Source of the DNA: Magnolia sinica | Taxonomy: Eukaryota; Streptophyta; Magnoliopsida; Magnoliales; Magnoliaceae | Direction: 5' to 3' | DNA length: 64,000 nucleotides | Assembly (NCBI RefSeq): GCF_029962835.1 | Contig: NC_080578.1 | Span: 102,527,759 to 102,591,758, forward strand | In this document: one piece after another, positions 1 through 64,000 of the stretch | Position numbering within the stretch: the stretch's first letter is position 1 | Layout: every line of letters starts with the position of its first letter | Position numbers and translations under genes: made by a program | The notes under the pieces: model-generated | The model's input: the letters and a program-made list of their open reading frames with translations, nothing else | The model's database searches: none | What the model was told of the DNA's origin: nothing

Positions 1-688
1 TAGTAGCCTTCAGCTCATTAATTAAACGAGTAGAAACTTGTGTAGGCGATTCCTGGCTGTCTTACCTTTGTGAACTTTACCATCTTAGATTATGGACATA
101 GTGACAAATCTCGCTCTCATTGATTTCTTTTTTTCGAAAGATTTTCAAATCTCAAGGTTTTTCTTAAGATATTATCAAGAAAATCTCATCAAAAACATAA
201 TGTTAAAAATGTGTACTGTAAATTGTAAAATAAATCTTGCCAAAAATAAAATATTTAAAAATATGTTTGGTAAATTGTTAAATAAATTCCAATTTGTATA
301 AGCCCAAGAGTAGTGGATTAAACTGGTTAAGTAGGCCACAGTTTGCAAAACAAAAGGACAACTATGAAAACTTGGGTGAAGCTTTGTAAATCCATCCAAC
401 TGTTTGTAATATGGGGCCCATATGCTGAGTAGTTTAGGATAATTCTTGGGAAAACATGTACATGGTTGGCTAACCTGATGGATGCATTGCTTGCACCTAT
501 GTGCCATGCTAGCATATGGTCGACGCGCACAAGCACATTACTCATGCACGTGCGCTTTGCAAAAGCTCATAATACCTCTAAAACAAATAAAGATTTTCTG
601 TTTTCCTCTGTTGTGATTGATCCCTGCCATCACTTGCGTTACTAGCACCGCTGCATTAAAAATGTAGTCCGTGATAATGTGGGAAACG
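1..688. other. No gene recognised
   Basis: AT-rich sequence with short overlapping reading frames on both strands. None shows a domain, a splice-consistent exon or a family resemblance I recognise. I see no terminal repeats here. Confidence 0.5.
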
Positions 689-1150
689 GATTGGCTGCTC
701 CCCTGCCACAAGCCTGAGCTGGTCCGTTCTCTGTGGGCCCCACCATGATGTACGTGTTTCATCCATGCCGTTCATTAATTTTTACAGATCATTTTAGGCT
801 TGATATAAAAAAATGAGAGGTATATAAATCTCGGGTGGATCACACCACAGGAAAACAATAGTGATTGAATATTGACCATTAAAATCCTCCTAAGGTTATT
901 GTACTGTTTATTTGACATCCAATCTGTTGATTAGGTTATATAGACCTAGATGAAGTAAAGATTAGCTTGATGATCCAAAACTTTTATAGCCCCCAAAAAG
1001 CTTTTAGTGGTCAACGATCATTCAACACAGTTTCTTGTAATGTGGCCCAAATGAGATTGGGATATACTTTATTTTTGATGTCGTACCATAAAATGATCTA
1101 GAAAAATATACGACGGCATGGATGAAAGACATATATACATCATGGCGTTT
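689..1150. mobile_element. Foldback element, family A, 3'-incomplete
   Basis: The left terminus carries the family A signature (GGAAACGGATTGGCTGCTCCC) followed by the GGGCCCCACCATGATGTACG block near 735. The right half repeats that block inverted: AAAATGATCT at about 1090, GGCATGGATGAA at about 1112 and ACATCATGG at about 1137. The two halves would pair along most of their length. The right outer terminus found in the complete copy at 1382-1846 is missing here. No protein is encoded. Confidence 0.6.
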
Positions 1151-1372
1151 AGGATAATGTGACCCAATTACATTCCCACGAACAAAAACATGCTGGTGCG
1201 GATTACATCCTGACCCCACCGTCTCTAGCCATGCACGCTGCTTGCATTGCTGCATTAAATGCGGTTTTACGATGATTTCATCGTCTTAGCTCGTGGTTAG
1301 GAGGGGGATAGGGAATGAGTGGCTACCGTTGGAGTGGAGACTTGTGGCATGCATGGACGGTTAGTCAAATTC
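1145..1372. repeat. Dispersed repeat F, copy 1
   Basis: This stretch (gtgacccaattacattccca ... ggcatgcatggacggttagtca) recurs at 17165-17373 with scattered differences and small indels. In both places it lies just outside foldback-type sequence. It has no coding content. It may be the flank of an ancestral insertion site or part of a larger element. Confidence 0.55.
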
Positions 1373-1381
1373 CCTCCACCG

Positions 1382-1846
1382 GAAACGGATTGGCTACTCC
1401 CCTGCCATGATGTACGTGTTTCATTCGGGCCGTCCATCTATTTTTATAGATCATTTTATAATATTTTATAGTATGAGATAAAAAATAAGGTATATCCCAG
1501 TCTCAAGTGTACCATATTACAGGAAACAGTGTTGAATGAACGTCGTGGGACCATAAAAGTTTTGGATCAAGTTGATCTTTATTTTTTTTTCCCTTCATCT
1601 AAGTCTGTATGACCTAATCAACGGATTGGATGTCAAATAAAAAGTATAGTGGGCCCTAAGAGGATTTTAATGATAGATATCCAATCACTATTGTTTTCCT
1701 GTGGTGTGTTCCATTTGAGATTTATTTCCCTCTCAATTTTGAGATCAAGTCCTAAAATGATATGTAAAAATGGATGAACAGAATGGATGAGACACATACA
1801 TCATGGTGGACCCACAGAGCATCAAGGGGAGTAGATAATCCGTTTC
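1382..1846. mobile_element. Foldback element, family A, complete
   Basis: The terminal inverted repeats are visible: GAAACGGATTGGCTACTCCCC at the left and, read from the right end, GAAACGGATTATCTACTCCCC. Internally the left and right halves are inverted copies of each other. The CATGATGTACGTGTTTCAT block, the AGATCATTTTA block, the GTACCATATTACAGGAAAC block and the CATCCAAT/TTTGACATCC blocks all reappear inverted, so the ~465-bp element is one long imperfect hairpin. It has no ORF and is presumably mobilised in trans. I could not fix the target-site duplication by eye. Confidence 0.7.
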
Positions 1847-1868
1847 GAAGAGTCTCACTACGTTTAGT

Positions 1869-2323
1869 GTACTGAGTAAACTCTGTGAGGTCCATCATGA
1901 TTTATGTATTTTATCCGCTCTGTCCATCCATTTTCCTAGATAATTTAAGGGCTTTAACTCAAAAATGAAGAATATACAATGTTCAAATGGACCACACCAC
2001 GGAAAACAGTTGAATTGAACTTCTATTGTTGAAAATTTCTTGGGGCCACATAAGATTTAGATCAAGCTTATATTTGTTTTTTCACTTCATCCATGTCTTT
2101 ATGATCTTATAAATAGGTTAGATGACATATAAACATCACTGTGGGGCCTAGAAAGGTTTCAACGGTGGAAATCATTATCCCCACTATTTCCTGTGGTATG
2201 ATCCACTTGATCTTTGAATATACTTCAATTTTGGGCTCGACCCTTTAAATTAGATGGAAAAAACGATGAACGGCGTGGATACCACATACATTTAATGTGG
2301 GCCCAACTCAGTTTACTCAGTAC
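1869..2323. mobile_element. Foldback element, family B, complete
   Basis: The termini are GTACTGAGTAAACTCTG at the left and AACTCAGTTTACTCAGTAC at the right, a clean inverted repeat. The interior has the same core as family A (a TCCATCATGATTTATG block, TAGATAATTTAAGG, GGACCACACCACGGAAAAC, ATGATCTTATAAATAGGTT) with its inverted partners in the right half. It begins 23 bp after the family A element at 1382-1846. It is non-coding. Confidence 0.7.
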
Positions 2324-2414
2324 GATAACAGTGGACACAATTCGATTTCAAACAAATTCAAATGAAGGTTTCCCCATGCAAAAGAGCTCTATTTATTCAA
2401 CGCCTCCTTCCTCG

Positions 2415-2417
<3 letters not shown>

Positions 2418-2472
<55 letters not shown>
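2418..2472. repeat. (GA)n microsatellite abutting an ATG
   Basis: About 27 uninterrupted GA units end exactly at the ATG of the carboxylesterase fragment. The homologous 5' UTR at 49472-49495 has only about 12 units, so the tract expanded (or contracted) after duplication. Confidence 0.95.
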
Positions 2473-2476
<4 letters not shown>

Positions 2477-2682
2477 GAGATACTAGTGAGAGTTCAAACC
2501 TCAACGATTCGTACGATCTCCTCAAGATCATTTTTAATACAGAGGGTACATTCACACAGCCCACCACCTCCGTTCTTAACTTACCTCCACAAGCTGAGGT
2601 GCAGCAACCCTACTATGTTCTCTCCAAAGACATTTCCCTTAATCCCTCCAACAAGACCTGGATTCGGATATTTCGACCCCAG
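2473..2682 (+). pseudogene. Carboxylesterase (CXE) N-terminal fragment
   Basis: The frame from the ATG at 2473 encodes about 70 residues that are nearly identical to the N-terminus of the copy at 49496: MGDTSE at the start, LPPQAEVQQPYY in the middle and WIRIFRPQ at the end. In plant CXE proteins (alpha/beta-hydrolase fold-3, carboxylic-ester hydrolysis) this region precedes the HGGG oxyanion-hole motif. Homology stops after the FRPQ codons. The following sequence is unrelated and purine-rich, so the oxyanion hole, GxSxG nucleophile and Asp/His residues are absent and no enzyme can be made. The start codon and the upstream sequence (tctatttattcaacg, then GA repeats) match the third copy, so leader and coding region were duplicated together. 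The break is probably an insertion or deletion at 2683. Confidence 0.8.
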
Positions 2683-2959
2683 CTTGTGGGCGGGAGAGGA
2701 AAGACGAGGAGAAAGAGAACGAGAGAGAGAGAGAAGGTGCTGCGGCTATGCTGCCACACCCGTTTGAGTCAGGTTAGGCCACGGGTCGAGTCGGGGATCC
2801 TTCCTTGTCTAGAGAGGAAGGAGAAGAAAGTGGAGAGAAGGAGAACAGAAGAAAAGGGGAAGAAAAGAGGGAGAGAAGGTAGCCTTGGAGCTACTGTCTG
2901 GTAAGAAATCGAGTCGACTTGGTTGGAACCGAGTCTGACTAGGTTGAATTGGGTTTGAG

Positions 2960-3150
2960 GCCCTGGTCCAGATTATTGCTGGAAATTCCAGCATTTTAAG
3001 AAAACAAGGGGAGAGAGAGTAAGGAAGAGGAGAGGGAGAGAGAGAGAGTTGCAAGTCGAGTCAACTCGCTGACGAGTTGAGTCTGAGTTGATTCAGTCCA
3101 TATTATTGTTGGATATTCCAGCATTTTAAAAAAGGGGAGAGAGAGGGGGG
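2960..3150. repeat. 130-bp direct repeat, two copies
   Basis: The block around ATTCCAGCATTTTA occurs at 2985 and 3115, followed each time by a GGGGAGAGAGAG tract and preceded by a GAGTC(T/G)GA-rich stretch. It is a simple two-copy tandem duplication. Confidence 0.6.
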
Positions 3151-3854
3151 AGAAAAAAAAGAAAGAAGAAAGGAAGAAGGGAGCTTGGGTTGGTGTTGTT
3201 GTTGAGTCGACTCATTAAGCGACTTAGCCACTATCATTTCGGTAGGTCATAGTTGCATCCACGCCTTGCTGGTTGACCCAGATCAGAGTCACCAAGACAA
3301 ACTTCAAGTCAAGGTAAATCAAAACCCATTTCATTTGTTTGCTTATGAGTTGACTCAACAAGTCTTCACTAAGTTTATTGACCTTTAAAGCCAAGCATTT
3401 AGCATGTCCATTGATATGTTGATTTGGTCATGGTCGCATGTGTATCAATTAGGGTTGACTCGATTGGGCTACATTCGTACTACCTAGCGGGCCACACATA
3501 ACTAGGTTGTTTGACCAAGGTGAGGACTCACCCTTTGAGCTTCCCACTTAAATTCATTAACCATAGATTGTGACCTAAATCATTCTTATTTAGTATCTCC
3601 TTCGTTACTTGATTGAGTTACTTAACTTATTATGTGAATACGTGTACATGATAATATATTGCGCACTTGATTCCTGTATTAGATAAAGAACATATCTCTT
3701 TAATTTTGGCAAGCACAAATAATTGATGATAATATGTTATCTTTAGTGATACACATGTTAATTGGTTGTATGATTAACATTTGCGATCTTTTGATGGATT
3801 TGATGAAACTCGTCGTGGTCTTACTATCTTGCTGTCCATAATTGACTTGCGCGA

Positions 3855-4020
3855 CTTGGATTGCATATCTGCCTTACATGCCTTGGACCGCTTATTTACC
3901 TTATATGGCTTAGATCATACTTTGCCTTACACGGCTTGGACCGCATATATACCCTACGTGGCTTGGATCATTTATTTGCCATTGGTGGCTTGGATGGATT
4001 ATTGGTGCCCCTTGTGGCTT
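3855..4020. repeat. 27-bp minisatellite
   Basis: CTTGGA (or CTTAGA) recurs at 3855, 3882, 3909, 3935, 3962 and 3989 and a degenerate unit follows near 4018, giving a 26-27-bp period. Because 27 is divisible by three, both open frames across it show a repeated nine-residue pattern. That pattern does not by itself indicate a gene. Confidence 0.75.
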
Positions 4021-4060
4021 GTTGGTTTTCTAGCCACCTTGTGGTGTTTAGTCGTATTGT

Positions 4061-4420
4061 GATTTCCGGGTAGAGCGGGTGTTCACTTAGTAATTTCCTA
4101 GCAATCTTACGGTGTTCACGTACGATATGATTTTCGGGTGGTCTAAATGTTGTATGTTTCTTTTCTTTTCATCTTACGATGTTCAGTCATATCATGATTT
4201 TCGGGTGGAGCGGGTGTTTGCTTAGTGATTTCCTAGCCATCTTGCAGTGTTCACGTACGATATAATTTTTGGGTGAAGTAGACGTTTGTATGTTGTTCTC
4301 TTTTCATCTTGCTGTGTTCAGTCGTACCATGATTTCCGGATGGAGCGGGTGTTCGCTTAGCGATTTTCTAGCCATCTTACGGTGTTCACGTACGATGTGA
4401 TTTTCGGGTGAAGTAGATGT
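4061..4420. repeat. 135-bp tandem repeat, about 2.7 copies
   Basis: GATTT(T/C)CGG(G/A)T starts units at 4061, 4196 and 4331, exactly 135 bp apart. Each unit holds AGCGGGTGTT, GATTT(C/T)CTAGC, GTGTTCACGTACGAT and, in the first two, TTCTCTTTTCATCTT-like sequence. A degenerate partial unit lies just upstream (about 4010-4060). Confidence 0.8.
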
Positions 4421-5060
4421 TTAAAGCTTGATTTTTTAGTCATTTTATAGAGTTTGGAATATTGATTATTTGACCATCTGGACACGTCCACTCACATTGC
4501 GATTGCTATTATAATTTTCTTATGACGAGATTAGGTTGATTGGCTTAAATTCTGAATGCATGATCATGATTCTTGAATTGTGTTGTTTAAAATGTCTCTT
4601 CTCATACATTGCGATGTTGGATTATGAATGATGAGTGCGTAATCATAGAGGGTGCTCCTTACTGTGATAGCCATTCACGCTATCAGATCGTAACAGTTGA
4701 TGTAGGTGTAGGGTGAGCTGATGCTGTTCACTAGGTTGCTAGAGCAGACCGGGTAGCCGAGGAGCTAGACAGGGTCCCTGCGACCCATATTAAGCTCCAC
4801 CACTAGTTGATAGATCCCTGTTGGTGTTTAATGAACTTGGTTATTTGTGATTGTATAAGTCTTGTATAGACGCTACATTTGAAATTTTATGATAATCAGA
4901 ATATTTTTATTCAATGCATGGTTTACTCTAGCTTCGTTGTTGTTAACTCTGATTAATGATAAGTGGTTCAAATTTACACTGGATTCCATAGGCTAACACT
5001 CGGGTTTTTGGGAAACGAGTTATACACTCGGGTCCTGAAAACACGGGGCGTTATAAGTTA
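4421..5060. other. No gene recognised
   Basis: The sequence continues the LTR-like debris. It includes a (C/T)AGACAGGGTCCCTGCGACC stretch near 4767 and the terminal-looking 'gaaaacacggggcgttata' at about 5036-5054. No reading frame of note. Confidence 0.4.
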
Positions 5061-5083
5061 ACAACAGACTTCAACCAGTTCTC

Positions 5084-5338
5084 CTAATCAGATTCATGAC
5101 CCTCTGTCGGCAATCCCTCCAGTTCCCTCATCAATACAGTATGGCGAATGGGGTCAACAAGACGTTGGATATGATCAACAAAGTTCATAATTGGTGGATC
5201 TAGTACCTTGAAGAGAGAAGAGTAAACCTCAGTTGATCGAGTTCTTTTCTGAGGACGATTTTTTGTTGATGTTGGAGGATTTGAAGATTCAGCAACGTGT
5301 TCATCAGGAGAAGTATACGGTCTTTTAGAACGAGCCAT
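5084..5338 (-). CDS. Unrecognised 84-residue frame, possible gag start
   Basis: On the minus strand an ATG at 5338 opens an 84-codon frame that begins MARSKR and is rich in Ser, Pro, Thr and basic residues (positions 1-45), followed by a more hydrophobic tail. A basic, proline-rich start of this kind is seen in some plant Gypsy gag proteins. The neighbouring sequence at 5745-6190 is Gypsy-derived on the same strand, so a truncated gag is my best guess. The open frame continues upstream of the ATG through the 16.5-bp minisatellite, so the start is uncertain. No zinc knuckle is present. Confidence 0.25.
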   Translation of the reverse strand: MARSKRPYTSPDEHVAESSNPPTSTKNRPQKRTRSTEVYSSLFKVLDPPIMNFVDHIQRLVDPIRHTVLMRELEGLPTEGHESD

Positions 5339-5373
5339 TGAAGAAGAGACAAAAAATTCAACGCAAAGATTCG

Positions 5374-5500
5374 TTGTGCACTGGGATAGTTGTGCGTTGA
5401 GATGGGTTGTGCGCATAATCCGTTGTGCGTTGGCATGCATTGTGCATAGAGTTCGTTGTGCGCTGGAATGTGTTGTGCGCAATGACATGTTGTGCAGAGG
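5374..5500. repeat. 16.5-bp minisatellite (TTGTGC)
   Basis: TTGTGC starts at 5374, 5390, 5407, 5423, 5440, 5456, 5473 and 5490: eight units alternating 16 and 17 bp. Two units make 33 bp, so the minus-strand frame shows an 11-residue periodicity containing (M/R)(R/C)TTH and NAQ elements. More scattered GTTGTGCGC copies follow at 5585-5655. Confidence 0.85.
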
Positions 5501-5744
5501 GAATTTACGCACAAAGAGGGATAGGCGGAAGTCCGAATGAATGGAATGAAACCAACTCCTGTTTATACAGTGCTCCTGGACCTGGGTTGTGTGCGAGGAG
5601 TCCAGTTGTGCGCAAGCGGTCCGGTTGTGCGCAAAGAGGAAGGTTGTGTGCAAAAAGGAAATAGAATGAAATTTGTCAACATTGATCCTACATTTTCACT
5701 TCGAGGATAGAAAGTCAAAAATGAAAGAAGTTTAAGAATTAAAC

Positions 5745-6190
5745 TATAACTAAAACACCCTAAAATTCGTTACTTACTATAGATAGTAAATTTTCTATGT
5801 AAGTGTCCCGTGTGGCTTAACCACGTTATTCTCCTAACTTTTCTAAACACTTTTCATGTTGTGCACAACTCCTAAAGCCCAACGGATGAAGAGTTATAAT
5901 CAAACTAAAACTTACTATTTATAGTAAAAACATAATTAAATATAGAATTTGGCCGTCGATATGATAGAATCTCATAAATTCGGTGTGGGCTGTTGCCTAA
6001 AGTAGCTCGTCTCCCACCCCAAAATCATATATGGTATGTCGAGTAACTTATTCCGGTTTGCGAGATATGCTTGTTTTAAGGTTTTGACGGTCTTGATGAC
6101 TTTTACCTCTTGGGCCTTCTCTGATCCGACCCGCTCTACATCAGTCCCCTCCACTTCAAAAGAATTTGTCCTCGAATTCTCGGGCTACTT
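5745..6190 (-). mobile_element. Ty3/Gypsy fragment: LTR piece plus pol 3' end
   Basis: Read on the minus strand, 6185-6150 encodes the end of a Gypsy polyprotein (EFEDKFF, stop), followed by the purine-rich AGTGGAGGGGAC polypurine tract and then TGATGTAGAGCGGGTC, a plausible LTR start. The LTR-like part recurs at 37755-38243 with clear identity: AACTCCTAAAGCCC, GGATGAAGAGTTATAATC and ACTTACTATTTATAGTAA are in both. No integrase or reverse transcriptase is left, so this is a relic. Confidence 0.55.
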
Positions 6191-6228
6191 CAGTTCTTGA
6201 TACTTAGTCACTACGCCAAAACAGTGAA

Positions 6229-6590
6229 AAAAGGACGGTTCAAAACCGTCTCAAATAACCAAAAAGGACGGTCATGGACCGTCGCATGGTCGTCATATTT
6301 TGACATGTCGTATTACTTAAAGGACGGTTGAAAACCATCATTCTTATTGGCGAAAAAAGGACGATCATGGACCGTCCTTAAAAAGGACGATCATGGACCG
6401 TCTCTTATGAGCCTTCAAAGGATAGCCATGGACTGTCCTTAAAAAGGACTCATAAACAGTCTCTTACGAGCCTTCAAAGGACGGCCATGGACCGTCCTTA
6501 AAAAGGACTGCTATGAACCGTCTCTTATGAGCCTTCAAAGGACGGTCATGAACCATCTCTTATGACCCTTAAAAGGACATTTTCAAATTT
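6229..6590. repeat. CACTA left subterminal repeats
   Basis: Roughly eight units of AAGGACGGTCATGGACCGTC-like palindromes alternate with CTTATGAGCCTTCAAAGGA. Subterminal repeats like these are where CACTA TNP1-type proteins bind in characterised elements. The binding role here is inferred from position and repetition. Confidence 0.75.
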
Positions 6591-7130
6591 GAGACGATCA
6601 ATATACACTTGTTACAATATATTTCATCGTATTCTTCCTGATATATGCTTGTTATATAATATATTTCATCATATTCACATTCACATCCATCTAAACCCAA
6701 ACTACTAAAATCCATCCAAACATAAACTACATTCATCTATACATAAACTACATCCATCCAAACACAATCTTATCCACATTACATTCATCCACGCATAATA
6801 CATATAAGTTTAACATCATAAATAAAAAAAGGAAAAAAATCAGCAACAATTTTCTTTTTGTGTCTTTCATCTAATAAAAAAATATTTAACCAACAAAATA
6901 TTATAATTCAGAATCATGAAGAATTGCAGAAACTTCTTCCAAAAAAGTGGGCACTTTTTTAAAATAAAACTGATCATTAAAATAAAACTAATGCAAGAAA
7001 ATAATGTAAAAAAGTGTTTCAATTCAAGTTAATAGAAACAACAACAAAAATTAAAGCTTTATAAAAAGGGGCATGTGTTAAAAGGGATACATTCTTGTTT
7101 GTTGCCATGTGATTAGGCTACATTATTACA
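6591..7130. other. AT-rich filler, no gene
   Basis: Low-complexity AT-rich sequence with short ACATCCAT(C/A)(C/T)A repeats at about 6685-6795. No frame or motif recognised. Confidence 0.5.
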
Positions 7131-7135
7131 GCAAT

Positions 7136-9650
7136 CGGGATCAGGTTTAAGTTTGAGTTTTCAAGTTTAGATTTAGGTTTAGGTTAGGGAGTTGAGACTA
7201 GGATTAGGTGTAGGTCTAGGTTTAAGGATTTGAGAATACATTTAGGTTTTAGGTTTAGGTTTAGGTTATAGGGGTTTAGGTTTAGGTTTTAGGTTTAGGT
7301 TAAGGTTAGGTAATAGGTTATAAGTTTAGGTTCTAGGTTATAGGTTAAGGTTAGGTAATAGGTTATAAGTTTAGGTTATAGGTTAAGGTTTAGGTTTAGG
7401 TTAAGGTTTAGGTTTAGGTTATAGGTTATAGTATATAGGTTATAGCTTTAGGGAATTGAGAATAGGTTAAGGTTTAGGTCTAGGAAATCGGGTTCGGGTT
7501 TAGGTTTGGGTTTTCAAGTTTAGGTTTAAGTTTAGGTTAGGGAGTTGAGATTAGGATTAGGTGTATGTTTAGGTTTAAGGATTTGAGAATACATTTTGGT
7601 TTTACGTTTAGGTTTAGGTTTTAGGCTTAGGTTTAGGTTATAAGTGCAAGTTACAGGTTTAGGTTTAGGTTAGGCTATAGGTTAAGGTTTAGGGAATTGA
7701 GAATAGGTTAAGGTTTAGGTTTAGGAAACCGGGTTCGGGTTCGGGATCGGGTTTACGTTTGGGTTTTCAAGTTTAGGTTTGGGTTTAGGTTAGGGAGTTG
7801 AGATTAGGATTAGGTGTAGGTCTAGGTTTAGGGATTTGTTAATACATTTAGGTTTTAGGTTATAGGTTTAGGTTATAGGTTTAGGTTTAGGTTTTAGGTT
7901 TAGGTTAAAGTTAGGTTATAGGTTATAAGTTTAGGTTATAGGTTATAGGTTATAGGTTTAGGTTATAGGTTTTGGTTTAGGTTTAGGTTAAGGTTTAAGT
8001 TTAGGTTATAGGTTATAGTATATAGGTTATAGCTTTAGGGAATTGAGAATAGGTTAAGGTTTAGGTTTAGGAAATCAAGTTCGGGTTCGGGATCGGGTTT
8101 AGGTTTGGGTTTTCAAGTTTATGTTTAAATTTAGGTTAGGGAGTTGAGATTAGGATTAGGTGTTGGTTTAGGTTTAAGGATTTAAGAATAAATTTAGGTT
8201 TTAGGTTTAGGTTTACATTTTAGGCTTAGGTTTAGGTTATATGTTTAGGTTTAGGTTATAAGTGTAGGTTATAGGTTTAGGTTTAGATTTGGTTATAGGT
8301 TAAGGTCTAGGGAATTGAGAATAGGTTAAGGTTCAGGATTGGGTTTAGGTTTGGGTTTTCAAGTTTAGTTTTAGGTTTAGGTTAGGGAATTGAGATTAGG
8401 ATTAGGTGTAGGTTTAGGTTTAAGGATTTGATAATACATTTAGGTTTTAGGTTATCGGTTAAGGTTTAGGTTTTAGGTTTAGGTTAAGGTTAGGTTATAG
8501 GTTAGAAGTTTAGGTTATAGGTTATAGGTTAAGGTTTTAGGTCATAGGTTTTGGTTTAGGTTAAGGTTATAGGTTTAGGTTTTGGTTATAAGCTATAGGT
8601 TTAGGGAATTGAGAATAGGTTAAGGTTTAAGTTTAGGAAATTGAGTTCGGGTTCGGGATCGGGTTTAGGTTTAGGTTTTCAAGTTTAGGTTTAGGTTTAG
8701 GTTAGGGAGTTGAGATTAGGATTAGGTGTAAGTTTAGGTTTAGGGATTTGAGAATACATTTAGGTTTTAGGTTAGGTTTAGGTTTTAGGTTATAGGTATA
8801 GGTTTTGGAATTTGAGAATAGGTTTAGGTTAAGGTTGTAAGTATAAGTTATAGGTTTAGGTTTAGGTTATAAGTATAGGTTTTGGGATTTGAGAATAGGT
8901 TTAGGTTAAGGTTATAAGTATAGGTGTAGGTTATAGGTTAAGGTTTAGGTTTATGTTATAAGTATAGGTTAAGGTTGTAAGTATAGGTTATAGGTTTAGG
9001 TTTAGGTTATAAGTATAGCTTTTGGGATTTGATAATAGGTTTAGGTTAAGGTTATAAGTTTAGGTTAAGGTTGTAAGTATAGGTTATAGGTTTAGGTTTA
9101 GGTTATAAGTATAGGTTTTGGGATTTGAGAATAGGTTTAGATTAAGGTTATAAGTATAGGTTTAGGTTATAGGTTAAGGTTTGGGTTTATGTTATAAGTA
9201 TAGGTTATAGGTTTAGGTTTAAGTTATAAGTATAGCTTTTCGAATTTGAGAATAGGTTTAGGTTAAGCTTATAAGTTTAGGTTAAGGTTATAAGTATAAG
9301 TTTAGGTTATAGGTTAAGGTTAAGGTTTAGGTTTAGGTTATAAGTATTGATTTTGGGATTTGAGAATAGGTTTAGGTTAAGGTTATAAGTATAGGTTTAG
9401 GTTATAGGTTAAGGTTTAGGTTTAGGTTATAAGTATAGGTATTGGGATTTGAGAATAGGTTTAGGTTAATATTATAAGTTTAGGTTAAGTTTATAAGTAT
9501 ATGCTTAGGTTATAGGTTAAGGTTTAGGTTATACGTATAGCTTTTGGGATTTGAGAATAGATTTAGGTTTAGGTTATAGGTTATAAGTATAGGTAATTGA
9601 GAATAGGTTTAGGTTATAGGTTTAGGGTGTGGTTTTGGTTAAGGGTATGG
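7136..9650. repeat. Degenerate telomere-like array, about 2.5 kb
   Basis: The array is built from GGTTTAGG, GGTTATAGG and GGTTAAGG hexamer-like units, close to but not the plant telomere heptamer TTTAGGG. It has a higher-order structure. A marker block (TTAGGGAGTTGAGATTAGG) recurs at 7187, 7540, 7793, 8139, 8385 and 8705, with spacings of 353, 253, 346, 246 and 320. From about 8760 a second block (GGGATTTGAGAATAGGTTTA) repeats with TATAAGTATAGG between copies. G-richness is confined to this strand. It lies inside the probable CACTA element, so it is interstitial and not a chromosome end. Confidence 0.85.
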
Positions 9651-9654
9651 TCCC

Positions 9655-10165
9655 TACAAATACAGATATAAACACAGCCTGTCCAAATAGTCGGCCTCTC
9701 CAATGCTATCCATAAGAAATGGACAGCTTCATCATGGTCATAACAGCGGTTCCCACCTTCCAGGGACCCCCGCTCACCCAAATAGCTCCGACGCATATCT
9801 GGGTCTGCTCTATTAATTTCGAACAAATACATAAACACAGCCTGTTCAAATGGCCAGACCCCTCCAATGCTGTCCATAGGAAATGGACAGCTTCATCATA
9901 GTCATAACATCGGTTCTCACCTTCTAGGGACCCCCGCTCATCCGGATAGCTCCGACGAACATCCGAGTCTGCTCCATTAATTTTGAGTAAATACATAAAC
10001 ACGGCCTGTCCAAATGGTCAGGCCCCTCCAATGTTGTCCATAGAAAATAGATAGCTTCATCATAGTTATAACAGCGGTTCCCACCTTTCAGGGACCCCCG
10101 CTCATCCGGATAGCTCCGACGCACATCCGGGTCTGCTCCATTAATTTCGAGTAAATACATTTAAA
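9655..10165. repeat. 164-bp tandem repeat, three copies
   Basis: The (A/G)GA(C/T)AGCTTCATCAT motif occurs at 9721, 9885 and 10049, exactly 164 bp apart. Each unit also carries GGGACCCCCGCTCA(T/C)CC and TCTGCTC(T/C)ATTAATTT. The minus strand is open, but 164 is not a multiple of three, so each copy continues in a different frame. The unit may derive from a coding exon, whose identity I could not recognise. Confidence 0.85.
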
Positions 10166-10825
10166 AACAACATAAATATATCTAAAAGTATCTAGATACC
10201 TGGGGAAGGCCTCCCATATTTGTATTGTTGGTTACTCATCTCTTTGTCTACAAGCCACAATCGACCAACAATTTCTATCACTACCTGTACTTTGAAACCA
10301 ACACAAATATAACTCGGAAACAATATAAGGAATAAAAAAAATGAATTTACCCATACACATCATTAAATATTTCCTTATAAGGAGGTGATATTATATATTT
10401 GATAACCACAACCTGTATGACAGAGAAAAATGCAACCGATACAGTCTGTTACAATTCAAAGGAGAAAAAAGATTTGTGGCTGCACCGATATTCTAGTACA
10501 TTACGAACGGCTGCCTAACTACCCAAAAAGTCAGATTGGGATCAAGCCACTACTTAGTTCTTTTTAATTAAGCCACCGATGTTTCCCCACTCTCACTTCT
10601 CTGTCTCTGTCTCTCTCTCTCTCTCTTGAAGCAAAAAGGAAGAAAAAAAAAATCTCTTTTATGTTTTTTCAATCCATCTTTCATTTTCTTTTTAACAAGA
10701 AAATTCATATTTATTAATATTTTCATTTTTCTATTTTTCAAAAGAATGAGTTCGGTCTCCGAAAGCATCGGCTCCAGCACTTGTACTTTCAACCCAAACC
10801 CTAACCAAGGACTCCGAAATTACCA
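10166..10825. other. Unassigned sequence with short CT tract
   Basis: No gene recognised. A CT-rich tract lies at 10600-10626 and an ATG at 10746 opens a short serine-rich frame (MSSVSESIGSS). It could be the start of a captured gene, because a splice-acceptor-like TTTACAG precedes the repeated block downstream. This is weak. Confidence 0.3.
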
Positions 10826-11236
10826 AGTACTCATAAACATTCATTGCAAGCATTTTCTGTGTATGTGCATGACGACCATACTGTTAAGACCAATCCTTTT
10901 ATTTTCATTTACAGAAACTAATGGATGACAAATTATGTGTAACATACAGAGATGGTTCAACCACTTGTGCAATTAGGGAAGGTTCAAAAGGACATACATA
11001 TTTGAAAGTTGGTCAAATCATAAACAAACGTATTATGGACAAAGATATTGTTTTCATTAATAGGCTACCTAGTACTCATAAAAATTCATTGCAAGCATTT
11101 TCTGTCTATGTGCATGACGACCATACTGTTAAGATCAATCCTCTTATCTTCATTTACAGAAACTAGTGGATGACAAATTATGTGTAACATACAGAGCTGG
11201 TTCAGCCACTTATGCAATTAGGGAAGGTTCAAAAGG
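10826..11236. repeat. Direct repeat of about 165 bp, offset 245
   Basis: Two copies (10826-10991 and 11071-11236) run AGTACTCATAAA, GCATTTTCTGT, GCATGACGACCATACTG, TTTACAGAAACTA and GTGTAACATACAGAG. In each the TTTACAG looks like a splice acceptor followed by an exon-like block (MDDKLCVTYR in one frame). The protein family is not recognised. An exon-containing duplication inside the CACTA element is possible. Confidence 0.7.
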
Positions 11237-13374
11237 GTCGGATTTCCACTTCAAGTATCAGTTGCATACATATGATACAAAAGGACAAAAGTATCACCTT
11301 CAACATGATTGTCAAACAAGTTTCCTCACCAAAAATTCAGATCACAAACCATCATGGCATGTGTCCAATTTTTGTGGAAGCACAAAGTAAATGATTGATA
11401 CACATTGTGCACAAGATGACCAACCTTGTATACAAATGTCATCTCCATCCTCATACATTGTGCACAAGATGACCAACCTTGCATACAAAGGTCATTTTCT
11501 CAGCTTAATCCAGGGATGCTAGAGACAACTAAGAAAGATCTCTAAGGAACCTCATGAGCCTCCCCACACCTCAGATTGCATATGGTCATGGTTCAAATGT
11601 AAAATGGTAACACAAAAACAAAAAATTAACATCACTATCATACATGGAATTTGACAAAAATGAACTAGGCTCATGTATCATACTTTTAAGGAAAATGTGT
11701 ACCTCCCTTGTTATGTCAATAGCATGAGAAGGACCTGAAGTCAAGGATTCGTGTACCTGATCAGAGTTCAGAGAAGTTATTAAGAATAGAAACATGAACA
11801 AATGACAATAAGCCAGCTTATAAAAATAAATGGTGTAGCTAACAAAGGAGTTTTTTTCTAGAAACATTGTGATTTTAAGACTGAACATTAGGTGAAAGAA
11901 AGAAATGGCAAATTCAGAACAAACTTCTTGAGACAAAAGACATGTTGTCTCCAAGTATCCCACCATACAAAAGCCAATGTAAAGTTGACACCTCTAGAAA
12001 AGCTACTAGCAAGATAACTTACTAAACCACAGCAACTTATCTACCAAACAGGTTGAAGTACATGCCAACCGAATCGTCCAGATCATGGGTCCCGCTGTGG
12101 ATGGAGCATTGCCCAGAAATCACATGGATTGGCTGATCCAAACCGTCCAACTTTGTGCATGTAAGTTGGACAACGGACAGTTTCTTAACTGCCCATTGGA
12201 CTTCCATACTAGCCACTTGAAAACTCTTATATGAACATCCTACATTCAACAAAGCTGAAGTGTAACATACCACCTTGAGGATTAATCACAGCTCATCAAT
12301 TTCAGGATGCAGCAGATAATATTCTGGATTACCAAAAAATGAGTCCCACCTGATAGAAATGGAAACCATGCATCATATAATTCCTCACGAGCAATATCAT
12401 CCCATTTTCAAATTGACCAAACAACCCCAACAAGCGACTCTCTTACAGTATTGATCACAAAACTCTGACAAATAACACAAACCATCCAGTTTCCGTCAAT
12501 CAGTCGCAACAAACAAACATTTCCATATTCAAACCCATCTCAACCAAGTCAGATTTCGCATGCCAAGTCCTCTTTTGTTCATCCTCTTCCCAATTCAAAA
12601 GCAACCAGTCTGAGACGAGTCAGATCACCATACCTATTGGGGGCCCACCATCGGTTATAATGATGATCAAAACCCTTGACCAAGTAGGTTCTAGAAAGAT
12701 TTCATCAGTGGGCAAGTTCTGCCTAAACTTCCCTTTTCTAATGGTCCCGATCTCTCCTTTTGAGTGAGAAAGAGAGAGAGATGGTTCCTTTTATTAGAGA
12801 AAACATCCAGTCGATGAGAAAAGCTGAGGCATACATCATAGTGGGGCCACATAAAACACATCACGGTGGGTCCGATCGGCGAGGAAAGAGAAGCTCACCT
12901 ATTTGAAGACGCTGCTCGATGGCGATGGAAGATGCCGCTGCTCGATGGCGATGGGATGCCGCTGCTTGAAAATGGGAGAAGCTCTTGAGGGCTGGGATGC
13001 GCTGATTGAAAATGGAAAAGAGCAAATGGCGCTCGCGGGCTGGGATGCGCTGCTTGAAAATGGAAAAGAGAAAATGGCGCTTGCAATTCTAAATAAAATA
13101 AACTTTGAAATCGAAACAGTGTGTGTTTACCATTTTTTTATAACAAACAATCTGTTAACATCCGTACATGCAAGAGTGACCATTTTCTGGATGGTTAGGA
13201 TTGTATTATCTAAGAAAATTATAAATATTAAACATTTACAACTAGAAGGATTATTTGAATGGTCTGGATAACTCTATATCATTTCCACTGTTTTCATGAA
13301 CTGAACTAGTCACCACTGTTTTACATTCTGTGTACAAAACTCACAGTTTTGTACAGAAGAAAAAACGGTAAACA
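11237..13374. other. No gene recognised (CACTA interior)
   Basis: The sequence includes two CA(T/C)TGTGCACAAGATGACCAAC copies at 11403 and 11457, a (GA)n-rich patch at 12765-12782 and a run of GCTGCTTGAAAATGG repeats at 12955-13080 (GCGCT(G/C)GCGGGCTGGGATGCGCTG-like, 60-bp period). None reads as a known protein. Confidence 0.4.
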
Positions 13375-13606
13375 TATCGTTGGAAAGGGGAGGGCTCTAT
13401 GGGCCCCACCATGATGGATATGTTTCATCCAAGCCGTCCATACATTTATCAACATTTTTTGGGATTGATCCCCAAAAATTAGCCCTAATTAAAGTTCTAG
13501 TGGACCACAAAATGAGAAAACTCAGGACGGTTGGACGTCCACCATTCAAAACTGCAGCAATAGCCAGACCTACCTTCAAAACTCAGGACGGCATGGATGA
13601 AGAAAT
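13375..13606. mobile_element. Foldback family A deletion derivative
   Basis: The left block GGGCCCCACCATGATGGATATG (13399-13420) and the inverted right motif GGACGGCATGGATGAA (13587) are both present, but the middle is collapsed to about 150 bp. It abuts the complete family B element that starts at 13607. Confidence 0.5.
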
Positions 13607-14120
13607 CGGATTGCGTACTGAGTTACTCATGAGTAAACTCAGTTGGGCCCACTGTTAATGTATGTGGTTTATCCACACCGTCCATCCATTTTTACTGATA
13701 ATTTTAAGGGTTGATACCAAAATTGAAGTGAATCCAAAGCTCAAGTGGACCATTACATAGGAAACAGTGTGGAATAATGATTTCCACCGTTGAAATCTTA
13801 CTAGGGTCCAAATTAATTTTTATTTGTCATCCAACCTGTTCATAAGATCAAAAAGACATGGATGAAGAGAAACCATAAACATCAGCTTGATCCAAAACTT
13901 CTTTGGCCTCCAAAAAATTTTCAATGGTAGAGATTCAATCAAACTGTTTCCTGTAGTGTGGTCCACCTGAGATTTTAATTTGCTTCATTTTTGGGATTTA
14001 GTCCTAAAATTATCTGTTAATATGTATTAACGGAGTGGATAAAATAAATAAATAACAGTAGACCTCACACAGTTTACTCAGTAGCTAATAAGGGTATTGA
14101 GTTACTCAGTACACAATCCG
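13607..14120. mobile_element. Foldback element, family B, complete with extended termini
   Basis: The termini are CGGATTGCGTACTGAGTTAC at the left and, read inward from 14120, CGGATTGTGTACTGAGTAAC. Inside are CTCAAGTGGACCATTACATAGG, TTTGTCATCCAACCTGTT and GATGAAGAGAAACC, followed by their inverted partners. The 514-bp element is one long imperfect hairpin with no ORF. Confidence 0.75.
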
Positions 14121-14145
14121 CTTCCATGGATGAAACACATACATT

Positions 14146-14542
14146 ATGGTGGGACCCATAGAGCACCAACCAACATCCACCAAGTTTTGTGGGCCCCACT
14201 ATGATGTATTTGTTATATCCACACCGTCCATCCATTTTGAGATATCATTTTACGTTATAAGCCAAAGAATGAGACAAATAAAAATCTATAGTGGACCCCA
14301 CCACAGAAATCTCAGGTGCATCACACCACATGAAATCAATAGTAATTGGATATCCATCATTAAAATCCTCCTAAGGCTTACTATATTGTTTATTTTTAGG
14401 TTATAAGTATAAACTGAACGTCTACCATTGAAAAATTTTGGGAGGCAGATTCAAAGTTCAAGTGGACCCAACACAAAAAACAGTGGGGATTGAATGCCTA
14501 CCGTTAAAACCTTACTTTGGCCCGTAGAAGTTTTCAACCAAG

Positions 14543-14545
<3 letters not shown>
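14146..14545. mobile_element. Chimeric foldback fragments
   Basis: The stretch 14190-14400 has the family A left half (GGGCCCCACTATGATGTATT, CATCACACCACATGAAA, TAAAATCCTCCTAAGG). It then switches at about 14400 to a different core piece (CTACCATTGAAAAATTTTGG, CAAGTGGACCCAACAC). No terminal pair is recognisable. Confidence 0.45.
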
Positions 14546-14546
<1 letters not shown>

Positions 14547-14599
<53 letters not shown>

Positions 14600-14617
14600 A
14601 TATATATATATATATAT
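14547..14617. repeat. (TA)n microsatellite
   Basis: About 35 TA units with one CTA interruption at about 14597. It sits inside a foldback-type core. Confidence 0.95.
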
Positions 14618-14889
14618 TTGTTTTCCTTTAAAACCCATTTTTCTGAGGTTTTTCTATCTCAAATAAACATCGCGGCGGGCCCTAAAAAGATTTCAATAGT
14701 GGGTGTCACTATCCTACTCTTTTCTATGGTGGGTCTACTTGAACTTTGGATCTGCCCTGTCAGTTAGATGCACCATTCCATGGTAGGCCACGAGCTTAAA
14801 AATAAAGTCAATCCATGACTTGGGTGGGCCATACTACATACTATAGTTGAGAGGGTTACCCTCTCATTAAAACATTCATAATCATTTAT

Positions 14890-15135
14890 TGGGCCCACCT
14901 AGATGTGGTTCATAGATCCAACCCATTCATTATGTGTGTCCCACTTGGATGAGGAGTCAGACCAAGTTTCATACACATTCAAAACTCATGTGGGCCCTAC
15001 CAAATGCTTTTATATGTTTTAGGGATGTCTTCACATAGTTTTAGATGCTATGGCCCACCTGAGTTTCGTATATGACTGATTTTTTGACTTAAAGGGGACA
15101 CATCAAATGCATGGTGTTGATGTTCTACACACATC
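14890..15135 (-). mobile_element. Foldback-like family E fragment, inverted
   Basis: The reverse complement of this stretch matches 56280-56545: ATGTGTCCC(A/C)(C/T)TT, CATGTGGGCCC(T/C)AC, TCATCCAAGTGGGACACAC and AGATGCTATGGCCCACCTGAG-like blocks are shared in opposite orientation. Non-coding. Confidence 0.5.
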
Positions 15136-15239
15136 ATGGTGGGGTCCACACAGATTAACCTCATGGATATTAGTTCTCATGAGGTGACCTTATAGTACTA
15201 TTTCACTATTTAGGTAACTCCTTCATGGGTGTTATTCTA

Positions 15240-15625
15240 ATTGTGTAGGGCTCACCTTGATATATTTTATGTATATCGACACCGTCCATATATTTTTCCA
15301 TCATATTTTAGGATGTGAATTCAAATCATCAGAACTCAATAATCTTAGGTGGGTCATACCAATCAAAATAATAATGAATAACTATTAAAAACCTTTTGAA
15401 GGCCACAAAAGTTTTGGATCAATTTAAACTTTGTAGTTTACCTTCATCTAGATCTTCTTTACATTATCAACAAGTTGGATTGCAAATAAACATTACTAAA
15501 ACCGTACGATGGGCTCTTTATAATTTTTAATGGCGAGGTACTATATTATCATTCTTTCCAGTGGTGTGGTCCACTTAAAATTTAAATCTACACAATTTTT
15601 TATACCCGACACAAAAATGGGTTGG
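15240..15625. mobile_element. Foldback-type element, termini not resolved
   Basis: It carries the common core: GGCTCACCTTGATATATT, ACACCGTCCATATATTTTT, TTTTGGATCAATTTAAAC, GGATTGCAAATAAACATTAC and GTGGTGTGGTCCACTT. The left and right halves are inverted copies, as in families A-C, but I could not fix the ends. Confidence 0.45.
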
Positions 15626-15659
15626 AGAAACATAGGGGCGGCAAGGATATACAACACAT

Positions 15660-16125
15660 CATCAAAATCTTACTTTTGTTATCTAACTTTTCAATTTTTC
15701 TTGTCAAAATACAAAATTTAGTTTTCTTTTTTAAAATATATATTTTTTTACAATTTATCAATTTTTTCACAATTTTGTTTAATTTTTTAAATTTTCTTTT
15801 TCAAAATCATTTTTTAAATCTCACTTTTGTTATTTAACTTTTTAATTTTTCTTGTCAAAATACAAAATCTAGTTTTCTTTTTTAAAATATATATTTTTTT
15901 TTATAATTTATCCTTTTTCACAATTTTGTTTAATTTTTTAAATTTTCTTTTTCAAGATATCATTTTTTAAATCTCACTTTTGTTATATAACTTTTTAATT
16001 TTTCTTGTCAAAATACAAAATCTAGTTTTCTTTTTTAAAAAATATATTTTTTTTACAATTTGTCAATTTTTTCACAATTTTGTTTAATTTTTTAAATTTT
16101 CTTTTTCAAAATATCATTTTTTTAT
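15660..16125. repeat. AT-rich tandem repeat, period about 152 bp
   Basis: (T/C)(T/C)ACTTTTGTTAT starts at 15670, 15821 and 15974. Each unit includes CTTGTCAAAATACAAAAT(T/C)TAG and CAATTTTGTTTAATTTTTTAAA. It sits directly inside the right subterminal array of the CACTA element, as AT-rich filler does at 54950-55980 beside another CACTA-like end. Confidence 0.8.
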
Positions 16126-16339
16126 CGATTTTTTTTTTCAAAATTATCAACATCATTCAAAGTTCTTAATTTTTTTTTCAAAATCTAGATTTTTATAAAA
16201 TTATAGTTTTTTTTCTTTTTTCAAAATTTAAATTTTTCTTAAACATTGTTAATTATTTTTCTAAGCTTTTCAACTATTTTTTTTTTTCGAAATTCATAAT
16301 TTTTTTGAGCTTCTTAATTTTTGACCTAAGCATTAGAGA

Positions 16340-16860
16340 TGGTCTTTGACAGGGCTATAAGACGGTTTAGGACTAGAGACGGTTGTTGACAGTATCTAAT
16401 AGAGACAGTTTAAGACCATCTCTAACAGAGACTGTCAAAGACTGTCTCTAATAGAGACGGTCCTTGACCGTCGCTAATAGAAACGATCTTTGACAGGGCT
16501 ATAAGACGGCTAAGGACCGTCTCTAATAGAGACGGTCTTTGACAGTCTCAGATTACAAGTAAAAGATGGCCAATGACCGTCTCTAATGCAGACGGCCAAT
16601 GACCGTCTCAGATGACCGCATATAAGACGGTCAAGGACCGTCTCTAATGCGGATGGCCAATGGCCATCTCAGATGACTGCATATAAGACGGTCAACGACC
16701 GTCTTAAATGATTTGTGGACGTTAAAATTTTTAAGACAATATTTAGGACCGTCAGGGGCCATCTAAAATTTTAGAGACGGTTTATGGCCGTCTCTAAAGC
16801 GTCTTTAAACCAAGCAATTTTAGAGATGGTCCAAAATCGTGTCGAAATCTGTCATTTTTT
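16340..16860. repeat. CACTA right subterminal repeats
   Basis: About ten units of (A/T)AGACGGTC..(A/T)GACCGTCTCTAAT form short palindromes, parallel to the GGACGGTC palindromes at the left end. They terminate at the TAGTG at 16873-16877. Confidence 0.75.
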
Positions 16861-17164
16861 TCCATTTTCACATAGTGAGTCTGGTGCGCCATAACGATAC
16901 CTAGATTAAAAGTTATGATCAATTTATTGTCTACATTCTTTTGGTCCAATCATGTTAAGAATGTATATGTGACACGTTCTATGTCACCATGTTTTAAAAT
17001 GATACCAAAAAATAGAATAGATTAAATAATAAAAAAACATGTATATAATGGTGTGGGGCCCACAGAGTATGCAATCGGCTTCTCATTGTGCAAAAGATAC
17101 AAGCTATGATACATTTCAAAAATTTGTAACAGCCTCCAATCCATAAATAATATTATAACCATGA

Positions 17165-17373
17165 TAGTCTGCTGACGTGACCCAATCACATTGCCACAAA
17201 CCGAAAATGGCATTAAGAGGGAAGCAGACTACGTCCTCACCCCACTGTCTGCTGCATTAAATGCAGTTTTGTGATGATCTTATCGCTTTAGCTTGAAGTG
17301 GGATGGGGAATGAGTGGCTACTGTTAGAGTGGAGACACGTGGCATGCATGGACGGTTAGTCAAAATTCCGCCT
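17165..17373. repeat. Dispersed repeat F, copy 2
   Basis: Matches 1145-1372 in the same orientation, including TGCTGCATTAAATGC, GGGGAATGAGTGGCTAC and GGCATGCATGGACGGTTAGT. It follows foldback-type sequence at 17040-17100. Confidence 0.55.
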
Positions 17374-17454
17374 TACATGTTTAAATCCACGAGGATTAGC
17401 TATTCACAGGTTGTGTAGCCAGACTCGCTACTGAAGTGATGTCACTAACTTTTG

Positions 17455-17745
17455 TGGGCCCTACCATGATATATGTGATGTATCCACACGGTTCATTCAT
17501 TCGGAGAGATAGCTAAAGAATGAGGCAGCTCCAAAGGTCGTGTGGAACCCATCATAGAAAACAGTGGGGGAGAGTGATGCCCATGTCAACTTGATCTAAA
17601 ACGTATGTCACCTTTAGAAGTTTTTCATGGTAGGCATTCAATCCCTATTATTGTAGGTGGTGGGGTCCAACCGAGCTTTGGATCTAACTTAATCTCTAGC
17701 TCATGCCTTAAAATGATATTTCAAAATGAATGAACAATTTGGATA
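17455..17745. mobile_element. Foldback-type element, compact copy
   Basis: GGGCCCTACCATGATATATG at the left and the inverted AAAATGATATTTCAAAATGAATGAAC stretch near 17710 bracket a shortened core (GGAACCCATCATAGAAAACAGTGG; GTGGTGGGGTCCAACC). No terminal signature was found. Confidence 0.45.
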
Positions 17746-17794
17746 CAATAACTTCTTTAGGGAACCCGGTGGCTGATGGTCAGTGCTCTATGGG

Positions 17795-17839
17795 CCCCAC
17801 CATGATGTATGTGTTTCATCCATTATCATTTTAGGGCTT
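17795..17839. mobile_element. Family A fragment cut by Copia
   Basis: GGGCCCCACCATGATGTATG, TTTCATCC and ATCATTTTAGGGCTTC are family A left-half motifs. They run into the CTTCT target duplication (17840-17844) of the Copia element. The sequence beyond the 3' LTR is not family A, so this copy was already truncated or was rearranged later. Confidence 0.55.
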
Positions 17840-17844
17840 CTTCT

Positions 17845-18063
17845 TATTAGATTGTAAATCTCTAGCTATGTAATATCCTATATTTAACACCTAGGATCTT
17901 TCTTCTAGCTATGTAATATTCTCTCTAGCTATGTAATATCCTATATTTAGCACCTAGGATCTTTCTTACAAATATGCATATTGCCTATCAATAGGTTGTA
18001 ATCATACTATAAATAGGGTGTTTTTCCTCTATTACAAAACACACAGAAATTCCAAACGTATTA
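17845..18063 (+). repeat. Copia 5' LTR
   Basis: 219 bp. It contains an internal duplication of TCTCTAGCTATGTAATAT(C/T)C with TAGGATCTTTCTT. A TATAAATAG box at about 18009-18017 is a plausible promoter. It ends directly before the primer-binding site. Confidence 0.88.
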
Positions 18064-18076
18064 TGGTCTTAGAGAT
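18064..18076 (+). promoter_or_regulatory. Primer-binding site
   Basis: TGGTCTTAGAGAT immediately follows the 5' LTR and resembles TGGTATCAGAGC, the initiator-methionine-tRNA complementary site used by many plant Copia elements. Two or three mismatches fit a decayed copy. Confidence 0.7.
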
Positions 18077-18290
18077 AAGTTTGATCAGGGCCGTTGATCC
18101 AAATTTTGCACGGTTGGGATCTCTTGACTGATCAAAGTATACACCGATCTTCAGTGTATAATCTTCCTCAGTCCATCTCTACTCCCACCATCCCCATTAG
18201 CACGACGGTTCTCATCCTCTGCTGAAACCCATCTCTCCATTACTGCAATTTCATCACCTGCTGCGATTTCATCATAAGCTGTCTGACAAC

Positions 18291-19296
18291 ATGGCCACTT
18301 CAAAGTCTCCTGAGTCTACTATAAGCACTACTCTTGCATCACAGGATTCTTCCAATCCATTCTACCTTCATCATTCGGATCAGCCAGGTATTGTGCTTGT
18401 TTCTCAACAACTTAATGGAGATAACTATACCACTTGGAGTCGTGCTATAATTGTCGCTCTTAGCGCGAAAAATAAATTGTATTTTGTTGATGGTTCCTAC
18501 CCAGCACCACTCACTACTTCACCTGGTTTTACCTCTTGGACTTGATGCAATCATATGGTTCTCTCTTGGGTTCTCAATGCCCTCACAAAGGAGTTATCCA
18601 ATAGTGTTGTTTACACTGACAACGCTCATGATGTTTGGATTGATTTACGTGACCGCTTTGCTCAAAGCAATGGTCCACGTATATTCCAGCTCCAACGTTC
18701 CATCTGCTCTCATACACAAAATCAGTCCACCATTGCTTCATATTTTTCTCAGTTGAAATCATACTGGGATGAATTATCTTCTTTCTCTACACTTCCCACG
18801 TGTACTTGTGGCGCATCCAAAGATCTTGCTTCTCATCAATAGAAGGAATGTCTCATGCAACGGACTTAATGAAAGTTATTCTGCTATACGAGGACAACTG
18901 CTTCTTATGAATCTTCTCCCAATGATTAATAAAGCATATTCCTTATTGCTCCAAGAAGAGAAACAACGCGAAGTCGCTTCGTCTCCCCAGCCTTCTGATG
19001 CTACCATGGCACTGGCTGCTGCCAATCCTCCATCTCCTATGGTTCCCAGTCGCAATCCTGGACGTAACTCGTATAAAGACAACCGCGGCAAGCGTCGACC
19101 CAATCTTACATGTGATCATTGTGGTTGGATTGGTCACACAAAAGACAGATGTCATGCCCTTCATGGATATCTACCCAGCCATCGTTTACATGGCTCCACT
19201 CCATCAAAATCAATCAGAGCACCATCTTGTGACAATACAAGTGCTACCACTTCTGCTCCATCCACTCCATCTCTTACTTCAGAGCAGTATCAATAG
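18291..19296 (+). pseudogene. Copia gag, broken
   Basis: The frame starts at the ATG at 18291 (MATSKS). It shows the plant Copia gag landmarks: LNGDNYTTWSRA near residue 42, a central helical region (WIDLRDRF, SYFSQLKSYWDEL) and a C-terminal CCHC zinc knuckle (C-x2-C-x4-H-x4-C, CDHCGWIGHTKDRC) at about 19111-19152. The zinc knuckle would bind genomic RNA. An in-frame TGA lies at 18543-18545 (probably from CGA). A stop after SHQ at 18840-18842 and a frameshift before 18900 separate the capsid part from the knuckle. The 19296 stop precedes the protease. Confidence 0.85.
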
Positions 19297-19316
19297 CTTT
19301 TATCTCTACTCAATAA

Positions 19317-20450
19317 ATGTACAACATATGGATTATTGACACTGAGGCACATCTTGCAGGTAATTCATCTTGTCTCTCTGCTTCCTCCTCTCCTTCTACA
19401 TGGATTATCGACACTGGTGCCACAACCCATGTCTCATTTTTCATCTTTATTTCATTCTTCCTCCCAATCCACCACCTTTCCCCCCATCGCATTACCTAAT
19501 GGTCATCTTGCCCCTATTACTCATATGGGGACCGTTCCTCTCACCCCATCCATTTCCCTTACTAATGCACTCTGTGTTCCATCTTTTCGTTTTAATCTTC
19601 TATCCGTTAGTCAATTGACTCGTTCATTAAACTGTTCCATTACCTTTTTTGCTGACTTTTACCTTTTTTAGGACCTAGCTACGAAGATGACGATTGGACT
19701 GGGTAAGGAGCAAGGCGGTCTCTACCATTTTCTTCCACAAGCTTCTTCCACTGCTCTATTCACATCTTCTCCTTCTTCTCCTCAATTATGGCATCGGCGC
19801 CCGGGCCATCCCTCATAAGCTCGCATCCACGCTTTATCCACCACTTTACCTTTTATTATTTTTTCTAAACAATTTCATTGTAATGTTTGTCCTCTAACAA
19901 AACAGACTCATCTACCTTTCCCTTCTAGTTCTATTTTTACTATTGGTATTTTTGATTTAATTCATTATGATATCTGAGGACCCTACTCAGTTCCATCTCA
20001 TTATGCTGCTCGTTATTTTTTAACAATAGTTGATGGTTTTTCACGAGCAACTTGGACATATCTCATGCAATCTAAATCTGATACCTATTTTTTCCTTAAA
20101 TCTTTTTTTGTTATGGTTAAAACTCAATTCCAAACACAAGTTAGACAAATCCGCACAGATAATGGAATGGAATTTTTTTCTTATACAATGCACTCATACT
20201 TTCAAGACATTGGTGGTATCCACAAACATTCTTGTGTTGCCACTCTGCAATAAAATAGTGTCTTAGAAAGAAAACATCGCCACCTCCTTGACGTTGCCCG
20301 TGCATTGCGGTTCCATGCACACCTTCCGCTTAAATTTTAGGGAGAATGCATTCTTACTGCTACATATCTTATTAATCGTATTCCAACTCCCCTCCTTTCT
20401 GGTATCACTCCATTCCAAAAACTCACCACAAAAGCCCTTTATACACACAT
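19317..20450 (+). pseudogene. Copia protease and integrase, broken
   Basis: The aspartic protease active site DTGAT is at 19410-19424, preceded by a duplicated WIIDT block at about 19329. Downstream frames show the zinc-binding HHCC start of integrase (LWHRRPGHPS near 19783, then a CNVC pair). They also show the catalytic core: first Asp in TIVDGFSRATW near 20030, second Asp in TDNGMEF near 20158, and Glu in LERKHRH after a stop codon. The spacing from the second Asp to the Glu is 35 residues, the D-35-E rule. Stops at 19669, 19975, 20250 and 20338 and several frame changes rule out function. Confidence 0.8.
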
Positions 20451-20486
20451 CTCCAGGTTTTTAGTTGTCTTTGTTATGCCTCTACT

Positions 20487-22490
20487 TTGTCTAGCCATCG
20501 TAACAAATTTTATCCTCGTGTTCGAAAATATCTTTTTTTGGGCTATCCATATACACAAAAAGGTTATCGGATTTTTTACCTTTCTTCTCGTCAACTTTTT
20601 ATCTCTTGGGATGTTATTTTTCATGAGGACATTTTTCCTATGGCCAATCTTCCCCTCTCTACTCCTCCAGTCCTTCCATTTCCCACTCCAATTATTTTGG
20701 ACCCCTCCATCCCTGACAAACCTTCATCCAACCCACCCCCTACCTCACTTCCAATGGTACCCTCTCCATCTCCTCCTCCTCCCTTTCGTCGCACTGCTCG
20801 TCCCAGACATCCACCAATTTGGCTTCGTGATTTTGAGTGCTCTAACGCCGCCATGCCACTTTCCCATGCCTCGTCTATTTTCACGAAGGTCCGTCCCTTC
20901 CCCTTATCTAATTTTCTTTCTTATACTAATTTTTCTTTATCCCATAAATCTTTCCTTTCTAGTATTTCTTCTCTTGTCGAACCTACCAGCTATTCTCAGG
21001 CTGTGAAAGACCCACATTGGCGTGAAGCTATGACTGCTGAAATAAAAGCCCTTGAGCACAATAAGACGTGGACTCTCACTTCATTGCCTCCTGGCGAAAC
21101 TCCAATTGGTTGTAAATGGATGTATAAACTGAAGTTTCGTTCAGATGGTACTCTTGAAAAGACTTTACTCAACAAGAGGGATTGGATTATCATGAGACAT
21201 TTGCTCCTGTCACTAAAATGGTCACCATCCGTTGCCTCCTCGCCATTGTTGTCATTCACAAATGGCCCCTCTACCAATTGGATGTTCATAATGTTTTCCT
21301 ACATGGTGACCTGGATGAAGAGGTTTATATGTCCCTTCCGCCCGATTTTTCTCGAAAGGGGGAGTCTCAAGTTTGTCTTCTCCACAAGTCTCTTTATGGA
21401 CTCAAACAGGCATCTCGACAATGGTTTGCTAAATTTTCCACCGCCTTACATATTGCAGGCTACATACAATCCAAGGATGACTATTTTCTTTCCACATGAC
21501 ACCATGGCAAAACATTTACTGCCATTTTGGTTTATGTTGATGATGTTATTATTACTGGTAACGATCTCTCTGCCATCAATGCTCTTAAATCCTTCTTGCA
21601 TCGCCAGTTTCAGATTAAAGATCTTGGATCACTTAAATTCTTTCTTGGCATTGAGGTATCTCGTTCCCGTCGCGGTATTTATCTCAGCCAGCGTAAATAT
21701 ACTCTTGATATCCTTTCTGATTCTGGATTACTTGGTGCCCGACCGACTGAGTTACCTATGGATGTTAACACCAAGCTTTCTGATGATATCGGCGATCTGC
21801 TCTCTGATCCGACACCCTATCGTCGCTTGGTTGGCCGCCTTATTTACCTTACTATTACTCAACCCGATATCGTCTACTCGATTCAAACTCTTAGTCAATT
21901 CATGAGCAAACCACGACGACCACATTGGGATGTAGCACTTCAAAATATTTGTTATCTCAAAGGAACACCAGGACAAGGCTTGCTTATGTCTTCTTCCAGT
22001 CCCTTCACCTTGAAGGCCTATTGTGATTCTGATTGGGCTAGCTGTCTTATGACTCGTCGCTCTCTGACCGGTTTTTGCACTTTTCTTGGTGACTTTTCTC
22101 TTTTTTGAAAAACAAAAAAGCAATCAACTGTTTCTCGTTCTTCTGCAGAGGCCGAGTATCGCTCCATGGCCTCTACGAGTTGTGAATTCACTTGGCTCCT
22201 TTATTTGCTTCACGATCTTAATGTTCGCAATGTCGGCCGAGCCTTATTATTTTGTGATAATTAAGCTGCTCTTCATATAGCTGTTAATCCTGTCTTTCAT
22301 GAACGAACAAAACACATTGAGCTTGATTGTCATCTTGTTCGTGACAAGATTCAATCAGGATTACTTCGGACATCTTATGTTCCATCACGTCTTTAAATTG
22401 TTGATTTATTTACCAAACCTTTGGGAAAAGAACTATTTCACCGTTTGAGCTCCAAGTTGGGAGTGTTTAATGCTCATTCTCCAACTTGAG
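20487..22490 (+). pseudogene. Copia reverse transcriptase and RNase H, broken
   Basis: The frame from 20487 holds the end of integrase (FLGYP) and a proline-rich linker, then the RT start (HWREAMTAEIKALEHNKTW). A frameshift near 21170 moves RT to the frame at 21182 (FAPVTKMVTIR, QLDVHNVFLHG, LYGLKQA). A second break near 21500 moves it to the frame containing the catalytic YVDD at 21533-21544. RNase H follows with the conserved CDSDWA near 22023 and RTKHIELD near 22298. Stops at 22106, 22262 and 22395 interrupt it. The domain order integrase before RT identifies Copia, not Gypsy. Confidence 0.85.
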
Positions 22491-22496
22491 GGAGAG
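22486..22496 (+). promoter_or_regulatory. Copia polypurine tract
   Basis: TTGAGGGAGAG directly precedes the 3' LTR. This is the usual plus-strand primer position in Copia elements. Confidence 0.75.
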
Positions 22497-22715
22497 TATT
22501 AGATTGTAAATCTCTAGCTATGTAATATCCTATATTTAGCACATAGGATATTTCTTCTAGCTATGTAATATTCTCTCTAGCTATGTAATATCTTATATTT
22601 AGCACATAGGATCTTTCTTACAACTATGCATATTACCTATCAATAGGTTGTAATCATACTATAAAGAGAGTATTTTTCCTCCAATACAAAATACAAAGAA
22701 ATTCCAAACGTATTA
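22497..22715 (+). repeat. Copia 3' LTR
   Basis: 219 bp, same length as the 5' LTR, with about 14 substitutions and no indels by eye (roughly 6%). Several are C/T or G/A changes, as expected for an old methylated copy. It is followed by CTTCT, the target duplication. Confidence 0.9.
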
Positions 22716-22731
22716 CTTCTCCTTCTTCTTC

Positions 22732-22769
22732 TTTATTATTATTATTGTTGTTATTATTATTATTATTTG
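22732..22769. repeat. (TTA)n/(TTG) microsatellite
   Basis: About twelve TTA/TTG triplets lie just outside the Copia 3' LTR. Confidence 0.85.
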
Positions 22770-22779
22770 GTTAGCTTGT

Positions 22780-24900
22780 GATGAGGGTCGAATATTGCAT
22801 ATCAGACCCTAATTATTGCCTGATTTTACGTACATGATATCATTTAACGGAATATTTTAATTATATTTTTGTTACAGGATGAAATCAGGAGCGTTAATGG
22901 AAAAAGAGTATTACAAGCATGAATTTAACACTCTGAAGTCACCAGAGCAAGGGACGCACTCCAGGGAACTAAGATTGAAGAATTTACATGCCAGGGACTC
23001 ATGGAAATCAAGCCGTTCACGTTAAAAAGGCCCGAAAATGGTCCAAAATGCAAGATCACATGGTTTCTGCCATCTGATTGACTCGAAACTTCATACATGA
23101 CCTGGAGGCCATAAATAAACTGTACATATTAAATTTCAACCATTGGATATCTCGAGAAGTGGGCCAACGGACAGATCAGCCCATTAATCTTCAATTTTAG
23201 GCCCACCTATAATCTGGATATACTTCAAAGTTGACTTAGACGGTTTAAATAAGATGAACAATAGGATGGACGGATTGGATTTCTCGAAAGCATCACAGTG
23301 GACCCATATTTATAGCGTGTGTACATAGTGCACATGTGCACTGCCTGAGCACCGAACGGACTTAAGTCGGTCAGCTTTCTTTTTCAAAAACGGAAATCTC
23401 CGTTTCTGGCGCATGTAACGGGCGAAAAGTCCGTTTTTACGGACCGCTGTCGGCCCCACCGGTGGTACGAACGTTTAATCTAAACCGTTCATCGTGTAGA
23501 AGGTTTTGACAACTACAAAACCACGTTTACATTTTGTACCCATACGTGCACACGTGTGAGCTACAGAGGTCATAAGCGGGCTGCCCTGTAACGTTCAAAA
23601 AGATTTCAGCATGATTCCTTCTCTGTGTCGCGTCCACGCAAATTCAAAACCACCCATATGCGGTCGAAATCTCGTCCTGAATCCAATGGACGGGGTGGAT
23701 TTCCCCGAAAACGCTTATGTGGGGCCCACCGTGCATCACAGCGCCGGACGTGTGAAGGATTACGCACGTCCGCAAAAAGCAATTTTTTCGGGCGGTTGTG
23801 GCCCACCATCCTCGATCAGATGAAAGATCTGATCCGTCCATCTTGTAGAAGACTCGAAAACGTCCCAAGGGACGATATTTATTTGGTAACTAAGCAAGGA
23901 AAAGGGGGGCTGTTTTGCATCTGAACTCGGCAGCGAAAGGCAGTCCGTACGCGGCTGCTGCTGCGACAGCGTTTCCACCGCTTGCACTGCTATAAGAAAG
24001 AGGAAATAGAGCTCGTTTTGGGGAGAAAAAAAAAGGCTTGAAATCGAGAGTTTTGAGGAGAGCAAGGAAAGAAATTAAGAGAAAGACAAGAGAAAGAGAA
24101 GAGAAAGAGAAGAAAAGAGAAGAAAAGAGAAGAAAGAGTTTAGAAGGATGTTTTCATTCCATCATTGTTATTTTTCTTACTTTTTAACTGATCACATGAA
24201 TAGCTAAATCCCTTAGCTAGGGCTGAGATGAAGCCTCCAACTTGAATAGTCCTTGTTTGTTGATTTAATCCTAATTTAATTGATTTGTTTCTTTCTTTAG
24301 TATGCTTAATTGAAAGTTTTGTGCTTCTCCATTCTAGGAGCTTAACCAAAGTCTAGTTATGGATGTTGTTTGGAACATTATCTAGGTGCTTGTGTCTGAC
24401 CATGAACAGGTTCCTATAGAGGAAGAAACAGAAATCTACATCTCTTCATGCCTGACCATGGATGGAAAGATGTGATCCATATGCTTTAAGGAATTATACA
24501 TTCTGTGTGCCCGACCAAGGATATAGAGTGCACTTTATTTATTTTGATATCAATCTGGATTAGGGTGAATCAACAGGTAAAATAAGGTTTATGATAGTTA
24601 GGGGTGGATTCGAAAGTCCTAGTCTTCTCTTTGATTGAACTTTCCTCATTATTCTCGGTTATTTTTCCATTGATTCTTATTTAGTTTACTTAATTACTAT
24701 CGCAAATATTTGTTGGATTAGTTAAGAAGAGTCTTTAATTTTGAATTGTGACGACCAGTCCTCGTGGAAACGATCTCGTAATACGTACCATATCTACATC
24801 CGATTCGTATACTTGCGAGTTTAAAATTATTTAAATCAGGTTGGTTTAAATAAAACATCAGCTTGTTAGTACACCCATTGTCAATTCACACTTCACTATT
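22780..24900 (+). mobile_element. Ty3/Gypsy LTR-like sequence
   Basis: The sequence starts near GTGATGAGGGTCGAATATTGC and runs through stretches I associate with large plant Gypsy LTRs: a CAGGGACTCATGG region, a purine-rich GAGAAAGAGAAGAGAAAG tract at 24060-24140 and CGAGTTTAAAATTATTTAAA near the end. A three-fold phrase (G(A)CCTGACCATGGA-like, CTGACCATGAACAGG, CCCGACCAAGGATA) occurs at 24400-24530. There is no coding domain, terminal pair or TSD, so a truncated or solo LTR is inferred. Confidence 0.45.
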
Positions 24901-24974
24901 AGCCTCCCCCTAGGGAATCGATACCAAGATATCAGTGTTAAAATGAAGTATCTTTCACTTGAGCTAAACTCAAA

Positions 24975-25300
24975 TGGAGCATGAATAGGAGACCACAGTG
25001 ATTGATCATTAAAAGCTTCTCGTGGGCTAAAAAGGTTTTGGATGGAGCTGATATTTTTTTTCCCTTACATCTAGTTTTTTGTCACCTTATCAAGAGGTTG
25101 GATGGAAAATAAACATTATGCTAGGTCTTGGGAAGTTTTTAATGGTGAGTCGTCCATTCACCATTTTTTCTTATAACACGGTCCACTTAAGATTTGGATA
25201 TGCTTCATTTTTGGGCTCATGCCCTAAACTTATCTAAAAAAAATGGATGGATAGTATAGATGTATAAACCATGAATCAAGGTGCCATGGGTAACTTTTTT
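24975..25300. mobile_element. Foldback-type element, right half
   Basis: Core motifs in family order: TGATCATTAAAAGCTTCT, TTTTGGATGGAGCTGAT, AGAGGTTGGATGGAAAATAAAC, CGGTCCACTTAAGATTTGGAT and AAAATGGATGGATAG. The left half is missing. Confidence 0.45.
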
Positions 25301-25394
25301 TTTACACACCCACATACACCACTCGAGCGATGACCTCAGTATTGAAACCCAGAGGGTCTACTACTGACCCTATTGAGCAAACTCAATATGCCTT

Positions 25395-25775
25395 AGCCTA
25401 ATGAGCAAATGCTATGAGCCCACCGTGATGTATGTGTCTTATCCATGCTACAACCCATTATTTTATGGCATGAGCTCAAAATTAAAGCATATCAAAAGTT
25501 TGAATAGACCACACTCCAGAAATGGTGTGAATTGAACACTTACAATTAAAAACTTCTTAGCAGCCATTGAAGTTTTGAATCATCTTATATTCATATATTT
25601 CCCTTCATCCATATCCATGTGACCTTATAAACAAGTTAGATGACAAATAAACATTACTGTAGACCTGGGAAGGTTTCCATTGTGGATGTGACTGACCCCA
25701 TTGCTTCCTGTGGTGTGGTCCACTTGACTATGGATATGCTTCAATTTTAAATTCACACAGTAAATTAAATATTAT
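25395..25775. mobile_element. Foldback-type element, left-biased fragment
   Basis: Begins with GAGCCCACCGTGATGTATGT and continues through GACCACACTCCAGAAATGGTG, AAACAAGTTAGATGACAAATAAACATT and GTGGTGTGGTCCACTTGA. The right terminus is lost in AT-rich sequence. Confidence 0.45.
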
Positions 25776-26410
25776 TTACCTAAGAGCATCTTTTTTCCTT
25801 TACACGCATTTACCCCTCTCTGCAAATGCACCCCCACGTCATACACTCTCACGCACCTGTACCAAAGGGGATACTCGTACCTATGACCTTGGGTTGAAAC
25901 TTGGCTCATTACTACCATTGTGTAGAGCAACTGGTGTCACCTAAGAGCATCTAAGAAGCTAAAGTAGCATTATGATCTATTCAAGAGAGAGGCTTATTTT
26001 GCATGCTAAAATAGCATTTCAAAGGCTAACCTTTAATTAACTTTAATGAAGAAATGATAAACAAAGTACAAATGATTTCACGTAAGTAAATAAAAGAAAT
26101 AAAATTCAACTTCACGTGACTACCTACTAAGCAAATTACTACACGTGGCTACCTATTAAATACAATACAATATATAAAATTCAGGAACTGTCACCTGGGT
26201 GGTCGTACTCTAATCATCGTCACAGCCTCGTCCCACTTTGAACGGTTGTCCTGTAACATCAACATCTGATTAAACGCCGTTAAAGTGTCCATATCTAAAT
26301 GAGTAAAATAGCCATATATGTGGGTCCCTCGCTCTTGGTGTGGTGAACCTGATGAGTGGATTGGATGCCATATTCACATCATGATGGACCCCGAATTCCA
26401 TCTACGGTCG
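25776..26410. other. No gene recognised
   Basis: Contains CACGCATTTACC and CACGCACCTGTACC stretches of unknown origin, then AT-rich sequence with the repeated phrase ACGTG(A/G)CTACCTA at 26117 and 26145. No coding feature. Confidence 0.45.
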
Positions 26411-26912
26411 TGGATTTCTTTCACAGGAAGTTCCTGTGATGGAACCTTAGGCGGGGGCCACCGTGATGTTTGTGAGAAATCCACCCCGTCCATCTATTTT
26501 TTTAAGCTTATTTTAGTACATGGGGTGGAAAATGAACCCGATTCAAGACTCAAGTGGGCCGAAAACGTGTGGATTGAACGTCCACAGTTGAAATATTCGT
26601 GGGGTTACTGAAGTTTTGAATCAGTCTAATATTTGTATTTCCAGTTCATCCCGGTAGTAATGACTTTACCAACGGTATAGATGTCATGTAAACATCACTG
26701 TCGACCCAAGGAAGGTTTCAACGGTAGGAATTTCCCTACACACCTTTTCCTTTAGTGCGGCCCACTTGATCCTGGATCCTTCTCACTTTTTGTCTCAATT
26801 CCTTAAATGAGCTCATAAAACAGATGGACGGGGTAGATTTCTCAAAAAGAAGGCCCCACCTAAGTTTCCACCGCAGGAACTTTGTGCGGAAGGCGCTTTC
26901 GCGGGAAATCCG
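26411..26912. mobile_element. Foldback element, family D
   Basis: Left TGGATTTCTTTCACAGGAAG and the right end read inward, CGGATTTCCCGCGAAAGCGC, are imperfect inverted repeats. Next inside, GGAACCTTAGGCGGGGGCC pairs with GGAAACTTAGGTGGGGCC. The core is the same kind as in A-C: CCACCCCGTCCATCTATTTTT, GACTCAAGTGGGCC, GATGTCATGTAAACATCACTG. About 502 bp, no ORF. Confidence 0.65.
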
Positions 26913-27471
26913 CGTCCTACATCTACAAGATTTTAGATGTTCGTCATCAGTCCCTTTGTGTGTGGTCCACCTAGCTTAATGAACAGGCTAGATTTTGACA
27001 TTTATGCCTAACATTGGAGGGCTCATCTAATGGACGGACTGGATTTTCGAATTTGTGCAAGATCCGTGCATTTTACCAGGAGCTTTCACGTGTGCGAGAC
27101 ATTGTCATGTGTGCATGAGCGTGGAAAGGCTGGGTTCCACACGCGAGCAGGAAACCTAGATCTTGGTTTTGGGACATGTTGGGTCCCACCATGTGTATGA
27201 TCTGTCGCAAAAGTAAAAGGCTGGTCCACTCATGAAGTGGACCACACTTCAAATTGAATGCGGACCGTTAGTTAGCTTTGTAAAAAATTGTCCATTGTTC
27301 TCAGATAGGAGTGGCCCACTTGATGATCAGACCGTCCTGATTTTCAGGCGCATGTTATGAACGGTTCAGATGTCTGACACGCACGCCAGGTTCGCACGAG
27401 TGGAGAGGTGCGAGTGGGCCACTGGACCTAGACCAGACAGCGTTTTGATGATTCGTTGGGTGTAGGAAGAC
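26913..27471. other. 3' flank of CXE copy 2, no gene
   Basis: Read on the minus strand, 27400-27340 (GAACCTGGCGTGCGTGTCAG, then CATCTGAACCGTTCATAACA) matches the sequence downstream of CXE copy 3 at 50516-50560 and 51590-51640. The duplication that made these copies therefore included downstream DNA. Nothing else was recognised. Confidence 0.55.
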
Positions 27472-28340
27472 TCACGGCTCAGTGCTGACTGAGGAGATGA
27501 AATCCTGGACGTCCATCAAGAGGGCCTGGGCCTTCTGCGGATCAAAGAGCTCAATGGCATGGAACCCTTCTTCATAGAACCGGCCCACCACGTGGACCCC
27601 ACTCCCTTCCAGCATCCTCACGAGCGCGCGCTGGCGATCCACGAGCGGGTCCCCGCCGTGCCCCCTCACCAAGCATGGCGGCAGCGACCCGACCCGATTG
27701 AGGTGGGCCCCGGGCCTGATCGGGATGCAGAACTCGTGGTCCCTGTCAGCCCCACCCGGCAATGCCAGTTTCCACATCAGATCGTTGGCATGGAGAGGTA
27801 GGATCCGATCTCGGGCCAACCTCAGCTCCGATTCCGTCCTCTGCTCCCCACCGAGGTAGGGCTGGTTCAGGATCGCTCCAGAGATTTAGAACGGAGGGTC
27901 CAGATCCAACGCCAGCAAGGCCGCGTGGTAGACGATGTTGCCGCCGGAGCTGCTGCCCATGAGAAAACAACGAGAGAAACCGACGAGATCGGGTGCCATC
28001 CACGTGTCGCGGTGGAGATCGGAGATGGCCTGGTCTCGGACTCAACGGACGGCATCGTATGCGAGAGGGGACGATGGCGGGCACGTGAGTGGCCATGCGC
28101 TCGCATGACGCGTGGAAAGGAGCAGATGCAGCGCTGAAGAGGATGAAACCTCCACCGTGGAAGTAGCTTATGATTAGGAGAGGGGCCGTTGGTGTCGAAA
28201 AATGGGGGCGAAATATCCGAATCCACATCTTGTCGGAGGGATTGAGGGGTACGTCTCCGGGGAGTACGTCGTGGGGTTGCTGGGCTTCGGCTTGTGGTGG
28301 AGAGAGAGGGATGAAGGCGGGCCTTGTAAGGGGAAATCCT
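27472..28340 (-). pseudogene. Carboxylesterase (CXE) pseudogene, copy 2
   Basis: This is an alpha/beta-hydrolase fold-3 carboxylesterase on the minus strand. Recognisable in order are PLSPPQAEAQQP, WIRIFRPHF, the oxyanion-hole HGGG (about 28160), FSAASAPFHASCERMA, GSSSGGN (the GxSxG nucleophile, about 27955), [27 protein letters not shown] with the catalytic-acid region, and GFHAIELFD with the catalytic His. It is broken by a deletion of the LSVEYRLAPEH region with a frameshift near 28070, a TGA at 28042-28044 (Trp codon in the family) and a TAA at 27886-27888. The N-terminal 25-30 residues and the GA-rich leader found in the other copies are missing. Confidence 0.88.
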
Positions 28341-28344
28341 AGCA

Positions 28345-28738
28345 GGACCAATAAGGGTAGACCTTGGCAAATAGAACCGATTCATAAGGCCTCGGAAGGA
28401 AAATATTATATCGATCAATCTTCCGATTTACGGTCCTAGGTCAGCCAAGTCGAGTTCTTCTCTAGGGAACTACGACATTGGGTTGACCGAGCGAGCTCTC
28501 ATCCGAGGAGTCACGACTCGGGATCAGAATTCTCTTCTGAAGAACTACGGCCCTGAATCAGTCGAGCATAACTCATCTTTGACCCAGAGGTCGAGGATTA
28601 AGACCAAAACAGCACACCCGACAGGCTCCAATTCCTGTGCTTCGACTGTAAGACCCGACCATAAGCTCGGAGGACCGAGTTGTGGGACTAATCCAAGTAT
28701 GGGCGTGGCCGAAGATCACGCCTATAGATATGTCCCAT
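28345..28738. other. GC-rich unassigned sequence
   Basis: GC-richer than its surroundings, with GACCGAGCGAGCTCTCATCC, CGACCATAAGCTCGGAGGAC and similar stretches. It resembles LTR-type sequence but no terminus is visible. It is cut on the right by the Harbinger element at 28742. Confidence 0.3.
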
Positions 28739-28741
28739 TAA

Positions 28742-31194
28742 GGGCCTGTTTGGTTTTCCCAAATAACAGTATATGGGTTGCAAGGTGCAATGATAACATT
28801 TCATAAGCATTTGTTTTTTTAATGTTTTTGGCAGCAATTAAAGGGCGGCAGCAGATGGAAGGATTCGGCGGTATTACAGTCGCCAAATCCATCAGAAATG
28901 CAGGTACTCGAGGATTTCGTCTAACGCTTGGATTTAAGACTGAAATGGATATGGTGGCCCGTGGGACACTCCAAATAGGTAGATACTGACGCTCAAATTT
29001 AAGTCTGAAAGGCTTCTATTTTCGTCTTTATTCTACAAATCGTCTTCCCAGTGAGACGAGATGGATTCTTTCACCACTCAAGTATGAACTGCCTGTCTAC
29101 CTCCCTATTTGCAGAAATCCTTTCCAGTTGTTACATTGCTGCTTCCCCTCCATGCATGGTAATCTTCTTCCCTTTCAATTTATATGCTAACCATGCTTGT
29201 CTCTCTATTTAACAGACTGTCAAGGTTAAATCTTACTCGTAGACTGCTAAATACCATCTTCACGGCTATGTGTTCTGTCGGAAATAGGATAGTCCCTCAA
29301 AGGTACGAGTTCTGATTGCTCTACAGTTTCCAATTATAGTTTTTTTCCTACCTTTAGTGGGTCTTGTGATTATGTTTATTAGGATTAACTCTCGGAATCT
29401 GTCATGTGGGTTCATACCGTGAATTGGTTTTTCGTTGATATGTTGAGGAAGAAGCAAAGGTCTAGCCACGTCGAACTTTCAGTAAGCTTCTGTGAAGGAG
29501 ACGCTTTTGATGGGGTACATGGAAAGAAGTAGCTTCTTATAATATTGCCTTCTATGGACCTTTGGATATACCGCAAATGGGGTATTTTGCCAGAATGGGG
29601 GTGGTCGTTGGTCCTTTCTTTATTCGTTACCAATTGTGGACTATAATGACATTACGGATGTTTGGTCCTTGGCTAGCTTTAATCGTCCCACACGTCATGC
29701 GTAACATGCAGAGGATGCCGGCCGAACCAACTGTTGCCTTTATGTTCTTGATAGTTTAGCTAATTCCTCCGTCCACATCTTGCCATATTTTTTTAAAGAA
29801 CACAAATACCATGGACAGATGGATATGTTTAGAAGAAGAAAAAATAAATAGAATGGCTAAAAACATGTTGTCAATAAGAAGAGAAGAAGAAAAAGAAAAA
29901 AAAAAGAAGACAGATTGACAGTGTTTGTTTTTGTACTCCAACCTGGCTTTCCTGTATGTGACTATGTAACAAACTGTTATGCTATAATAGAGAATTTGTG
30001 TAGATGAAACCACACTTGTGGTTCGGCACTATTAATTCATGAGTAGCTAGTTGAATCTTCAGTTGGATAGTCCATACAAGAAAGGGTCATGTTTGCCAGG
30101 ATCCCTCCATTATGTGTTGATGTTTGTGATTTCATATATGGTCTATTTAGATGTTTTATGTTCACCTTAAAAAATTTGATTTTAGAGCAACTGGAAAATA
30201 ATAAGTATCATCTGATTTTTTTCATTTGCATTTAAACCAATTGCTTTCTTAAATTTTTAACTTGAAATTGTAGCCATAAATGAACTTGTTGGTTAGAAAT
30301 ATTGCTTGATCTGTGTGAGTTAGAGATATGTCTCATCGATAATGAGGCTTGCAATTTGGATGGTTTAACTAATACATTACTTGAAGATGTAAGTAAGATG
30401 AGTCATCCAAATTTTGAGCAATGGTGTAAACTAACATTGAACCCTGGGCTATTTTTTATATGATTTATGTCCACCTCCCTTCATTTTCCAATGATTGACT
30501 CTTTTGGTTTGATCCTACTCAAGTGTGGTGACCTGTTTAAGTGGCATTCGGCTCATGTGATTGACTATCGTGTAAGCCCCACTGAAAAATGTAAGCCACA
30601 CATCATGTGGGACTCACCTTGGATGTGGGACACTCATCATTAGGACCGATCTTTGATGTGGGTTGTCTATCTAATTGGTTTGCCTTTCATTGCTATTTAT
30701 GAGAAACATATAATGAGGCTTTGGCCATTTGGAGCTTGGATACAGTTTTCTATCTTCGTTCTCTTTTATAATATATAAAATCTTTGTGGTGCTATCACAC
30801 TGTAGCATGATCTGTTATAGAAATTGTCTTGTTCCCAGCTTCCATGTAATATTTCTTTGGTCATTGTATATAGGCAGAGACTCTCTTCCATATAGAACTG
30901 GCAAACTCATCCGTGATTGAGGTAAGTGTGATTGTTTACTATTGACTATTTATGTTTTCTCTCTCTCAACTTTATATTATTGTTCATATTTGCTTCCAAT
31001 CAGTGGAAATGAAAATGTGATCATCACAAGGGCTGATATGTTTTTATAATCTATTTATTATATACATGCAGTAGGTCTTGTAAATGTTAGTGTTGATTTT
31101 CTCTAACAAAGTGTTTTAGAGAATAGCCCAATGTTTTACCACTTTTACAATTTTATAAATTAAAAGTAGCTATCTGGGAAAACCAAACAGGCCC
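28742..31194. mobile_element. PIF/Harbinger element, non-autonomous, 2453 bp
   Basis: The left end GGGCCTGTTTGGTTTTCCCA and the right end read inward, GGGCCTGTTTGGTTTTCCCA, are identical for 20 bp. Both flanks carry TAA (28739-28741 and 31195-31197), the 3-bp target duplication of this superfamily. I find no transposase, Myb-like gene or other recognisable protein inside, so it would need transposase in trans. Its right subterminal stretch (CTTTTACAATTTTATAAATTAAAAG) resembles the left subterminal stretch of the coding element at 31373 (ACAGCTTTATAAATTAAAAG), so the latter is a plausible source of transposase. Confidence 0.85.
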
Positions 31195-32073
31195 TAACAG
31201 TAATCAGCCTATCTGGCCTACATTACTCTATTGACAGTCCAAGTGCCCTAGTGAATCTCAGATCAGCATTTGGTTGAAAGGCTGTCTGTAAGTGCCCCAA
31301 ATCAGAATTGGGTTGAATATGTAGTTGTGGTCAGTTTTGAAATTAACTGGGTGTTTGGGAAGACCTTAATAAGGGTCTGTTTGGTTTTACCAGATAACAG
31401 TAATTGGCCTGTAATGGGCAATTATGACTTTTCCACTCTTACAGCTTTATAAATTAAAAGTTAGATATACATATATATGTATATCCAACTGTTAATTCAT
31501 ACTGATACTACTTACTCAATATATGTGTACTCTAACAGTGAAATCAAATAATATTTTTTTTCGAATTTGATTTCTTATTATTTAACTGTTCTGATTGTAT
31601 GATCAGTTTTGAGATTTGAATATTGCACCCATTCCAGGGCTCCATTATCAATATGACTGTTTACTGTGTATAAAGGGCTGGATTAAACTTTGGTTGATTA
31701 AGATAGTTCACTGTATTAATTAGTTATACAATATAGTCCATCATTGCCATGCCTCAACTGTCATCCTGTCTGGATTAAACTTTCATTATGAAAATGCTGT
31801 ATCGAACTCGTGGCCCACCAATGGTCAGTCCCGTTAGATGAGTGATCCAGATGCAGAAACTGCATGCCAAGATGAACAGTATACATGATTACAAAGGTCA
31901 TGTGTAATGCTTGTTGGCAAATATCAATTTCTGGTTTGTGTATCCCAATTATGCAGCAGACTGAAAGTTTATAAAATATGTAAATTTGGGCCCATATAGA
32001 GTATTATATGTTTCTATTAAGGATAGGGCATGGAGTTCGATTGCATTGGACTGTAATCAGCATGATTTTGTTC

Positions 32074-32077
<4 letters not shown>

Positions 32078-32153
<76 letters not shown>
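32078..32153. repeat. (TA)n microsatellite
   Basis: About 38 uninterrupted TA units in the 5' leader of the Harbinger element. Confidence 0.97.
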
Positions 32154-32156
<3 letters not shown>

Positions 32157-32374
32157 AATTGATTTTTTGTAATATATTAAACCAAACCTAGCTTTGAGGG
32201 TCAAGACAATCCACATACTAGTTTGATGATCGTAAAAAAAATAAAAATAAAAAACAAAATAAAATAATAATAAAATAATAAAAAAACTCAAACAAAGTTG
32301 AATCCATGTGACCTTGTAAACAGACAACTTAAGCTATATGCACTGGTAATGAGCCCTAGTGGGGGTGGCTAACA

Positions 32375-33918
32375 ATGAATTGTTTTTTGAATATCAATTC
32401 ATTGTATACATTCGAACAAACAGAGTTACAAATGGAACGGGTGCTTGCTTTTAGACTACTGGATGCTGACTCTATTTCATACGTTTGTTGTACAAGTTCA
32501 TATCATAGCATAGAAGAACATGGATGGACGGAAGAGGAGATGGCTGCCTTTGCAGCTTCAATTGCAGCAGCAACTACAGTCATTGCGATTGGAAAATTTT
32601 ACAATAGTCTCTTTCTTAGGATACCCTGGAGAGTTGATGACTATGAAAGAAGTAAGATAATTAATGGGATAATTAGAGCCGGAGATAATGAGTGCCTGAC
32701 ACAACTCCGAATGAATAAGAATATTTTCTTTCACCTATGCTCGTTTCTCAGGGATAGGAATCTGCTACTGGATAGGAAACATGTAAATATGGAGGAACAA
32801 CTTGTCATGTTCCTTCATACAGTAGGGCATAATGTGCGAAATCGTGTCATTGGACATCGTTTTATATGATCAGGAGAAACCATAAGCAGATATTTTTCTA
32901 AAGCATTGGATGTAATTGTAGGACTATATCCTGAGTTTGTAAAACTCCCCGGTGTAGAAATAGCTACGAAGATTTTATCCAATCTCAATTGGAGCACGTA
33001 TTTTCAGGTATTGATCATGCTAATCACTATTATCCATGAATATCATTATTATAAGATTATGTCTCTTTTCACTTTTTTTCCTGATAAATCATTTTCAAAT
33101 TAGGATGTATTGGTGCAATTGATGGAACCCATATACCCGCTTATGTCACTACGATGGACAGTGTCACCTATCGTAACCAAAAATGGGTTCTATATCAAAA
33201 TGTAATGGCCGCCTGTACGTTTGATATGAAGTTCGTCTACTTGCTAGCCGGATGGGAAGGTTTGGCCTTCGACGCACGCGTCTTACAGAGTGAGTTGACA
33301 CATTCACACGATCATTTTACAATCCTAGAGGGTATTATAGTGTTCACCTATGTAATAGAAGTTATTTGTTAACTTAAATAATGTTAAACTGTATATTAAT
33401 CATTACTCATAATTAATTGTAGGTAAGTACTACGTAGTTGATGCTAATTATGCGCATTCGCTAGGATTCATGGCTCTGTATCGAAGCGTACGGTACCATC
33501 TCAATGAATACTGCACGGATCACAAGCCTTGTAACAAGAGAGAATTATTCAATTACAGACATGCTCAACTACAAAATGTTGTAGAGTGGATTTTTGGAGT
33601 ACTAAAAGCTCGATTTTTAATCCTCAAATCAGCTCCACCATATTTACTTTTAACACAACTCAAGATAGTTATCACATGTTGTGTTTTACACAACTTTATT
33701 TAAGGATTTGGGGGAGATGGTATTGTTGCAAATGAGGACCCATCAACAGATGTAGCGGATGGAATAGATCCATCTCCAGTTGAGTTAAGTTTTCAAGAAG
33801 ATGGACTGATGGTTATACGAATGCCACACAACGTGAGAGAGACGAATGGAACAAGTTTCGAGACAATATTGCTACTAGGATGTGGAATGATTACCATCCT
33901 GTGTGTCGTAGTTTGTAA
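32375..33918 (+). pseudogene. Harbinger transposase (DDE_Tnp_4 type), broken
   Basis: Exon 1 (to 33007) has a helical N-terminal region and the HARBI-type block TVGHNVRNRVIGHRF. Exon 2 (33104-33331) has IDGTHIPAY with the first catalytic Asp, QNVMAACTFDMKFVYLLAGWEG, and the second Asp in FDARVL. Exon 3 (33423-33918) has YYVVDANYAH, ELFNYRHAQL, the catalytic Glu in VEWIFGVLKARF and CCVLHNFI, ending ERDEWNKFRDNIATRMW. The introns use CAG|GTATTG and ATTAG|GA, then AGG|GTATTA and TGTAG|GT. Damage: TGA at 32867-32869 (Arg in the sister copy), a missing base at the start of exon 2, TAA at 33701-33703, and a frameshift near 33807. The enzyme would excise and reinsert DNA at TWA targets. Confidence 0.88.
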
Positions 33919-34191
33919 AAATGTCTCGATTTTTTGTTTGTTTGTACAAGGGAGAAAGGGATATTTTTACTTGTTTTCCATCCCTCACTTGTCTATAGTA
34001 AATATCTCCCTGTTGGTCAAATAATTATATTTTTTTTGTACTCCATGTCAACTAATATTTAGAATCTATGAATGTGTGGGCATGTATGTTGCAAAATATC
34101 AATGATTTTAAGTTGAAAACCTGGGATTTTACTGATTATTTTAAACTGTTTATTTGAATCTATGTAGATATCTGAAGATTCCAACGGAGAT

Positions 34192-35358
34192 ATGTCACCT
34201 AACAAGAGTAACACACAATCGATGCCTACAAAAGCATCCTGTCCATCGCCAAGTGTTACACCACGGAGGACCCCAAGGAAAATTAAACAGAAATCGACCG
34301 ATGAAAATGGGTCATCTGGTGGTGTAATGCGATGGACCGATGAGATGGACGACTATCTTATTAACACTCTTATAAAAGTTATTGCAAATGGCCATAAAAG
34401 TGCCAACAGATTTAAGAATAAGACATATAAGACAGTTGTCGATACTGTGAAGGGTGCCATAAGGATAGCGTTACAGGAGAAACATGTTGGGAATCACCTC
34501 CGTACACTGAAGAGGCTGTATTTTGAAGTGTGCGAGACTTTGAGTGCTTCTGATTTTGGATGGGATGACGATAAGAAGGTAGTCACTACTCTAGATGACG
34601 TATGGAAAGATTACATACGGGTGAGAATGAGATCGATCCAAGTTTTTAATACATTCATTAGAGTTGTTTATTTTCTTTATAATTAGTAAATTTGATATAC
34701 GCAAAAGTAACCTTGTATTGATACATTCATTCTTCTTGTCATAGTCACATCCTTACGCCCAACATGTACGAGGCAAAGCGGTGCGGAGGTATGATGACTT
34801 GACCGTGCTAGTGGACGTCGTTCAAGTATAGGCAACATTCCAGATTTTATGGCTTCTAGACGGTCTAGGGATACAAATATTTTGCCGAGAACGTCTACTG
34901 ATCAGAACGATGATATGCTCGTGCTATCGGGCGATGACATAGGAGACAGTGCGGAAGGGATACAATGGTCGTACCATAGTCGTGACAGTACCCACAGGGC
35001 CCACCGAAGTCCAAATGGAAATGAAAAAAATTCCATCAACACAGGCAGCACTTCCACGTCAAGGAAGAGAGCACGGATGAGTCGCCCCTGTGACGTAATT
35101 GGGCAAGGAATAAGCGAGGTTGTCGATGCAGTGAAGTCACTAGCGATAACAATTCACCAAGGAAAGGACATGGTCCGGATGTCACAGATTGTTCCTGCCT
35201 TGGAACAGATTGAAGGGCTGACAGGACATGAGATCCTTCACACTACAAAGATTGTATCGAAAGATGAGCACCAATTTGCCTCCTTCCTTTCACTCCCCGA
35301 GCACAGGAGGTTGGACTTTGTGTTGATGCTGCTTGCACCGGACCACTCCTCCGACTGA
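34192..35358 (+). pseudogene. Harbinger Myb/SANT-like protein
   Basis: The ATG at 34192 starts an N-terminal low-complexity segment with PRRTPRKIKQK. A Myb/SANT-like DNA-binding domain follows (RWTDEMDDYLINTLI, NRFKNKTYKTVVDTV, HLRTLKRLYFEVCETL, GFGWDDDKKVVT-type end with DVWKDYI), about residues 44-145. An intron (about 34630-34744, acceptor CATAG) leads to SHPYAQHVRGKAVRRYDDL. A frame change near 34800 joins the C-terminal part (MASRRS at 34849 to LAPDHSSD). The damage looks like a small deletion at a GACCGTGCTAGTGG-like repeat. In PIF/Harbinger elements this protein binds the transposon ends and helps import transposase. The sister gene is at 41915-43062. Confidence 0.82.
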
Positions 35359-35885
35359 GCTCAGTTGGACATACATGGACTTTGTTTGTTTCTTTGGATG
35401 TTTTTTTGGACATCTTCTTTTTGAACAATTACTTTTGGTTGTTTTGGATAACTGTATGTGACATTATGTGGATGAATGTGCCTGTATAGAACAGGTTATG
35501 GATGTGCCTATATAGAACGGGCTTTGGAAAGACCTTACTACTAGGATGGCAGTGTTGGACAAACTGTCATCCTGTTGATATTTTGACAATTGTTTGCATT
35601 TTTTTAAGACTTGGTGGCTATGGTTTGTTGATACGTAACTGTCTGTTACACTGCATAACCTGCTTTTATTTTTGGTTTACTCTATCGATGATCTTTATAA
35701 TAATTGTAAGTTTTTTGTGTAAACCCATCCGTCAAATTTTGCAGGTGTTCGTAGGGCCAGTTCAGGTATGTGAGAATAAGTACTTCAATACCTTATAATA
35801 TATTCCACTCAGGTGATATTTGAATTTGATCATCTCATTTTTTATATTCCACTCAGATATTTTTGCTTTATTTGATAATGTGAAG

Positions 35886-36311
35886 ATGGTGAAAAAGGTA
35901 TATGTTGTGTTCAACGGTCGCCACCCTGGATTATATTATGACTGGGAGGAGTGTCGGGTGCAAGTGGAGGGATTTTCACGGGCACGTTTTCGTGGATACA
36001 AGTCGGCAGTCGAGGCATATCTTGAATGGTCTGAATGGTCCGAGAAAATGGATCTTCCAGCTGTCCCACGGGACGAGATGGTAGATGACCAGGAGAGTGT
36101 TAGATCGCAGCATAGAGAACACTACAACGCCATCTGCATGAGTCATCCTATTGGACGGACCTTGGCAATGACCTCTTCAGCCCCATATGACTTGGGCACA
36201 AAGAGACAGGGAGGTGTTACAGACGAGGGAGACAGTGGGGCATTGGTCAGATTCATCTTTGGAATCTTGGTATTGGTTCTTCTCATTCAACTTATATCAA
36301 CGCTGAAGTAA
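35886..36311 (+). CDS. RNase H1-type hybrid-binding-domain protein with C-terminal TM helix
   Basis: The ATG at 35886 (open frame upstream to 35820) gives 141 residues. Residues 1-47 match the N-terminal hybrid-binding domain of RNase H1, the same fold as the caulimovirus viroplasmin (Cauli_VI) domain: VYVVFNGRHPGLY, WEEC, VQVEGF and ARFRGYKSAVEA keep the Tyr, Gly, Pro-Gly, Trp, Cys and Gly-Phe landmarks. In eukaryotic RNase H1 this domain grips RNA:DNA hybrids. Residues 50-115 are polar with no known domain and no RNase H catalytic core follows. The last ~22 residues (VRFIFGILVLVLLIQLI) look like a membrane anchor. There is no internal stop. It lies after the Myb-like gene on the same strand. 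A diverged homologue occupies the same position in the element at 40255-48576. Function is unknown. Confidence 0.8.
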   Translation: MVKKVYVVFNGRHPGLYYDWEECRVQVEGFSRARFRGYKSAVEAYLEWSEWSEKMDLPAVPRDEMVDDQESVRSQHREHYNAICMSHPIGRTLAMTSSAPYDLGTKRQGGVTDEGDSGALVRFIFGILVLVLLIQLISTLK

Positions 36312-36599
36312 TGTGCACAGGTTGTGTTTGTATGGACTTTATTTGTGGTTGTTTTGGATAACTTCATGTTTATTTTTCTTGATGGACAGTGGTTACTATT
36401 TTGATTTTTTTTTCTTGACAATGAATATTTAGGTTTCTAGACTTCGATTGTAGTGTATCTTTTTCATCCATTACCCTTCAAATCCGAATTTGAAGGGACC
36501 CATGTACCCACATTTATTCTGCCAGTATGCTTGCCTACTAGATTCAGTTGTTGCAATGTCAACCTCGAGACACGTCCGTTTGAAACAAGTGAACCAAAT
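36312..36599. other. Harbinger 3' non-coding segment
   Basis: AT-rich sequence between the third gene and the 85-bp repeats, with no gene. A phrase GGTTGTTTTGGATAACT at about 36346 also follows the Myb-like gene at 35437, suggesting duplicated gene-trailer sequence. Confidence 0.45.
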
Positions 36600-36856
36600 A
36601 ATGCTGATATACATTTTGGTGCATTTCAATAGATGTTATGAACCACACAATATGTCACAAAGATCATCATGTGGTCCACCACGTAGTGCTGATATACGTT
36701 TTGGTGCATTTCGATATATGTTGTGGACCACACAATCTATCACAAAGTTCATCATGTGGTCCACCCAAAAGTGCTGATATACGTTTTGGTGCATTTCGAT
36801 ATATGTTGTGGACCACACAATCTATCACAAAGATCATCATGTGGTCCACCACAGTG
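36600..36856. repeat. 85-bp tandem repeat, three copies
   Basis: GCTGATATAC starts at 36603, 36688 and 36773, exactly 85 bp apart. The two later units contain GTGGACCACA and, about 26 bp on, TGTGGTCCAC, a 10-bp inverted pair able to form a hairpin. The first unit has a degenerate left arm (ATGAACCACA). The array lies about 370 bp inside the right TIR of the Harbinger element and could serve as subterminal binding sites. Confidence 0.88.
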
Positions 36857-37436
36857 CTGGATATCAAATTTTACCATATGTGAAGATTGGGTCCCATGAC
36901 CAGTTGTCCGGATGTTGCCCAAATTGCTGAAAGGAGAATCACATATATTCGGTACTACTATAAAAATCAAACAACTGATTATAGTTGTTGTAGAGCTGAG
37001 ATGGTGGACACTATAAGAGCAAAAAAGCAATGATGTGACTACTACATTGTCTATCCAAACACGTTCCTATTGAATTTTCATCTATTACACTCATAACATA
37101 CTAAAAAACAAGCATGGGAAAGCAACATACAGGTATTCAAACAATCATTGCTAATACATGTAAAGACGTAATCATGTTGTCTTTACACCCAACTACCGTG
37201 GTAATTGGAAAACCAAATAGGCCCTAAGGCATACGGGAGAATGATCTGGTGCATGATCCAAAGATAGAAACTGATATCTCCACGCGCGCGACATTCGCTT
37301 AATTGAGTAAATCGTACCGAGATTGACGGCCATGATCTGTTCGTCTCACAGGTATAAATACCAGAGAAACTCATTGCAACAGGGACGCAATATCTCGCAC
37401 CTCTCATCTACTCTACACAACTTAGACCCAGTTTCC

Positions 37437-38243
37437 CTAGCCTGACTTTAGCATCAGAGGGTCCCCTGTTTGAGCCAGGGTCTCCTTTGTTAACCACTTT
37501 GTGCAGGACCAGGTGACGTAGGGATGAACGTGATGAGGTTGATCACCGTCTTCCTCAAGAGGATAACTACTCCAAATCCACGGAGCTTCTCTGGACTCCT
37601 CACAAAGACTTCTCGAATCCACGAGGAAAAAAAGCAGAAAATAGAAATAAATTGTAATAAATTCGAAATTGATTTAATGAATCCCAATAAACGAGTTTAC
37701 AACCCTTTAAATAGGGATACCAACCAATGGGAGAGAAATCAGAAGCAAACTACAACTAAAACTCCTAGAATTCGCGACTTACTATAAATAGTAAACTTAC
37801 TATTTATAGACGGTTGTGATGTCTACTAGTGCGCAAGGTTTTCGGCCAAAAATAGTAAGTGTCCTATTTGGCTTCACCAAACCGTTCTCCTAATTATTCT
37901 AAGCTCTTTTCACGTTGGACGAAACTCCTAAAGCCCGACGGATGAAGAGTTATAATCAAACTAAAACTTACTATTTATAGTAAAAATGAAATTAAAGCAG
38001 GGAAACGACCGTCGATCCAAGAGTATTTCGCAAATCCGGCTTGCATAACCCGGCGTTGCGGGGTTGGTTGGATAAAGTAGCTCGTTCTACCCCAAAATCA
38101 TATCTTTTACGCCTGATAACTCATTCCAGATTGTGAGATATGCCCGATCTAAGGTCCGACAGTCCGGATCACTTATGTCGTCGACCGAGCCTTTTTTGAT
38201 CCATCTTTGCCATAAAACTGTCCGCGACCCACTCTACATCACC
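37437..38243 (-). mobile_element. Ty3/Gypsy LTR-like copy
   Basis: The region 37755-38243 matches 5745-6145: CGACTTACTATAAATAGTAA, AAAGCCCGACGGATGAAGAG, CTTACTATTTATAGTAAAAA, AAAGTAGCTCGTTCTACCCC and GACCCACTCTACATCA at the end are shared. The ATCA at about 38243 corresponds to the TGAT LTR start on the minus strand. No pol sequence flanks it here, so it may be a solo LTR. The left border near 37437-37520 is not certain. Confidence 0.5.
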
Positions 38244-39841
38244 AAGGCGCGGTGGAAGGTGTTCCAGATTCTTACATCAACAGGCCTGGTGAGTGAACCG
38301 TCAGGATTTAAAACGATCTTAAGGAAGGCGTACGGATCGTCCGGGATCGAATTCTCGGAATCACCCATCTTCGATCTCTCACTCTCCCTCTGTCAAGGAA
38401 GCATCGATTAAATGGATTGGGATACTTAGAAAAAACCGTCCACTTGGCTTTGGTTATTTGAATAAATACATTAGAATAATTGTAAACACCACCCTCGATT
38501 TGGATTATTGCAAATGCCTCCCTTTGACTTAGGGTTGCAACTTTAGGGTCAGATCAATTCAAAACCGATTGAACCAATCCAAGTTTGGGTAGGGTTGGAA
38601 AATGCAAACCGGATTTGAAATTGAGTTGGGCTCAGGATGATCAAACTTGAACCGGGCAGAGGTTAGGAATACCCGCGCTTAGGGTTTGAGTCCTTACCTC
38701 ACGGGTAGACTCTGAGGAGTTTCAACACGAGGTCTTGGGTTCGATACCCATAGGTGGTGAAATCCCACTATGGGGCGTGTGGGTGTGTGTGTGTGTCGGG
38801 TGCATGTAAAAAATAAAAATAAAAAATACCTGCACTTAACTAGCTTGGGGGTTCTTACTCATGCCTCAGTGGTAGCCTCGCAGGAGTTTTAATGCGCAGT
38901 TGAAATTTGAGTCCATTTGGACTAGGTTGAGCTCAAGTTGGCCTTTTAACCTTCCTTTTTTTTCCTTGTCATTCTACCTCACACTCACACAGACGGTTAT
39001 ACGCTCTTGTGCACTCGCACCACAAGGTATGTTCGAACTCAGGACCTCTAGTTGAAACTCCAAAAAGTCTATGGTGAGGCATGCATGACAATAGGTGATT
39101 CACGTGATGTGCATGTCGTTTGTCACTTAGAATATCTCGGTGGGCCACACTTGCCCATTTGATCAAATGGTTTCCTGGTTGAGAAATGTTCACATGCAAA
39201 TACTCCTATGTGAATTCTCCGTACAATGATTAAGTGTGGACCATCCAAGCCGTTCAAAAGGTAGGCTACACCATAATCAAATTGGACCAATCTGCTCATT
39301 AAGTGGGCGCTGCAACCAGAAAATGAATAGTACTTTTTTGCTTCCTAGCAAGTTTGATGGTGAATCACACCTAATGAGTATATTATACTTACTCTAGTTT
39401 TCTTTATGTTGAGGCCCACTTTTTTGACGGAATGGATGTTCTATGGAAATTACATGTTGAAGGAAGAGGGCGCTGCATGTGATGTATGTGAACAATTTCA
39501 TTCGATTGGAGGACAATTAGACTAATTTTGCCACCTCTATAGTCTAATCTCGCCTCTTCTCTTGAAAATCTCTCATTAGAAAAATTTTGCCGCCTTTAAT
39601 TTTATTCTAATCTCACCAGCCGCCAGCTGTTGAATAATTTCTCATTAGAAAAATTTTGCCGCCTTTAATTATAATCTAATCTCACCGCCGCCTCTGTTGA
39701 ATAATTTTGCTGCTCCTCTAAATAATGCATTTTCTTGTCTTCTTAAGATTATTTCTTTCTAAAAGCCTTTGAGTTTGACATATGAATCAATAACCGTTTG
39801 CTCCTTTTCAACTTCTTCTTACATCAATTATTTTTAAATCA
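38244..39841. other. No gene recognised
   Basis: Contains a (TG)n tract at 38784-38797, stretches of the kind GGTAG(A/C)CTC(T/G)(G/C)AGGAGTTT at 38704 and 38872, and a 69-bp tandem pair TCTCATTAGAAAAATTTTGC at 39571 and 39640. No protein resemblance. Confidence 0.45.
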
Positions 39842-39844
39842 TTA

Positions 39845-40251
39845 GGGCCCGTTTGGCCGGGTGGATCGGAAGGGATTGAATGGAATTAGGGTGGATGGCA
39901 TGGATTTCAAGGTAATGATGGTGTTGTCAGTGGATTGTCTTAAGATCCATGGGATTGCTATATGGAGTATGTTTGGCACGCCCGGCCAATCCCGGGATTA
40001 AACCTTCCCATCCCTTCCAATCTCTCGAACCCAACACGTTCCAGGCATATTTGAACGGATTAGGGTGGATTGGACGGGATTTAAAGGCAATGATGGTGTT
40101 GTCAGTGGATTGTCTTGAGATCCATGGGATTGCTATATCCGCGGATCAGGTCACCCCATCTATTTGGCATGTCCGGCCAATCCCGGGATTTAACTTCCAA
40201 TCCCTTCCAGTACCATCCAATCCCTCCCAATCCGCCCGGCCAAACGGGCCC
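39845..40251. mobile_element. Tourist-like MITE, 407 bp
   Basis: The left GGGCCCGTTTGGCCGGGTGG and the inward right end GGGCCCGTTTGGCCGGGCGG form a strong TIR. Both flanks carry TTA (39842-39844, 40252-40254). The interior holds two copies of AATGATGGTGTTGTCAGTGG (about 39914 and 40090) within a ~175-bp internal duplication. The same phrase in weaker form (TTTAAGGTAATGATGGCAGA) lies just inside the left end of the large element at 40255, so the MITE looks like a relative of it. Confidence 0.88.
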
Positions 40252-40399
40252 TTAGGGCATGTTTGGCTGGACCGATCCCATGGGATTAGGAGGTATGGGA
40301 TCGGTTTTAAGGTAATGATGGCAGAGTTAGTGGATGGTCGGGCATCCATTGGGATTTTCATATCCCAATACTAAAAGATCTGCCTGTTTGGATTGCAAC

Positions 40400-41029
40400 T
40401 ACCATCTTGAGATCATGTCAGAGATAGTGTTTGGATTGACATGGGATTGGATTTGAATCCAACTGATCCCATGGGAAGCACGTTTGGAGCTTCAAGTTTT
40501 ACCGTACGGGATTGGAGAATGCAAGCGCTGACTAGGAACGATTTGTTGACCCAAATTGCATTGCCTACCATACCCAATCCAAACCGTCCGCTACTAGTGG
40601 CCGGTTCTCTGTGGGACCCACAACAGCCTCCTGTGTCATCCGAACCCTCCATATGGGGTTTTGTATCATCCAAACCATCCACAACGATGTCGATGGGGTT
40701 AAAAGCAGTATATGACCCGCACCTTGTTGCGTGTGTACACTGGTTTACATGACATCTCATTTTCGTCTTCTGGGTCATGCCATAATGCACCAGAATTCTA
40801 TTTTGTTGCAACCCGGTCTTCATCTTAGCCATACACAACATGCTCTGATTCCCTTTATGCATACGTGTGGATATTTACATGTGTGGATGTTTACGGAATC
40901 AGATCCACTTGGGGCGTTCTGATATCAGGTAATAATGTATGACCTACTATGACTATACCATCTCATGAAATCATCGAAATTTAAAGAGTTGTTCAAAGTA
41001 TTAGTGTCACACAAAACATACCCAAGAAT
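40400..41029. other. Harbinger trailer, no gene
   Basis: Sequence between the left TIR and the third gene. CCATCCGAACCCTCCATATGG and ATCATCCAAACCATCCAC near 40637-40680 form a short repeat. No protein was recognised on either strand. Confidence 0.4.
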
Positions 41030-41431
41030 TTATAATTTAATCATAATATACAATGTGAAAAAAACAACCATTACGCCAATCAAGAGTTCCAATAATTTAT
41101 CTGCGGCTGAAGGGGGGAGATCATCAGTAGACGTGGGCCTCAACATAGTGGCCCGGGATGTCCAATGGATAGACAGCATAGCCGAATGATGGACATCAAC
41201 TGCGTCCACTGATCTTCCCACTTCTCCCGAGCGAGCGTCACATCCATGTGTCAGTGGTGCAGTTGCCAGACCGAAAAAACTGTCCTAGTATGCCGTTGCA
41301 TCTCTCCAATTCTTAAGCGCTCAATGGCGGCTCCCACTGTATCCCTCAACCTCGACTCGTGCATCATCCCATGTAAGATAAATACCTGGTTGACAACCAA
41401 CCAAGACAACATAGTATTTTTCCTTCGCCAT
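41030..41431 (-). pseudogene. Hybrid-binding-domain protein with TM helix, second copy
   Basis: The minus-strand ATG at 41431 opens a 133-codon frame ending at 41030. Codons 1-36 read as the RNase H1/viroplasmin-type N-terminal domain: KYYVVLVGCQPGIY, then TWDDARVEVEGYSGSR. Two in-frame stops interrupt it, TGA at codon 37 (41321-41323) and TAG at codon 49. Both are one C-to-T step from Arg or Gln codons. After these the same frame continues without shift to a hydrophobic C-terminus (LLELLIGVMVVFFTLYIMI), matching the C-terminal helix of the 35886 gene. Sequence identity to that gene is low outside the domain, but order and length agree. TTTTGCAG directly before the ATG could be a splice acceptor. 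Confidence 0.75.
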
Positions 41432-41914
41432 CTGCAAAAAGAGGTCCAGTATCGCAATGAATAGCAAGAAATTAAAGCTCATATATTTGTACATGTATAC
41501 ACAGAGATAAAGCGGTGACATCCACGTTGCAATGAAAAGTATACAATCTATTAAAACCATTTGTAGACGAAAATATGGGATCGTACCTTCTCTTCTTACG
41601 ATGTGTGTGGTCTAGTTATACAACAAAAGCAAATACCCAAGAGTTAGATTAAATAATTACATATCAAGTAAAATGAGCCATCCTGGGTCCAAGGCCAGTG
41701 TATACCAGTGGCCCTAGAAGATATGTGGAATCCAAAATTATAAGCAATATAAAGAAGATATGTGGAAGTTATTACATGCCCCAAAAAAAAAAACCAAAAA
41801 TAACTTAAACCATCCAAAATAAAAGAGTTTCTTCTGCCAATTGTTCTCCACCTGAATTACCATTTGAATGGTACCCAACGTTCAAAGTTTTTAAACCCCA
41901 AAGATCAGCAACCA

Positions 41915-43062
41915 TCAAACAGAACCACCACCGTCATTACCCTTCAAATCGTCCAGAGTTTTCTTAAGCCAATCAACGCAACGATCCGGCCGTAGGGCAA
42001 CAAAAAAGGAGGTAAGCTTCTCGTCTTTATTCAAGAGCTGACCAACCTCAATAAATTCAGCATTGGTTAGCCCCTGAACCTCTTCCAATATGTCTAAGAC
42101 ACATCACGTTCGATTGACATCCTTTCCAACAGAGAATTTATGCATTGCCTCTGCGACACTCGTGAGAGATAAGCCTACGACATCACATGGTCGAGCAGGT
42201 CGCATCCTTTTTGTTGTTGCACTTCCACCATGACTACTATCGAAATCGGTTCTACGAGTGGGTGTGTCCTGAAACGGCCTATTTTTCCTTGTTTGAATGT
42301 CCATTGACCGGCCATATATGTCAGGTGATTCATCGAGGTTTTCCTTAGATAGGTCCACGGTAGCATCTGTATCATCGTCCAGCTCTCTCCACGAATCATT
42401 CAGGTCTCTATAAACACGAGACGCGGATGCCGCAATGTTCTGACTTCCTTGCGCATATCTTCCTGTCGCCTGGTGTGACCCAACAATCACCGATAAATCA
42501 TCCACCCGTTCAATTCGCTTGCCACGCAACCTCTTAGCTCGCAGATGAGACTATACATATAATAATTTTGAATATCAATAAATGTCAGTTGAAATTAAAA
42601 TTTGTATACAACCAAAACAACAATATAGGTTACCTTTAAATATTCCTCCCAAACCTCGTCTGGGGCCGTCACCACCATGCGCTCACTGTCCCAACCGAAA
42701 CCGCTCGCAGCCAGCATGTCCTTTATATCACCGTACTCCCTCTTGTGATACCTCAATCTATTTTGAACATTTTGTCAGGTAAGAAGTATTTGTGTACGTC
42801 TATGGACCGCATCGGCGGCCGCTTGATATGCTTCTCGTTTGAAGTCATTATCTCCCTTTCTACCTAGCGCAATTTACTCAATCAAGGTGTCAAACAAAAC
42901 TTGATCCATAGTTCCAGTCCATTTGATCTTCGTAGCGCGATAGGATGGCTCTGCCAGAGATATTACGGACTTCTCACGTGGTGAGGTACGTGTCGGTAGA
43001 ACCAGGCTACGCAACGGCGATTGCATTGGAGTAGGAGTAGATCTACTCAAATTGTCAGACAT
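41915..43062 (-). pseudogene. Harbinger Myb/SANT-like protein, second copy
   Basis: The ATG at 43062 (MSDNLSRS) is followed by a Ser/Pro-rich start and the Myb/SANT-like domain (KIKWTGTMDQVLFDTLIE, then NRLRYHKREYG, GFGWDSERMVVTAPDEVWEEYLK). An intron (about 42632-42550) leads to SHLRAKRLRGKRIERVDDL and a tail with DVVGLSLTSVAEAMHKF and LNKDEKLTSFFVALRPD. Stops at 42874-42876, near 42776 and at 42104-42106 break the frame. The family match to 34192-35358 includes the SH..A..(V/L)RGK start of exon 2 and the RPCDV(I/V)G block near the end. It would bind element ends. Confidence 0.78.
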
Positions 43063-43313
43063 ATCACCTATGTGCAAATGGGAAGGCAGTTACGCAAAGA
43101 GAATAATGCGGAATACAGTATGTGTCAATTATAAGGTTTAGCCGAATGAAGGAAAATGTATAGGAATAAACAGTTGTTGATGTATGTAGCAAAATTTGTG
43201 AGCTTCGGTGTACAAAGTGCAAAAAATCCTACTTCGAAATTGTACAAAAATCATTAAGCATCTATTACTTTAGTTATGCAGTATGTCATGATTATCACAA
43301 TAACCAAGTAGGA

Positions 43314-44719
43314 TTATCGAATCCTACTATTGTTTTGAGTGTCTTCCCACATGCGCTCCACGATCCTATCACGAGTTCTGATCCAATCATCCTTCGCTCG
43401 TTAAGTGACATGGACTAGCCATTGCCTTTCATCAATTGTCGATACCTCATTTGGGGTAGGTATAGTCTCGTCATCACCCACTAGTACACCTATGTCACAC
43501 AAGTCTTGGTCTGATCCATCTTCACTCCATATGAAATTATGTGGCACACAACAAGCAACGACAATTTTAACTTATGTATCAAAGAGGTATTGCATAGCCA
43601 TCTTTAAAATTGGAAATCTTCCCTTCATCACACCGAAACAGCGCTCAATTGCATTTCGTAATTGCGCATGTCGATAGTTAAACAATTCTTTCACATTCAT
43701 GGGTGATCTCCCGCTACGATATTCCTGTAGATGGTATCGAACTCCACGATAAGGGGCTATGAACCCTGGTGAATGAGCGTAACCTACGTCTACGACAAAG
43801 TACTTTCCGACACAATAATAGGAATGATTCTTTCAGTCTTGCACTGGGACAAATTATATGCACCAATCAACATTTAAATGATACTGAATATTATTTACCG
43901 TGGGGCACAATAAGTGGATCGTCTGATCGTGTCAGGGCATTGTGTAGGACCCGTGCATCCAATGCTAAACCTTCCCATCTAGCTAACACATACAATATTG
44001 ACATATCAAAGGAACAAGCAGCAAGTACATTCTATGACAAGATACCCTTTCAGTTATGAAAGCTTGCATGTTTTGATACTGCTATGTGTGTCGAAATATG
44101 TGTCCCATCGATCACACCCACGCAATCCTATAGTGGCAGAGGTCTTGAGCCTATAGGATTAGTATCATATTATATCTTTATTTAAGTGTAGATTAATAAA
44201 TGATCAGTTGGTCTAAAATGATACCTGAAAATAACTGGACCAACGTGTATTTTCCTGAATCTCAATCGGCGTTTGTGCGCCTGCCTGCTTAACATATTCA
44301 GGGTACAGGGAAATAATTGCATCTAAAACTCGGTGAAAGTGACGACTTATAGTTTCACCAGATCGACAAAATCTGTGTCCTATCACACGATTTCGGATGT
44401 TGTGGCCAACCGTATGCAAGAAGTACACAAGTTGTTCCTCCAAACTAACGTTACGTGTATCGCGTAGGGTCATATTATCACGCACTACTTCACATAGATG
44501 GAAAAATGCGTCCTGCTTCATCCTAAGTTGGGTAATGTAATCCCTATCATTACTCCGAATAATTGAATTAATAAATTCAGTACGCTCATCATCCCCTATC
44601 CGAGCCGGTTCTTTAAACATATAGTGCCGACAGTATTCCCCAATAGCTACTACACATGCAGCTGTTGTAAGAATGATAATGAAATCAGCCATCTCTTCCT
44701 CATCTTCATCATCCATCAC
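43314..44719 (-). pseudogene. Harbinger transposase, second copy
   Basis: Exon 1 (44719-44225, MMDDEDEEEMADF) has TVGHNIRNRVIGHRFCRSGE and ends SSYFQ before a GT donor. Exon 2 (44127-43899) has DCVGVIDGTHI with the first catalytic Asp, NVLAACSFDMSILYVLARWEG, and LDARVL with the second Asp. Exon 3 (from about 43810) has YFVVDVGYAHSPGFIAPY, ELFNYRHAQLRN, IERCFGVMKGRF with the catalytic Glu, and ends RIVEHMWEDTQNNSRIR. In-frame stops lie after FHN (44057), after ILS (44036), after LFDT (43572) and after HVT (43408). Each is one C-to-T change from a Gln or Arg codon. The exon 3 acceptor appears to have lost its AG. Confidence 0.85.
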
Positions 44720-47700
44720 CTGTCAACCACATACGTATACAGGCGAAAATCGAGGATTTAACAAAATCGTCAACCTCTCAATTAAAGTGTTACAAAAATC
44801 GAGTTGATAAATACGTTCCATGCAGAATAATAACTGAATTGTTCTGCACTGACCATCCCATTTGCCATTTATAGCTGAAAAGTGTGCCCAATGTGTCCAA
44901 CAGCCTTCTGGCAATACCTGTTTGAATATTTAAAGAGATCCATGATGGAAACCCTCTTAAAGTCTTACTAAATGATGTAAATAGAACTCTCTTCCTACAC
45001 GTTATATCCTAAACAAGTTTTAAAAAGAAGAAAACATCGATCTATAACAACAAGAATCATTAATAAAGAATCATTAAATTATGATGTTTATGCAAGGAAT
45101 TATAAGATGGTCATGTGCATGGCAACTGTAAGCTCCCGACCGAGCCTTCAAAGAGCACCACCAAATCATGTACTCTGTTTTTGAAAACCCAATGGTGGTA
45201 TGCCGGTGAATTTCACAAACTTTAAGCAATTTCAGAGATGTATGCACATGAATATCACATATTACCATGCACATGTTCAAACTAGCAGTATCCACAACAA
45301 TTGGGTTGTGATAGAACATATCGAAACTATCAGTTGCAACTATATGGATGCAATGTTGCTATAGGGGACTGGAAAACCCAAGCATGAAAGAGGAAACGTA
45401 TTTAGTGTTTAAACCAGTTGACCATGACAATTGAACTAATTGTCAAGCAAGAGCATCTAACAAATGAGTTGAATCTGCATAATTTTTCAACTCATGCCGT
45501 GAAATTATCTAACCTGAAACAGATCTCATTTTATAGTTGTGACACGGACATAGGGAGTGCGCTGCAAGTTTTTTACCTATGGCCAGCTGAATCATTGTTT
45601 TGGTTCTATACAAAGAGATGTCCATTTACAAGAAATGCATATCCTGCAGCCATTTCTTCCTTCGGTGTTCAATTTGGTGCAGCACTAGTTTTGAATTAAT
45701 GGTGCAGCAGCAGGGAATTCTTAAAACTATTTCGTATGAAAAAGTAACCCAATCGTTGGGAGTATTTGTAGATATGCATATACAGTTATTTCGCAATATT
45801 CAAAATAAAACAGTATGAGTTATATGCCTGAAATACAAAAATCCTACTAAGAGCAACGTGTGAATGTGTGGTCTACAGAATGGGTCCTACTTTGGAGGAC
45901 AAATGCTTCTAAATCTATATTGAGACTGTCTTTTATGGCTTGGGTGGCTTTTATAGGCAAACCAAAAATGTGAAATATGATGCTCTAGTTTAGAATTATT
46001 TTGATTGGCACCTGCTTCTTCTGTGCATCTTCTATTGAAACTGTCCCAGATGGACATGCAGATTTTAATTTTCTTAATGTTTTTATTCTTTTCGGCTTTA
46101 TAAACGAATCTATTTTAACATGAGTTGGTGACCTGGCTTCTTCTCTCCCATTGAGCATCTCAAGCTATCTCAAGCCTATTCTCATGTTCATGAAGGTCCA
46201 TATTCAGCCAACAAAGGTCCATATCCAGCCATCTTCTTTATGACTCCACATGCTTTTGATTCCAATAACAGTACAAAAACACAACGGAACATGTGGTACC
46301 AACATGAACTGAAGAAAGGTATATCAAAATCGTATCAATTCAAGATAGTAGGCAATAGAGATGAACAAAGATTGAGTATTCCATATTATCACAGCTACAA
46401 GCCCTGAGCCATCCAGAAATATGCACTGATTGCACACTAGGCAATCATGTACAATAAGTGATCATAGTAATGAGGTACAATAAATGTTCATAACATTTTC
46501 AAAGTATAAGCCAGGTCCTAAAACCGGCTCCCAATCTTAATCCATGCATCAAATATGTAACTTGTGCTAATCATAGATATCAAGTATGAGAACTTCTTCA
46601 CCCACTGACATGAAAATGAAGAAAAGAGGACAAAAGAGATTTTTATTTCGAAATTTCAACATTTCCAAGAACAACAGAAAGAAACTCCTTTCATAATCTG
46701 ATAAAATAGTCACATTCTGGAAAAAATTCTGGGTCACACCATGCTGCCAAAACAGATACAATAAAGCAGAGATGAAAACACCCTGGTGATGCTAGGTAAT
46801 GAAGTAGCGAGTGTTCATCATGTGGATGCATGTGGATGGTTAAGAGTAGTATGACATGACCATCCACATTGCAAAACATTAACCGTTTGACAGATTTTCT
46901 TAAGCCAATCAACACCCAGAAAAAGAAATTTCAAGTACTACGCATCCCATAGAGGGAGATCACAGAAACAGTCAACATACACAGAGTACAACAGCCTAAT
47001 GAAGACATTACAGGTGTACATGCAAACGATGTTTCTAAAATTCTGGATATGTGAAATTCAGATACAAAATTTCAGCAAATTATTTTATATCTAAGGATTT
47101 CTTGGATTTGAAAGGTAGAAAGTAGTGAGGAGTAAAACTGTAACCATCCATATCATGCAACGTTCACTACTACTACACGGGATCAAACAATTCACAAATC
47201 AATTGAAAGATAAATGAAATGTGAATCTGAAATAGTGATTCCATATTTCATAATTTATCCACTGCCTGAAAGTGCTTCCCTCACATGGGAAACTGCTATC
47301 GAAATCAGCGTTCTCAGCTACTTGAAAAAAGACGGCACATCCTCACTGTACAACTGGGGATTGTTATACTGAGATGTAGGACACCCGCAATCAAATTGGA
47401 AATGTTAAGCCATGAAAATAAGAAAACCTTGCTCAGATCGATTTCAACCAGTCGGTATAGATAAATGGTGACGGTAAAAGGGAACAACCATCGTTTCATT
47501 TTCACCATAGTAAGAAAAAATAGAAGAATAAATAAATAGAAACAAATATATGGAACATATATCAAGTTGAAGTTCCAACGGATATCCTTGCCATTCATGA
47601 ACACCAAATTGTTCGGTGCCGATAACGGGGTGCCAACGGTAACAGGCAATAAGTGTACTCAAGTAATATATAAAGAATAACAAAACACAAAGCTATTCTA

Positions 47701-48240
47701 GTATTTTTTTCTTCTTTTTTGGCTACTCAATCAGCATCATACAACAAGTTGTAATTCTCCAACACCCACTGACCATGTCATGAACGACCAACTGACGTTA
47801 TCGTTCTGTGTTAGGTCCGAGTATGAAGGATTTCATTCAAAAATCCTTTTCCAATCCATATCCTGCTCTTAGCCAAAAGAGGCGTTAATCGTGGGTGCAT
47901 GCGTAGGTACAGATCATACTGTCGTACCTTGTTGCAAAGCATAAGAAAGTAGAATGGATTTTGAGTACTTGACTACTTGGAAGTTGAAAGAGATTAATTT
48001 GGTGTTCGTAAACAGGGACAACATCCGATTGTAGTGTAGATCCAAACTGAAACCGCCCGCAACGGCCAATTCCTAAAGCAGGAGACAAATTGGGAGAAAA
48101 TCAGGGCAAGGAAGAGCGTACCTGACGCAAGAACGGCGGTCCGCAGCCAGAGACCGGAGCTTACCTTCTCTGCGTAGGCCGATGATGGGAGCTCGACATG
48201 CCGTATCCATGGCTAAATAGCCGCTGATGGATGTCACTGA
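44720..48240. other. Long Harbinger leader, no gene recognised
   Basis: About 3.5 kb with no domain on either strand. Plus-strand GATTTTCTTAAGCCAATCAAC near 46892 repeats a phrase at 41953 (GTTTTCTTAAGCCAATCAAC) in the 3' part of the Myb-like gene, so part of this leader seems to be duplicated internal sequence. Otherwise uninformative. Confidence 0.4.
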
Positions 48241-48699
48241 CCGACGTCATACCATCGATTGATCATCTCTGATAGTACGGTCCTGATGGTGGGAAGGGAT
48301 GAAGCAGGTGCGACGTCGTTTCCTCTCTCCGTACTTGCGTAAATCCATCTGTAGACGGCAGGGCGAAATCCCGCGGGATTTGTTGCTGGGCTCGAGGAGA
48401 GGAGGAGGTGGGATGGGATATCTCGTCCATATCCAACCATACACAATGACCGATCCCGGGGATAGGTTTGAAATGCAGATCCCGTGCGAAAGCAAACGCA
48501 CGCGTGGGACGGGCACACGGGATCGCGTGATCCCATCCATCGTAAGCCGTGCTACTGCGTCTACCCAAACACGCCCTTAGTGATTTAGACGCTTGATGTT
48601 AATTCCCGCATTGCTTACTGTCTTCTTATTCATATTTTAAAATTTTAAAAACTATCCTTGTTAAAAATCATACATGTTCTAAGAGAGAGTGAGTCCTTT

Positions 48700-48860
48700 C
48701 CTATATCCACCGAGGCGGTGACACCCGTTACTATAGGGCCACCTTGATGTATATTCCTTACATTCATGCTGTCTAACCATTTTGGCAGCTCATTTTAAAG
48801 CATGATTCAAAAATGAAGAAGATCCAAATAGTACACTCCTATGTCAGTTCACACTACGGA
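48700..48860. mobile_element. Foldback-type left fragment
   Basis: GGTGACACCCGTTACTATAG, GCCACCTTGATGTATATTCC, TGCTGTCTAACCATTTTGGC and AGCTCATTTTAAAGCATGAT follow the order of the family C left end, but only this piece remains. Confidence 0.4.
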
Positions 48861-48934
48861 ATCTTGATACCAAGACCTCAGTGTTGAAATTAAAACGAGG
48901 TATTTCTCACTCAATCTACCACTTAAGCTATGGA

Positions 48935-49372
48935 TAGATCATTTTAGGGCTTGCTCCTAAAAAGGAGAGGGATATAAATCTCAGGTGCGCCACACCATGG
49001 GAAAACAACAGTAACTGGATATCCACCATTAAAATCCTCCTAAGGCCCACTGTACTGTTTATTTGACATCCAATTTCCTGATTAGGTCATACAGACCCAG
49101 GTGAGGGTAAAAAGAAAAACAAAGATCAGCTTGATACAAAACTTTCATGGCCCTCAAAAAGTTTTAAATGGTCGACATCCATTCAACACTGTTTCCTGTA
49201 ATGCGGTCCAGTTGAGATTGGAATATACCTAATTTTTGGTCTCATACCGTAAAATGATCTCGAAAAATAGACGAACGGCATGGATGAAATGCATACATCA
49301 TGGTGAGCCCACAGAGCTCCGACAATCAGCCATTCGCTGGTGGCAGGGGGAGTAGCCAATCCGTAAACGGAT
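48935..49372. mobile_element. Foldback family A, 5'-truncated
   Basis: The right terminus GGGGGAGTAGCCAATCCGTA (49347-49366) is the family A end. Inside are CGCCACACCATGGGAAAACA, TTAAAATCCTCCTAAGGCCC, TTTGACATCCAATTTCCTG and their inverted partners. The left end has been replaced by unrelated sequence near 48935. Confidence 0.6.
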
Positions 49373-49471
49373 CTAAACTCAGTCTCATGCTCTAAATCAA
49401 ATATGGGTGTTCCCATGCTTCGACAAAAGACCACCTCTATTTATTCAACGCTTCCTTCCTCGATCAGATCA

Positions 49472-49495
49472 AGAGAGAGAGAGAGAGAGAGAGAG
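49472..49495. repeat. (GA)n microsatellite before CXE start
   Basis: About 12 GA units directly before the ATG at 49496, homologous to the ~27-unit tract at 2418-2472. Confidence 0.9.
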
Positions 49496-50468
49496 ATGGG
49501 AGATACTAGCGAGGGTTCAAACCTCGAAGATCCGTACCATCTCCTCAACATCGTGATTTTTAATACAGAGGGTTCAGTCATACGGCCCGACTCCATTCCT
49601 CGCTTACCTCCACAAGCTGAGGTGCAGCAACCCTACTACGTTCTCTCCAAAGACATTTCCCTTAATCCCTCCAACAACACATGGATTCGGATATTTCGCC
49701 CTCAGATTTTGAAACCTATGGCCCCTCTCCCCATCATTATCTATTTCCACGGTGGCGGTTGCATCTGCTCCCTTCCACGTGGCATGCGAGCACATGGCCA
49801 GTTTTATCCCTGCCATCGTCCTTTCAGTCGAGTACCGACTAGCTCCCGAGCACCCTCTCCCCGCCGCGTACGATGATGCGATCGAGGCCGTCTGTTGGGT
49901 AAGAGACCATGCCATCTCCGATCTCCACCCCGACACGTGGATGGGCCCCGATCTCGCCGATTTCTCGCGTTGTTTTCTCATGGGCGCAAGCGCCGGCAGC
50001 AACATCGTCTACCACGTGGCCCTACGGGCGTTGGATCTGAACCCTCCGTTCAAGATTGCTGGGGCGATCGTGAACCAGCCCTTCTTCGGTGGGGTCTAGA
50101 GGACGGAATCGGAGCTGAGGATGGCCCAGGATCGGATCCTGCCCCTCCATTACAACGACCTGATGTGGCGCCTGTCCTTGCCGGGTGGGGCCGACAGGGA
50201 CCACGAGTTCTGCAACCCGATGACGCCCGGGTCCTACCACGATCGGGTCGGGTCTCTGCCACCGTGCTTGGTGAAGGGATACGGCGGGGACCCGCTCGTG
50301 GACCGCCAGCGCGCGCTCGTTAAGATGCTGGAAGATCGTGGGGTCCGTGTGGTGGACCAGTTCGATGAGGAAGGGTGCCATGGCGTTGAGTTCTTTGATC
50401 CACAGAAGGCCCAGGCCCACTTGATGGACGTCAAGGATTTCATCTCGTCAGTCAGCAGTGGGCTGTGA
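49496..50468 (+). pseudogene. Carboxylesterase (CXE) pseudogene, copy 3, near full length
   Basis: The most complete CXE in the window, with no intron. In order: MGDTSEG, LPPQAEVQQPYYVLSKDI, WIRIFRPQ, the oxyanion-hole HGGG (about 49750-49761), SAPFHVACEHMA, LSVEYRLAPEHPLPAAYDDA, the GxSxG nucleophile in GASAGSN (Ser at 49988-49990), [23 protein letters not shown] (catalytic Asp region) and GCHGVEFFD (catalytic His). Two lesions inactivate it. A deletion just after HGGG removes the first half of the FILFSAASAP region and shifts the frame (49760-49775), and a TAG at 50097-50099 sits where a GAG Glu codon is usual. Plant CXEs hydrolyse small carboxylic esters. The exact substrate cannot be told. 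Confidence 0.9.
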
Positions 50469-51805
50469 GTGTCCCTGCTTGAGGTCTGGTTGTCTAAGCG
50501 CACCCCTCCGCACGTGCCAACCTGGAGCGCGTATGAGGCGTCTGAACCGTTCATGACATGCGCTGGACGTTGCAGAGGACAGTTGGCCTACGGCCACACT
50601 CCGGTACCATAAGGATAGGACAGTTCTACAAAGATAAGGGGGAGCGAATTAGGGGTTACCCTTGCCGTGGGACCCACCTTGATGATTTGTTGTATATCCA
50701 CGCTGTCCATCAGTTTCTCTAGCTCATTTTGGGCTGTGAGTGTCCCTGCCCGAGGTTTGGTTGCCTAAGGGCCTCTTTGGCCAGCTGTATTAGCTAAGAT
50801 TAAGGTGGATGGAATTGCAAAAATTATAATAAATGCATGCATCAGGTATCGTCCTGGATTGGGTTTATCATATGTTTTCTAATGCTATGTTTGGAATGTA
50901 TGAAATGAAAAAATTGGATGCTGACACGGCAACGTAAGTAATTTATCTAACGCGTATTTTAAGATACGTAGGTCCAGGGCTTGAGTAAACCACGAAGTGG
51001 GGATTGAACATTCACCATTAAAAGCTTCTTAGGATCTGGAGAAGTTTCGGATCAATCTAATATTGTGTTTTCACTTCATCCACATCTACATGACCTTATT
51101 ATTAGGTTGGATGGTAAAAACACATCACGTTGGCCCTTAGAAAGGTTTCAATGGTGGGTGTCATTATCAGTGCAGCTTCCTTGTGGTCCATTGGAACAGT
51201 GGACCTGTCTCATTTTTATGATCATAATTTAAAATGATCCTAGAAAAGCGTTGAAAGGATTAGATAAAACAATTACATCACTGTGGACCCCACAGAGGGG
51301 GTAGGATGCAATCCACCTCCTAAAAAAATAAACCTTAGGATTTACTTTCAAATTCCATTTGGATTGGAAGTGGATGCAGCAAAAATCATCATTCGTGGAT
51401 TAGTAATCCCATCTCATACTTTCTAACACAAGGCTCATTTTTCAAAGTTTATAAAGTTAATTTTAATCTTATCTTATACTCCTTCCAAACATGTCATCCT
51501 GAATTTCAAAGTAGGTTTAGTAATGCAATCCCATCTAATACAACTTAATACCACCGCCCAAACTGGCCCTAAGCCCACCCCTCCACACGTGCCAACCTGG
51601 CACGCTTGTGAGGCATCTGAACCGTTCATGACATGCGCTGGATGTTGCAGATGACAGTTGGCCTATGGCCACACTCTTGTATCATAACGATAGGATAGAT
51701 CTACAAAGATAAGGGGAAGCGGATTAGGTGTTACCCTTTCCATGGGGCTCACCTTGATGATGTGCTGTATATCCACGCTGTCCATCAATTTCTGTAGCTC
51801 ATTTT
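50460..51805 (+). repeat. 271-bp tandem duplication, second copy carrying an insertion
   Basis: Copy 1 is 50460-50730 (GGGCTGTGAGTGTCCCTGC to AGCTCATTTT). Copy 2 is 50731-51805 with the same start and end. Removing the 801-bp TIR element and one 3-bp TAA from copy 2 leaves exactly 271 bp. The copies differ at about 31 positions by eye. The unit covers the stop region of CXE copy 3, its 3' flank and the first ~90 bp of a family C foldback element. Confidence 0.92.
50769..51569. mobile_element. TIR element of Harbinger/Tourist type, 801 bp
   Basis: The left GGGCCTCTTTGGCCAGCTGT and the inward right GGGCCAGTTTGGGCGGTGGT are imperfect TIRs, flanked by TAA at 50766-50768 and 51570-51572. The empty target is present at about 50495-50499 in the upstream 271-bp copy (GGTTGTC-TAA-GCGCACCCC), which proves the boundaries. 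No ORF of note. The interior includes foldback-core motifs at 50995-51290 (CACCATTAAAAGCTTCTTAG, TAGGTTGGATGGTAAAAACA), so it may itself have been invaded. Confidence 0.88.
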
Positions 51806-52197
51806 AGACGTGGACCTAAAAAATTAGGCAGATCCAAATCTTGGGTGGACCACACCAGAGAAAACAGTGGTGATGGAGTGCCTCACCATTAAAAATTTCA
51901 GAAGGCCCATCGTGGAGGTTTTCTTAATGTTTATTTGCCATCCAACCTTTTCATGATGTCAAGCAGATATGGATGAAAGGAAAATACAAACGTCAGCTTC
52001 ATCCAAAGCTTTTGTGACCCACAAAAAGCTTTTAATATTCGTTCATCACTGTTACTAGTGGTGTGGTCCATTTGAGGTTTTTACCTTCCTAAGGTTTGAG
52101 ATTGCGTCCGAAAATGAGATTTAGAAACAAACGAACGGTATAGATATACACAAATACATCAACGTGGCCCCACACATGGTAAGGATAATCTGCTCCC
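51713..52197. mobile_element. Foldback element, family C, complete
   Basis: The left GGGAAGCGGATTAGGTGTTA and the inward right GGGAGCAGATTATCCTTACC are inverted repeats. The core includes GGGTGGACCACACCAGAGAA, TTTGCCATCCAACCTTTTC and GTGGTGTGGTCCATTTGAGG, with inverted partners. The 5' ~90 bp are duplicated upstream (50641-50730) by the 271-bp event. Confidence 0.68.
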
Positions 52198-52431
52198 AAA
52201 GAAAAGATAGCTAGCTGTCCACATTCAGCAATAATGTTGCGTTCCTAATTATATATGTTGTATTTGGAATGACTTGGAAATCAAATCACAGTTGTATGTG
52301 AATTGAAATCCTCGTATGGGTTTAGTAGGTTGTAACTCGAATTGCATTGGAATTAAAATTTTATGTTGATGCTCGTGTTGCGTTGAAATCTCTCTCTATA
52401 TTTAGGATGACATGAAGTTAATTAACCAAGT
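52198..52431. other. No gene recognised
   Basis: AT-rich spacer between the family C element and the next TIR element. No features. Confidence 0.45.
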
Positions 52432-53088
52432 GGTCATTTGGATGCTTATAATTTTTTTTACTTGCAAACACATTATACCTAAAAAGAGTTTCAAGTGTAA
52501 TTGGTTTGCATGCTATTTTGTTTGGCTTTTAAGTGGTAATATGTTTATAAGCAAACACATCATGTGTTAGGCTACCCGGTAAAGTGTTTACAATAAATAA
52601 AGTATTCACACTATAGCGCTTGGGCAGGAAACCTTTTAAAATTTACAAAAATCACATAAGAAAGACTTAATTTTTTTTAGGGCGCTAAAAGAGCACTAAA
52701 GCATATACACATTAAACAGATTGGATGTCATTCACCCATCACAGCGAGCCCCAAATGCAATTTAGAAGTTTTTAATGATAAATGTCTCATCATTCCCTCA
52801 TGTGGTCCATTTGATAATAGACGAGCTGTTTTTTTAGAGCCAAAGGAGAGCTTTAAGGAAAGTACATGATGAATATATTAGATGTACCATATATTATGGT
52901 GGGGCCCACATATCATGAGTGTATATTTATCATTGTGTTCTAACATGTATAATGCCTTTTTAGCTGTAAATACTTTACATGCAATCTAAAACATGGCTTT
53001 TTACCATTTTTCGTATTATAGCTAAAAGTTGTAATCTGTTTACAACTTTGTAATGCCTTTATTAGCAAATACAAGCATCTAAATGGCT
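52432..53088. mobile_element. TIR element, unclassified (family G)
   Basis: The left GGTCATTTGGATGCTTATAA and the inward right AGCCATTTAGATGCTTGTAT are inverted repeats. The paired inner motifs GCAAACACATTA and ATTAGCAAATAC support it. A foldback-core piece (GGATGTCATTCACCCATCAC to GGTGGGGCCCACATATCATG, 52724-52917) lies inside. I could not establish a TSD, so the superfamily is open (hAT-like is possible). Confidence 0.5.
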
Positions 53089-53224
53089 CCTGTAATCATA
53101 TTACCTAGGATCCCTCTATTGCTTATGGACTTTAGGGGCAGCTAAAAGATCCTTAAATCATCTTTAATATTTCAATTAAATTTCAATCATATATATAGCC
53201 TAGTGTGCCCACGACACTTAAGTT

Positions 53225-53514
53225 CTATTGACTCTGTGTTATATCCAAACCGATATCATGAAAGCCTAAATGAAGGGAAAAGATAAATATCAACTTTATC
53301 TAAAACTTTTGTGGCCCATTAATGGTCAGTCACCACTTTTTCATATGCTATGGTCCACCTAATATATGGATTTAATTAATTTTTTTAGATCATGTACTAA
53401 AATGATCTAAAAAAAGGATGAATGGTGTGGATACAAAGTAGATACAACATGGTAGGCCCCACAGTAAGGGCAGCCTGTCTTGAGTGAGCCCAACATGTCA
53501 CCTAATCCGCTTCC
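53225..53514. mobile_element. Foldback family C, right half
   Basis: Ends with CACCTAATCCGCTTCC, the inverted family C terminus. Preceded by AAAATGATCTAAAAAAAGGATG and GGTCCACCTAATATATGGAT. The left half is not preserved. Confidence 0.55.
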
Positions 53515-54550
53515 TTAAAAAAGAGCTTAAAAAAAGCATTATACACAAATTACACTGAATTCACACACACCGAAAAAAAAATGATTTCAAAATACATTAA
53601 ATAATAATAATAATAATAATAACTTCCCCATTATAATTTCATTTATTTTCAATTACATGGCTCCTTAAGAAAACAAAAAGGTCCATTTACACCCAATTAG
53701 CTTAGGATACATCCAAATACAAGGTGCCAAACGACACATCACTTTTGCGACAAATCATCCGAATGGTACGTCTCACCTTATTCAAAGGCCAAGGCATCCC
53801 AAAACGATGCTAGGCTGGCGCGCATGAAGTGCTTGGGACTGTGTGAACCCGAACATCTATGCATAGGTTTGCTGCTCACATGTAAAGTCCTGCCCTTGGC
53901 TCATGCACATGCAACAATATCGCACGTGCAGGAGAGATCCTTGGGAAAAAATGGACTTACCATATGTTTGTGCCAGATAGTGTGGCCACCTAACAGAGCA
54001 TGAATGTTGCACACGTGTTCATATCTGCTTAATGCACGAGTACCATCCAACTGTTGTACCTGTTGTACCCTAATTTTGGCAATTCTGGAAAAGCCAGTCG
54101 GAGAATGATATATGGCATTGTATGAGAGAGGAAATGGATAAAAAGGATCTACAAAGATTTTTAGTGTTTTTGTGAGTCTATAACTAATATAAATTACTTT
54201 TACACATCATAGGATGGTCGACAAAACATTATAGTCGATATATACAAGAAACAAGGTGTTTAAGACAAAAGGCAATTGATGGTAGTAAAACCAAAACTTT
54301 AGCCGACAGAAATGAAGCAAGTGGCTAATGCTAATGGGTGTTTAGAAGAGACAATTACAAAAGATAAACGTAGCAAGAGAATGATCTAGAAAGACTTTTT
54401 GACTGATGTAACCATTGCAATTAATGAAAGAAGGATACGGAGGGAATAAGATACCGTATAAATCTATAAATAAAAGAAAAAATCAATACAGAATAGAGTC
54501 TCACATCAAGCAAACCAAATAAACAAATCTTATCAATTTATTTATCTCAA
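53515..54550. other. No gene recognised; (AAT)n tract
   Basis: Contains an (AAT)8 microsatellite at 53599-53622. The rest is unassigned, without a convincing reading frame or repeat termini. Confidence 0.5.
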
Positions 54551-54551
54551 T

Positions 54552-54930
54552 TACTACGCCAAAATGGCCAATTTGCGACGTATTTTTGCGACGAACTTTG
54601 TCCGTCGCAAAAATCTCTTGGTTTAACGACGGATTTAATCCGTTGCCAACGAAAAAAGTCTGTCGCTCAGCTCGTCTTTCTCGAATATCCGTAGGCCAAA
54701 CGTCGTGAAATTTAGCGACGGACCAAAATACGTTGCTAAAATCCAATTTACGACGTATTTACAACGGATTTTTTACCGTCGTAACTAGGCGACGAACGAA
54801 ATCCGTCGCAAATTTTGATTTGGCGACGCATACCGAACAGTAGCAAATTCCCGCCCAAAATACCAAATGGTGGGCTTTTCAGTTCATTTTGCGACGGATC
54901 AGATCCGTCGTAAAAGGACTTTTGCCTAAA
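54552..54930. mobile_element. CACTA-like left terminus with subterminal repeats
   Basis: TACTACGCCAAAATGGCC shares ACTACGCCAAAA with the CACTA end at 6209; the first C of CACTA is T here. Directly inside are about nine GCGACGGA/TCCGTCGCAAA units (for example 54580, 54603, 54797, 54891), a palindromic subterminal array. No opposite TAGTG end was found in the window. Confidence 0.6.
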
Positions 54931-54949
54931 CATTATTTGTTTTTTCATT

Positions 54950-55980
54950 TTTTTAAGAATATGGTGGAAAATTAAGTTTTTTTGTAGTCTAATAATTGTT
55001 TTTTAATATAATTTCAGTGGTTTAATTGTACATGTTTGTATCTAAGATTATTTTTTAACAATTGATTGAATGCAAAAAGAATTTATTTTGTTTTTATATC
55101 AAATGAGTAGAATTTTAATTTTTATTTTTAAATTTTAAACTAATATTTAAATGATTTGTAATATCACATGAAAAAGAATATTGAGAAGTTTAAAAAATTT
55201 AACAATGTTTGAGAAAAAAATTAGAAATTGTGATTTAATAAAAATCTATTTTGTGGGAACAAAAAAGAATATTTAATAAAGTTGATAAATTTGAAAAAAA
55301 AAAGCATTTGATTTTGAGAAAAAATAATATCCTGAAAAAGAAAATTAAAAATATTTTTAAAAATGTGAAAATTTTCACAATGTTGAAAAATGAAAATATT
55401 TTAAAAAAGAAAATGAGAGTTTGAAATTTGAAAAAATAAAAATAAAAATTGTGAAGTTCAATTAAAATTGACAATTTCGAATAAAATGCTTGTAAAAAAA
55501 TGGAGAAGTGAAAAAGAATTGAAAATTTTAAAAATAAAATGATATTAAAAAATCGATACTTTATCAAAAAACAAACATTTTGAAACGAAAAATAAATAAG
55601 TTGAAAAATTTTGTGATTTTGAAAAATAATTGAAAATGTTCAAAATTCGAAATTAAAAGAAAAAGTTATTTATAAAAACACTAAGATTTTGAAAAAATAT
55701 ATATAATTTTTTTTAAAAAATTGAAAAGTTGAAAACAACATGATGCTTTTAAAGAAAAAAAATTGGCATTTTGGAATTTTTGGGAAAAAAAATTAAAAAT
55801 TGTGAAAATTTAAGATATTTTGAAAATAAAAATTCAGAATTTGTATTTTAATTTATTTTTTTGAAATATTTTATATTAAAAATGATATTTTGTTAAAAGT
55901 TTTCAAAGAAAAATTAAGAGTAAAAAAATATACATTTTGAAAAAAAAAATGTAATTTTTGAATATTTTTTAATAAATTAT
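54950..55980. other. AT-rich low-complexity filler
   Basis: About 1 kb dominated by A/T homopolymer runs and GAAAAATTG-like words. It occupies the same position relative to the subterminal repeats as the 15660-16330 segment in the first CACTA element. No gene. Confidence 0.6.
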
Positions 55981-56279
55981 TAGGCACATCCACTAATTGA
56001 ACATTTAACCGTTTTTGGACAATCGAATTAGTCCAGATTGAAGAGTAAATAACTTCATATGTTTAAATCAAATTTCACTCAAATTGTTGATCAATCTTGT
56101 ATTCCCAACACCTTTCTCACATGTAGCTAGCCTGATTGAGGTGAGTAACTAGTCAAATTGAGGGTATTGATCAATAAAATAGAGTGAATGGACTATACAT
56201 ATAAAATGGGCTAAATATTATTGTCAAAATTGTGACCCAATTTATTGATCATGCGAGAACCTACAAATTGATGTTGATA

Positions 56280-56545
56280 AGTTTTGTGGGCCCCATCATG
56301 ATGTGTGTCGAACATCAACACCGTGCATTTAATGTGTCCCCTTTAGGTTATGAGATATCTCAAAAATCATCCGTAAACGAAACTCAGGTGGACCATACCA
56401 TATAAAACATGTCAAGACATCATAAAAAATATAAAAGCACTTGGTGGGGCCCACATGAGTTTTGGATGCGGCTAAAACTTGGTCTGACCCCTCATCCAAG
56501 TGGGACACACATAATGAGTGGGTTGGATATGTGAATCACATTAAG
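56280..56545 (+). mobile_element. Foldback-like family E fragment
   Basis: TTTTGTGGGCCCCATCATGATG, AACATCAACACCGTGCATTT, GGTGGACCATACCATATAAAAC and CCCACATGAGTTTTGGATGC are present. The reverse complement occurs at 14890-15135. Confidence 0.5.
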
Positions 56546-56597
56546 GCAAGCCTAATATATGATTATGAATGTTTTAAAGAAACCCCTCTACATTTAG

Positions 56598-57090
56598 GTG
56601 AGTTACTCATTACCTTTACCAAAGTAAACTTCGTGAGGTCCACCGTTATTTATTTATTTTATCCATTCCGTTTATCCCCGTTAACAGATAATTTGAGGTC
56701 TAAAGAACAAAAAGGAAGCATATCCAAAGCTCTAGTGGACCACACCACAGGAAATAGTGTGATTGAACCTCTACCATTGAAAAATTCATGGAGGCCATAG
56801 AAGTTTTGGATCAAGCTAATGTTTGTGTTTTCTCTTCGTTCATGTATATTTGATATTATGAATAGGTTGGATGGCAAATAAATTAACGTTACTGTGGGCC
56901 GAAGGAAGGTATCAATGGTGGAAATCATTATTCCACATTGTTTCGTGTGGCATGGTCCACTTGAGCTTTGGATTTACCGAAAATTTGGGATCAACCCATA
57001 CCGTTCATCCATTTTTCGAGATCATTTCAGAGAATTATTCCAAAAATGAATCATTTCCAAAGATTAAATGGACCACACCACAAATACCAG
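56598..57090. mobile_element. Foldback family B, right end lost
   Basis: The left GGTGAGTTACTCATTACC and GTAAACTTCGTGAGGTCCACC are family B. The core (GTGGACCACACCACAGGAAA, TGAATAGGTTGGATGGCAAA) and the inverted half up to GGTCCACTTGAGCTTTGG are present. The right terminus is replaced by left-type sequence (CCGTTCATCCATTTTTCGAG) at 57000. Confidence 0.55.
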
Positions 57091-57103
57091 CATGGATGGG
57101 AAC

Positions 57104-57443
57104 GGATTGGCTACTTCCCTGCCACCCACCTGTTGGCTAGTATTCAGTGCTATGTAGGCCCCACCATGATGTATGTATTTCATCCATTATGTTCATCCAT
57201 TTTTACCGATCATTTTAGGGCTTGATCAAAAAAATGATAGGGATATAAACCTAAGGTGGACCACATCATAGGAAAACAATATTGATTGGATATCCACCAT
57301 TAAAATCCTCTTAAGGGCCACAGTACTGTTTATTTGACATCCAATCTGTTGATTAGATCATACAGGCCCTAATGAAGGGAAAAAACAAAGATCAGCTTTC
57401 TCCAAAACTTTTATGGCCCCAAAAGGATTGGCTACTCCCCCTG
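57104..57443. mobile_element. Foldback family A, left half only
   Basis: GGATTGGCTACTTCCCTGCC starts the copy. It proceeds through GGCCCCACCATGATGTATGT and TTAAAATCCTCTTAAGGGCC to GATGAAGGGAAAAAACAAAG. It then stops at an out-of-place terminal motif, GGATTGGCTACTCCCCCTGA at 57425, fused to GATGAAGGGAAAAAA. Confidence 0.6.
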
Positions 57444-57458
57444 ATGAAGGGAAAAAAT

Positions 57459-57969
57459 GGATTGGCTACTCCCCCTGACACCAACCATTGGCTGGTGGTT
57501 AGTGCTCTGTGGGGCCCACCATGATGTATGTGTGTCATCCATGCCGTCCATATATTTTTATATATCATTTTATGATGTAAGTAAAAAAATAAATTATATC
57601 TCAATCTCAAGTGGACCACATTACAGGAAACAGTTTTGAATGAATTTTGACCATTAAAAACGTTTTGGGGGAATAAAAGTTTTGGATCAAGCCGATATTT
57701 ATTTTTTCCATTCATCTGGGTCTTTATGACCAAATCAACATATTGGATTTCAAATAAACAGTACAATGGGCCTTAGGAGGATTTTAATGGTGAATATCCA
57801 TTCATTATTTTTTTCCTGTGGTGTGGCCCACCTAAGATTTATATCCCTATCAATTTTTTTGTATAAAGCCATAAATTGATCTGTAAAAATGGATGAACAG
57901 AATGGATGAAACATGTACATCATGGTGGGGCCCACAGAGCACCGACCACCAGCCCGTGTAGCCAATCCG
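57459..57969. mobile_element. Foldback element, family A, complete
   Basis: The left GGATTGGCTACTCCCCCTG and the right TGTAGCCAATCC are the family termini. Subterminal GGTGGTTAGTGCTCTGTGGG pairs with GCCCACAGAGCACCGACCACC, and GGGCCCACCATGATGTATGTG pairs with ACATGTACATCATGGTGGGG. The whole 511-bp unit is one imperfect hairpin. Confidence 0.75.
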
Positions 57970-57984
57970 TCTCCCCTAGGAAAT

Positions 57985-58512
57985 CGGATTGCATACTGAG
58001 CTAATAAGTACGGGTTTATCGTACTGAGTAAACTTAGTCGGGCCCACTGTGAATGTATGTGGTTTATCCACACCGTCCATCCTTTTTTCCCGCTAATTTT
58101 AGGGGTTGATCCAAAATGTTAAGTAAATCCAAAGCTCTAGAGTACCATACCACAGGAAATAGTGTGGAATAATGATTTCCACCGTTGAAAACTTCCTAGG
58201 ACCCACAGTGATGTTTATTTGTCATCCAACCTATTCTTAAGATCACAAAGACATAGATGAAGAGAAAAAACAAACATCAGCTTGATCCAAAACTTCTATG
58301 ACCTCCATGAATTTTTCAATGGTAGAGGTTCAAACAAACTATTTCCCGTGGTGTGGTCCACTTGAGGTTTAGATATTCTTCCATTTTGGTATCAAGACTT
58401 AAAATTATCTGTTAAAATGTATTAACAGAGTGGATAAAATGAATAAATAATGGTGGACCCCACATGGTTTACTCAGTACGTTAAGGTACTGAGTTACTCA
58501 GTACGCAATCCG
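57985..58512. mobile_element. Foldback element, family B, complete
   Basis: The left CGGATTGCATACTGAG and the inward right CGGATTGCGTACTGAG are the extended family B termini, as at 13607-14120. The second, inner terminus GTACTGAGTAAACTTAG (about 58021) pairs with GTTTACTCAGTAC (about 58468). 528 bp, no ORF. Confidence 0.75.
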
Positions 58513-58513
58513 C

Positions 58514-58628
58514 CTAAAGAGGCCTCTGTTCTCTCTCCCTCTCATTCACTCCATCTGTTCCTCTCCCAGCGCTGGCCACAGACATCTCTCCCACCTCTCT
58601 CTTCCTGTCGATCTCTTCACCAACACAG
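58514..58628 (+). other. Exon-like pyrimidine-rich segment
   Basis: A CT-rich segment ends CCAACACAG|GTAATG, a good splice-donor context, and is followed by a long (CT)n tract. This looks like the 5' UTR exon of a plus-strand gene, possibly the same gene fragment as the helicase exon at 60624. There is no supporting coding sequence. Confidence 0.3.
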
Positions 58629-58633
58629 GTAAT

Positions 58634-58634
<1 letters not shown>

Positions 58635-58719
<85 letters not shown>

Positions 58720-58726
58720 CCCCCCC
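58635..58726. repeat. (CT)n microsatellite followed by C10
   Basis: About 41 CT units (58635-58717) and then a run of about ten C. It lies in the putative first intron of the plus-strand fragment. Confidence 0.97.
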
Positions 58727-58905
58727 GTCATTTGACACTACCTCAATAACGTGTCAGTTCCTACAACAGAAATGAGACGAAAATCACAGAAGAACAACAG
58801 CCCTCTAAATACCCTTTTTTTTTGTTTCAACAGCTTACCACACATTCATTCATATTGATTTGAAGATAGGCTAACTTGAAATGCCAAAAAGATGCAAACT
58901 CATAG

Positions 58906-59268
58906 CTAGGTTTCCATTGATTGACCACCTGATGAAACCTTGGAATGTTTTCTCTTCGTCTTTTTGTCCGTCTTGTCTGAATGTTTCTCCTGGCTACTTA
59001 CTGGCAAAGGTTGTGTGCTTGCAAGATGCTGATGAATGGCAGATAGCGGGTCGAATTGGAAAATAGGGTGGTTAAGGACTGCTCTCAACTGGTTGCTTTC
59101 CTTCTCTACTAGCTTCTGCCTAGATTTGTGGTTCAGTTTCAATTTTTTTTCATGCAGAGGCTGTGGCTGAGAAGCATCTGACACCGAGGGAAGAAACTCT
59201 GATAGAGTAGAGAGATCATAAGCCTTCAATTTTTTCTGACGACTTCTTAGTCTGGATACCCTAGCCAT
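58906..59268 (-). CDS. SLX9-like ribosome-biogenesis protein, C-terminal part
   Basis: The minus-strand frame (ATG at 59268, MARVSR; also open 30 codons further upstream) encodes 120 residues. LRSRQKKLKAYDLSTLSEFLP, NHKSRQKLVEKESNQLRAVL, and NHPIFQFDPLSAIHQHLAST resemble, from memory, the conserved C-terminal half of plant SLX9-like proteins, which take part in 40S ribosomal-subunit maturation in the nucleolus. The lysine-rich tail (KTDKKTKRKHSK) fits a nucleolar protein. The usual N-terminal half is absent. CCAG directly before the LRSR codons suggests this is the last exon of a spliced gene. No stop interrupts it, so it may be a captured exon and not an old pseudogene. Confidence 0.45.
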   Translation of the reverse strand: MARVSRLRSRQKKLKAYDLSTLSEFLPSVSDASQPQPLHEKKLKLNHKSRQKLVEKESNQLRAVLNHPIFQFDPLSAIHQHLASTQPLPVSSQEKHSDKTDKKTKRKHSKVSSGGQSMET

Positions 59269-59329
59269 GGATTTCACTAGGATTTCATATTCAATCCACC
59301 CAAAGACAAGAACCCAAAAGAAGAAAAGA

Positions 59330-59656
59330 TTACAGTTTGTTAGGGATTTTGGGTTCACTCTCTAATGAAAGAGAAGCTAGCTTTTCAGCTTTTGATCTCA
59401 GCAGTGCTGATGCCTTGCAAATGCGATCAAGGCGCACGTGTGCAATATCAGACCCACTCGTCATTTGATCCCAGCAGTGCTGATGCCTGCTGTACAATAT
59501 ACACGAAGGCAAAGAGCAAATTGACATGTTTTGGCTGCTTTTGGATGCATGTAATCTACACAATAAGGAAAGCTTGGTCAGCTTTCTGATCTTACACACG
59601 TGTGAGGCGAGTTCAACCAGCATGTCTCGATATAGAGAGAGGGATTTGGAAGCCAA
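59330..59656 (-). CDS. Unrecognised 108-residue frame
   Basis: A minus-strand frame upstream of the SLX9-like exon (MASKSLSLYRD start, SESEPKIPNKL-like end). Leu/Ser/Lys-rich, no domain recognised. It might be a piece of the same captured transcript, but there is no homology to support that. Confidence 0.15.
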   Translation of the reverse strand: MASKSLSLYRDMLVELASHVCKIRKLTKLSLLCRLHASKSSQNMSICSLPSCILYSRHQHCWDQMTSGSDIAHVRLDRICKASALLRSKAEKLASLSLESEPKIPNKL

Positions 59657-60084
59657 ATTGGCAATGGTATCTGCACGGTCACCCCTGGTGCACGTTAGAA
59701 GAAGCTATATCATCTTTAGCTATAGGAAGGGTTGCCTTTGGGGGAGAGTGTATACACATTCGTTTATGTGTATACAACTTCAAAGAAAAAGTTCAAAAAG
59801 CAAATTAGATGAATTCCATTTCTAAGTTACTCTGTTATTGGTTGGAGGTAATTCATCCATGTTTCTTCAATTGATTGTAATGATGTGCTGCATTATCTTC
59901 ATTCATATAAAAGATTAATTAGAACATCCCGAGTTGAGTCATGACTTGGCGGAGTTGGGCATATTTTGAAGGCTTATTTGTGGTTCTAAACTAGGGTCTA
60001 AGTTTACTCTGACAAGTCATGTGTAACTCAGATGAGTCGTCAATCCATGTCATCTGGAACAAATGACTAAACTGTTCTTAGATA

Positions 60085-60222
60085 GTTACCATCCATAAGA
60101 AAATTTTAGTCACTTGAATCTTTTCTAATTTTTACTATATATAATGTGATTAGCTTTTCTTGGTCAGTTACCATCCATAGAAAAATTTTAGTCACTTGAA
60201 TCTTTTCTAATTTATGCTATAC
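60085..60222. repeat. 82-bp tandem duplication
   Basis: GTTACCATCCATA(A/G)(G/A)AAAA followed by TTTTAGTCACTTGAATCTTT occurs at 60085 and 60167. It immediately precedes an AG-bounded, exon-like segment at 60225-60277 (ending CTACAG|GTGGTA) that I cannot identify. Confidence 0.8.
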
Positions 60223-60623
60223 AGAAAAATCAAAAGCAGAAGTTTATCGATGTCATGCATTGTTGGAGAAACTACAGGTGGTAACTGGTCGGTAGATGCA
60301 TGTAGATGCTTCTTGTGTAGTTTTTGCAGTTCAGGCATCCATTTTGGTTTGTTTTGAATCTTATTTTGGGTTTTGGATTTTGTTAGATTGATTAGGATTT
60401 TTAGATTTTGGTCATGTCTATTTTCATGTATGGGACTAACTAGATTACACCCATCTGTTAGAAAAGAATATCCCCATCACCATGCTTAATAAAAAGAAAG
60501 GAGGATAAACCTGTTACACTTGTATTGAGCATTTTCTTTTTGTTACTACTGGTGAAATGAGGATTCAATGTTATTCAATGTCATGCTCTGAGTTTTGTTT
60601 ATCTGTTTATGTATGGAGAACAG

Positions 60624-60668
60624 GTGGTGCTTGTATCTGGTGAGACTGGTTGCAGGAAAACAACTCAG
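60624..60668 (+). pseudogene. DExH-box helicase exon (motif I), isolated
   Basis: A 45-bp segment bounded by AACAG| and |GTTACC encodes VVLVSGETGCRKTTQ. This is the Walker A / motif I exon of DExH-box RNA helicases, where the consensus is GETGCGKTTQ. The Gly before the Lys is Arg here (GGN to AGG), which would be expected to abolish ATP binding. No other helicase motif is visible nearby. It is therefore a remnant or captured exon of a helicase gene. Confidence 0.6.
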
Positions 60669-61238
60669 GTTACCAGTTCTTTTACTTTGATTCTACATTT
60701 AGAAATGAGTTGTATTTTGAATTATGTTCATTTAGATTACAAATTTTGATGTGATTGTATATAGATTAAGACAATCAGTTACCCATTTAAGGGTTTTTAT
60801 GTGGCCAGGCATAGATACAGTGTGCTCCTTGGTGCATAAAAATCCTTAAATTGTCCCTGTTTGGACAGTTCAATGCCGGATAGAATGTAATGCTTTCATT
60901 TTAGCAATTCAAATGCACTGGCCTTTTCTATGCATCATCTCTCTTTCTCTCTGGATATGTTTCTTGCATTTATTTCCATTGTCAAATATCCTCACTTTGT
61001 GTTGATACCTGACGTGGGAATTAAATACAAGATCAATATATCTGGAGAGATATGGGGAGATGCTGCCGGAATTTCGGTGTAGGCATTTAAATTTGAAAAT
61101 GAAAGCGTTACAATATATTTGGTCTTGGATGGGCAACTGATTTAGTCAGTTAAATAGATATACTCATTCGTAATCTAACTTAAACACATCATGTATACGC
61201 TACCAGAGATGGCTTCCATGACACCATGCAAGAACTAG
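60669..61238. other. No gene recognised
   Basis: AT-rich sequence between the helicase exon and the CACTA transposase. I searched for a CACTA terminus upstream of the transposase and did not find one here. The element's left end may lie further left or be lost. Confidence 0.4.
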
Positions 61239-63999
61239 ATGCGGGCAGGAAGGTTAATTGTTGAATACATGGAAGGTGTTGTAACATTTCTAAAGTACGT
61301 GAAACAAAATTCAAATGGGGAAGACTGGCACAGCTGTCCTTGTGCCAAGTGCTGTAATATACATAGGAAGATGACATTAGAAACCATTTCCGAACACTTG
61401 GTTTTTAATGGCATATATCAAACGTACATGACGTGGTTTCTCCATGGGGAACAACGTCTTGAAATAGGTGCGAGTACATTTGTCGATAATCGTAATGAAG
61501 ATGTGTTGCCCAGAATGGTCAATTTGGTGAATGATGCTTTCGATCGTTTTCAACCCATTGAGTTAGATGCATCTATGGATGAGGTTAATAATGGAGATGA
61601 TATTGAAGCTCATGATGAATTAGGCGATGAGGCTCGGTATAGGAAGTTAATGGAGGATGCAAAACAACCCTTATATCCATCGTGTAAACCGGAGCATACA
61701 AAGTTATCTATGACAGTGGAGTTGCTGAGTATGAAGGCTAGGTTTCGTTGGTCAGACAATAGCTTTACAGAGTTATTAAACTTGCTCAAGAAAATTTTAC
61801 CCAACGAGAACTCTTTGCCAGATAGTACTTATAATGCAAAGAGGCTGATCAGTTCATTGGGTATAAACTATGAGACAATACATGCATGCCCTAACGATTG
61901 TATTTTGTACCGGAAGGACCATGTTGATAAGCAGTGTTGTCCAAAATGTGGAGCAAGCAGATGAAAATTTAATAGTGTTGTAAGGTCAACCGCCCCACGT
62001 GTACCTCGTAAGGTGCTAAGGTACTTCCCATTAATGCCGAGGTTAAAAAGACTCTACACTATACCAGAGATTGCAGAGAATATGATATGGCATTCAAAGT
62101 CGGCTCAAGATGATATTTGCATGCGTCATCCAGTGGTTTCGTCTATGTGGAAGATTGTAGATGAAAAGTATGCTGATTTTACTGCGGAGCCACGTAACGT
62201 TCGTTTAGGACTTGCAACGGATGGATTCAATCCTTTTGGGAATATGAGCAATTCATATAGTTGCTGGCTTGTTATGATTGTTACGTATAATCTCCCGCCT
62301 CATTTATGCATGCGGAAGGAGTTTACCATGTTAACACTTTTGATCCCTGGAAAAAAAGGTCCAGGACATGACATTGACGTTTACTTGCAACCGTTGATTG
62401 TAGAGTTACTTGAATTGTGGGAAGGATCTGTGACATATGACTCGCACAGTAAGAATATGTTCACAATGAAGGCAATTTTACTATGGGCAATACATGATTT
62501 TCCAGCATATGGACATCTTTTTGGTTGTAGGACAGGAGGAAAGCACGCATGCCCTATTTGTAGTGAGGAGATAGAATCGGTTTGGCTTGAACATGGAAAG
62601 AAGTTTGCATATATGGGACATAGAAGATTCCTGCCATTAGGTCATGACTTTAGGACTGATAGAACTAGATTCAATGGGAAAGAGGAAAAAAGAAAGGCTC
62701 CGAAGCGTATGAAAGGTTCAGATGTACTATGTAAAATGAATAATATTGAAACCGTTTTCGGAAAGCAAGTGGGAAAGACTAAGAAAAAGTCTAAGAATGA
62801 CCCGAACAACATTACTGTCTGGACGAAGAGATCAATCCTTTTTGACCTGCCATACTGGGAGCATTTGCTCATTCGTCACAATCTGGATGTGATACATGTT
62901 GAGAAAAATGTCACCGAGAACCTTATTGCAACAATCATGGATACAAAAGATAAGACTAAGGATGGTTTACAAGCCCGTCAGGATCTTCAGGCTATGAAAA
63001 TAAGAAAGTCTATGTGGCCTGAAGAAAGAAACGGCAGGTTATTCTTACCCAAAGTTCCTTTCACGTTGTCCACATCTGAAAGAAATATGTTTTGTCTGAC
63101 ACTGAGCAATTTGAAAGTCCCAAGAGGATATTGTGCAAACTGGACACATCGTGTCAATTTAGAGGATTGTCAGCTAAAGGCCCTCATGTCACATGATTAT
63201 CACATTGTGATACAGCAATTGCTACCAGTTTTGTTGATGCACTTGTTTTTAGGAAAGAAGAAGACATTGCGCACTGCCATTTGTGAAATGTCAAGATTCT
63301 TCAACGTCATATGTTCAAAAGTTATTAATCGTGAAGAGCTTCAAAATATGAAAAATAAAATAGTGGAAACATTATGTGTATTTGAAAAATATTTTTCCCC
63401 ATCTTTTTTTGTTCCTATGACACACCTAGTGGTGCATTTAGCAGAGGAAGCACAACTTTGTGGACCTGTCAGATATTGGTGGATGTATCCTTTTGAGAGG
63501 TAACATTAATTATCAGAATTTATCAACTTTCTTTTTCCATTTTTTTTTTTTAATTTATATCCATATCTGATTTTAATGTGTATAGGATGATGAGAACATA
63601 CAAAAAGTATGTGACGAATCAAACTTATCCAGAGGGTTGTATTGTTGAACGCTACATACTGGAAGAGTCCATGATGTACTGCATGGACTACATGCCTGAT
63701 AAGATGTTAGGAAGCCATAAGAGAGTGAAAAAGATATTCTATGATGAAGGTGATGATAATACCGATAATTTCCAAATCGATAAAAAAGGAAAAAGTTATC
63801 TTCTTACTAATGTGCAATATCAACAAGCACGCAAATGGGTATTACAACATCACACTGAAAATGCTCAATGGCTGGGGTAAGTTGATAAAAGTCTATGTTT
63901 CCATCCTTAATGTTTTTAAATTGTACCATGTAAAGTAAAAAGTTTAATTTATATATTATATTATATGTGAATTGTAGGAAGTACAATGAATACATTCAT
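61239..63999 (+). pseudogene. CACTA TNP2-type transposase, near-intact, runs off the window
   Basis: The frame from 61239 carries the transposase-associated domain (FLKYVKQN, CPCAKC, HLVFNGIYQTYMTWFLHGE) and the first part of the Transposase_21 region (KRLISSLGINYETIHACPNDC, CPKCGASR). A single TGA at 61962-61964 stands where Trp is expected. The same reading continues from about 62013: YFPLMPRLKRLY, LATDGFNPFGNMSNSYS, GPGHDIDVYLQPLI, the ATG-less AIHDFPAYGHLFGCRTGGKHACPIC and DUF4218-type HNLDVIHVEKNV. Introns at 63500-63585 (GAGAG|GTAACA, TATAG|GATG) and 63877-63977 keep phase. The fourth exon starts at 63978 and continues outside. Lacking the start exon, the true N-terminus is unknown. Confidence 0.85.
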
Positions 64000-64000
64000 G

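Follow-up and report, generated by a model that had tools for sequence, protein, structure and literature searches.

Introduction

Typical autonomous PIF/Harbinger transposons are described as carrying two ORFs, both of which are required for transposition (PMC9179366). An accessory gene is on record in ISL2EU of the Harbinger-like superfamily, where a YqaJ exonuclease gene replaces the Myb gene (PMC9179366). The nearest match listed in the open-licence PMC literature to the gene discussed below is a viroplasmin gene captured by a fungal Helitron: helpo1.3 of Pleurotus ostreatus is a DNA transposon carrying a PF01693 gene, capE, and is reported as one copy (PMC4289320). PF01693 is the N-terminal, hybrid-binding domain (HBD) of RNase H1. 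Human RNase H1 binds heteroduplexes through this domain (PMC5003356), and in vitro the related domain of the caulimovirus transactivator/viroplasmin protein TAV/P6 binds dsRNA as well as RNA-DNA hybrids (PMC5902531).

The Magnolia sinica elements described here share with the two-gene PIF/Harbinger elements a DDE_Tnp_4 transposase, a Myb/SANT-like gene, terminal inverted repeats (TIRs) and 3-bp TWA duplications, but add a gene for an HBD and a predicted membrane helix, placed after the Myb gene and ahead of the right end. The sequence and predicted fold of the HBD are those of RNase H1, whereas the product, of 141 aa, has a predicted membrane helix in place of the RNase H catalytic domain. With TAV it shares an HBD-type domain, the structural matches running across the HBD; TAV is long and multi-domain (PMC3836500), while the third-gene product consists of HBD, linker and tail. 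Unlike the accessory gene of ISL2EU, to which it is unrelated, the Magnolia gene is added beside the Myb gene, and in contrast to the single helpo1.3 copy, which is read as a capture, it keeps one place in diverged elements. Among the titles and abstract openings listed for the open-licence PMC literature there is no description of a Harbinger gene combining an HBD with such a tail; subscription papers and repeat-database reports lie outside that scope.

A third gene within a Harbinger element

The window, that is, the whole 64-kb stretch of Magnolia sinica DNA that was analyzed, contains a Harbinger element of 5852 bp (element 1; 31373-37224, plus strand). Its TIRs differ at 2 of 15 bp, and equal target-site duplications, TAA, flank it on the left (31370-31372) and on the right (37225-37227); element bounds were obtained throughout by scanning for matching ends with equal target duplications. 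The remains of the transposase gene lie in three tblastn segments on the plus strand (32375-33912), with a match to PF13359 (DDE_Tnp_4; E 2.4e-10 in 33470-33703) and in-frame stops at 32867-32869 and 33701-33703. The Myb/SANT-like gene follows in two exons on the same strand (34192-35358), with a match to PF12776 (Myb_DNA-bind_3; E 1.2e-17 in 34192-34686) and, by eye, one frame slip near 34800. The first-pass annotation had placed the third gene inside a TIR-delimited Harbinger element, downstream of same-strand transposase and Myb/SANT-like genes and with two stops in the transposase; each of these points was recovered. Element 1 is a PIF/Harbinger transposon by its transposase, Myb/SANT-like gene, TIRs and 3-bp TWA duplication; as it carries more than two genes, we treat it as a variant that is still PIF/Harbinger. 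An 85-bp unit is present in three tandem copies (36593-36852) downstream of the third gene and ahead of the right end, and a lone Harbinger/MITE-type terminus is found upstream of the element (31177-31197).

The third gene lies at 35886-36311 on the plus strand, with its ATG at 35886 and its stop codon ending at 36311; the list of ORFs also gives the same frame with a TTG start upstream of this ATG. The 141-codon frame is uninterrupted, as had been claimed. Residues 4-44 of the product (35895-36017) match PF01693 with an E value of 9.7e-14 and 51.8 bits, the curated cut-off of the family being 21 bits. No other Pfam family was found in the product at E values up to 1, and the RNase H catalytic domain is absent; a reading of the gene as a truncated host RNase H1 was rejected, the product being without that domain by Pfam. 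A sequence search of the PDB retrieved the human RNase H1 HBD (3bsu, E 1e-5) and the yeast domain (1qhk, E 9.3e-5).

The AlphaFold2 model, built on an alignment of 15 rows, has a mean pLDDT of 75.3 and a pTM of 0.44. Block means of pLDDT are 92-97 over residues 1-50, 46-64 over residues 61-120 and 95-96 over residues 121-140, and the order of the predicted structures is strand, strand, helix, strand, helix and finally a helix at residues 117-140. Foldseek placed chains of 3bsu at ranks 1-5 and 1qhk at the sixth, and 3bsu_F superimposes on the model with a TM score of 0.86 on the target and an rmsd of 1.2. Caulimovirus transactivator/viroplasmin proteins occur often among the structural matches to viral models. 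Profile, PDB sequence search and predicted fold thus agree with the RNase H1-type N-terminal domain that had been proposed, the PF01693 match being significant where its absence had been named as the outcome that would speak against the proposal.

The C-terminal helix (residues 117-140; 36234-36305) is hydrophobic, the top Kyte-Doolittle 18-mer (KD18) of the last 30 residues having a mean of 2.81. Together, the hydropathy and the predicted helix uphold the claim of a C-terminus resembling a membrane helix. The layout seen by hydropathy and in the model is that of a tail-anchored protein: one hydrophobic helix at the C-terminus, the HBD at the N-terminus, and no N-terminal signal segment.

In the human HBD, we take W43, K59 and K60 to be the residues that contact nucleic acid. 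Across 14 copies of the Magnolia gene the W is present in 14/14 and the second position is K or R in 13/14, with the third conserved in 0/14.

A second element in the window

Queries with the element 1 proteins against the remainder of the window led to a second Harbinger element, absent from the first-pass annotation, in which the order transposase, Myb, HBD and tail is repeated. Its candidate bounds are 40255-48576 on the minus strand, with 3 mismatches in 15 bp between the ends and equal duplications, TAA when read on its own strand. By tblastn, remains of the transposase lie at 43317-44683 and those of the Myb/SANT-like gene at 41918-43062, and the third gene, with HBD, linker and hydrophobic tail, is found at 41030-41431 (all on the minus strand). 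Its layout is like that in element 1 and the tail is present; the HBD part contains two internal stops. The left end of element 2 is 8.3 kb away, and the element may contain an insertion. A stretch of about 0.4 kb with Harbinger-like ends, GGGCCCGTTTGG and CCAAACGGGCCC, abuts the right end of element 2 (39842-40254). It seems to share the TAA of element 2 and resembles a MITE inserted at the junction.

Recurrence across the genome

In the 1.84 Gb searched, PF01693 gave 1159 first-look candidates; 150 of these were scored, and 150/150 were above the cut-off. The best 20 of the 150 scored HBD loci (L009-L028) were taken with flanks of about 7 kb on the upstream side and 3 kb on the downstream side, and searched with transposase and Myb queries from the window, L020, L024, L029 and L030. 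Both genes were found upstream on the same strand in 13 of the 20, and at least one of them in 15, L017 having the transposase only and L010 only a short Myb remnant. Homologues in this genome are therefore not usually without Harbinger genes, which the first-pass annotation had named as a second outcome that would count against its proposal. At the other five (L009, L011, L012, L018 and L027) transposase and Myb were absent within about 7 kb. Within the fetched loci, the opposite strand was free of transposase and Myb matches; L014 has an extra partial transposase match downstream. A transposase at 14/20 loci has a binomial P of 8e-10 with p set at 0.11, a rough value that leans on the window's own density of two elements in 64 kb. 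The fetched loci were all picked through the HBD, so the counts are shares of HBD loci, not of Harbinger elements.

The arrangement is regular. The distance from the Myb match to the HBD is 313-1747 bp in 16/17 loci (4507 in L013), and a Harbinger-type right terminus lies 1.1-2.1 kb downstream of the HBD in 12 of the best 20. In each of three further loci, picked for long open frames, the transposase and the Myb gene are accompanied by an HBD frame that closes with a hydrophobic helix (3/3). Of the 25 elements tested, four (element 1, element 2, L011 and L024) had ends with equal duplications; the scan rule found none in the other 21/25, which may extend past the fetched stretch or have diverged ends. 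L024 is bounded at 7876 bp and carries transposase, Myb and an open third gene of 141 codons, and L011 is a bounded Harbinger derivative of 2922 bp (5348-8269 of the locus) with an open third gene and no transposase. An apparent excess of open third genes in loci without transposase (5/6 against 2/14; Fisher p 0.007) was withdrawn, because L024 is open too and L018, which had been counted as open, is without an ATG.

These results confirm the first-pass annotation and extend it, the third gene recurring more broadly than claimed, in diverged elements with the same gene order. That it is a genuine gene of a PIF/Harbinger lineage in Magnolia sinica we regard as very probable.

Two lineages and their exons

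The copies fall into two lineages. Lineage A (element 1, element 2, L029, L030 and L031) has HBD, linker and tail in a single exon. The HBD exon of lineage B (L009-L028) stops at a donor, and a second exon encodes linker and tail. The tail terminates the frame in 4/4 open unspliced copies (element 1, L029, L030 and L031). Under a splice rule that ignores hydropathy, seven of the 20 lineage B copies (L009-L012, L019, L022 and L024) are open to a hydrophobic C-terminus, with 139-143 codons. Twelve more of the 20 have a hydrophobic tail in the best of three frames past stops or slips, the remaining locus being L026. L018 is open with another donor, but its ATG is lost. In simulations from the L019 tail, an open frame with a KD18 of at least 1.6 persisted in 34%, 20% and 10% of runs at 20%, 30% and 40% divergence, respectively. 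By this measure a hydrophobic tail in any single copy is unsurprising, while its recurrence across copies is surprising, and a chance origin of the tail was set aside.

The product is small, of about 120-145 aa, with an HBD, a disordered linker and a predicted C-terminal membrane helix. Two RefSeq proteins of 141 aa agree letter for letter with our products (P0002 with L011 and P0003 with L019), and P0004 agrees with the L010 product at 133/134 residues and ends earlier. The L011 product is thereby annotated by RefSeq as a gene (P0002).

Among the related proteins retrieved by the protein searches (1, 70 and 28), many have an RNase H domain. Three, P0008, P0014 and P0073, combine an HBD with a C-terminal hydrophobic stretch (KD18 3.29, 2.42 and 2.48, respectively), which by sequence hints at a wider spread of proteins of this layout. 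In olive, P0009 and P0011 carry a tandem pair of HBDs, with no helix at the C-terminus. The tail of P0069 is weak (KD18 1.16); this protein and P0080 of kiwifruit have their C-terminal parts in common.

Selection and co-inheritance

The first-pass annotation had pointed to selection across copies as a check, and we measured it as pN/pS. Pooled over ten lineage B genes (45 pairs; three genes with stops, which were masked), pN/pS is 0.23 for the HBD, 0.81 for the linker and 0.68 for the tail, in loci picked by HBD score, a choice that favors a conserved HBD. The lineage B transposase segment has a pN/pS of 0.20 (five loci, 10 pairs). In lineage A, where synonymous sites are saturated, the HBD (0.41, 10 pairs) is less constrained than the transposase segment (0.17, 3 pairs). 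The HBD is under purifying selection, and the linker is near neutral and fast-changing.

Over all loci, HBD distances rise together with those of transposase and Myb (r 0.66-0.88, 0/5000 permutations each), a result partly due to the split between lineages A and B. Within lineage B, r is 0.43 for tnp_b (0/5000 permutations), 0.39 for tnp_a (34/5000) and 0.47 for myb_a (2/5000). HBD distances do not follow those of tnp_c within this lineage (r 0.03, 2063/5000).

Possible functions

The proposed mechanisms overlap in part, and all are inferred. The C-terminal helix would be a tail anchor that keeps the HBD on the cytosolic or nuclear side of a membrane, presumably the ER or the nuclear envelope. 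There the HBD would bind duplex RNA or RNA:DNA hybrid made by the element, and this binding could shield element RNA from the silencing machinery or hold it at the membrane. Such a membrane-tethered binder, protecting or holding element RNA, is our leading guess among the mechanisms, and a tentative one. The equivalent TAV domain is dispensable for silencing suppression and sits in a segment that binds TOR and the ribosome (PMC5902531), and we counted this against the account of the gene taken whole. Also counted against it were the third contact position, conserved in none of the 14 copies, the pN/pS of linker and tail, the saturated synonymous sites of lineage A and the weaker constraint there on the HBD than on the transposase segment, the lack of correlation with tnp_c within lineage B, and the five lone HBD loci among the best 20.

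The start of the HBD exon bears on another proposal, specific to lineage A, by which the Myb gene would use this exon as an alternative 3′ exon and a Myb-HBD-membrane protein would limit transposition, the DNA-binding partner being held at a membrane. CAG or TAG stands 0-5 nt ahead of the start codon in 20/25 copies, the others being L012, L021, L022, L023 and the copy in element 1 (GAAG). The Myb exon of lineage A ends in a phase-0 donor in 5/5 copies; since the HBD exon opens at AG|ATG, the two would join in frame, and the RefSeq models P0012 and P0016 do carry Myb-HBD joins. In lineage B, however, extra bases ahead of the ATG put the join out of frame, and P0002 and P0003 begin at the HBD ATG, not at Myb. 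We consider a fusion regulator unlikely.

Equally unlikely, in our view, is an R-loop tether, in which the protein would bind RNA:DNA hybrids at the element and fasten the locus to the nuclear envelope, aiding excision or re-insertion. The human HBD co-localizes with hybrids and stabilizes them in cells (as cited in PMC6356060), and the inner nuclear membrane is a conceivable site for the C-terminal helix; the lack of conservation of one of the three contact residues that we assume for the human domain argues the other way.

A TAV-like HBD might instead bind ribosomal proteins or TOR and promote, at the ER, the translation of messages from the element, as TAV has this domain type in its TOR/eL18-binding segment (PMC5902531) and the product model has structural matches to TAV proteins. 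This we find less probable still, given that the HBD alone is common to the product and the long, multi-domain TAV, and that no sign of polycistronic translation appeared in this analysis. Finally, it is very improbable that these elements contain, by chance, an HBD brought in by some other mobile element or by a piece of a host gene: for all the abundance of first-look candidates, the five lone loci and the captured viroplasmin genes known in a fungal Helitron (PMC4289320), the gene order and Myb-HBD spacing are constant, the gene is in both lineages, and the bounded elements L011 (itself a Harbinger-ended element without transposase) and L024 disfavor a nested element or captured fragment.

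Returning to the tail-anchored RNA binder, the account taken whole, with a genuine third gene, a membrane anchor and a role in binding duplex or hybrid RNA, stands a little short of an even chance. With more reserve, we suggest that such a binder may be an old, selected component shared by plant Harbinger elements of one large clade, which perhaps spans the flowering plants, and that it lets the transposon act at a membrane. That action would perhaps consist of shielding element RNA from silencing or of tethering R-loops to the nuclear envelope.

Implications

The third gene accounts for Magnolia sinica gene models that go by 'uncharacterized' or 'ribonuclease H-like'. A transposase and a Myb-like partner are the described requirements of Harbinger transposition; the selected extra gene offers a specific candidate for a transposon counter-measure against silencing. 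If the proposed role is true, some cut-and-paste transposons would manage their own RNA or their own place in the cell.

Follow-up and report, generated by a model that had tools for sequence, protein, structure and literature searches.

We describe here a third gene, ORF3, of a PIF/Harbinger transposon lineage in Magnolia sinica, which in diverged copies lies on the same strand as and 3' of the transposase and Myb/SANT-like genes, and which is predicted to encode an RNase H1-type hybrid-binding domain linked to a membrane-type C-terminal tail. We regard the assignment of ORF3 as a gene of these elements as nearly certain, and on the basis of the domain and tail predictions we consider it rather probable that its protein binds RNA:DNA hybrids or double-stranded RNA (dsRNA) and is anchored in a membrane. 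To the whole reading, in which this third Harbinger gene with its hybrid-binding domain and membrane tail likely captures hybrids or dsRNA away from silencing, we assign a probability of about 0.6, a figure weighted to the third-gene part of the statement. The original prediction of such a gene from a single copy is supported, with the binding and membrane roles remaining predictions. It had stressed that ORF3 is open despite a decayed transposase; the frame is open indeed, but the openness of a single frame is weak evidence for gene status and our case rests on family-wide data.

Results

The window (the whole stretch of 64,000 nucleotides that was analysed) contains a PIF/Harbinger element of 5852 bp on the plus strand (element 1, 31373..37224) that is delimited by the inverted repeats GGGTCTGTTTGGTTTTAC and GGAAAACCAAATAGGCCC and flanked by TAA target duplications at 31370-31372 and 37225-37227. 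Its plus-strand gene order is transposase, Myb/SANT-like gene and then ORF3. First, the transposase remnant (DDE_Tnp_4, 32527..33948, start approximate) consists of pieces separated by predicted introns, and a piece of it matches PF13359 at 43.3 bits (Pfam cut-off 24.8). As had been predicted, it is interrupted by two in-frame stops (32867-32869 and 33701-33703); at least one frameshift is present as well, near 33815, but the second one that had been claimed was not confirmed. Second, the Myb/SANT-like gene (34192..35358, two predicted exons) matches PF12776 at 64.9 bits (Pfam cut-off 23.6) and carries one frameshift in exon 2, near 34820, which the original prediction lacked. Third, ORF3 (35886..36311) is intact, encodes 141 residues from an ATG at 35886 to a stop ending at 36311, and is directly preceded by a T-rich tract ending in AG (35856..35885, plus strand) that constitutes a predicted 3' splice site. 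The predicted placement of an uninterrupted 141-codon frame inside an element bounded by terminal repeats and target duplications, downstream of a transposase and a Myb/SANT-like gene on the same strand, was thereby confirmed.

Several further features of this region were recorded. The C-terminal part of the Myb protein (35215-35337) resembles PF23950 MLLE_2 below the cut-off (E=1e-4) and might be a protein-protein contact domain. Three tandem copies with a spacing of 85 bp occupy 36593-36864 at the 3' end of element 1, and a 2.45-kb non-autonomous Harbinger-type element (28742-31194), with TAA duplications and inverted repeats that match in their first 20 bp, adjoins element 1.

Pfam searches with the ORF3 product (P0001) returned PF01693 (Cauli_VI) as the sole family, at 51.8 bits (E=9.7e-14, residues 4-44) against a cut-off of 21, a significant match of the kind that the original prediction of an N-terminal RNase H1-type domain had been staked on. 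The RNase H catalytic domain PF00075 was absent from Pfam searches of both P0001 and the element 2 product P0003, NCBIfam contributed only a ribonuclease H model whose score fell far short of the cut-off, and PHROGs gave no match for P0001 and weak matches only for P0003. Profile matches in the PDB were to RNase H1 proteins or their N-terminal domains. An AlphaFold model built with 15 sequences placed the domain and a tail helix (117-140) at a pLDDT of ~90, with a linker (69-114) below 50 and a whole-model pTM of 0.43, while a model built with two sequences (mean pLDDT 48) was set aside. In Foldseek the PDB structure ranked first was that of the human hybrid-binding domain with RNA/DNA, superposed at an rmsd of 1.1 (E=3.5e-4; TM by target, 0.87), and the N-terminal part of ORF3 is accordingly predicted by this model to have the fold of a hybrid-binding domain, a domain that also binds dsRNA, more weakly. 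Among 15 aligned ORF3 rows, chosen as intact, the positions of human Tyr29 and Trp43 are invariant (15/15) and that of Phe58 is kept in 14; Tyr29 and Phe58 are residues that, like W43 and KK59/60, we take to be nucleic-acid contacts of human RNase H1. The Lys59/Lys60 pair is not conserved, position 59 being R in 10 of the 15 rows and position 60 being G in 13. According to the available part of the source, hybrid binding by human RNase H1 is compromised by W43A and by KK59/60AA (PMC10639055).

At the other end of the protein, the last ~24 residues were modelled as a confident hydrophobic helix, in keeping with the membrane-like C-terminal stretch noticed originally, for which a membrane role is predicted. 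The hydropathy of the tail peaks at 2.76 (19-residue window), a value reached ahead of 2 of the 1449 window stop codons that are preceded by at least 26 sense codons, ORF3 included. Hydropathy and model agree on one hydrophobic helix within ~30 residues of the C terminus of P0001 and on no other, a predicted layout that would fit a tail-anchored membrane protein.

A tblastn search of the window with the ORF3 product revealed a second copy on the minus strand (41422-41327, 50% identity over 32 residues, E=1e-6). It belongs to a second element (element 2, minus strand, 44716 to about 41030) that was absent from the original prediction and in which, ~4 kb from element 1, the three genes recur in unchanged order: a transposase remnant (43284..44716) with a piece matching PF13359 at 41.2 bits (cut-off 24.8), a Myb/SANT-like gene remnant (41915..43062) matching PF12776 at 41.6 bits (cut-off 23.6) and an ORF3 of 133 codons plus stop (41030..41431), all on the minus strand. 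This ORF3 keeps a single frame throughout with two in-frame stops; read through these stops it covers the full PF01693 model (43.4 bits) and ends in a hydrophobic stretch. Tails as hydrophobic as this one precede 6 of the 1449 window stop codons, both ORF3 tails included, and 2 of the 130 window frames that are open for at least 80 codons. We rejected a chance frame on account of the PF01693 match and this second element. Amino-acid identity between elements 1 and 2 is 56% for the transposase, 38% for Myb and 50% for ORF3, and the corresponding pN/pS ratios, for which only aligned stretches were counted and synonymous sites are at or near saturation, are 0.33, 0.50 and 0.47 (bootstrap 0.29-0.73 over 32 codons for ORF3). 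No convincing inverted-repeat pair was found in the window for the ends of element 2; a loose pair near 48579 and 40266, read by eye in a MITE-rich stretch, was rejected. On the 3' side of element 2 we noted by eye a short MITE-like stretch (about 39844-40257) with the ends GGGCCCGTTTGGCCGGG and TAA flanks.

We then searched the Magnolia sinica genome (1.84 Gb) for relatives. P0001 matched at least 151 places (best 150 of 1054 candidates scored), and P0005, a Logan protein whose matches include element 2, matched 150 further places (best 150 of 1157 candidates) with no overlap with the 150 of P0001, so that at least 300 ORF3 relatives reside in the genome. In the first list, at least 68 of the 150 copies have a same-strand transposase 0-8 kb upstream among the best 150 transposase places (median 2157 bp), opposite-strand upstream transposases were found for 0 of the 150 among the matches listed, and 200 shuffles gave a mean of 0.035 linked copies and a maximum of 1. 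Over both lists, at least 118 of the 300 copies have a same-strand transposase 0-8 kb upstream, typically at ~2.1 kb and in 102 of these 118 at 1.8-2.6 kb, whereas 100 shuffles averaged 0.17 and never exceeded 2. Among the matches listed, an opposite-strand transposase upstream was found for 0 of the 300 copies, a transposase downstream for 2, and no upstream transposase for 182. Seen from the other side, at least 77 of 150 transposases in the first list and at least 55 of 150 in the second have an ORF3, and 73 and 95, respectively, have none among the matches listed. In the first transposase list the share with an ORF3 drops with rank, from 22 of the 25 nearest to 7 of the 25 farthest. Unpaired copies may reflect incomplete listing or fragmentation, and two-gene relatives may exist in the genome. 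Linkage is thus far above chance, and orientation is the same whenever a listed transposase lies upstream. Homologues that usually occur without a Harbinger transposase and stand here by chance had been named at the outset as the finding that would speak against a third gene, and the linkage among the matches listed did not bear this out. The shuffles also led us to reject a chance insertion beside Harbinger elements.

The domain itself is strongly amplified in this genome: of 1159 PF01693 candidates the best 150 were scored, and all of these exceed the cut-off. Many of these places have open frames that are short and might represent exons in a clade with splicing. A cross-tabulation found 36 of 150 PF01693 places linked to a transposase, a partial and possibly biased figure on which we place no weight, as it drew on all 150 first-list transposase places and on only 22 others, which were chosen by eye and for the most part came out of the second list.

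The same linkage bears on a viral origin of ORF3, as an endogenous remnant of caulimovirus P6/TAV next to or inside the element. ORF3 shares its Pfam family with P6/TAV, and the viral model in BFVD that matches it best is TAV of Rose yellow vein virus, followed by several other plant-virus TAVs and also by TAV-named proteins of a phage and of giant viruses. However, the match is limited to a domain of ~45 residues, the spacing between ORF3 and a Harbinger transposase is nearly constant in many copies, and the neighbours that we found are Harbinger genes, which together render a viral remnant extremely improbable.

To the window elements we added 20 fetched loci of 9.9 kb, which are the best-ranking relatives and not a random sample. 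These elements have the DDE_Tnp_4 transposase and Myb/SANT-like gene of Harbinger elements, along with short inverted repeats and TAA duplications in element 1, but depart from the rule of exactly two protein-coding genes: 15 of the 20 loci, like both window elements, have all three genes, in order, and 19 of the 20 have at least one other Harbinger gene beside ORF3. The remainder comprise loci with Myb and ORF3 only (L011, L015 and L025), one with transposase and ORF3 only (L017) and one in which ORF3 stands alone with neither neighbour gene (L020). The sense strand of L025 has two tandem ORF3 copies (7301-7729 and 7791-8177) in one element. Under strict pairing, which demanded identical duplications, Harbinger-type ends were recovered for 4 of the 21 loci, a set that counts the window element. 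A scan with an 18-bp consensus from the window beside TAA or TTA located the two ends of 9 of the 21; the 3-bp duplications are identical in 7 of these and differ in 2 (L009 and L019), and some left ends may lie outside the fetched stretch. The same scan of mononucleotide shuffles of 10 loci gave no match. Over 17 elements, the distance of ORF3 correlates with that of the transposase at r=0.95 (0.75 without element 2) and with that of Myb at 0.97 (0.87 without element 2), and 0 of 2000 permutations were as high, with or without element 2.

We next asked how ORF3 evolves, an analysis of dN/dS across copies having been proposed with the original prediction. Another 20 ORF3 stretches were fetched, most of them chosen for having no stop in the search table, and 20 of the 40 fetched loci have full-length open frames (139-144 codons), all 20 with a tail hydropathy of 2.06-3.18. 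A codon model was fitted to 20 intact frames, namely the window copy and 19 of the 40 loci, the other 21 being broken, truncated or near duplicate. Over the whole frame omega is 0.52; by part, it is 0.26 (residues 1-48), 0.83 (linker) and 0.67 (tail). Twice the difference in log likelihood versus an omega of 1 is ~73 overall, ~95 for the domain, ~3 for the linker and ~5 for the tail. All these estimates come from copies that were selected because they are open. Purifying selection acts on the hybrid-binding part of intact copies, the linker is nearly free of constraint and does not depart from an omega of 1, and the tail departs slightly. In neutral simulations from the window tail, 9, 31, 0, 3 and 2 of 500 runs reached the hydropathy of five diverged copies; the hydrophobicity of the tail is maintained while its sequence changes.

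These data also weigh on the idea that ORF3 is a captured host gene fragment, a functionless passenger of the kind known from Helitrons and Pack elements. Capture of a PF01693 gene has been published for a fungal Helitron (PMC4289320, in its available part) and lends the idea some plausibility. It is nonetheless very unlikely here, in view of several diverged clades with matching order and spacing, distances of ORF3 that track the transposase and a domain under purifying selection in intact copies. Host capture in one copy only was rejected by the several clades.

To look beyond the linked copies, we fetched three high-scoring PF01693 places without a listed transposase (L049, L050 and L051). 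L051 has all three genes, L049 has no transposase, and L050 matches the part of L051 that follows its Myb gene. Where L051 has its Harbinger genes, upstream of the ORF3 copy, L050 has a hAT-like transposase frame that was read by eye (1-2200). All three loci have a domain exon followed by a second frame with a hydrophobic tail (hydropathy 2.17, 2.3 and 1.69), and a GT...AG intron between the domain and tail exons was read by eye in L050 and L051.

Splicing is suggested for the main family as well. Of 45 copies, 30 have an AG that abuts the start position; it closes a T-rich tract and usually reads TG(C/T)AG, and in L049-L051 a TTGCAG ends four bases upstream of the ATG. Because this predicted splice acceptor lies just before the start codon, ORF3 is probably a last exon. 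It could then be an alternative last exon of the Myb gene, in which case a fusion of the Myb DNA-binding domain, the hybrid-binding domain and the tail would tether subterminal DNA to a membrane. The position of the AG would suit such a fusion, as would the Myb exon-1 donor and ORF3 both being in phase 0 in elements 1 and 2, where they join in frame. In addition, the Magnolia sinica gene models P0008 and P0022 have both Pfam domains (Myb/SANT-like and PF01693), and the gene model P0004 has the last part of Myb exon 1 at its start. On the other hand, splicing Myb exon 1 onto ORF3 in L051 would put the domain out of frame, and that locus retains the ATG. Of the 45 copies, 39 have a start ATG, among them decayed copies and two in which it is shifted by one base in register; a pure fusion would have no need of it. 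We rate this fusion reading as rather unlikely. In our preferred view a spliced message is translated starting at the ATG of ORF3 itself, and the Myb fusion may occur as an isoform.

Searching 5.8 billion proteins with a profile gave 34 matches, including Magnolia entries and many RNase HI-type proteins. Since these matches include P0018, a 144-residue Logan protein close to a Magnolia copy, and P0024, a 101-residue Logan protein with the domain and a hydrophobic tail (2.39), the domain-plus-tail plan may extend beyond the Magnolia sinica genome. Three olive proteins (P0021, P0023 and P0027) have the same domain, in two copies in P0021, and no hydrophobic tail. Viral contigs scanned with P0001 contained no relative.

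Discussion

Comparison with known systems sets ORF3 apart in each case by one or more features. The RNase H1 N-terminal domain matches it in sequence and fold, but ORF3 has a membrane-type tail and no catalytic domain was found. Caulimovirus P6/TAV is a larger protein that, to our knowledge, has the domain without an RNase H catalytic domain, and P6 is a silencing suppressor; unlike ORF3, it is viral and comes without Harbinger genes. It is a plant-side protein with the same domain as ORF3, and in the available part of the source TAV, as a protein with the hybrid-binding domain, lowers DNA/RNA hybrids in human cells (PMC7102451). The capE gene of the Pleurotus Helitron helpo1.3 resembles ORF3 as a PF01693 gene inside a DNA transposon, but it is described in the accessible text as captured cargo of a fungal rolling-circle element, whereas ORF3 belongs to a gene set whose distances track the transposase (PMC4289320). 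Plant PIF/Harbinger elements of the Pong/PIF type are like ours in having a DDE_Tnp_4 transposase, a Myb/SANT-like protein, short inverted repeats and TAA/TTA duplications. The available text of PMC9710019 gives two genes for all PIF elements known in plants and animals, and ours differ by a co-inherited third. Likewise ISL2EU, a Harbinger-like group of animals in the same superfamily, has two ORFs as far as the accessible part of PMC9179366 goes, and both sources match the original statement that PIF/Harbinger elements generally have two genes. Among the matches listed from the open-access literature, in the parts available, we found no report of a Harbinger third gene like ORF3; the only PF01693 gene in a transposon was that of the fungal Helitron (PMC4289320), and PMC7998251, from its available part, concerns other elements.

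What might such a protein do? One possibility is that ORF3 acts in transposition by binding R-loops at the element or its target and by tethering the excised element or the transposase complex to the nuclear envelope. The domain and tail predictions would be compatible with this role, as would the co-inheritance of ORF3 with transposase and Myb and the binding of a subterminal motif by the Myb-like protein of zebrafish Harbinger (PMC9710019, available part). However, the same text has two proteins, transposase and the Myb-like protein, as what the rice and zebrafish elements need (PMC9710019); a third protein is therefore not needed for catalysis in general, and we consider a role in transposition unlikely.

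On the basis of the domain, the parallels with P6/TAV and the membrane tail, we propose instead that ORF3 captures the element's hybrids or dsRNA and thereby relieves silencing. In this scheme, ORF3 would be translated from its own ATG on a spliced mRNA, its hybrid-binding domain would hold the element's own RNA:DNA hybrids or dsRNA, and its C-terminal helix, separated from the domain by the variable linker, would anchor the protein in a membrane, so that the bound hybrids or dsRNA would be kept there, away from the silencing machinery. The anti-silencing role is drawn by analogy with caulimovirus P6/TAV and is tentative. Equally speculative is the fuller version, in which a membrane-anchored reader of hybrids or dsRNA counters silencing and splicing may also fuse it to the Myb DNA-binding domain.

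If this proposal is true, a class II element would possess a tool otherwise known from pararetroviruses. A conserved third gene implies that part of PIF/Harbinger biology is undescribed, and ORF3 suggests that membranes are connected with DNA transposition or with silencing. Finally, ORF3 may account for some orphan gene models that plant annotations label 'ribonuclease H1 N-terminal domain'.
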